From NCBI GenBank assembly GCA_020721085.1, contig DYNJ01000007.1, positions 1 through 33,811 of the forward strand: a DNA stretch of 33,811 bases. Reading direction: 5' to 3'. Of this stretch, positions 1 through 33,811 are shown one piece after another; the stretch's first letter is position 1; each line of letters opens with the position of its first letter. The stretch comes from Sulfurovum sp. (lineage in GTDB: Bacteria; Campylobacterota; Campylobacteria; Campylobacterales; Sulfurovaceae). Under the pieces are notes generated by a model. The model ran no database searches, was not told the origin of the DNA, and worked only from the letters and a program-made list of their open reading frames with translations. A program made the position numbers and the translations under genes.

Positions 1-187
1 CCAGCTTTACGCCTCCGCCCAATCCTCTTCCTCCGGCATGGATCTGGGCTTTGACTACCCAAATTTTTCCTCCCAGTTCTTGGGCATTTCTCACAGCCTC
101 TTCTGGCGTATTTGCTATGATCCCCCGCGGTGTCGGAACACCATATTTGGCAAAAATCTGTTTTGCTTGATACTCGTGAATATTCAA
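1..187 (-). CDS. sucC: Succinyl-CoA synthetase (ADP-forming) beta subunit, N-terminal part, runs off window edge
   Basis: Minus-strand translation (T/M)[61 protein letters not shown] matches the SucC N-terminus; TTG start likely at 187-185. Confidence 0.93.
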
Positions 188-379
188 TGTGGACTCCTTT
201 TATTGTAATGCTTTATTATACGCTTATCATAAACAATCTTAAACAATAAAGAGGTTTTTGGAAGATGATTTTGAGAAAATGTTAAAAATCTACACATCCT
301 TTGGCAAGGTAGTGTGTAGATTTAGATGGACTTTTGAGAAGAGATGATCAAGTCCGGCAAAAGACCCGCTCTGCAGATT

Positions 380-940
380 TTAATCTTTTATCTCATATTG
401 AGCTCTTCCCATTTTATAAAGGTCACTGCCAAAAGTATCATTGATCACAGTAACCGGGAAATTATCAACTTCCAATTTACGCACCGCTTCTGGACCCAAT
501 TCCGGATAGGCGATCACTTCCGCGCTTTTTATCCTTTTGCCCAGCAATGCGCCTGCGCCTCCTGTGGCTCCAAAGTAGATACCGCCATACTCTTTGCAAG
601 CATCAAGGACAGCTTGGTTTCTCTTGCCTTTGCCGATCATTCCTTTTGAGCCGTGCTTGAGAAGCGTGGGCGAATAGGTATCCATACGGTAGCTCGTAGT
701 CGGTCCTGCGCTTCCTATCGGATCACCAGGTTTGGGCGGCGTGGGTCCTACGAAATAGATGATGCTTCCCTCTAGATCAAACGGAAGCTTTTCGCCTGCG
801 TCGATCAAATCAACCAATCTTTTGTGCGCGGCATCTCTGGCGGTATAGATCACGCCGCTGAGATAAACGATGTCACCGGCTTTCAGTTGTCGTGTCTGCT
901 CTTCTTTGAGCGGTGTTGTAAGATAGTATGTTTGTCCCAT
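380..940 (-). CDS. fumB: Class I fumarate hydratase, beta (C-terminal) subunit
   Basis: 186 aa; GDIVYLSGVIYTARDAAHKRL, GPTPPKPGDPIGSAGPTTSYRMD, GKGKRN, YFGATGGAGALL motifs of the FumA C-terminal/tartrate dehydratase beta family. Confidence 0.93.
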   Translation of the reverse strand: MGQTYYLTTPLKEEQTRQLKAGDIVYLSGVIYTARDAAHKRLVDLIDAGEKLPFDLEGSIIYFVGPTPPKPGDPIGSAGPTTSYRMDTYSPTLLKHGSKGMIGKGKRNQAVLDACKEYGGIYFGATGGAGALLGKRIKSAEVIAYPELGPEAVRKLEVDNFPVTVINDTFGSDLYKMGRAQYEIKD

Positions 941-949
941 GGCTAATCC

Positions 950-1801
950 TTAAATAGTGATGTGTGTATGTCTTGACGAGTGACATTGCACATTTACTGA
1001 AACCGGCAAAGAGGCGATATGGCAAGGGTTGCTTTCAATATGTACGCCAAGCGCTGTTTTGGTGCCTCCCATTCCCATCGCGCCGATGCCGAGCTTGTTG
1101 ATCTCTGTCATAAGCCGCTCCTCTAACTCTGCCATCTCCGGATCTTCATTGACGCTTCCCAGTGTTCTAAAAAGTGCGTGCTTACTGCTGATAGCAGCCT
1201 TTTCAAAAGTTCCGCCGATGCCTACACCGACTGTAATCGGAGGACAGGGGTTGGGTCCTGCGTTGCTGATGACCTCTTTGACAAACGCCACAATACCATC
1301 TTTGCCGGCAGCCGGAGCCAATACGGTCGCTCGGCTCACATTCTCGCTTCCGCCGCCCTTGGCAGCATACTCAATATCGATCTTGTCTCCTGCCACAATG
1401 TCAAAATGGATGATAGCAGGTAGATTGTAACCTATCTTGTCTTTTAGGTTCGCACGGCTAAACGGTTCGCATGTGCTTGCTCTGAGGTAAGCGTCTTTAT
1501 AGCCCTGCTCTGTTCCTTTGTTGATCGCATCTTTAAGTAGACCGCCCTTGACTTTGACCTCGTCACCCAATTTGACAAAAAATACAGCCAAGCCGGTATC
1601 TTGGCATAGTGGTCGTTTTTCATCTTTGGCGATATCCGCATTTTCAAGAATCTGGCGAATCACCTCTTTGCTGACAGGAGACTTTTCTGTCTCCATTGCT
1701 GTAACTAGCGCATCATACGCATCTTTTGGAAGATCCGTTCCGCAATGTACTATAATATCCCGTACTGCTTTGACGATATCATCAAATGCTATCTCTCTCA
1801 T
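950..1801 (-). CDS. fumA: Class I fumarate hydratase, alpha (N-terminal, Fe-S) subunit
   Basis: 283 aa; PLCQDTGLAVFF, EKAAISSKHAL, GIGAMGMGGTKTALGVHIE motifs; 9-nt gap to the beta subunit. Confidence 0.93.
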   Translation of the reverse strand: MREIAFDDIVKAVRDIIVHCGTDLPKDAYDALVTAMETEKSPVSKEVIRQILENADIAKDEKRPLCQDTGLAVFFVKLGDEVKVKGGLLKDAINKGTEQGYKDAYLRASTCEPFSRANLKDKIGYNLPAIIHFDIVAGDKIDIEYAAKGGGSENVSRATVLAPAAGKDGIVAFVKEVISNAGPNPCPPITVGVGIGGTFEKAAISSKHALFRTLGSVNEDPEMAELEERLMTEINKLGIGAMGMGGTKTALGVHIESNPCHIASLPVSVNVQCHSSRHTHITI

Positions 1802-2001
1802 CTAAACTCCTCTTATTTATAGATACCCTATTTTTTATTGTACTCTCTCTCTTCTAAAAAAATGTTAATATAGCCAAGCTAATGCGAGCTTATCCATGTC
1901 TCTGTACATATTGACACAAAATCGAATCCCTCTATCCGACATAATACTATCACACTGAATTTTTTTAGGATCAAATCACCAAATTGTTCAGGATGATTCA
2001 A

Positions 2002-2961
2002 TCAGTCGAAAAAGCGATGTTCTTCCAAAAGAGCGATACCCTCTTTGACGGCATTTACTGAAACTTTGAACTTCTCTTGCATGGTCGCGTCAAAATCCAA
2101 TTGGATGATCTCTTCTATTCCATGCTCACCCAAAACCACCGGCACGCCGACAGCAACATCGCGGTAACCGTACTCGCCCTCCAAGATCACAGTCGAAGGG
2201 ATAACTATCCTGCTGTCGCTCAAGATCGCCTCTATCATCACTGACACAGCACGCCCGGGCGCATAATAAGCCGAGGTACCCAAATACTTGACGATCTCTG
2301 CGCCGCCGTCTCTGGTACGCACTGCTATATCTGCTATCTCATCATCGCTCAGTATCTGATCAAGCGGCACACCGCCTACAGAAGAGAGCTTGGGATACGG
2401 GATCATACTTTGTCCATGCTCGCCCAATACAACAGCCTTGGTCACAGCTATTATATTTCCTGTTTTTGCATTGATCTGATATGCCATCCTGGCACTATCA
2501 AGCGCACCTGCCATCCCGATGATCCGCTTTCTGTCCCAGCCGGTCAACCGGTATACCGAGTATGTCAAGACATCAAGAGGATTGGAAACACAGATGATGA
2601 TAGCATTGGGCGAATAGGTTTTGATATTTTCTACCGTCTCTTTAATGATCTTGACATTGATCAAGAGCAGATCTGCACGCGTCATATCGCCTTTGCGAGG
2701 CACACCTGCGGTGATCACGACGATATCGCACTCTTTCATATCGCTTGGCTCTACTGCTCCGGTAATAACTGTATTTTTTGGCGAATATACCGCAGCTTGA
2801 CCGATATCCAGCGCTTTGCCTATCGCAATACCCGGAACGATATCGTATAAAACAATCTCATCGCAGATCCCCATCATCGCCAAACTGTACGCTGCCGTGG
2901 CACCTACAGAACCTGCGCCTATTATTCCTATTTTTTTACCTCTCATTTGATCTATTCTCAT
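2002..2961 (-). CDS. mdh: Malate dehydrogenase (LDH-like MDH family), predicted NAD-type
   Basis: 319 aa; GAGSVGATAAYSLA Rossmann motif, acidic end of beta2 (VLYDIVPG), AGVPRKGDMTRADLL, GEHG active-site loop. Confidence 0.88.
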   Translation of the reverse strand: MRIDQMRGKKIGIIGAGSVGATAAYSLAMMGICDEIVLYDIVPGIAIGKALDIGQAAVYSPKNTVITGAVEPSDMKECDIVVITAGVPRKGDMTRADLLLINVKIIKETVENIKTYSPNAIIICVSNPLDVLTYSVYRLTGWDRKRIIGMAGALDSARMAYQINAKTGNIIAVTKAVVLGEHGQSMIPYPKLSSVGGVPLDQILSDDEIADIAVRTRDGGAEIVKYLGTSAYYAPGRAVSVMIEAILSDSRIVIPSTVILEGEYGYRDVAVGVPVVLGEHGIEEIIQLDFDATMQEKFKVSVNAVKEGIALLEEHRFFD

Positions 2962-3109
2962 CTTTTTGATAAATTAGCGGGTCTACACTATTTTGACTAT
3001 AACAAAATATTATTTAATTTTCTATCAAAAGCAGACTTGAGAGGATCTGCGCAGCCAAAGCTGTGCATAAAGGTAACAATGCGGAAAAATTGAGATGAAT
3101 CAGCCCGAT

Positions 3110-4060
3110 TTAACTATAAAAACCCTTAGAATGAAGCGCGGTGACCAATTCTCTGACACTGTTGACAGATTTTTCAAATTTTTTGGCTTGCTCTTTGTTG
3201 AGGGTCGTTTCGATGATCTTCTCTGCGCCATTGGCGCCCAGCATGACAGGAACACCGCTGACGATATCACTATATCCATATTCTCCGTCAAGCATCACGG
3301 CACACGGATAGATCTGTTTGGTATCGCTAAGTATCGCCTCCACCATCAGTGATGTTCCTTTGGCAGGAGCATAATAGGCACTACCCTCTTTGAGCAGTGA
3401 GACGATCTCTGCGCCTCCCTTTTTTGTGCGATCCACTACATTATCGATCTCTTCCCATGTAAGCAGATCGGTCAATGGCACCCCGGCTACAGTAGAAAAT
3501 TGCGGTAAAGGCACCATATCATCTCCGTGCCCGCCCATGACAGAACACCTGATCTGTCCTGCGCCGTATCCTAACTGTTCATAGACGAAATGAGCCATTC
3601 GTGCGCTGTCGAGTATGCCCGCCATTCCGATCACCCTATTACGATCCCAGCCGGTTTCCATCAATGCTACATAAACCATAGCATCAAGCGGATTGGAAAC
3701 AGGCACTATAATCGCATTGGGCGAATATAGCTTGATCTCTTGAACTACTTTTTTCGTCATCTCGGCATTGATAAGCAACAGATCATCTCTGTTCATCCCT
3801 GGCAGTCTAGGGCTTCCGGCTGCGATAACAACCACATCGCAATCTTGCAGATCTGAAGCATTTTGGGCATGTTTGACGACAGTATGTACCTGTGCTGCCT
3901 GTACAGCTTGCGACATATCAAGCGCCAACCCTTTTGCTTTGTCAGGATTGCTGCTTGAGCGCAAAATCACCTCATGACTTGCACCGTTCATCGCCAAAAT
4001 ATATGCACATGTCGCACCCACTTTGCCTACACCGATTATGCCGACTCTTTTTCCTCGCAT
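3110..4060 (-). CDS. Second malate dehydrogenase paralog, altered nucleotide-binding loop
   Basis: 316 aa; GVGKVGATCAYILA, AGSPRLPGMNRDDLL, MGGHGDDMVPLP; beta2 loop is ILRSSSNPDK with no acidic residue. Confidence 0.85.
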   Translation of the reverse strand: MRGKRVGIIGVGKVGATCAYILAMNGASHEVILRSSSNPDKAKGLALDMSQAVQAAQVHTVVKHAQNASDLQDCDVVVIAAGSPRLPGMNRDDLLLINAEMTKKVVQEIKLYSPNAIIVPVSNPLDAMVYVALMETGWDRNRVIGMAGILDSARMAHFVYEQLGYGAGQIRCSVMGGHGDDMVPLPQFSTVAGVPLTDLLTWEEIDNVVDRTKKGGAEIVSLLKEGSAYYAPAKGTSLMVEAILSDTKQIYPCAVMLDGEYGYSDIVSGVPVMLGANGAEKIIETTLNKEQAKKFEKSVNSVRELVTALHSKGFYS

Positions 4061-4207
4061 AATGCTCCTTGGATACCGTATTTAATCTTTTGAAATATAT
4101 CAGTTATCTAATGATACTTAAATACTCTTTAAAGCAAACTATATTGATGGCTGGTGGTTGGCACGCATCATGCCATACTTGATACGGCATCCATCTTCTG
4201 GAATACC

Positions 4208-4317
4208 GGATCCCCCCAATCAAGTTTGGGATGACGAAAGGTTTTTTATGTGCGAAAGCTTGAATTCTTTGCAAGCAAAACGAGAGATGGATCCCCGGGT
4301 CAAGCCCGAGGATGACG
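4208..4317. repeat. Two degenerate copies of a palindromic intergenic repeat unit (GGATCCCC..TCAAG..G.GATGACG type)
   Basis: 4208-4236 ggatccccccaatcaagtttgggatgacg and 4289-4317 ggatccccgggtcaagcccgaggatgacg are two related units in the same orientation; the spurious ORF reads MDPRVKPEDDG. Confidence 0.7.
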
Positions 4318-4327
4318 GCATATTATG

Positions 4328-6532
4328 CTATAGCGCGTCGATGATAGCGTTGAGTGTCGCTGACGGTCTCATAGCTTTGTTTGCTTTCGCATTATCAGGA
4401 TGAAAATAGCCGCCGATCTCCTGGGCTTTACCCTCAACCGAGAGAAGCTCTTCCATGATTTTTGCCTCATTGTCAGCCAAAGCTTTTGCTACAGGCGCAA
4501 ATTTGGCTGCAAGAGCTGTATCTGTGGTTTGCTCGGCCAACGCTTTTGCCCAGTACTGAGCCAAGAAGAAGTGGCTTGCTTTGTTGTCAGGCTCACCGGC
4601 AGTACGCGAAGGCTCTTTGTTGTTGTCAAGATAGGCAGCATTGGCAACATCAAGTGCCGCCGTGATGGCTTCAAGTTTGGCGTCATGATATGTTTTGTTG
4701 ATATGGCGAAGTGACTCGGCAAGCGCCAAGAACTCACCCAAACTGTCCCAACGAAGGTGACCCTCTTTGAGAAACTGATCGACATGCTTTGGAGCAGATC
4801 CGCCTGCACCGGTTTCGAACAGACCACCTCCCGCAAGCAATGGAACGATAGAGAGCATTTTGGCTGATGTGCCAAGCTCAAGGATCGGGAAGAGGTCTGT
4901 CAGATAGTCTCTGAGTACATTTCCGGTTGCAGAAATAGTATCTTTTCCGGCGCGGATTCGCTTGAGCGAAAACGCCATTGCAAGTTCAGGCGCCATGATA
5001 TGATACTCAATGCCTGCTTTGTTGAATTCGGGAATATATTCGTTCACTTTTTTGATGATATTCGCATCATGTGCACGATTTTCGTCTAGCCAGAATACTA
5101 CCGGAGTATTTGTAAGTTCTGCCCGCTCAACTGCAAGGCGCACCCAGTCTTTGATCGGGATATCTTTCGTTCTCGACATACGCCAGATATCGCCCTTCTC
5201 AACATTGAAGCTCATCAATGTGCCGCTTGCGTCAGTCACAGTGACAACACCGCCTTCTGAGAGTTCAAATGTTGTCGGGTGCGAACCGTACTCTTCTGCT
5301 TTTTGCGCCATCAAGCCGACATTGGATACAGAACCCATTGTGGTGACATCAAATTGTCCGTTTCTTTTGCAATCTTCGATACATTCAGCATACATTGTAG
5401 CATAGCAGCGATCCGGGATAGTTACAATGCACTGTGCTACTTTGCCGTCTGGTCCCCACATCTTACCGCCGTCACGCACTACGACAGGCAGTGAAGCATC
5501 GATAATCACATCGTTGGAAGCATGAAGGTTTGTGATCCCTTTGTCGCTGTCAACCATCGCCATAGCAGGCTGTGTCGGATACACTGCCATGATAGCCGCT
5601 TCGATCTCCGCTTTTTTATCAGCAGGCAATTTTGCAAGCTTTTTGTAAAGATCACCCAAACCAAGGTTGGCATTGACACCGATTTCCTTGAATTCTGCGC
5701 CGTATTTATCAAACACATCTTTGAAAAATACTTGTACCGCATGACCGAACATGATCGGATCTGAAACCTTCATCATTGTGGCCTTGAGGTGAATCGACCA
5801 AAGGATATTTTTCTCTTTCGCTTCGGCTATTGAGTCTGCATAAAATTTGCGAAGCGCTGATACACTCAAAAATGTTCCGTCAAGAACCTCTTTGTCTTTT
5901 GCATCGATCTCTTTAAGTATTTTGCCATTGAGCGCGATAGTGACTTTGCCATCGCCGTTTTTGATCACTGACTGCTCATTGCCAAAGAAGTCGCCACTGT
6001 TCATATGGGCAACACGCGTTTTAGACCCCTCATCCCATGCACGGAGTTTGTGCGGGTTTTTCTTGGCAAAGTTCTTGACGGCAGCTGCAGCGCGGCGATC
6101 TGAGTTTCCTTCGCGAAGTACCGGATTTACTGCAGAGCCCAAGCATGTCGCATAGCGCGCCTGGATCTCTTTTTCTTCGTCTGTTTTTGGCTCTTCAGGA
6201 TAGCTGGGAAGATCATACCCTTGACCCTGAAGCTCTTCAATGGCTGCTTTAAGCTGTGGGATAGATGCTGAAATATTTGGAAGCTTGATGATATTTCCCT
6301 CACGCTCTGTAGCAACGACACCCAACTGAGCAAGATTGTCCGGAATGCGCTGAGCGTCTGTCATTCTCTCGGGGAATGTAGAGATAATGCGGCCTGCAAG
6401 AGAAATATCACTGGTGACCACCTCAACGCCTGCTGCTTGTGTAAATGCGTTTACTATGGGCAGCAACGAGTATGTCGCCAAAGCCGGTGCTTCATCAATT
6501 TGTGTCCAAATGATTTTTGGTAATTTTGACAT
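4328..6532 (-). CDS. icd: Isocitrate dehydrogenase, NADP-dependent, monomeric type
   Basis: 734 aa; [86 protein letters not shown] motifs of monomeric IDH. Confidence 0.95.
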
Positions 6533-6677
6533 GGGTTTTCCTTAAAATGTGAATTTTGTTATGGTAATATTATATTAACATGACATCTATATCAAGATAA
6601 TTAATCATATCTTTTTGTTGTAGGTAATCGTTTTTATCTGTGTAGTTATGATACACAAAAATCTGCTTTTGCGAAAA

Positions 6678-9600
6678 CTACTCTACAAAGATCAAGGTTT
6701 CTTCGCAGTAAACCCCAAGCTCTTTTGCCTCTTCCAAGATGAGTTCACTGACTTTAACTTTTGAGACTATGACTACATCTACAAGTTTTGATTTGATATG
6801 CAGCTCCAATGGGCGTCTGCCGGGATATCTTTCGGCCAATTCATATAAATCTTCGATAACTTTCTTATCAGACTCCAACTCTATCGCCAATACCAAAGGC
6901 GGCTGTTGTGGTTCCGGCATCTCTCTTTGCACTTTGATCGCTTTGATCTTCTCTTTTTTGGCATCCTTGAGTGATTCGATCTTTAGAATATTGGTTCGGA
7001 CAAAGTCGCCGTCTTTGTTGATCTTGACTTTAAATGCGATCGGCTTGCTGAGATCAAAATTTTCTTCAAGTTCTTTGAGTCTGTTTTCAAAGAGCATGAG
7101 CTCAAAATTGCCATGCAGATCCATAACATTGGCAATACCGAATTTATTGCCTGATTTGGCTATTTTCTCGGTAATCTCTTCTATTTTTCCTATAAACAGA
7201 GCCTGCGAGCCGTCTGCGAGCTCATCGATCTCGGAACTCAGCGTGTACTCAATCCCATCGAGTATCTCCCTGTATTGATCAAGCGGGTGCCCTGAGACAT
7301 AAAAACCTAGGGATTCTTTCTCAAAATTGAGTATTTGCATCGCTTCAAACTCCGGCAACTTGTCAAGCGCCAGATCTACACGGGTCATCTCCTCGCCTCC
7401 GCCAAAAAGAGAACCAGTCGCCATCTTCTTGGCCTGAGTGGCTTTGCCGGCTGCCTCAATGATCAGATCTATCTGGGAAAGCATCGCTTTTCGGCTATAT
7501 CCAAATCCATCCAACGCACCGGCCTTGATCAAAGATTCGATCACCTTTTTGTTGACTTTGCCTGAGTCAATACGGCTGATAAAATCTCCCAAATCATCAA
7601 AAGAACTCTCTTTTCTGGCTTCAAGTATCGTATTGATCGCGATATCTCCTACCCCCTTGATCGCACCCAGCCCGAAGAGGATCACATCACTTCCGTCGAT
7701 CTTGTCTGCCACAAATGCCAGATCTGAACGGTTGATGTCGGGCGGAAGAAGCTGTATCTTCATATGTTTGGTCTCATCGACATACTTGACCACTTTTGAG
7801 GTATTGTCTTTTTCCAAAGTCAAAAGCGCCGCCATAAACTCTGTAGGATAATAGCACTTTAAAAATGAGGTATAAAAGGTGATCATGGCATATGCTGCTG
7901 AGTGTGATTTGTTGAATCCATAGCCTGCGAATTTGACGATCAGGTCGAACAGCTCCTCTGCTTTGACCCTATCAAAGCCTTTTGTTTGAGCGCCGCTGGC
8001 AAACTCACCTTTGAGCTTGTCCATCTCCTCTTTGATCTTTTTGCCCATCGCCCGCCGTACCAGATCCGCGCCGCCCAGAGAAAAACCGCCGATAGTCTGC
8101 ACGATCTGCATTACCTGCTCTTGATAGACGATGACCCCATAAGTGGGCTTTAGAATAGGTTCCAGCTCAGCAAACATATAAGTGATAGCTGCCCTTCCGT
8201 GTTTTCTATCGACGAAATCATCCAGCATACCTGACTCCATCGGTCCTGGTCTGTAGAGTGCAAGCATCGCGATCACATCCTCGAAACCGTTTGGCTTGAG
8301 CTTTTTCGCCAACTCCTGCATCCCTGACGATTCGATCTGAAAAAGTCCAGATGTTTCACCGGTGCCTATATAGTCATAGACTTTAGGATCATTGATATCT
8401 TCGTGTACGAAATCGATCCGTTTGCCTGTTTTCTTTTCGATGAGTTTGTTTGCCTCTTCGATCACTGTCAGCGTCTTGAGTCCCAAAAAGTCAAACTTGA
8501 TCAGATCCACATCTTCGATATATTTACCGCTATATTGGGTCGCCAGCGTATCAAGTCCAGAGGGTTTGAAAAGCGGGGTTTTTTGCCACAGCGGCTCATT
8601 GGAGATCACGACACCTGCGGCGTGCGTGCCAGCGTTTCTGTTGAGTCCTTCCAATGCTTTAGCGAACTTCCACACTCTGGCGGCTTGCTGATCGCTTTCG
8701 ATCAGAGCTTTGATCTTGGGCTCTTTTTTATAAGAATTTTCTAGATCGATACCCAGCTCATCAGGGATCAGTTTCGCCATAGCGTCAGCCTTGGAGTATG
8801 GCATATCCAACACACGGGCGACATCCCTGATCACCCCTTTGGCGAGAAGCTTGCCGAAGGTGATGATCTGCGCTACATTGGCGCGTCCATATCTATCCAC
8901 CATATAATCAAGTATCTCTTGCCTTCTTGCTTGACAAAAATCCATATCGATATCAGGCATCGATATACGCTCTGGGTTCAAAAATCGCTCAAAAAGCAGA
9001 CCGTAAGGCATTGGATCGATATCGGTGATACCGAGCGAATACGCCACCAATGAGCCAGCCGCAGAACCCCTTCCCGGACCTACAGGGATCCTCATCTGCT
9101 TTGCCGCATCGACAAAATCCCAAACGATCAGCATATAGCCGGGAAATTTCATAGTATTGATGATCTCTATCTCGTTTTCCAGACGATTGCGATATTCTTG
9201 GTGTTTTTCCGGCGGGATGATCTTCAGCCGATCTTCGAGACCCTTGCGCGATTCGTGTTTAAACAGTACTTTGTCATTCTCCAGAGAATACTCTATCTCT
9301 GCTTCCGGAAGCGTCAGTTTGGATGCTGCTGCGCGCTCCCTGGCAAATTTGAAGTTGGGGGGTGTCGGATTGCCCAGCTTAATCTCAAGATCACATTTAT
9401 CTACGATCTCTTGCGTATTTTCGATCGCTTCTGGAATATCTGCAAAGATATTTGCCATCTCCTCGGGAGATTTGACATAAAACTCATGCACAGAGTGGCG
9501 CAGGCGCGCAGGATCATCATAGAGTTTGTTCATGGCGATACACATAAATGCCTCATGGGCATCTGCATCTTCTTGTTTGGCGTAGTGGGTATCATTGGTC

Positions 9601-10232
9601 GCGATCAGTTTGATGCCAGTCTCCCGCGAGAGCCGGATAACCTGAGCGTCGATATTGTACTGGTCATCTATGCCATGGCGCATCAACTCAAGATAAAAGT
9701 CATCACCGAACATCTCTTTATACTCAAGCGCAATTTTTTTCGCCTCTTCGTATCCTTTGGCTCCAAATTTGCTGTTTCGTTCCGAGAGATTCATATGCCA
9801 ATTGACCTCGCCCTGCAAACAGGCACTTGAGCAGATCAGCCCTTCACAATACTCACGGAGCAGTTTTTTGTTGATGCGGGGATAATAGTAAAATCCATCA
9901 ATATAGGCACGCGAACTAAGATACATGAGGTTTTTATACCCCTGCTCGTTTTTGGCATACAGGCACAGATGAAACCGCTGACGCGTCGTTTTGTCACCGA
10001 TCTCTTCAAAGTTATGCAGATAACACTCCATGCCTATGATCGGCTTGATCCCCTCTTTGCGCATGGTGGTATAAAAATCTATCGCCCCAAACAGATTGCC
10101 ATGGTCTGTCATCGCCACCGAATCCATGCCAAGCTCTTTGATCTTCTTCGCCAACTCCTTTATCTTGTTGGCGCCGTCAAGCAGGGAGTATTCGGTATGC
10201 AGATGAAGATGGGTAAATTTGGGCTGAGACAT
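6678..10232 (-). CDS. dnaE: DNA polymerase III subunit alpha
   Basis: PHP motif FTHLHLHTEYSLLDGA, GPGRGSAAGSLVAYSLGITDIDPMPYGLLFERFLNPERISMPDIDMDF; start placed at MSQPKF (ATG 10232-10230) behind AAAGGAGC. Confidence 0.96.
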   Translation of the reverse strand: MSQPKFTHLHLHTEYSLLDGANKIKELAKKIKELGMDSVAMTDHGNLFGAIDFYTTMRKEGIKPIIGMECYLHNFEEIGDKTTRQRFHLCLYAKNEQGYKNLMYLSSRAYIDGFYYYPRINKKLLREYCEGLICSSACLQGEVNWHMNLSERNSKFGAKGYEEAKKIALEYKEMFGDDFYLELMRHGIDDQYNIDAQVIRLSRETGIKLIATNDTHYAKQEDADAHEAFMCIAMNKLYDDPARLRHSVHEFYVKSPEEMANIFADIPEAIENTQEIVDKCDLEIKLGNPTPPNFKFARERAAASKLTLPEAEIEYSLENDKVLFKHESRKGLEDRLKIIPPEKHQEYRNRLENEIEIINTMKFPGYMLIVWDFVDAAKQMRIPVGPGRGSAAGSLVAYSLGITDIDPMPYGLLFERFLNPERISMPDIDMDFCQARRQEILDYMVDRYGRANVAQIITFGKLLAKGVIRDVARVLDMPYSKADAMAKLIPDELGIDLENSYKKEPKIKALIESDQQAARVWKFAKALEGLNRNAGTHAAGVVISNEPLWQKTPLFKPSGLDTLATQYSGKYIEDVDLIKFDFLGLKTLTVIEEANKLIEKKTGKRIDFVHEDINDPKVYDYIGTGETSGLFQIESSGMQELAKKLKPNGFEDVIAMLALYRPGPMESGMLDDFVDRKHGRAAITYMFAELEPILKPTYGVIVYQEQVMQIVQTIGGFSLGGADLVRRAMGKKIKEEMDKLKGEFASGAQTKGFDRVKAEELFDLIVKFAGYGFNKSHSAAYAMITFYTSFLKCYYPTEFMAALLTLEKDNTSKVVKYVDETKHMKIQLLPPDINRSDLAFVADKIDGSDVILFGLGAIKGVGDIAINTILEARKESSFDDLGDFISRIDSGKVNKKVIESLIKAGALDGFGYSRKAMLSQIDLIIEAAGKATQAKKMATGSLFGGGEEMTRVDLALDKLPEFEAMQILNFEKESLGFYVSGHPLDQYREILDGIEYTLSSEIDELADGSQALFIGKIEEITEKIAKSGNKFGIANVMDLHGNFELMLFENRLKELEENFDLSKPIAFKVKINKDGDFVRTNILKIESLKDAKKEKIKAIKVQREMPEPQQPPLVLAIELESDKKVIEDLYELAERYPGRRPLELHIKSKLVDVVIVSKVKVSELILEEAKELGVYCEETLIFVE

Positions 10233-10262
10233 AAAGCTCCTTTGCGGTTTCACTAATCTTGA

Positions 10263-11345
10263 CTAATAGCTTTTAAGCTCACGATACAAACTGTCCCGTT
10301 CGATCGGTTCAAATCCGCTGTTTTTGATCAGTCCTACAAACTCATCAAGTTTGAGTCCATGACTGCTTGCAGCGCCGGCTGCGGACTGGATCGACTCTTT
10401 TTCGATCGTACCGTCAAGATCATCGGCTCCAAACTCCTGTGCGATCAATGCCAGACCCACTGTAGAGGTCGCCCAGTAAGCTTTGATATGCGGGATATTG
10501 TCCAGCAAAATCCGGCATATCGCATATGTTTTGAGGATCTCCTGCCCGGTCAAGAACTCTTTGACTTTGAGGAAGTTATTGTCGCGCTGATAGACCAGCG
10601 GTATAAAAGCATTGAATCCGCCTGTTTCATCCTGGAGATCGCGCAGACGGATCATATGGTCGATACGATGAGCACGCTCTTCGATATGCCCAAACAGCAT
10701 CGTTGCATTGCTCATGCGGCCGCGCTGATGCCATTTGCGGTGGATATCCAGCCACCCCTCTGAGGTCACCTTGCCTTTGCAGATAAAATCGCGCACCTGC
10801 TCATCAAATATCTCAGCCCCGCCGCCTGGCATCGAGTCAACTCCGCTATTTATCATCATATCCAAAACCTCATCATGGCTCATCCGGTACTCCTCTGAGA
10901 GAAAATTGACTTCAGCGGCAGTCAGCGCTTTGATATGAAGATCGGGGCAGGCTTCTTTGATCTTACGAAATGCTCCCATGTACCATTCCAAGCCGACTTC
11001 CGGGTTGTGCGCAGAGACGATGTGCACCTCTTTGGCGCCGTGCTCATATGAATTTTTGGCAATATTTAGAATCTCTTCATGGCTCAAGGTGTATTGGCTG
11101 GGGTTTTTCCTGCTTGCAGAATAGGCGCAAAATTTGCAGATATCTTTGCAGATATTAGTGGGGTTGATGTGGCGGTTGATATTGAAATAGCTTTTTGTGC
11201 CGTACCTGCTCTTTCTGATGGCATCCGCCAGAGCGCCAAGAGTGTAGAGGTCAAGGTCATAAAGTGCAACGCCCTCTTGACGGTTGAGTCGTTCTTTGTT
11301 TTTGACCTTTTGGGTCAAAGCGCTCTTGTCTATCATTCTGCTCAT
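10263..11345 (-). CDS. mqnE: Aminofutalosine synthase (radical SAM, menaquinone futalosine pathway)
   Basis: 360 aa; NICKDICKFCAYSA radical SAM CxxxCxxC motif, MPGGGAEIF, HIPHIKAYW-type MqnE motifs. Confidence 0.88.
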   Translation of the reverse strand: MSRMIDKSALTQKVKNKERLNRQEGVALYDLDLYTLGALADAIRKSRYGTKSYFNINRHINPTNICKDICKFCAYSASRKNPSQYTLSHEEILNIAKNSYEHGAKEVHIVSAHNPEVGLEWYMGAFRKIKEACPDLHIKALTAAEVNFLSEEYRMSHDEVLDMMINSGVDSMPGGGAEIFDEQVRDFICKGKVTSEGWLDIHRKWHQRGRMSNATMLFGHIEERAHRIDHMIRLRDLQDETGGFNAFIPLVYQRDNNFLKVKEFLTGQEILKTYAICRILLDNIPHIKAYWATSTVGLALIAQEFGADDLDGTIEKESIQSAAGAASSHGLKLDEFVGLIKNSGFEPIERDSLYRELKSY

Positions 11346-11403
11346 TTTTCGGCTGCTCTTTTTTGATTTTTTGGTATTATAGCAAAAAACCTAAAGAGCA
11401 AAG

Positions 11404-13884
11404 ATGGATTCCATAAGAGAAAAGATTGACGAGCTGCTCCACCAAGATGCCGATGATTTCGTCATCGCAAAAATCCTTAAATCCGATATTCAAGCTTATT
11501 TTACTACACTTGATGAGAGTTTTGAGAACTCAGGCGGCAAAGATTTTCTGGTCAAGCACACCCGCAAGATCGACTCTATGCTCAAACTTATTTTTGCAAT
11601 TGCCGCAAGAAGAATGTTCGAAGCATACCAGCCGATGAAAAACACGCTTCCACTGGTATTGGTTGCGCTGGGAAGCTATGGACGAGAAGAGCTCTGCGTA
11701 CATTCCGATATAGATCTGATGATCGTTTATAAGGATATTCCCGGCTATAATCTCAAGGAGATTATCGAAAAAATCCTCTATCTGCTCTGGGACAGCGGAT
11801 TGAAATTGGGACACCGCGTACATAATATCAATGAACTCTTGGATGTTTCCAGAAGTGACAACACCATCAAAACAGCGATGATAGAATCACGATATATCGA
11901 AGGGTCATCATTTTTATGGACATGGACGCAAAATGCTCTCAATGCCATCAGGCACGATGATATCGAGACATTTATAAGTCTCAAGCTCACAGAGCAGGAT
12001 CAGATGCATATCAAGTTTCCTTTTACGATGCAGCCCAATCTCAAAGAGGGGGTTGGAGGCCTGAGAGACGCCAATCTTGTTTACTGGATCGGAAAAGCGC
12101 GATACAATATCGACCGCATCAACGACCTTCCGGAAACGCTGATCGACGAGCATGCCTACAGAGAGTTTCGCATAGCTTTGGAGTTTATTTTTCGTGTCCG
12201 TTCCGCTTTGCATCTGGTAACTGGCAAAAAAGAGGATATTCTCCATCTCGATCTCATCCCGTCAGTTGCGCACTATCTTGGCTATAGAGATGATAGAATT
12301 TCACATGTCAAATTCGCCGGCAAGGTTTTCTCTTGTCTTAAAATCATACAGCTCTATACCACTATCTGGGCAGACCTGCTGTGCGCCGACTATCCGTTGC
12401 ATCAAACCAAAAACGAAGGCTTACTGCCTCCTGTGGCAGAGAAAGAACCGCATAGCCTTTTGGATCTGCTAAAACTCCTCGATCACTATGCAAGCGATGA
12501 ATATCGCGTATCGCCGGCTTTGCTCTGTCAATTGCTCGAGGCACCAAAACCGGCGAGGCTCACCAATAAATATACTCATGTCATTCGTGATATTTTTCGT
12601 CAAAAGCACGCCCACAGCGCCCTTAATGCCATTTGGGAAGCACGCCTGCTCTCATTCGTCATCCCGTCAGTCAATAAGGTGATCGACCTTCCACAGTTTG
12701 ACGGATACCACGAATACCCTGTCGATGCCCATCTGCTACAGTGCCTATACTGTCTTGAACACATCAAGGACGAAGCAATCAAAACTATTTTTGACGCGCT
12801 TGAAGCACCTGAAAAGGAGATGCTGAAAATTGTCACCTTTATGCACGATGCAGGCAAAGGACGCATCAAGAGCCACTCTTTGGTAGGCGCATCGCTTTTT
12901 AAGGCATTTGCCAAAAAACTAGGGCTAAGCGAGGCATTGATTGAAGATGGGGCTACCTTGATCCAATACCACACACTGATGAGCAATGTTGCACAAAGAG
13001 AAGATCTTTATAGCGAAAAAACCATACTCGAATTTGCGTCTCATTTTAAAACTAAAAAGATGATCGATATGATCTATATTCTCACTTATGCCGATCTCAA
13101 TGGAGTGGGAGATCGTGTATATAACTCATTTAATGCCAGCTTGATTCAGACTTTATACACCCAATCGCTTGAAGCGCTCGAACATGGCAGTATGCTAGAC
13201 GAAACGGCAAAGCGCGTAGAAAAAGAGGAGCATCTCAAGCGCACAGAACAGTTCAAAACACTGCCTAGTACTACACAAAAAATGATCCTCTCTATCCCTT
13301 CAAATCTTATGTTTCTGAGATATCGTCCAGAACAGATTATCCGGATTGCAACCGAAGGATTACAGACCAAACAGTTCATCTACAAGATCAGCAACAGCCC
13401 TTTTTTGACTATTGAATTGACCCGAAAGGAGGACTTCCAGATCGGATATATGCTATCCAAACTCTCCCGCCTCAATCTAGTCAATATGGACATTTGCAAA
13501 CTCTCAAATGATCTTAAATACTTTAAATTTGACTTCAGCGAACCGGTTGAAGATGATGAGATACCATTCATCAAGACCTTGATCCATGAGTCGTTCGGAT
13601 CCAAGAAAACACCCAATCTTTCAGTACCGGTCATCACCGAGAAAGAGATCAAAATAGACCGAAACCATTCCAAAAACTATGCAAAAATGGAACTCAACAC
13701 AAAGGATCAAAAAGGGCTGATTGCCCATCTGATGATCATTTTTGATGAACTGGGAGTTGATATCGCAACCGCCAAGATCCATACACACAAAAATCGCGCC
13801 CGCGACCTCTTCCTCATCGAAAAAAACAGGAACTTTTGCCAAAATATCGGTACAATTATCAAAAAATTGGCTTCAAAGGTATAA
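11404..13884 (+). CDS. glnD: Bifunctional uridylyltransferase/uridylyl-removing enzyme (PII signalling)
   Basis: 826 aa; NTase motif GSYGREELCVHSDIDLMIVY, LKEGVGGLRD, HD motif FMHDAGKG, C-terminal ACT-like segment. Confidence 0.85.
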   Translation: MDSIREKIDELLHQDADDFVIAKILKSDIQAYFTTLDESFENSGGKDFLVKHTRKIDSMLKLIFAIAARRMFEAYQPMKNTLPLVLVALGSYGREELCVHSDIDLMIVYKDIPGYNLKEIIEKILYLLWDSGLKLGHRVHNINELLDVSRSDNTIKTAMIESRYIEGSSFLWTWTQNALNAIRHDDIETFISLKLTEQDQMHIKFPFTMQPNLKEGVGGLRDANLVYWIGKARYNIDRINDLPETLIDEHAYREFRIALEFIFRVRSALHLVTGKKEDILHLDLIPSVAHYLGYRDDRISHVKFAGKVFSCLKIIQLYTTIWADLLCADYPLHQTKNEGLLPPVAEKEPHSLLDLLKLLDHYASDEYRVSPALLCQLLEAPKPARLTNKYTHVIRDIFRQKHAHSALNAIWEARLLSFVIPSVNKVIDLPQFDGYHEYPVDAHLLQCLYCLEHIKDEAIKTIFDALEAPEKEMLKIVTFMHDAGKGRIKSHSLVGASLFKAFAKKLGLSEALIEDGATLIQYHTLMSNVAQREDLYSEKTILEFASHFKTKKMIDMIYILTYADLNGVGDRVYNSFNASLIQTLYTQSLEALEHGSMLDETAKRVEKEEHLKRTEQFKTLPSTTQKMILSIPSNLMFLRYRPEQIIRIATEGLQTKQFIYKISNSPFLTIELTRKEDFQIGYMLSKLSRLNLVNMDICKLSNDLKYFKFDFSEPVEDDEIPFIKTLIHESFGSKKTPNLSVPVITEKEIKIDRNHSKNYAKMELNTKDQKGLIAHLMIIFDELGVDIATAKIHTHKNRARDLFLIEKNRNFCQNIGTIIKKLASKV

Positions 13885-13886
13885 AT

Positions 13887-15695
13887 ATGTGCGGTATAGT
13901 TGGATATTTGGGCAAAAGGGAGAAAAAAGAGCTGCTTCTAGACGGTCTGCAGGAGCTTGAGTACAGAGGCTATGATTCGGCCGGTATAGCCATCATAGAA
14001 GACGATCAGCTCAACAACTTCAAAGCCGTCGGCAAACTGGCGAACCTTCGGGAAAAGACCAAAGATTTCCACTCAGAAGGCTTCGGTATCTCGATCGGCC
14101 ATACGCGCTGGGCGACACACGGCAAACCTACCGAGCTCAATGCCCACCCTCATCTAGGTCAGTATAGCTATGTGGTACACAACGGCATCATTGAAAACTA
14201 TCAAGATCTCAAAGCCGAGCTTCAAAACGACGGGATCAGCTTTTTGAGTCAAACCGATACCGAAACGATCGTCCATCTTTTCGAAAAATACAACAAAATT
14301 TCATCAACTCCCTTTGAAGCCTTTGCCAAAACGATAGAACGGCTACACGGCGCATTCGCTACGCTATTGATCACCGAAGCGGCTCCGGATACGATCTTTT
14401 TCGCCAAAAACGGATCGCCGATGCTGATCGGATTTGACGCGGACGAAGTATATTTCGCCTCTTCTGACACCCCCATCATCGGCAAAGCGACACAAGTCTA
14501 TTATCTTGAAGACGGCGAATACGGCTACGCCAAAAGCGGGGAAGTCAAACTCTTCGACGCCAAAGGCGCGCGCGCAATCCAAAAACAGCCGCTCGCCACA
14601 GACAAAGCCATGGCGCAAAAAGACGGCTACCGCTTCTTTATGGAAAAAGAGATTTACGAGCAAAGCAGCGTGATCAGTGACACAATGATCGGACGCGTGA
14701 GAGACAAGGAGATCTATTTTGAAGAGCTTGACTCTGCCTTTTTTGAAGGGATCAATGCCATCAAAATCTGCGCTTGCGGCACCAGCTACCATGCGGCATT
14801 GACCTCCGGCTATCTGTTCGAACGGCTTGCCAAGATCAGATGTGATGTCGAGATCGCCAGTGAATTTCGCTATAAAGAACCTCTGCTTGATCCGTCAACT
14901 CTTTTTGTAACGATCTCACAAAGCGGAGAAACTGCCGATACGCTTGAGGCCTTGAAGATGGCAAAAAGAGCAGGGCTAAAAAGCCTTTCTATCTGCAATG
15001 TGGACAACTCATCAATCGTCAGAGAGAGCGATGCAGTCATATTGACAAGAGCCGGTATTGAAAAGGGGGTAGCGAGCACCAAAGCATTTGCTACTCAAGC
15101 GATGGTTCTTTGGATGCTCAGCGTCTATTTGGCTCAAAAAAGACAAACTATGTCCGATGAGGCTAAAGCTATCGAGATCACCGCTATGCTTCAGACACCA
15201 AAATCCCTATTGGTCACCGAGGAGCTTCACGGCAAACTGCACAGGCTCTCCAAGCGCTATCTGCATGGACACGGTTTCTTCTTTATCGGCAGGGATATCT
15301 TCTATCCATTGGCGCTTGAAGGTGCGCTCAAACTCAAAGAGATCTCATACCTTCATGCCGAAGGATATCCTGCCGGAGAGATGAAACATGGTCCCATCGC
15401 CCTTGCGGACAGTAAACTGTTCACTATCGCCCTGATGCCAAAAACCGTCCATTACGACAAGATTAAAAGCAATGTCGAAGAGCTGAGCGCACGGGATGCC
15501 ACAATTTTGGCTATCTCTCCGGAGCCTTTCACTCTTGCTGATGATTTTATCCAGACAATTTATGCCAGCCATCCTATGCTTGAGTTTTTTGAGATGATGG
15601 TGGTCACACAGATTTTGGCGCTTGAGATCGCGGTAAGACTTGGCAATGATGTCGATATGCCAAGAAACTTAGCCAAAAGCGTCACTGTAGAATAA
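13887..15695 (+). CDS. glmS: Glutamine--fructose-6-phosphate aminotransferase (isomerizing)
   Basis: Starts MCGIVGYLGKR (Cys nucleophile); LEYRGYDSAGIA, GHTRWATHGKPTELNAHPH, two SIS domains, ends NLAKSVTVE; ORF-track start at 13836 is upstream of the true start. Confidence 0.97.
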   Translation: MCGIVGYLGKREKKELLLDGLQELEYRGYDSAGIAIIEDDQLNNFKAVGKLANLREKTKDFHSEGFGISIGHTRWATHGKPTELNAHPHLGQYSYVVHNGIIENYQDLKAELQNDGISFLSQTDTETIVHLFEKYNKISSTPFEAFAKTIERLHGAFATLLITEAAPDTIFFAKNGSPMLIGFDADEVYFASSDTPIIGKATQVYYLEDGEYGYAKSGEVKLFDAKGARAIQKQPLATDKAMAQKDGYRFFMEKEIYEQSSVISDTMIGRVRDKEIYFEELDSAFFEGINAIKICACGTSYHAALTSGYLFERLAKIRCDVEIASEFRYKEPLLDPSTLFVTISQSGETADTLEALKMAKRAGLKSLSICNVDNSSIVRESDAVILTRAGIEKGVASTKAFATQAMVLWMLSVYLAQKRQTMSDEAKAIEITAMLQTPKSLLVTEELHGKLHRLSKRYLHGHGFFFIGRDIFYPLALEGALKLKEISYLHAEGYPAGEMKHGPIALADSKLFTIALMPKTVHYDKIKSNVEELSARDATILAISPEPFTLADDFIQTIYASHPMLEFFEMMVVTQILALEIAVRLGNDVDMPRNLAKSVTVE

Positions 15696-15736
15696 GCAAA
15701 TCTAAAACTTTTAGACAACGGGGTAATTTTAGTTTA

Positions 15737-16522
15737 ATGATAAAAAAAGTATCCAGAAGAATATATAGCGACTATCTGATGCCATCAAGGCTTGAAGAGT
15801 ATGAACGCGTAATTGTGGAGGCGAAAATAAACGGATACGAGCACTATAGTATTCGTGATTTGGTTGAAAGTTTAGAACGAAATGAGATGATACCGCAGAA
15901 GATATTTGTGCATCGGCATGATATCGACACAGATGTCAAAACCGCCAGAATGATGTTCGAGATAGAAAAGAAACACGGCATTAGATCAAGTTCTTATTTC
16001 CGGCTCTCCACACTTGATTTTGAACTTATGAAAGAGATCGAAGAGTTTGGCAGCGAGGCGAGTTATCATTTTGAAGAGATCGCCACATACGCCAAACGAA
16101 AACATATCAAAAACGCTACACAAGTCCGCAAACATTTTGCCGCCATACAAGATGATTTTCTGGACAATCTAAAAATGATCGAAGAAAAACTTGGCAGCAA
16201 GATCGTTACAGTCGCCAGCCATGGTGATTTTGCCAACAGAAAACTAAAAATCATCAATCATGAGCTGCTCGATGATATGTCATTTCGCCAACGATGCGGT
16301 TTGAAGTGTGAATGCTACGATGAATATCTGATGAAAAATTTTGACTCGAGAATCAGTGACAAGCCCTATCCGGTCTATTATGCCCCCGAGTCTGTGTTTG
16401 ATGCGATTACACAAGGCAAGAAACATATTTATTTCTTGACACATCCGAAGCAGTGGAAGACAAGCGCTATTGATACTACAAAAGAAAGTATTGCAAGGCT
16501 AGCCGAATCGGTTCGCTGGTAG
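15737..16522 (+). CDS. Polysaccharide deacetylase-like protein
   Basis: 261 aa; IFVHRHDIDTDVKTARMMFEIEKKHGIRSSSYFRLSTLD pattern and YHFEE/ASHGDF. Confidence 0.55.
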   Translation: MIKKVSRRIYSDYLMPSRLEEYERVIVEAKINGYEHYSIRDLVESLERNEMIPQKIFVHRHDIDTDVKTARMMFEIEKKHGIRSSSYFRLSTLDFELMKEIEEFGSEASYHFEEIATYAKRKHIKNATQVRKHFAAIQDDFLDNLKMIEEKLGSKIVTVASHGDFANRKLKIINHELLDDMSFRQRCGLKCECYDEYLMKNFDSRISDKPYPVYYAPESVFDAITQGKKHIYFLTHPKQWKTSAIDTTKESIARLAESVRW

Positions 16523-16530
16523 TCAGGTCT

Positions 16531-16788
16531 CTACTCCTCCGTTTTGAGCTCCATTAGCTCTTCAAGCAGAGCCTCTACCTCTTCGTCATCGATCTCGTCT
16601 CGTGAGAGTTCATCCAATATTGAAAAACACTCCGTCCTCATCTCCCTAAGCTCTTCAAGCTCCTCTTTTTGCTCTTGACTTGCACTCCCGGAATCATCTA
16701 TGGCTTCAAACATTTCATCGATCGCGATCTCCAGATCAGGGATGATCTCAAGCTCCAACAGATTTTGAAGTTTTTGTTTATTTGTCAT
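16531..16788 (-). CDS. Small acidic conserved-hypothetical protein (85 aa)
   Basis: Complete ORF, highly Glu/Asp rich, convergent with the deacetylase-like gene (8-nt gap) and upstream of the intergenic run to ribA. Confidence 0.6.
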   Translation of the reverse strand: MTNKQKLQNLLELEIIPDLEIAIDEMFEAIDDSGSASQEQKEELEELREMRTECFSILDELSRDEIDDEEVEALLEELMELKTEE

Positions 16789-16820
16789 AATTTTCCTTTT
16801 TTTGGATTATATCAATTTTT

Positions 16821-17387
16821 TTACAAAAGATGTCCCAATTTATCTTTTTTTGTCTTGAGATAGTCGGCATTATATGGATTTTCGACGATCTTGATAGGAA
16901 GCCGTTCGACGATCTCAACCTCTTTGAGGCTCTCTATCTTTTTTGGATTGTTGGTCAGCAGTCTGATCTTTGAGAGTCCGAAATGACGAAGTATAAATTC
17001 GACGATCCCATAAGTTCGTTCATCTGCCGAGAAACCAAGCTGATGGTTCGCGTCCACCGTATTGTACCCTTTGTCTTGGAGCGCATAAGCATTGACTTTA
17101 TTCAGAAGTCCGATATTGCGCCCCTCTTGGCGATGATAGATCACCATCCCGCCCTCTTTGGAGATCATTTGAAGTGCAAATTGAAGCTGTTCGCCGCAAT
17201 CACACTTGACAGACCCCAGAGCATCTCCGGTCAAACATTCTGAATGCACCCGAACAATAGGAGTTTCGGGAAGCACATCGGTAAAAACTGCCAAATGCTC
17301 CTTGTCGCCCTCTTTAAAAGCCTGGATACGAAATGTCCCGTATTTGGTCGGCAACGATGCTGTTTCTGATATCTTGATGTTTTTCAT
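16821..17387 (-). CDS. ribA: GTP cyclohydrolase II (riboflavin biosynthesis)
   Basis: 188 aa; VRVHSECLTGDALGSVKCDCGEQL (zinc cysteines), YHRQEGRNIGLLNKVNAYALQD, RLLTNNPKK. Confidence 0.93.
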   Translation of the reverse strand: MKNIKISETASLPTKYGTFRIQAFKEGDKEHLAVFTDVLPETPIVRVHSECLTGDALGSVKCDCGEQLQFALQMISKEGGMVIYHRQEGRNIGLLNKVNAYALQDKGYNTVDANHQLGFSADERTYGIVEFILRHFGLSKIRLLTNNPKKIESLKEVEIVERLPIKIVENPYNADYLKTKKDKLGHLL

Positions 17388-17492
17388 AGATGAATTATAC
17401 TTTATGGCGCCTGCAATACCCCTAAAAGAGGTGAGACCTTAGCTGCATTACTATATAATAGGCCTTAAGATTACAATCCAAAGGTTCTGACC

Positions 17493-18476
17493 ATGTTTGC
17501 CCGTTTTAGACGAAAAAGAATAAACCCGATACTCAGAGAGATGCTCCAGGAAACCCATCTGAGAGTGGATGATATGATCTATCCGCTGTTTGCGCGCCGC
17601 GGAACAGGTATCAAAAAAGAGATCGTATCCATGCCTGGAGTCTATCAGATGAGTATAGATGAGATTGTCAAAGAGTGCGTCGAGCTGAAAAAGCTTGGTC
17701 TATACTCTGTCATACTGTTTGGCATACCCGATATCAAAGACTCAATAGGCTCTGATGCGCTCTGTGAGCATGGCATCATTGCAGACACCATCAGAGCGGT
17801 CAAAAATGCACATCCTGATATGTTTGTAGTGACAGACTTGTGTTTTTGCGAATATACAGACCATGGACATTGCGGCGTGCTTGACCCTGTACTTCACACC
17901 GTCAACAATGACATCACCTTGGACAATCTCGGACTGCAAGCCGTGATTCATGCACGCTCTGGCGCAGATATGATCGCCCCAAGCGGCATGATGGACGGTA
18001 TGATCACGGCTATCAGAGGAGCGCTTGACGCGGCAGGCTTTGACAATCTGCCTATCATGAGCTACTCAAGCAAGTTTGCCTCAGCCTACTATGGGCCGTT
18101 CCGTGATGTAGCCGAATCAGCCCCAAGCTTCGGAGACCGCAGAAGCTACCAGATGAATCCTGCCAACCGCAGAGAGGCCATCATGGAGAGCCTTGAGGAT
18201 GAAAAAGAGGGAGCCGATATCCTCATGGTCAAACCTGCCCTCGCCTATCTGGATATCATCAGGGATATCAAAGAGCGTTCAGATCTGCCTTTGGCATGCT
18301 ATAATGTATCCGGAGAGTATGCGATGCTCAAAGCGGCGGCAAAAGCTGGCGTGATAGACTACGACAGAGTCATGATGGAGACGCTTTTGGCATTCAAACG
18401 CGCCGGAGCGGACATCATCATCACCTATCATGCCAAAGAAGCAGCAGAAATTTTGAATAACAGAGCAAAGATTTAG
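17493..18476 (+). CDS. hemB: Delta-aminolevulinic acid dehydratase (porphobilinogen synthase)
   Basis: 327 aa; [64 protein letters not shown]. Confidence 0.96.
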
Positions 18477-18605
18477 CCAAATCTGCCTTATCTCTTTGCC
18501 TGCAACAACATCTTGTATTTCAAGAAGAGAGCCAGTGAAGAAAAAGTACCATACCAAACACTTATCAATGCCTTTCTGAGAAAAGAGATACAAACAATTG
18601 GATAA
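18477..18605 (+). pseudogene. Remnant of a CopG/BrnA-like antitoxin C-terminus
   Basis: Frame directly after the hemB stop reads ...NNILYFKKRASEEKVPYQTLINAFLRKEIQTIG*; the ..A.eegvPYQTLIN..LR.. pattern is typical of CopG/BrnA-type antitoxins; no start codon. Confidence 0.6.
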
Positions 18606-18720
18606 TATTTCCTGTCGTAGTGTCTTTTGTTGTGCTTTTGTACATTGCTAAGTGAGTTCATCTCTTGTTTTGTTCTTGAAGTGAGTTCTTTGGTAAATCT
18701 TTTTAGACTGCACCTGTCTG

Positions 18721-19119
18721 GTGATAGGGCAAAAGCCCCATGTGATGCGTTTTTTGATTGTTTGTTTTTTCATTGTGGATTCCTATGATAGTTTATGTAA
18801 TGATACAAACAATCAGTGTCATCCAATGCACCCCTTTAGGGAAGGCAATGAAAGAACACAAAGACTATTTATTGAAGAATTGGCAAAAAATGCTGGATAT
18901 GAACTTAATCTTTCAAATGTAAGTCAAAGTGTTATGATACAAGCGTCAATACAAGGAGTTAAAGGAAATATAAAAGGTTATGAGAACATCATAAAAGTGT
19001 ATTTAAAAAATCAATCAATAAAAATCAAAAGTGAACTAGAGCCTCCTTCTGAGAAACATAACAATAATATGCACCCTTCACCCTCTATTGATCCTTTTAA
19101 AAAGCCTTGGGAGCGATAG
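18721..19119 (+). pseudogene. 5'-truncated Fic-domain protein (C-terminal half) with altered FIC motif
   Basis: MHPFREGNERTQRLFIEELAKNAGYELNLSNVSQSVMIQASIQGVKGNIKGYENIIKVYLK; canonical motif HPFREGNGRTQR reads GNER; N-terminal Fic helices absent. Confidence 0.75.
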
Positions 19120-19132
19120 AAGATTTGTCAAG

Positions 19133-19359
19133 ATGAAAAAGAAAATTGCTATCGAGTATAACAAGGAAACATCTAAAATAACCCTCAATACCTACGATGA
19201 TGGCTTCTTTCTCTTCGAAATAGATATATCCCCGATGCTGTCCTCACTCTAGCCCTTGAAAAGCTATATGATGACTATAACTTAGATCAAGGCGATGAGC
19301 TACATATCACGAAAAAGAAAAGCTTGGGAAATATAACGAAGATTGAGTTGAAAAAGTAA
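19133..19359 (+). pseudogene. Frameshifted small ORF (about 75 aa if repaired), unknown function
   Basis: MKKKIAIEYNKETSKITLNTYDDGFFLFEID... stops at 19252, but a second frame continues YIPDAVLTLALEKLYDDYNLDQGDELHITKKKSLGNITKIELKK* to 19359. Confidence 0.55.
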
Positions 19360-19363
19360 GGAT

Positions 19364-19404
19364 TTTTTAAAAACTTGGTTTTGTGCGTTTGCTACATAAT
19401 ATCG
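19364..19404 (+). repeat. Direct repeat copy A bracketing the NTase cassette
   Basis: tttttaaaaac-ttgg-ttttgtgcgtttgctacataatatcg; 26 bp (19379-19404) identical to 23220-23245, plus matching tttttaaaaac at the same offset. Confidence 0.8.
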
Positions 19405-19842
19405 GAATTAAAGAGGTCTTATGCTGAAAACAAAATCCTCGTTTTAGTCTTGGAGCCGAACGGAATCAATAATTTTTACAAAAATATCCATTCTTTTGAG
19501 TTTGATGGGAAAACTGTTGAATTGGAAAAAACCGTTGTTTTGCTTAATATAAAAAAGGAAAATGTTTACAAACGGCTTGACGAACTTGTTGATATAAGCA
19601 CAACCCCTCTACTGTATGAAAAAGAAAAAAATCGAATAGAAAGAGGTAGGCTTCGTGAACTTATTGAGGAGCTTAAAATTGATGGGTATGCAAATGTTAT
19701 AAGGGATAGATATTTTACAGAAGGATATGTGAAAGACATAGTTAATGCTATTCCCCTTTTGGTGTCTTTTGAGAATTCCAAGAAAAGAGAGATGAATCGC
19801 CTTTTAGGCACTAATAAGCCTAACTCCAAGATATTATTTTGA
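19375..19842 (+). CDS. Hypothetical protein (155 aa); apparent N-terminus lies inside direct repeat A, so the gene may be truncated or chimeric
   Basis: Open frame ending ...SKILF; first residues (MVLCVCYIIS) are encoded by the 26-bp repeat. Confidence 0.4.
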   Translation: MVLCVCYIISELKRSYAENKILVLVLEPNGINNFYKNIHSFEFDGKTVELEKTVVLLNIKKENVYKRLDELVDISTTPLLYEKEKNRIERGRLRELIEELKIDGYANVIRDRYFTEGYVKDIVNAIPLLVSFENSKKREMNRLLGTNKPNSKILF

Positions 19843-19892
19843 ACTTTTATAGAAAAAACGATATTTTATCATAATTAACTAAATATAGTGCT

Positions 19893-19914
19893 ATATAACT
19901 ATAATAAGTTATAT
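19893..19914. promoter_or_regulatory. Inverted repeat upstream of the three-gene operon (possible operator or terminator)
   Basis: atataact-ataata-agttatat, perfect 8-bp arms. Confidence 0.4.
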
Positions 19915-19918
19915 TATC

Positions 19919-19948
19919 TTGACTTTTATTAACAATATTTGCTATAAT
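19919..19948 (+). promoter_or_regulatory. Putative sigma70-type promoter for the DUF6471/NTase operon
   Basis: TTGACT at 19919-19924, 18-nt spacer, TATAAT at 19943-19948, ATG at 19974. Confidence 0.6.
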
Positions 19949-19973
19949 AAATAAAATTATAGAAAGAGTTTAG

Positions 19974-20195
19974 ATGGAATGGAACAGCAAAGCCAAGAGA
20001 CTTATTAAGTCAGAGTTAGCTAAAAGAGAAATTGATTATGTAAAGTTGGCTAAACTGATGAATGATATTGGGGTTGAGGAAAAACAAGTCAATATAGCCA
20101 ATAAGATAAATCGTGGAACATTTAGTTTTGGTTTCGCTTTGCAGGTTTTTAAGGCTATTGGTGTTGAAAATTTAAACATAAAGGATATAACATGA
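19974..20195 (+). CDS. DUF6471-like small protein (73 aa)
   Basis: MEWNSKAKRLIKSELAKREIDYVKLAKLMNDIGVEEKQVNIANKINRGTFSFGFALQVFKAIGVENL; W..KakrliKsEl...id Y..La.lm..iG......NKInRGtFsfgF pattern. Confidence 0.7.
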   Translation: MEWNSKAKRLIKSELAKREIDYVKLAKLMNDIGVEEKQVNIANKINRGTFSFGFALQVFKAIGVENLNIKDIT

Positions 20196-20707
20196 GTATT
20201 CTTGAGCGAATAAATCAAAGAAGGGAAGAGAAAGAAAACCAACTTCTTAAAAACCCTTTATACACCAAAGAGTATAAGCAGTACTATATTACAGGCACGA
20301 GTGCCTTCAATATCCCATATATGGGGACGCAGTGTGATTGGCATCAGATTGATACCCTTAAAGCGGGTAGAGAGGGTAAGTTTGTAATGCATCCGCATGT
20401 CATTGTTGGTGCAGAGGATATCTTTGGAGAGTATGGGATATGGGATTGCAGTAAATGGCTAGAAGGAAGGGGTTTTAAAAAAAATAATTATCTTTGTGCA
20501 ACACCGATTAGAGCCATTCTTGACATACTTTACTATCGGATAGTTATCAAAAAACAGTATCCCCAATCACTTGATGATTTTTGGGACTTTATGTTTGACG
20601 AAGTGGACATAAGTGAATTACATCAGAAGTTGGGCGAGCTAGAATTGAATCTTAGCCATAGTGAAGCTGAAATCCTCAGAAGCTGGAGAAATAAAAATGA
20701 ACTATGA
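20192..20707 (+). CDS. 171-aa protein, putative antitoxin/partner of the NTase toxin
   Basis: ATGA overlap with the upstream gene and 11-nt overlap with the downstream NTase; GTSAFNIPYMGTQCDWHQID and RAILDILYYRI segments; family not securely recognised. Confidence 0.55.
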   Translation: MSILERINQRREEKENQLLKNPLYTKEYKQYYITGTSAFNIPYMGTQCDWHQIDTLKAGREGKFVMHPHVIVGAEDIFGEYGIWDCSKWLEGRGFKKNNYLCATPIRAILDILYYRIVIKKQYPQSLDDFWDFMFDEVDISELHQKLGELELNLSHSEAEILRSWRNKNEL

Positions 20708-21440
20708 CGATAATCAAAAAGAATTACACATTCTTTTTATGAGAGAGATTTTGTTATCCATAAATTCAAGAAATTATCCCACAGTCTTAAAGGGTGGCAC
20801 AGCTCTTCTTCTTTGTTATGAGTTGGATAGATTTAGTGAAGATATTGACCTCGACTCAGAAAAAAGCTTTAATTTGGAGACCGCAATCAAGGATGCTTCT
20901 CGAAAGATAGGCATAACAATTAACAGTATAAACATACCAAAAGATACAGAAACAACAAAGAGATATAAAATTCATTACAATGGGGATATGTATCTAAAAA
21001 TTGAAACATCACTTAGAAACGAAATAAATGATAATGATGTTTCTGTCATAAATGGAATCAAGGTGTATAATCCAGAAATAATTCTTAGCATGAAGATCTC
21101 AGCAATATATGGAGAAAGAGCAAGGACGAAAGCAAGAGATCTTCACGATATTATATTTTTAGCAAAAAAATATATCTCTGTATTCTCGGAGGAACAAATT
21201 GGCAACTTCCTGAGATTATCAGGAGATATCGATAAAATACTTTCATTTGAAGATGATTATAGTGAAGACTTTATTCTGAGGGAACAATTTGAAAATGACA
21301 TTGATGAACTAGAAAAACAAGCACAAAAATTAAAACATTTGAAAGAACAAACGGAAATAAAGTCTATTTTAGAAAAAAATAATAGTGCGCAGACTAAAAA
21401 ATCTAAAAATGACGACCCTCCACAGAGATTTAAACCATAA
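20697..21440 (+). CDS. Nucleotidyltransferase, AbiEii/AbiGii toxin family (module 1)
   Basis: PTVLKGGTALLLCYELDRFSEDIDLD motif and KARDLHDIIFLAKK; start placed at MNYDDNQKELHILF (20697), not the track start 20661. Confidence 0.85.
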   Translation: MNYDDNQKELHILFMREILLSINSRNYPTVLKGGTALLLCYELDRFSEDIDLDSEKSFNLETAIKDASRKIGITINSINIPKDTETTKRYKIHYNGDMYLKIETSLRNEINDNDVSVINGIKVYNPEIILSMKISAIYGERARTKARDLHDIIFLAKKYISVFSEEQIGNFLRLSGDIDKILSFEDDYSEDFILREQFENDIDELEKQAQKLKHLKEQTEIKSILEKNNSAQTKKSKNDDPPQRFKP

Positions 21441-21580
21441 TGCAAACCTTAGAATAACAGTAGGAACCAGGTGATAATGATAACTCAATTCGGGCTATGA
21501 TTTCCAAAGCAGTCAAAAGATAGCTCCCGTGAAAATGTCACAGTCAAGCGAGTACGACAAAAACCATCCACAAGGAGGCT

Positions 21581-21697
21581 TTAGCAAAAATCGCTCAAAG
21601 TACCGTTCTTGACTGCCTGATAGCTCTCTTCGCCTACGAGTTTGCGGATGATCTCAAGCCCAAAACATATAGCAGTTCCAAGGCCGCGGGAAGTCAT
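21581..21697 (-). pseudogene. Duplicated 3' fragment of the DJ-1/PfpI gene
   Basis: Encodes MTSRGLGTAICFGLEIIRKLVGEESYQAVKNGTLSDFC*, versus native MTSRGPGTAICFALEIIRKLVGEESYQAVKSGTLSDFC at 23507-23623; about 91% nucleotide identity by eye. Confidence 0.92.
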
Positions 21698-22605
21698 TTC
21701 TTTAGTTTATTCTTCTTTCGTGCTTCGAAATTTCTAGCCTTTGCCATCTCAGCGGGCATATCCCTATAAATCTTTTGGCACTCCCTCTCAATAAAAATAT
21801 TATGCTCATAAACACACAAATAATCATCAATATTGTCACACTCATTCTCTTTCATTTTTTCTTCCATATAGGTCTGGTAAGAAAAATCCAACAATTCTGG
21901 AGCTAAAAGTAATGTGTCGGCAAAATCATTTTGAAATTTTATAACAGCCTCTTTCATAGCATAATTAGACTGACCATCATCCACGAGTGCGATATCCCAT
22001 CTTCTTGTTATTTTTAGTGCGGTTATCAAACTATCTATATTGTAAACATAGCCTGTGGTCTCCAAAAACTTAAGTTCAAGATCCAATAACATATCTTTTA
22101 AGCTGATAGGCTCCAACTGTTTAAATAGAAAATATATGTCAAATAAATCTTTTATGGTGTCAGTTCTGTCACATAGCGCTTTTAGTTTGTACAGGAGCAT
22201 ATTGTAATGGTTTTCTATCTTTGGAAAATCTTTATGTGATATAAATGTCAAATCCCCAAGTCTGTCAGCTGTAAAGTTCAATAGCTCTATTTTAATGATT
22301 TCATCGCTATCTCCCACATTACAAAATATACGATGTGTGCCATCCTCTGTCTTTATATGTCGAATACTATGTAGATCTTTATTGCCCCCCAAGGCAGTGA
22401 TAATCTTTCTTGAAAGGCTTGCAAACTCTCCCGTTCCCATTTCATAGGGGATAAAGAAATCAAGATCTTCCGACTCACGGTATTTTTCAGGGAGGAGATA
22501 GCATTGAACGGCTGTGCCGCCTGCTAAAAATATCTCGTCTATATTTTGAAGGGTTGTGAGTATAACTTTTTGGTTTTGATAAACCTCATTCCAATTACGC
22601 AACAT
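21694..22605 (-). CDS. Nucleotidyltransferase, AbiEii/AbiGii toxin family (module 2)
   Basis: EIFLAGGTAVQCYLLPEKYRESEDLDFFIP motif and TIKDLFDIYFLFKQ; stop codon lies within the DJ-1 fragment. Confidence 0.82.
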   Translation of the reverse strand: MLRNWNEVYQNQKVILTTLQNIDEIFLAGGTAVQCYLLPEKYRESEDLDFFIPYEMGTGEFASLSRKIITALGGNKDLHSIRHIKTEDGTHRIFCNVGDSDEIIKIELLNFTADRLGDLTFISHKDFPKIENHYNMLLYKLKALCDRTDTIKDLFDIYFLFKQLEPISLKDMLLDLELKFLETTGYVYNIDSLITALKITRRWDIALVDDGQSNYAMKEAVIKFQNDFADTLLLAPELLDFSYQTYMEEKMKENECDNIDDYLCVYEHNIFIERECQKIYRDMPAEMAKARNFEARKKNKLKK

Positions 22606-23089
22606 TCAACCCTCCACCTTTATATATATCTACAACATTTTTCCAAAATATAGCTTTCCTCTCTTCAAAAATGTGCTTTATGGTCGGCAAAAGTTTTTCA
22701 ATAGTTTTGGTAGTGAGAAGCTTTAATATATCTCCGTAAAACAAGTTCTCAAAAAATGGTTTAACAAAGTCAGGATTTCCCTTTTTAACTTCTTTAAGAA
22801 TATAGGTCGGCTCATAGTTCTTCCCCCAAAAAGCAACCTGTATTTCTTTCACCAGCTTATCTGTAATCTCTATATGCGTAACAGGAAGCAGTTTTAATTG
22901 ATGCCTTCTAGGATTTTCAATAAAAGATATTTTTTTGAGTAGTACAAAAGCATAATTGGGTACATTTCCGCTTCTTTTCCATCCCGCTACGGTATCATAG
23001 GGTATTTCGCTTTTCTCGGCAAACTCTTTTTTTGTCATGCCGTGATATTTTAATGCTTTGTCAAAAAGGTAAGCTTTTTCTTTGTTCAT
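22595..23089 (-). CDS. HTH-domain protein, putative antitoxin of module 2
   Basis: KAYLFDKALKYHGMTKKEFAEKSEIPYDTVAGWKRSGNVPNYA is a Cro/CI-like HTH; 11-nt overlap with the NTase start; C-terminal region FENLFYGDILKLLTTKTIEKLLPTI. Confidence 0.75.
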   Translation of the reverse strand: MNKEKAYLFDKALKYHGMTKKEFAEKSEIPYDTVAGWKRSGNVPNYAFVLLKKISFIENPRRHQLKLLPVTHIEITDKLVKEIQVAFWGKNYEPTYILKEVKKGNPDFVKPFFENLFYGDILKLLTTKTIEKLLPTIKHIFEERKAIFWKNVVDIYKGGGLNVA

Positions 23090-23099
23090 TTTATTTCCA

Positions 23100-23122
23100 A
23101 ATATTGTTAATTTAACAATATT
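23100..23122. promoter_or_regulatory. Perfect palindrome upstream of the HTH antitoxin gene; candidate autoregulatory operator
   Basis: aatattgttaa-t-ttaacaatatt: 11-bp perfect arms, 1-nt centre, 10 nt upstream of the start codon. Confidence 0.7.
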
Positions 23123-23204
23123 ATATCATATTTAATTGTATGTTGGCACAAAACTAATTTTTTAAAAAATCCTCACTTTCAAAAAGCCTTAGGAGTGTTA
23201 AGCG

Positions 23205-23245
23205 TTTTTAAAAACATATTTTTGTGCGTTTGCTACATAATATCG
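23205..23245 (+). repeat. Direct repeat copy B bracketing the NTase cassette
   Basis: tttttaaaaac-atat-ttttgtgcgtttgctacataatatcg; same orientation as 19364-19404. Confidence 0.8.
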
Positions 23246-23256
23246 TAAATAATGAT

Positions 23257-23321
23257 CTTTTCCGCTTGAGAGATTTTTGATCTTGACTCTTACAAATGCC
23301 GCGCCTTTGCCAGGCTTGACA
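23257..23321 (-). pseudogene. Exact 65-bp fragment of efp
   Basis: cttttccgcttgagagatttttgatcttgactcttacaaatgccgcgcctttgccaggcttgaca is identical to 24498-24562 in efp. Confidence 0.95.
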
Positions 23322-23506
23322 AATCAGGGCATTATACCGGCGAAATCGAGGATAAGATCCTTTCGATTTTTGACATTGATGGGTTCTTTTGCATAGCAGT
23401 ACTGTTTTGAGAAGTTATCACAGAAAGAAGCAGTGCATCGCGGTTTGAGAGAATGACGATTTTGTTTTTCCTTTTATAAAATGAAAGGTACGAGACAAAA
23501 GCTATT

Positions 23507-24070
23507 CTAGCAAAAATCGCTCAAAGTACCGCTCTTGACTGCCTGATAGCTCTCTTCGCCTACGAGTTTGCGGATGATCTCAAGCGCGAAGCAGATCGCA
23601 GTCCCCGGGCCACGGGAAGTCATGACCTGACCATCAATCACAACTTTTTGCTTATCTGTATATCCTTCAGATCTTATCTGCTTTTCAACAGACGGATAGC
23701 ATGTATAGTTATGGTTTAATACCCCTGCGACATGCAGCGCATAAGGAGCTGCGCATATAGCGCCTATATACTTGTCATTTGCCTTAAACTCTTTTAGCAG
23801 AGATTGAACTTTTGAATTTTGGGCAAGTCTATTTGTTCCGCCATGTCCGCCCGGTAGAACTATCATGTCATAATCATCCGATATAACGAAATTAATATCA
23901 ATTTGACCTTGTATAATAATACCGTTTGCACCCGTTACAAGATCACTCGCAAACTCATCGCCAAGATAGGCTATATCTACATCTATCCCGCCTCTTCTCA
24001 TTATATCGATAAGATTTACAGCTTCGATCTCCTCAAAACCCTCTGCCAATGGAACAAGAACTTTTGCCAT
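23507..24070 (-). CDS. DJ-1/PfpI (ThiJ) family protein
   Basis: 187 aa; AKVLVPLAEGFEEIEAVNLIDIMRRGGIDV, VLPGGHGGTNRL, GAICAAPYAL nucleophile elbow, VMTSRGPGTAICFALEII. Confidence 0.93.
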   Translation of the reverse strand: MAKVLVPLAEGFEEIEAVNLIDIMRRGGIDVDIAYLGDEFASDLVTGANGIIIQGQIDINFVISDDYDMIVLPGGHGGTNRLAQNSKVQSLLKEFKANDKYIGAICAAPYALHVAGVLNHNYTCYPSVEKQIRSEGYTDKQKVVIDGQVMTSRGPGTAICFALEIIRKLVGEESYQAVKSGTLSDFC

Positions 24071-24081
24071 GATTGCCTCGC

Positions 24082-24648
24082 TTATTTTGCTTTTTCCAGA
24101 TATACGCCTTCAACCGTATCTACCTTGATCATCTCACCTTCGAGTATATGAAACGGCACCTGTACCACAGCGCCGCTCTCAAGAGTTGCCGGCTTTTTGC
24201 CGCCCTGGCTGTCGCCCTTGAAGTTTGGCGGTGTCTCTACGACTTTGAGCACTACAGTTTGCGGAATCTCGACAGAGATCGCCTTGCCGTTGTGAAACAG
24301 TATATCCGCTTCCATGCCATCTATCATGAAACTGAATGTGTCTTCACCCACCTGCACTCTAGTCAAACCTATCTGTTCATAAGACGATGTATCCATAAAC
24401 TGCAAAAACTCTCCGTCATCATAGAGGTACTGCATAGTCTTCTGCTCAAGTGCGGGCACCTCAAATTTATCTCCTGCATGGATTGTCTTTTCGATCACTT
24501 TTCCGCTTGAGAGATTTTTGATCTTGACTCTTACAAATGCCGCGCCTTTGCCAGGCTTGACATGCTGAAACTCTATCACCTTAAAGGGAATACTATCTAC
24601 TTCAAGACGAACACCTTTTTTGATATCACTCATGCCTATTACTGCCAT
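24082..24648 (-). CDS. efp: Translation elongation factor P
   Basis: [46 protein letters not shown]; start placed at MAVIG (24648). Confidence 0.95.
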
Positions 24649-24681
24649 TGTCAACTCCTGTTTTGTTTTGATTTTATTATA

Positions 24682-26406
24682 TTACTTTGTGATCGAAATA
24701 GTATCATGTTCCGGGTGCTTTGACGGTTCGAAATCCATCGCTTTGGCATTGTCCATAAGAACCGGCACAAACAAAAGCGAAACCAAAACTGCCGCTACTG
24801 TTCCCGAGATAAGCGCCACGCCAAGTCCTCCAAAGATCGGATCACTTGCCAAGAGTGCCGAACCTAGAATGATCGCAACAGCGGTCAACAAGATCGGCTT
24901 TGCCCTTGTCGCTGTGGCTATCGCTACAGCATGGCGCTTCTGGATACCGTGATACTTCATCAGTGATTTTGCGAAATCTATCAAAAGCAGTGAATTTCTG
25001 GAGCTGATACCCATCAGCGCGATAAATCCTATCAGGGATGTAGCGGTCAAAAAGAAGGTTTCGCTCGTAAAGATATTGGCTGCCCAATGTCCGATAATCA
25101 CTCCTATCAACGAAAGAAACGATCCCAGCAGGATAATACCGCTAAGCACGAAACTCTTGTAGTAAATCACCAGTAGCAAAAAGATCAAAACCAGCGCAGC
25201 GATAAATGCTCCGCCTAGATCTCGGAATGTATCAAGTGTCACCTTCATCTCGCCATCCCATCGGAGCAAAAACTTTTTGCCTGTTTTATTATTTGTCAGA
25301 TGCAGATCGAACATATAAGTTGACATCCCCGGCTCTTTGGTAACGGTATAATCTTTGGCGAACGACTCTATCATCTGTTTTCTGGCATCAAGCAACGGAT
25401 AGACTTGAGAGACCATGTCCGTTTCTGCGACTACATTGATCATACGACTTAAGTCTTTGTGCATGATCATCGGTGATGACGGCGCAGCCCTAATACCAAC
25501 CACTTCACTCATTGAGATCATCATCCCTTCCATATTCATCAGACTCAGTGAAGAGAGTTTGCTTTGCAATGTCTTTAGATTTTGGTCACCCAGCTGCTTG
25601 GTCGGACGATCCAAGATCAAAAAGATGTCGATCTGATCTTGAACATCTTTTGAATTTTTGTGCGCGATCACCATCCCCTCAAAGGCTAGATAGAGGATCT
25701 TGTTGACTTGATCTACGCCTAGTCCGCTCCGTGCGATCTTCTCTTTGTCAGGGATGAGTTCATATTTGGTATAGCGCTCATCAGCCATCACATCTACATC
25801 CACAAGACCTTTGGTCTTTACCAGAATATCAGCCGTCTTCAATGAAATGGTTCTGATCTCCTCAAGATCATCCCCATGCACTTCGACAACGACTGAAGCC
25901 ATCGTGGGAGGACCTGCAGGCTGTTCGATAAATTTGATCGAAGTGCCCAAGACCAATGCCTCACAACTCTTTTTTACAATCGGGCGCAGTCGTTGTACCA
26001 TCATAAATGTAGGTTCGTCTCTATCATGTTTGTCTGTCAGATTGACCGCGATCTCTGCAACATTTTCTGTGCGCTTCATACCCGCACCCTTGACCAATCC
26101 GGCATAATCCAGCGGGATCCCGTCGGCTAAAAACAGCTCGATATTCATCACCTCTTTCTCTTTTTGCAACAGACCGATCACGCACTCACTGACCTCTTTA
26201 GTCTTCTCGATCGAGCTGTCAGTAGGTGTGTCGATATAGACCGAATAGGTATTGTCACTTTTGCCTGGAAGCATTTTGGCAAGTACGATCTCGGCAGGCA
26301 ACAGCATCACAGAGCCGAAAAATGCCAAAGCTGTTATGACAAGTACCATCTTTTTCTTTTTGGGATCATCTAAGATGGCATAAATAAACTGTTCAAACTT
26401 TTTCAT
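24682..26406 (-). CDS. RND efflux transporter permease, C-terminal half (separate polypeptide)
   Basis: Starts MKKFEQFIYAILDDPKKKKMVLVITALAFFG (TM7 region) and continues through the second periplasmic loop and TM8-12 (GISSRNSLLLIDFA, RAKPILLTAVAIILG); AAGGAGG SD at 26413-26419. Confidence 0.85.
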   Translation of the reverse strand: MKKFEQFIYAILDDPKKKKMVLVITALAFFGSVMLLPAEIVLAKMLPGKSDNTYSVYIDTPTDSSIEKTKEVSECVIGLLQKEKEVMNIELFLADGIPLDYAGLVKGAGMKRTENVAEIAVNLTDKHDRDEPTFMMVQRLRPIVKKSCEALVLGTSIKFIEQPAGPPTMASVVVEVHGDDLEEIRTISLKTADILVKTKGLVDVDVMADERYTKYELIPDKEKIARSGLGVDQVNKILYLAFEGMVIAHKNSKDVQDQIDIFLILDRPTKQLGDQNLKTLQSKLSSLSLMNMEGMMISMSEVVGIRAAPSSPMIMHKDLSRMINVVAETDMVSQVYPLLDARKQMIESFAKDYTVTKEPGMSTYMFDLHLTNNKTGKKFLLRWDGEMKVTLDTFRDLGGAFIAALVLIFLLLVIYYKSFVLSGIILLGSFLSLIGVIIGHWAANIFTSETFFLTATSLIGFIALMGISSRNSLLLIDFAKSLMKYHGIQKRHAVAIATATRAKPILLTAVAIILGSALLASDPIFGGLGVALISGTVAAVLVSLLFVPVLMDNAKAMDFEPSKHPEHDTISITK

Positions 26407-28033
26407 TGCCAACCTCCTTATGCCTATCTTGATGATTTGCTTGATGGTGATGTGTTGGCTTTTTAAGCAATTTCAGACTCAGATAAGGCGTAAAGATATA
26501 AGCTACAAATAGCGATGCTATCAGCGCTACAGGCACATTTAGAGGGATCGGCTTCATGAATGATCCCATCATGCCGCCTACGAATGCCATCGGCACCATA
26601 GTCAAAATGATCGCCAGCGTCGCTACATTGGTCGGCGCGCCTATCTCATCAGTCGCTTCGACCAACAGCTCATCCATACTTCTATCAGCCGTATCATGGG
26701 CATGGAGATGGCGATGAATATTTTCGATCACTATAATCGCGGCATCAACCAAAAGTCCCAAGGAAAGTAAAAACGCAAAGAGTGTGATACGGTTGATCGT
26801 CTGTCCGGTCATATAAGCGATGAACAAGGTGATCGCCAAAATGGCCGGCACGGTAAAGGTGACGATAAGCGACTCCTTCCAGCCCAGTGCAAAGACCAGC
26901 ATGATAGCGATGATGATGATAGTAATCATGAGATGGTGCATCAACTCATTGACTGCATCATTGGCGCGATTTCCATAGTTTCTGGTCACTATATAGCCGA
27001 TACCCTCTTTGGAAAGTTCCTCTTTGAAGCTATCAAGCTTCGCCGATACATCATTGGCCACTATCACGGCATTGGTACCTGCCAGTTTTGCAATCGTCAT
27101 AGTGATCTGTTTTTTAGGAGAGCTGAACTGAGCCGCTTTTGAATCATCTTTGTGCGTGATATAGGCATCTTGGAAGTTTTGTATATCGATCCCCTCTGTT
27201 ACTTTGGCTACATCATGCAGATAGATAGGCGAACCCATATACTGAGCAACGATCACATTGCCCACATCTTTGATACTCTCAATGGCATTTTCTACGCCGA
27301 AGATCACCAAGTTTTGATCTTTGGTTCTCCCTTTGACATCAGGCACATCTACCGCGACAGTCTGTATCGCCTGCACGATCTGTCCTAATGATAGGTGATA
27401 GGCGTTTAGTTTGCCCAGATCAACCTGTATGTTGTATTGTGCTTTGTGAGCGCCCTTGAGAGTAGTTTTGGAGACATTATCTATACGGTTGATATTTTGC
27501 TGGATCTCTCTTACGCGATCAAAAAGTTTAATCTCATCGATCTTGGAGCCCTCTTTTGGATAAAAAGCGACGGTTACAATCGGTATATCAATATCGATAT
27601 CAAAAGGCTTTACCAGCGGCTGCATTGCGCCTTTAGGCAAAATATCCATGTTTTGCATCACTTTGTCATAAAGCTTGAGGTTGGAATCCTCACGATTTTC
27701 ACCGATATAATACATTACATTGACGATCCCTACATTGTCCATCGCCATACCGTATATATGCTCGATCCCTTTGATCTCTCTTAGCTTTCGCTCAAGGGGG
27801 TTTATGATGATATTTTCTATCTCTTTGGGTGAAGCTCCCGGCATAGCAACGACGATAGCTCCTCCGCTGATCGCGATCTGAGGGTCCTCTTCTCTGGGCA
27901 TTACCTGAAGCGCCAAATAGCCCATGATGAGCAAAAAAGCCCCCAGTACTGCCGTGAGCGGATTGCGAAGGAAGCCTTGAGCAAGCTTGCCTGCATAATC
28001 CGTAACTTGGTATTTTTGATTTGAATCCATCAT
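26393..28033 (-). CDS. RND efflux transporter permease, N-terminal half (separate polypeptide)
   Basis: PREEDPQIAISGGAIVVAMPGASPKEIENIIINPLERKL, LSLGLLVDAAIIVIENIHRHL (TM4 motif), ends after TM6 with His-rich tail KKPTHHHQANHQDRHKEVGNEKV. Confidence 0.87.
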   Translation of the reverse strand: MMDSNQKYQVTDYAGKLAQGFLRNPLTAVLGAFLLIMGYLALQVMPREEDPQIAISGGAIVVAMPGASPKEIENIIINPLERKLREIKGIEHIYGMAMDNVGIVNVMYYIGENREDSNLKLYDKVMQNMDILPKGAMQPLVKPFDIDIDIPIVTVAFYPKEGSKIDEIKLFDRVREIQQNINRIDNVSKTTLKGAHKAQYNIQVDLGKLNAYHLSLGQIVQAIQTVAVDVPDVKGRTKDQNLVIFGVENAIESIKDVGNVIVAQYMGSPIYLHDVAKVTEGIDIQNFQDAYITHKDDSKAAQFSSPKKQITMTIAKLAGTNAVIVANDVSAKLDSFKEELSKEGIGYIVTRNYGNRANDAVNELMHHLMITIIIIAIMLVFALGWKESLIVTFTVPAILAITLFIAYMTGQTINRITLFAFLLSLGLLVDAAIIVIENIHRHLHAHDTADRSMDELLVEATDEIGAPTNVATLAIILTMVPMAFVGGMMGSFMKPIPLNVPVALIASLFVAYIFTPYLSLKLLKKPTHHHQANHQDRHKEVGNEKV

Positions 28034-28041
28034 CTCATCCC

Positions 28042-28836
28042 TTATGGGCGAATAAGAATTTTGGCATACATGCCGGGATAGACGGATTTGTCTTTTGTAT
28101 CAAGCTTGACTTTGATCCTAAATTTGTGCGTCATAGGATTGGAACTAGGGATGATCGAGCTGATTACTCCTGTTGTTTTGAGCTCCAAAGAGGGGATTTC
28201 CACATCGACTTTTTTACCAAGACTAATGATCTTGAGGTCTCCTTCACTGATCTCGGCGGCAATCTTGAGGTCGCTTAGATCTGTCAAAACTACTCCCGGC
28301 ATTCCGGGGATTGCCATCTCTCCTTCGTTGAGCCTCTTGTCTACGATCACGCCGTCATTTGGCGCCTTGATCTTGAGATATTGATATTGGTTGAGCACTT
28401 CATCTCTTTTTGCCAACGCCTGATTGACCTGCTCTTGGGAGATCTTGATCATATCTTTCATATTTTTTGCGCCAAGCTCAAGCTGCTCCAGCTCATATTT
28501 GGATACCATATTTTTTTCATACAGTCTTTTGTATCTAGCAAGGTTTAACACTACATTATCATATTGATTGCGGTTCATTTGCAGAGCCAATCTAGCCTGT
28601 GAAATCCCCAGCTCTACCTGTCGCTCCGCCGCCTCTATCTCTTTGGAGTCGATCTCGTAGAGCAGCTGTCCTTTTGTGACGATCTCTCCCTCGCTGACTG
28701 CCATACTCTTCACAAATCCCATATAACGGCTTGTCATCATCTTTTGGTTGTCCGAGACCACGCTTCCGCTAAGTTCCAGCTCTACGGCGCCGACAGCAGA
28801 AGCGAACAGTAGTACGGTGGTTATGATTTTTTTCAT
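28042..28836 (-). CDS. RND periplasmic adaptor / membrane fusion protein
   Basis: Signal peptide, lipoyl-like VSEGEIVTKGQLLYEIDSKE, IKAPNDGVIVDKRLNEGEMA. Confidence 0.88.
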   Translation of the reverse strand: MKKIITTVLLFASAVGAVELELSGSVVSDNQKMMTSRYMGFVKSMAVSEGEIVTKGQLLYEIDSKEIEAAERQVELGISQARLALQMNRNQYDNVVLNLARYKRLYEKNMVSKYELEQLELGAKNMKDMIKISQEQVNQALAKRDEVLNQYQYLKIKAPNDGVIVDKRLNEGEMAIPGMPGVVLTDLSDLKIAAEISEGDLKIISLGKKVDVEIPSLELKTTGVISSIIPSSNPMTHKFRIKVKLDTKDKSVYPGMYAKILIRP

Positions 28837-30266
28837 ATATAATCTCCTGGGTTTAAAATACTATTGAGTTCAAATACTTTTGTATTTCTCTTGTTTGTCA
28901 CAGTTTGCAGCTGGAGAAGCACCTCTAGCTGCTTTGACTGCTTGATCAGTACATCACTGATCGATACAATACCCTCTTTGTATCGTCCTTGATAGCTTTC
29001 AAAGACTCTTGTTGCAAATTTCAACTGTTTTTGGCTGCTGCGGATATCCGAATCTAGGCTCATTATCTCGGTTTTAAGCTGCTTGACTTTGAGCGCTATG
29101 CCCTTTTTTGCCCATACAACCTGCTCTTGCACCTGAAGATTTTTGACTCTTGCCTTTTCGAGATTGGCCTTGTCTATACCGCCCTTGAAAATATTGAGAT
29201 TGACCTGCACGCCGACAGTATAAGAGTCTTTTTGTGTAAACTCATTAAGAAACTCATCATCGGCACTGCCATACTCGCCAAAGCCGCCAACTGTAGGCAC
29301 AAAATTTGCCGCTTCTGCATTGACCGCCATCTGGCTGATCTTGAGCCCAAGTTCTGCTTTTTTGATATCGATATTATCTCTATATATATCGTCCAAAGCA
29401 GTATGCGGCATAGGCGCCATCTCTTCGACGGTTCTGACAGAACTGACCTCTTTGTTGAGCAAAAAAGAGAGGAACTGATACGCCAAGTCTCGATTGAGCG
29501 AGGCTTGGTTGTAGAGGCTGTCAGCCTCTGCTCTTCTAGCTTGCACCTCCAGGAGATCGACATCTTTTGCATAACCCTCGTTTTGCATCGAGTTCACGAT
29601 ACTCTCCAGCCTGTCGATATTATCTATTATCTTGCTTAAACTGCCAATGTAGTGGTTGACAAGCGAAATATCATAAAAAGCTTTTTTGACCTGAAAAATT
29701 TTTGCATTCACGATTTTGCTTGTATCCATCTTGCTCATAGTGTGAAGCGCCTTGGTAATATTGCCATATTCTGTCAATTTCCCACCTGTATAAAGAGGAA
29801 TTTTATAGGTAAATTTCGCCTGAAAGTAGTTTCTGTCATCCGGATAATTAAGATCAGTCGGCTCGACTGACAGCATCTGCTCTTGCGCCAAAGGATTTGA
29901 CATTATTTGCGAAAAAGCATTGAAATCTCCTCCTGATGCCTGCATCACACCTCCGATGCCGCCCAGAAAGTCACTGAAACCAAAATCGCCGAAGTTTGCC
30001 TCACGGCTTTGGAGTTTGAAGCCAAACACATTGAGTGCATCATTGGATCTAAGCGCATTGACGGTCAGATCCAGCGTTCCATAGTTCATCCCCTCTACCG
30101 CTTGAACCTCATAACTCTTCATCTGCTCTTCAAACCTGGAAATCTTGATCTCGGAGTTATCATGTTTGACCATCTCTACGGCTTGGCTAAGCGATAGATT
30201 CTCGATACCTGCACTAAGCGGAAAGACCGCAATCACAGCAATCAATAGATATCTTCTTACCGACAT
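28833..30266 (-). CDS. TolC family outer membrane efflux protein
   Basis: MSVRRYLLIAVIAVFPLSAGIENLSLSQAVEMVKHDNSEIKISR, coiled-coil repeats; start chosen with AGGAG upstream; ATGA overlap with the MFP gene. Confidence 0.85.
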   Translation of the reverse strand: MSVRRYLLIAVIAVFPLSAGIENLSLSQAVEMVKHDNSEIKISRFEEQMKSYEVQAVEGMNYGTLDLTVNALRSNDALNVFGFKLQSREANFGDFGFSDFLGGIGGVMQASGGDFNAFSQIMSNPLAQEQMLSVEPTDLNYPDDRNYFQAKFTYKIPLYTGGKLTEYGNITKALHTMSKMDTSKIVNAKIFQVKKAFYDISLVNHYIGSLSKIIDNIDRLESIVNSMQNEGYAKDVDLLEVQARRAEADSLYNQASLNRDLAYQFLSFLLNKEVSSVRTVEEMAPMPHTALDDIYRDNIDIKKAELGLKISQMAVNAEAANFVPTVGGFGEYGSADDEFLNEFTQKDSYTVGVQVNLNIFKGGIDKANLEKARVKNLQVQEQVVWAKKGIALKVKQLKTEIMSLDSDIRSSQKQLKFATRVFESYQGRYKEGIVSISDVLIKQSKQLEVLLQLQTVTNKRNTKVFELNSILNPGDYI

Positions 30267-30412
30267 TGGCACCTGCTCCTTCTTTGTATAAAATGTTAGA
30301 TAAAAATCGTTTCTCAAAAATAGTTAAATTATATAAAAAATAAGATTAAACGATAATTAATGGATAAATGACGAAGAAACAAGCCAATAAAAGCGATAAT
30401 GCTTCTTTGGTT

Positions 30413-32002
30413 TTAGATAGAAGCGTGGCTCACGCTGATCGAAGCCTTGAGCGCAGCCAGCTGAGCGATCACCTCTTTGGTGATATGTCCATCCACGCGC
30501 ACAACAGCCATTGCTTGACCTTTATTGTCGCGTCCAAGGCGGAAATCAGAGATATTGAGACTGTGTTCAGCTATAATATGCCCTACATCACCTATAACGC
30601 CTGGGGTATCTTTGTTTCTGAAAAAGATCATATTGCCCTTGGGCTCAACATCCAACACATACTCGTCAATACCGATAATTCGTTGTACATTCTCATCAAA
30701 TACAGTACCGGAGATCATAATCGTACTCGCCTGCGTGGTAAGCTTGATCTTGATTTTATTATTAAATCCGCTAGTATTCGGCACTACCTCTTTGATGACC
30801 TCAATCCCGCGCTCTTGCGCTACAAACTCCGCATTGACATAGTTGATCTGATCTCCGAGAGACTCCGTCAAAACACCGACAGTAGCAAAGGTGCCCAATG
30901 ATTCACAATAATCGCCTATCTTCCCTTCTGCGGTTACCTTTATCGATTTGATCGCGCTCTTTGTAATTTGCGCACTCAAATATCCCATTTTTTGCATCAG
31001 TCCAAGAAACGGTTTCACAAAATTCGGAAGCTCACTCTCTTTGAATGGAAGATTGAGAGCATTAGGGTAAGAGATGCCCCTTCCCGCTTCGATCGCCTGC
31101 TCTGCTGCCTGCAAGGAGATATTGTACTGAGACTCAAGAGTATTGGCGCCCAAGTGAGGAGTAACCGTAACATTATTGAGATCTAAAAACGGATGGCTTG
31201 TAGCCGGCTCTTTATCGAATACATCGATGCCCGCCATAGCTATTTTTCCACTTTTTAGCCCCTCTAGCAGCGCCTCCTCATTGTAAAGTCCCCCGCGCGC
31301 GCAGTTGATCAAGGTAACGCCGTCTTTCATCTTGGCAATCTCATCTCTGCCAATCATATTGATAGTCTCGTCTGTTTTTGGCGTATGGATCGTGATAATG
31401 TCACAAGCTAAAATCTCATCGAAATTCTGAGTATATTTCATATCCAGATTGGTTACTTTGGTTGGATCTATGTAGGGATCATAGGCTATCACATCCATCT
31501 CAAACGCTTTTGCCCTGATGCCGACTCTTGAGCCGATGTTGCCAAATCCTATGATACCGAGCTTTTTGTCTTTGAGCTCCGTACCATACCAATTCTCTCT
31601 TTTCCAGACACGATCAAGCTTTAGGTTGTTGTGGGCGTATGGAAATCGTCTAGCACATGAGATCATATGAGCCATTGTCAATTCCACTGCCGCGATCGTA
31701 TTGGCAGTCGGGACATTCATCACTATAATGCCTCTTTTGCTGCATCCGTCTATATCGACATTGTCTACTCCGACACCGGCACGTACGATAGCTTTTATGC
31801 CGGTCGCATACTGCAAGAACCTCTCATCAACATCGGTAGAGCTTCTTGTGATCGCTACATCTGCTTTAGGCAAAAACTCTTCGATTAGTCTGCTCTTGGA
31901 CTCATCGGCGGCATTGATCATCTCAATATCTGACTCCCGAGCCAAAAGATCCAACCCGGAATGGTGAATATGGTCACATACAACAACTGTGATTTTTGAC
32001 AT
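30413..32002 (-). CDS. serA: D-3-phosphoglycerate dehydrogenase
   Basis: 529 aa; LGIIGFGNIGSRVGIRAKAF, INCARGGLYNEEAL, HLGANTLESQ, C-terminal ACT domain. Confidence 0.95.
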   Translation of the reverse strand: MSKITVVVCDHIHHSGLDLLARESDIEMINAADESKSRLIEEFLPKADVAITRSSTDVDERFLQYATGIKAIVRAGVGVDNVDIDGCSKRGIIVMNVPTANTIAAVELTMAHMISCARRFPYAHNNLKLDRVWKRENWYGTELKDKKLGIIGFGNIGSRVGIRAKAFEMDVIAYDPYIDPTKVTNLDMKYTQNFDEILACDIITIHTPKTDETINMIGRDEIAKMKDGVTLINCARGGLYNEEALLEGLKSGKIAMAGIDVFDKEPATSHPFLDLNNVTVTPHLGANTLESQYNISLQAAEQAIEAGRGISYPNALNLPFKESELPNFVKPFLGLMQKMGYLSAQITKSAIKSIKVTAEGKIGDYCESLGTFATVGVLTESLGDQINYVNAEFVAQERGIEVIKEVVPNTSGFNNKIKIKLTTQASTIMISGTVFDENVQRIIGIDEYVLDVEPKGNMIFFRNKDTPGVIGDVGHIIAEHSLNISDFRLGRDNKGQAMAVVRVDGHITKEVIAQLAALKASISVSHASI

Positions 32003-32023
32003 TAAACGCCTTTGTACTTAAAC

Positions 32024-33688
32024 TTATCTCTTGCTTTTCAATTGGTCTTTCAAAATATCGCCCAAAGTCATGCTGTCATCTTGAGCTAGATTCAACTTAT
32101 CCATCGCATCTCTCTCTTCTTGACGCTCCAATCTTTTGACAGAAACACGGATCTTGCCGTTTTTGGCATCTATAAAGCTGATAACACCTTTGATCTCTTG
32201 AGCGTTGCTGATCTCTTCAGCTTTGAGAGGATGAAGGTCTTCAGTTCTTATTAGAGCATCTACGCCCTCTTCAAGCGCCACAAAAACGCCAAAATCTTTG
32301 ATATCTTTGACCTTGCCGGTGACGATATCGCCTATTTTATGCTTGGCTACGAAAGTACTTACAGGAGAGCTTTCGAGTGCTTTTCTGCTTAGAGAAACCT
32401 TTCCTGCATCTTTATCCACCTTGATGATCTTTACCTCTATCTCATCGCCGACTTTCAAAAGATTTTTGGCATTTTGACTCTTGTCCCATGAAACCTCCTG
32501 GTTATGCAACAATCCTTCAACAATGCCGATCTTGACAAATGCACCAAAATCTGTAATAGAAGAAACTGTACCTTTGACAACCTCTCCAGCCTTATGAGCC
32601 GAAATAAACTGATCGATCGGCTGCGGTAAAAGGTTTTTGAGGCTTACTCTGAGCCTTCTGCCCTCTTTGTCTATCTCAATCACTTCTACATTGATCTCAT
32701 CACCTATTGTGAGGTAATCTTTGGGATGTTTGACATTCTTGTCCCATGAAACCTCTGATACATGCAAAAACGCCTCAAGCTCCTCTCCCAGATCGACAAA
32801 CACACCATACGGCTCAATATTACTCACAACCGCCTTGACAGAATCGCCCACGCCGATGATGTTATCGATCTGCTTCCATGGATCAGGATTGGCATCTTTG
32901 ATCGAAAGAGAAAGATGTCCTCGCTTTTTATCATATTCAAGCGCGATCACATTGACGGTATCGCCATCGCTGAAATATTTTGAAGGGTTGATAGGACCCT
33001 TGTGAGAGATTTGCGAATAGTGCACCAATCCGTCGATACCGCCGACATCGACAAACATACCATAGCTTGTGATCTTTTTGATAACTCCCTGGACTATCTC
33101 CTTGCTCTCCAAAAGCTTGTCAACGATCTCTTGAACCTTGCCTCTTTCGCGCTCGATAAGCTCTTTGCGAGATACAACAATAGAACTTTTTTCAGGATCT
33201 ACTTTGACGATCAGCGCTTTGACTTTTTTGCCTACAGGATCAACTTTGTCGCTAAGATAAGAGAGTGTTTTGGGCATGAAAAACTCTAACCCGTCGCACT
33301 CGACGACATAACCGCCTTTATTTTTCTTGGTAACGACACCGTCGATAATATACTCTTGCTCTTCATCATACTCTTTGATAAAAGTATTGAGTGCAGCTCT
33401 TTTTTTCGCCATATCGTAAGAGATGAGGGGTCTGCCGTTTTTATTGCCTGTCACAACCACTTCGATTTTATCGCCCACTTTAAAAGCAAGCTGACCATCC
33501 TCATCTTTGAGTTGTTCCAGCGAAAGAAGCGCCTCATTTTTTCTTCCGATATCAACGATAGCATCACTCTCATTGATTTTGACAATTACACCTTCAACTA
33601 ACTCATTTTTAGAATCTGATTTTCTAAACGACTCCTCAAGCATCGCCCCAAAATCAACATCTTCTATTTCGATATCTTCGAACTTCAT
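32024..33688 (-). CDS. rpsA: 30S ribosomal protein S1
   Basis: Repeated S1 domains (G.V..I..FG.FV..G...GL.H.S..SW); start at MKFEDIEIEDVDFGAML (33688). Confidence 0.95.
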   Translation of the reverse strand: MKFEDIEIEDVDFGAMLEESFRKSDSKNELVEGVIVKINESDAIVDIGRKNEALLSLEQLKDEDGQLAFKVGDKIEVVVTGNKNGRPLISYDMAKKRAALNTFIKEYDEEQEYIIDGVVTKKNKGGYVVECDGLEFFMPKTLSYLSDKVDPVGKKVKALIVKVDPEKSSIVVSRKELIERERGKVQEIVDKLLESKEIVQGVIKKITSYGMFVDVGGIDGLVHYSQISHKGPINPSKYFSDGDTVNVIALEYDKKRGHLSLSIKDANPDPWKQIDNIIGVGDSVKAVVSNIEPYGVFVDLGEELEAFLHVSEVSWDKNVKHPKDYLTIGDEINVEVIEIDKEGRRLRVSLKNLLPQPIDQFISAHKAGEVVKGTVSSITDFGAFVKIGIVEGLLHNQEVSWDKSQNAKNLLKVGDEIEVKIIKVDKDAGKVSLSRKALESSPVSTFVAKHKIGDIVTGKVKDIKDFGVFVALEEGVDALIRTEDLHPLKAEEISNAQEIKGVISFIDAKNGKIRVSVKRLERQEERDAMDKLNLAQDDSMTLGDILKDQLKSKR

Positions 33689-33811
33689 CCGCCACATCCT
33701 TATGTTAAACCAATTTTGTCGTAATTATACACTTTTAAGATTAAAGGTCGCCTCTAAAGGGCATCTCTAAAAACCCCTTAATGGATATAGAAGCCTAAAT
33801 TTTGGATAAAT

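Follow-up and report, generated by a model that had tools for sequence, protein, structure and literature searches.

AbiE type IV toxin-antitoxin systems are bicistronic, a two-domain AbiEi with an N-terminal winged helix-turn-helix (wHTH) being encoded directly upstream of, and overlapping, an AbiEii-family nucleotidyltransferase (NTase) with conserved motifs (PMC3985639). With AbiEi of Streptococcus agalactiae, the C-terminal domain alone neutralises, and repression needs the full-length protein (Dy et al., PMC3985639). The MenT/AbiEii toxins have four NTase motifs in common and modify tRNA in the cases studied (PMC11375011), and JHP933 of Helicobacter pylori, the gene of which is preceded by one for a short AbiEi with homologues in Campylobacter, has been reported as the nearest structural relative of the Mycobacterium tuberculosis NTase toxin TglT (PMC7205606). 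The control proteins of restriction-modification (R-M) systems, which bind their own promoters via a helix-turn-helix (HTH), hold back the toxic gene when the system enters a new host (PMC3874152). The paaR2-paaA2-parE2 operon of a cryptic prophage is headed by a prophage regulator, which represses a divergent prophage operon, and its antitoxin has no DNA-binding motif (PMC8630535).

The locus described here lies in a 33,811-nucleotide stretch of Sulfurovum sp. DNA (contig DYNJ01000007.1; the window). As an earlier note made from the sequence alone had described, three overlapping plus-strand genes at 19974-21440 stand behind one good promoter (Table 1); open reading frames, overlaps and promoter scan agree on this arrangement. 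Genes 1 and 2 overlap by the 4 nt ATGA (20192-20195) and genes 2 and 3 by 11 nt (ATGAACTATGA, 20697-20707), the start of gene 3 being taken as the ATG at 20697, which gives 247 residues, rather than the GTG at 20661 at which the mechanical reading frame opens. The promoter-like site, TTGACT (19919)-18-TATAAT (19948) with an extended TG, has 11 of 12 matches, ranks top among 19 such sites in the region and falls inside DNA that alignment shows to be conserved in three other genomes. The GC content of the operon segment is 0.31-0.38, lower than that of the window as a whole (0.43) or of hemB next to it (0.49), as would be expected of acquired DNA.

Table 1. Features of the operon and its surroundings, with target duplications of related elements
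Feature	Location	Strand	Length	Assignment	Basis
DUF6471 gene (gene 1)	19974-20195	+	73 aa	putative C-protein-like HTH controller, transposon leader gene	PF20075, 1.3e-25
AbiEi-type antitoxin gene (gene 2)	20192-20707	+	171 aa	probable antitoxin; C-terminal domain only, no wHTH	PDLC02280, 4.1e-18
AbiEii-type nucleotidyltransferase gene (gene 3)	20697-21440	+	247 aa	putative toxin, JHP933-type	PF08843, 2.5e-21
Leader DNA of DUF6471 cassette	19861-19973	+		carries extended -10 promoter	identity to L074, L081 and L075; promoter scan
Terminal repeat, IS1595-type	19381-19404	+	24 bp	right-end orientation	exact match to L074 left terminal inverted repeat
Second, identical terminal repeat	23222-23245	+		right end	exact match to L074 left terminal inverted repeat
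Fic-protein cargo remnant	18811-19119	+		C-terminal part, from related element	62.9% amino acid identity to L074 Fic, 6e-37
Remnant of 65-90-aa right-end gene	19132-19359	+		frameshifted, two frames	tblastn to L074 75-aa gene
Target duplication GTTTTGCG	L095		8 bp		
Target duplication CTAATTTG	L096		8 bp		
Target duplication ATAATTTG	L085		8 bp		
Target duplication CAGAAATT	L036/L140		8 bp		
Target duplication ATTTAATC	L078		8 bp	variant repeat	
Target duplication GTTTTTAT	L139		8 bp		

Judged by its sequence, gene 3 encodes an intact JHP933-type AbiEii nucleotidyltransferase, the earlier assignment to the AbiEii type being borne out by Pfam (Table 1) and by the PADLOC model PDLC02307 (4e-55). 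The closest PDB entry is JHP933 itself (4o8s, 3.6e-29), with which it shares the NTase subfamily (32-38% identity in alignment). The GGTALLL...RFSEDIDLD motifs are unbroken, and the family-invariant residues G34, D49, D51, K133, R147, D148 and D151 are all retained.

Gene 2 had been taken for an unrecognised protein and its product for something other than a classical AbiEi. The former view no longer stands, the PADLOC AbiEi model PDLC02280 covering nearly the whole protein (residues 28-170 aligned with positions 8-151 of the model's 153) and PDLC02241, an AbiEi model of greater length, matching its C-terminal part (5.8e-5); the latter is correct in that the wHTH is missing, yet the protein is an AbiEi homologue. 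It has no match in Pfam and none to an HTH family, and the AbiEi match begins only at residue 28. Relatives from Marinobacter and Neptuniibacter, of 231-242 residues and thus about 60-70 residues longer, have the same AbiEi domain fused to HTH_3 (L070, L071) or to a MarR-type wHTH (L037). The AbiEi model matches and these fused relatives together indicate that the 171-residue protein corresponds to the C-terminal domain of AbiEi, the DNA-binding part being absent. A single-sequence AlphaFold model was too poor to use with respect to the fold (pLDDT 41); profile search gave no PDB relative, and no relatives were found in viral and phage collections. As an AbiEi family member, the protein is a probable neutraliser of the NTase, as the earlier note had proposed, and its gene lying directly before that of an AbiEii NTase supports the reading as a variant nucleotidyltransferase toxin-antitoxin pair. 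Because its AbiEi lacks the N-terminal wHTH, we keep the locus out of canonical AbiE, from which it also differs in that a third gene leads the operon, encoding a separate putative HTH protein, and in its transposon context. The JHP933 pair is nearer in having an AbiEi of the wHTH-less family and overlapping genes, but comprises two genes only, and lacks DUF6471 as well as any IS1595 or Tns gene in the 1.5 kb around it.

Whether the three genes belong together as a system was addressed by a survey of the phylum, in which 25 of 398 genomes had a match to the short AbiEi model. Among the 24 short-AbiEi loci with a readable AbiEi reading frame, many, in Helicobacter and Campylobacter, directly precede a JHP933-type NTase, and a DUF6471 gene adjoins at one, the window alone. 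The AbiEi-NTase pair of Helicobacter and Campylobacter stands without DUF6471, and hence the pair as such needs no controller. The co-conserved three-gene order that had been envisaged is rejected both on this count and because close DUF6471 relatives head unrelated modules. The best reading of these comparisons is that the leading DUF6471 gene is probably a property of the transposon and not of the toxin system.

A 333-bp cassette comprising the promoter and the DUF6471 gene (window 19861-20193) is 82-87% identical in L074, L081 and L075, with sharp boundaries at about 19858 and 20185; on one side identity falls off to background level no more than about 30 bp from the DUF6471 stop codon, on the other a short way upstream of the promoter region. 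The module behind the cassette differs in each case: the AbiEi-NTase pair in the window, a 75-residue protein and a Fic protein (PF02661) in L074, a HEPN-like protein (so labelled by inspection, with no Pfam match) and an MNT nucleotidyltransferase in L081, and a 104-residue protein and another AbiEii-like NTase in L075. More distant DUF6471 relatives head N6, N4 or D12 methyltransferase, SIR2 or helicase genes. The junctions after DUF6471 are tight in L081, L076, L077, L078 and L080.

The Pfam match of gene 1 confirms it as DUF6471-like, and structure prediction points to a probable DNA-binding regulator, in line with what the earlier note had suggested. The model, built from 18 sequences, is a four-helix domain (pLDDT 89.6), for which Foldseek ranks the R-M controller C.Esp1396I first among solved structures and places C.BclI and HipB high in the list; probabilities reach 0.98 and TM-scores about 0.6-0.76, with E-values above 0.1 that are not significant, as is expected with a chain of just 73 residues. 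The predicted R-M-controller-like fold agrees with R-M neighbourhoods that were found independently, R-M linkage being absent in the window and present in L076, L077, L079, L080, L090, L095, L127 and L139, and on plasmids L065 and L068; the DUF6471 relatives precede or face the R-M genes. DUF6471 resembles the R-M controllers with respect to predicted fold, size and neighbours of its relatives, but differs from them in that its cargo in the window is a toxin-antitoxin pair, in having no match to the PADLOC control-protein models, and in that no C-box was identified. The AT-rich inverted repeats of the leader are weak and only partly conserved, and no convincing conserved operator was found.

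A transposition gene lies upstream at 21 of the 31 DUF6471 loci in a scan of bacterial genomes (IS1595 11, TnsA 8, IS1 1, TniQ 1), a count that includes a few remnants and L090, in which the transposase is about 3 kb away; the same queries, as an internal control, matched within 1.5 kb at none of 26 AbiEi-model loci. DUF6471 is also found beside TnsA/TnsB of Tn7-like elements. The Campylobacterota copies are often divergent to a C5 methyltransferase alone, and no transposase neighbour was found for the Legionella copies. In a separate DUF6471 group (L005-L015) the gene mostly faces away from one for a C5-cytosine methyltransferase, and no transposase was seen in the 1.5-kb flanks.

The 24-bp terminal repeat (TTGTGCGTTTGCTACATAATATCG) was recognised through its two copies in the window. 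DUF6471 elements between inverted copies of this repeat have perfect 8-bp target duplications (Table 1), 8 bp being the standard length in the IS1595 family (PMC8101967). A search of the 398 genomes by the repeat alone, with a reversed-pattern control that gave 0, yielded 14 bounded elements, eight with perfect duplications; 11 distinct elements have a transposase, one of them being decayed. All 10 non-decayed elements have the same order of terminal repeat, transposase, an opposite-reading gene for 72-94 residues and cargo, the small gene being 134-245 bp from the transposase and reading away from it into the cargo. This slot holds DUF6471 in four elements, HTH_3-like proteins in four and unassigned small proteins in two, and since different HTH proteins fill one position, a DNA-binding function is apparently kept there. 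L139, an intact 7.6-kb element encoding DUF6471, a D12 methyltransferase, an AlwI-type endonuclease, a 138-residue AbiEi about 45% identical to that of the window and a truncated NTase, forms by its gene content the apparent bridge between the intact elements and the window locus.

Two further genes recur in these elements, with Pfam scores below cut-off: one for about 140-150 residues between the left repeat and the transposase in most elements (e.g. L105:6812-7249), and one for 65-90 residues near the right end of IS1595 elements (e.g. L030:2349-2555). L128, L129 and L130 are three copies of one DUF6471 element, with the same predicted genes, at different sites in one genome, which suggests recent activity. 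Passenger genes are known on IS1595 elements, and a 2009 paper by Siguier is said, from its title, to concern them. Tn7-like transposons with defence cargo are also already known (PMC8649781). The DUF6471 elements have in common with described IS1595-family and Tn7-like transposons the DDE_Tnp_IS1595 transposase, terminal inverted repeats, 8-bp duplications and defence cargo, and differ from them in their conserved leader-gene slot. A controller slot common to IS1595 and Tn7-like elements appears to be unreported in the open-access literature searched, most subscription journals lying outside it; that literature has no mention of DUF6471, nor is DUF6471 mentioned in PMC8649781.

The DDE_Tnp_IS1595 transposase present in relatives is absent from the window, where searches for transposase, TnsA/B, IS1 or TniQ pieces gave nothing significant. 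The two terminal repeats, for which the chance expectation is 0, are both right ends, with no left end, and 8-bp duplications are verified in the relatives only; with neither a transposase nor a left-end repeat, the boundaries of the window element cannot be drawn. Upstream of the operon, the Fic remnant, the frameshifted small gene and a right-end repeat follow one another, the DNA from about 18829 being 82% identical to L074; downstream, part of the DJ-1 3' end occurs as a copy, followed by a second NTase pair in convergent orientation and then by the other repeat. The operon looks intact within a decayed transposon cluster.

Several other features of the flanks were observed. The second NTase pair (21694-23089, minus strand) encodes a 303-residue AbiEii-family protein (PF08843, 8e-11) and a 164-residue partner with a weak Cro/C1-type HTH, the two genes overlapping by 11 nt. 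It is flanked by a 116-bp direct repeat (91%) of the DJ-1/PfpI 3' end (21582-21697 and 23508-23623), as if a module had integrated at the 3' end of that gene, and the DJ-1 gene is bracketed by a 65-bp exact direct repeat (23257-23321 and 24498-24562). No empty hemB/DJ-1 site turned up in the genus; in G001, the only same-genus genome in which hemB and DJ-1 were both found on one contig, they are not next to each other. A 155-residue open reading frame without a family match (19375-19842) occupies the position of the transposase in intact elements; the stretch 19405-19860, which includes its region, matched none of the relative loci compared. A broken second AbiEi-NTase junction of 522 bp, 94.4% identical, is present on contig C66 of the same genome (L107:8140-8661), where the NTase is truncated and KGCTALLL replaces KGGTALLL.

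Several explanations of the operon were weighed. DUF6471 and the 171-residue protein might be the halves of a canonical AbiEi that has been split, both needed to neutralise and autoregulate, which would make this an obligatory three-part system. The domain missing from the 171-residue protein is exactly what DUF6471 could supply, relatives have such a domain fused, and the ATGA overlap couples the two genes; yet Pfam does not assign the fused HTHs to DUF6471, the short AbiEi is elsewhere paired with an NTase without DUF6471, and DUF6471 also leads Fic, HEPN-MNT, R-M and other NTase modules, and we consider this explanation unlikely. The divergence of DUF6471 from the transposase in intact elements, and the variety of cargo behind it, would suit a protein that is primarily a transposase repressor, the AbiE pair being transcribed behind it by an accident of insertion and without functional control. 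That too seems improbable, given that DUF6471 is tightly coupled to any cargo behind it, is also found by C5 methyltransferases without a transposase, and has an unbroken reading frame in the window despite the lost transposase. The lost transposase, the Fic and 75-residue protein remnants, the partly duplicated DJ-1 3' end and the broken copy on C66 would accord with an inert fossil, i.e. a decayed transposon whose operon no longer works, but nothing is broken in any of the three reading frames, in their overlaps, in the active site of the NTase or in the promoter, and we regard this as very improbable.

The explanation that we favour, and think likely, is that the operon represents the toxin-antitoxin cargo, with a presumed role in addiction or defence, of a transposon remnant of the IS1595 family that has lost its transposase, under a transposon-owned, C-protein-like DUF6471 controller; our confidence in each structural part is somewhat greater than that in the whole. 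DUF6471 would then be the transposon's small HTH controller, sited beside the divergent transposase, heading any cargo and translationally coupled to it. By binding the leader (Table 1) it would control operon transcription, and perhaps that of the divergent transposase where the element is intact, in a manner likened to the C proteins of R-M systems or to PaaR2. The model carries over to a transposon the logic of those control proteins and of paaR2-paaA2-parE2, in which, likewise, a mobile-element regulator leads a toxin-antitoxin operon, the antitoxin has no DNA-binding motif and a mobile-element gene is divergent, with the differences that the toxin is a ParE, the mobile element is a prophage and not a transposon, and the antitoxin is unrelated. 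Coupled translation would provide antitoxin before toxin; if the operon were lost or disturbed, for instance by a phage, the free NTase may add nucleotides to tRNA or another RNA, and growth would stop.

A broader proposal, which we make tentatively and hold with rather less than even confidence, is that DUF6471 represents a general class of transposon-owned small HTH controllers, encoded where transposition genes meet cargo in elements of the IS1595, Tn7 and IS1 types, that time the expression of cargo dangerous to its own carrier (restriction enzymes and toxins of the NTase, Fic and HEPN kinds), and perhaps that of the transposase, on entry into a new cell. What appeared to be a three-gene toxin system would be read as an AbiE pair plus a transposon regulator. 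If the proposal is correct, a protein family of unknown function would gain a role, and there would be an explanation of how transposons carry and swap dangerous cargo without killing a new host, new toxic modules being able to plug in behind one ready-made safety switch. The DUF6471 slot would then also mark a conserved border, by which new defence and toxin cargo could be located.

Follow-up and report, generated by a model that had tools for sequence, protein, structure and literature searches.

We report that a pair of overlapping genes, encoding a Cro/CI-type HTH protein and an AbiEii-type NTase, is probably a two-gene, autoregulated toxin-antitoxin (TA) module. This reading draws on the gene pair itself, its motifs, its linkage across genomes, the conservation of its operator, the co-variation of its two proteins and the asymmetry with which they are lost. 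The pair, here called module 2, lies on the reverse strand of the window (the whole 33,811-nt stretch of Sulfurovum sp. DNA analysed here) and is convergent with module 1, a forward-strand pair that PADLOC calls as AbiEi plus AbiEii. The original prediction had proposed a second NTase TA unit with an unusual antitoxin at this place; its coordinates, strands and sequence quotations were all correct on re-check (Table 1), and the segment quoted as N-terminal ('MTKKEF...') is indeed present, though at residues 18-44 and not at the very N-terminus. A small DUF6471 gene (PF20075, E = 1.3e-25) precedes module 1 in the region 19974-21440. The same small gene also stands ahead of other transposon cargo, which suggests either a three-gene unit or a transposon-borne regulator.

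Table 1. Features of module 2 and its surroundings (window positions unless a locus is named).
Feature	Position	Strand	Details
Tail-coding sites	window 19060-19119; L002 4411-4458 and 5973-6014; L080 170-217
Module 1 AbiEi-like gene	20192-20707	+
Module 1 AbiEii NTase	ATG 20697, stop 21440	+
Copy of DJ-1/PfpI 3' end (source 23508-23623)	21582-21697	-	116 nt, 91% identical; one block junction
NTase gene	21694-22605	-	ORF, 303 aa; AbiEii/DUF1814, predicted toxin
HTH/NTase start/stop overlap	22595-22605	-	11 nt, ATGTTGCGTAA; from sequence
HTH gene	22595-23089	-	ORF, 164 aa; predicted antitoxin and autorepressor
Shine-Dalgarno-like GGTGGAGG	22611-22618	-	just upstream of overlap, within HTH gene; from sequence
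Operator palindrome AATATTGTTAAATTAACAATATT	23100-23122	-	perfect 11+1+11; predicted binding site
Operator core TTGTTAAATTAACAA	23104-23118	-
Promoter	23120-23149	-	extended -10 TGATATAAT (TATAAT 23120-23125), candidate -35 GTGCCA, 18-nt spacer; consensus match only
Partial inverted copy of such a transposon end	23146-23179
IS1595-family transposon right-end remnant	23176-23246	+	terminal repeat TTTTGTGCGTTTGCTACATAATATCG; beside HTH promoter
EF-P (elongation factor P) gene fragment (source 24498-24562)	23257-23321	-	65 nt, 100% identical; other block junction

The predicted toxin is, judged by its sequence, a bona fide AbiEii/DUF1814 protein. It matches PF08843 (AbiEii) with E = 8e-11 and 42.8 bits against a gathering cut-off of 22.5, and five PADLOC AbiEii models match it below E = 1e-5 (PADLOC AbiEii, E = 5e-11). 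Motifs I-IV of AbiEii have been defined as hG[G/S]x~15DhD with an R in motif II, KLxAaxxR and (K/R)DxxD, and mutation of the four motifs abolishes toxicity (PMC3985639). The NTase carries them as G29G30, R43xxxD47LD49, K140LKALCDR147 and K152DLFD156, departing from the definition in a spacing of x16 and in an L for the aromatic residue of motif III. When the window sequence was aligned with seven relatives at 38-87% identity, G29, G30, R43, D47, D49, K140, A143, R147, K152, D153 and D156 were invariant in all eight. Because all four toxicity-essential motifs are kept, a catalytically live toxin is expected. The NTase shares 31% identity over 143 aa with that of module 1, in keeping with the proposal that this is a distinct second unit. 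No relatives of the NTase were found in phages or viral contigs, and a PDB search returned no convincing sequence relatives of the NTase, the HTH protein or their profiles.

The predicted antitoxin consists of a Cro/CI-like HTH in residues ~1-55 and a partner-specific region in residues ~56-164, and its closest relatives are found in Sulfurovum-like Campylobacterota. It gives a weak Pfam match to HTH_26 (E = 0.016) and also matches phage regulator profile families, whereas none of the AbiEi models of PADLOC and Pfam match it and hhalign against the AbiEi of module 1 yields a probability of 0.2%, i.e. no similarity. The suggestion that the partner is a Cro/CI-type HTH protein and not AbiEi is thereby upheld. 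The same results make it very improbable that the locus is a classical, type IV AbiE system whose AbiEi has degenerated, even though such a system would explain an NTase that Pfam and PADLOC both identify as AbiEii, as well as a bicistronic layout and an inverted-repeat operator like those of AbiE (PMC3985639).

Members of the HTH family are also paired with two further AbiEii subfamilies, so that three types can be distinguished: type A, which includes the window (HTH protein of 161-164 aa, NTase of ~280-325 aa), type B (HTH protein of 135-140 aa, 'MHRDDW'-like NTase) and type C (HTH protein of ~144 aa, 'MINPQTQ'-like NTase of ~226 aa). Between types, the HTH domains are on average 51% identical and the NTases 28%; the figure for the remaining ~85-110 residues of the HTH protein is 19%, against 56% within types. 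Across 13 pairs, the distances of this C-terminal part correlate with those of the NTase at r = 0.94 and those of the HTH domain at r = 0.74, in values that ignore phylogeny and involve poor cross-type alignments. The C-terminal part thus tracks the NTase type more closely than the HTH domain does, which suggests that partner specificity resides in the C-terminus. In one genome found in the class-wide search (G246, locus L160, 1821-4934), an HTH gene of type B and an HTH-NTase pair of type C are separated by ~2 kb, a further NTase-like ORF lies in the interval, and each HTH gene has an operator variant of its own.

The length of the gene overlap is not constant among relatives. Module 1 also overlaps by 11 nt (ATGAACTATGA, provided that ATG 20697 is its start), and the original prediction took the shared length for a conserved architecture of both modules. 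This did not survive comparison with homologous pairs, which overlap by 11 nt in L002, by 8 nt in L015 and all type B pairs (always ATGCATAG) and by 4 nt in type C (always ATGA). Most relatives have 8 or 4 nt, and the 11 nt common to modules 1 and 2 are a coincidence.

The linkage on which the original prediction staked itself holds throughout. In 12/12 intact homologous loci of Campylobacterota (window, L002, L003, L005, L006, L007, L015, L016, L017, L099, L101 and L102), the NTase gene is immediately preceded, with an overlap, by an HTH gene of this family; one of these loci is on the Arcobacter plasmid pACLO (L099). Both genes are under purifying selection, with dN/dS against the nearest relative, L002, of 0.055 for the HTH gene and 0.126 for the NTase gene. 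This selection, together with the conservation of the pair in other genomes, indicates that the gene pair is not a product of chance. On pACLO (L099, 208-4861), a HipA gene and a reverse transcriptase/Cas1/Cas2 cluster lie closely upstream of a type B pair, whose HTH protein is annotated as a 'hypothetical protein'.

Loss of the two genes is one-sided. Intact HTH genes lack an intact NTase in four cases (L013, L022, L026 and a second copy in L033); in L013 the NTase is lost right past the overlap, and in L022 it is truncated. No intact homologous NTase was found without its HTH gene. HTH genes alone but no NTase alone, and hence no toxin without antitoxin, is the pattern that a TA pair predicts. 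In L004 (3229-4206), an in-frame deletion that removes motifs I and II has left a fusion of the HTH protein with the C-terminal NTase half, and the NTase matches of L042 and L043 are fragmentary. Distant NTases in L008 and L009 are preceded by a different small gene instead of this HTH gene. Any NTase match occurs in 10/175 genomes of the family and strong matches in 4/397 genomes of a class-wide sample, a patchy distribution that is consistent with horizontal spread.

A palindrome precedes the HTH gene and shares positions both with the end of the extended -10 and with the expected start site; the -10 region is also kept in L002. The derived motif, TTGTYAnnnTRACAA, has a single match in the window. 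In its strict form it precedes 14/25 distinct HTH loci at a distance of no more than 120 nt, compared with 3/476 other ORFs (Fisher p = 5e-18, a value inflated by relatedness, as loci that are kin by descent make both this enrichment and the above correlations overstate independence). One of the three control matches, L024, is a family HTH gene missed by the filter, and the other two neighbour such genes. With one or two mismatches allowed, the operator is present at nearly all HTH loci, for example as TTGTCAATACAACAA in L003; one operator pattern search gave no match at L023, L004 and L013. A second site follows 27 nt downstream in many type B and C promoters. L016, L017 and L102 carry a shifted operator, TCGTCAATTTGACTA (TCGT variant), and have TVTGWKK in the predicted recognition helix, where most others have TVAGWK or TVVGWK. 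This rule relating helix and operator also holds at both HTH copies of G246, which was found later. The conserved motif thus marks a putative operator at the module's own promoter, as is expected of TA modules.

Operator conservation supports autoregulation but not antitoxin activity, and a regulator alone would explain it. The HTH protein could be solely the repressor of the operon, with no antitoxin domain, and the NTase could be restrained by weak synthesis or by modifying itself; NTases of MenAT systems can be silenced by auto-phosphorylation (PMC11375011). We consider this unlikely, as the residues outside the HTH change with the NTase subtype far more than the DNA-binding part does, which fits contact with the partner better. 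The family may also have another role, since some orphan HTH genes adjoin DNA methyltransferase genes. At L033 (1234-1740, reverse strand) and L022 (780-1244, reverse strand), family HTH genes with the same operator stand beside DNA methyltransferase-type genes and lack an intact NTase; these are possibly restriction-modification controllers.

The pair is framed by chromosomal fragments and transposon remnants. One junction of the block is a copy of the 3' end of a DJ-1/PfpI gene, which supplies the stop codon of the NTase, and the other is an EF-P gene fragment. The two copies differ in their identity to the source genes, and one simple duplication therefore does not fit. The transposon right end and the partial inverted copy of such an end are located between the HTH promoter and the EF-P fragment, and no transposase gene was seen in the transposon remnants of the window. 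Complete relatives have an ISXO2-like transposase, terminal inverted repeats and a short target duplication. The element in L079 (3332-7934) is bounded by inverted ends of 26 nt and an 8-bp duplication (GATTTTTT), encodes a transposase and carries a DUF6471 gene and an N6-methylase gene as cargo. Another copy, in L080 (1-3017), carries DUF6471, VbhA and Fic. The IS1595 family was assigned by Pfam on the L080 copy (DDE_Tnp_IS1595, E = 1.6e-39, and Zn_ribbon_IS1595), and the L079 transposase is similar by eye. An 8-bp target duplication is a trait of the IS1595 family. The repeated 26-nt site was also considered as an integron/attC cassette, which is ruled out by the paired inverted ends, duplication and transposase gene of L079.

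End-like sites occur in 11/175 genomes of the family. In the window, positions 18721-19405 hold a 3' remnant of Fic with a transposon end, followed by DUF6471 and AbiE. Across its copies, this IS1595-family transposon of Sulfurovum-like bacteria carries interchangeable defence, TA and restriction-modification cargo. In L002 (genome G067), too, the HTH-NTase pair begins immediately after a transposon end of this kind, and the NTase gene continues into the same tail-coding sequence. The presence of transposon ends beside the pair in both the window and L002 suggests that it travels near, and perhaps via, these transposons. At the transposon end, unrelated proteins, namely Fic, an AbiEii NTase and a 192-aa protein, share a C-terminal tail resembling HPSPSxDPxKKPWER. 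We rejected the idea that it is a widespread peptide tag, as G000 and G067 alone had exact matches in a DNA pattern search of 175 genomes and the remaining matches were inexact. The shared tail is probably a seam of cargo exchange at the transposon end; possibly it is a functional tail instead.

These surroundings raise the question of whether the pair is decaying, or is a chimeric join of metagenome assembly, instead of functioning as a unit in this genome. The gene fragments and broken transposon ends, the borrowed stop codon and the draft state of the host genome (87% complete, 147 contigs) are all compatible with this. We nevertheless give it very little credence, because both ORFs are intact, as are the promoter, the operator and the catalytic residues, because purifying selection acts on the two genes, and because the same pair lies by the same kind of transposon end in L002.

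In the TA module that we favour, DNA binding, toxicity, C-terminal neutralisation and the tRNA target are predicted steps. The HTH protein, as a dimer, would bind the palindrome at the -10 end and start region and repress the operon, as the conserved operator suggests, while its variable C-terminus would neutralise the cognate AbiEii-type NTase, as suggested by co-variation. The NTase may be translated from the overlapping start with its own ribosome-binding site. Loss of the antitoxin would free the NTase, leading to nucleotide transfer and a growth stop, and the target would most likely be tRNA acceptor ends, as for its MenT relatives. The module presumably spreads horizontally in Campylobacterota and has come to lie here amid transposon remains and chromosomal fragments, next to an AbiE pair.

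AbiE has been described as the fourth most abundant phage-defence system (PMC11375011). A standard catalogue seeks AbiEi beside AbiEii and the HTH partner has no PADLOC match, so HTH-NTase modules are probably under-counted. A broader proposal, for which we find belief and doubt evenly balanced, is a distinct and so far unrecognised HTH-NTase TA superfamily of Campylobacterota. In it, one Cro/CI-type DNA-binding domain would be joined to at least three different neutralising C-termini, with a separate AbiEii subfamily for each; all would follow a common operator code, and IS1595-family transposons with exchangeable cargo would be part of the means of transport. A single DNA-binding domain with three natural C-terminus/NTase pairings offers a clean system for studying how NTase antitoxins recognise their toxins, and the operator code is directly testable.

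AbiE is both a type IV TA and an abortive infection system, and in type IV systems antitoxin and toxin do not interact. Module 2 resembles AbiE in its DUF1814/PF08843 toxin with motifs I-IV, its bicistronic order with the antitoxin gene first and the inverted-repeat operator at its promoter (PMC3985639). The partner differs: in AbiE it is AbiEi (a winged helix plus a COG5340 domain), and in module 2 it is an HTH protein of the Cro/CI type, whose C-terminus is different and specific to its partner. As no AbiEi was recognised on examination, we do not file module 2 as AbiE. Modules 1 and 2 are neighbouring and convergent and share the NTase superfamily and the 11-nt overlap, but their antitoxins are without similarity and PADLOC recognises only module 1 as AbiE.

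The MenAT systems of Mycobacterium tuberculosis likewise combine AbiEii-homologous NTases with structurally diverse antitoxins (PMC10435456, PMC11375011). By published description, MenA3 and MenA4 are homologous to AbiEi, and MenA1 has no relationship to MenA3. MenT toxins add nucleotides to tRNA 3' ends (PMC10435456), and by analogy this modification is the likeliest model for the activity of the module 2 NTase. Xress-MNTss of Streptococcus suis shares with the arrangement predicted for module 2 an Xre-type HTH antitoxin, an NTase toxin, negative autoregulation and promoter palindromes; MNTss is set apart by its description, which likens it to kanamycin nucleotidyltransferase and not to AbiEii (PMC8406773). 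An Xre-type antitoxin with an NTase toxin therefore has a precedent, from another NTase branch. We conclude that the HTH-NTase module is a real but modest twist on AbiE and MenAT, with an unusual predicted antitoxin.
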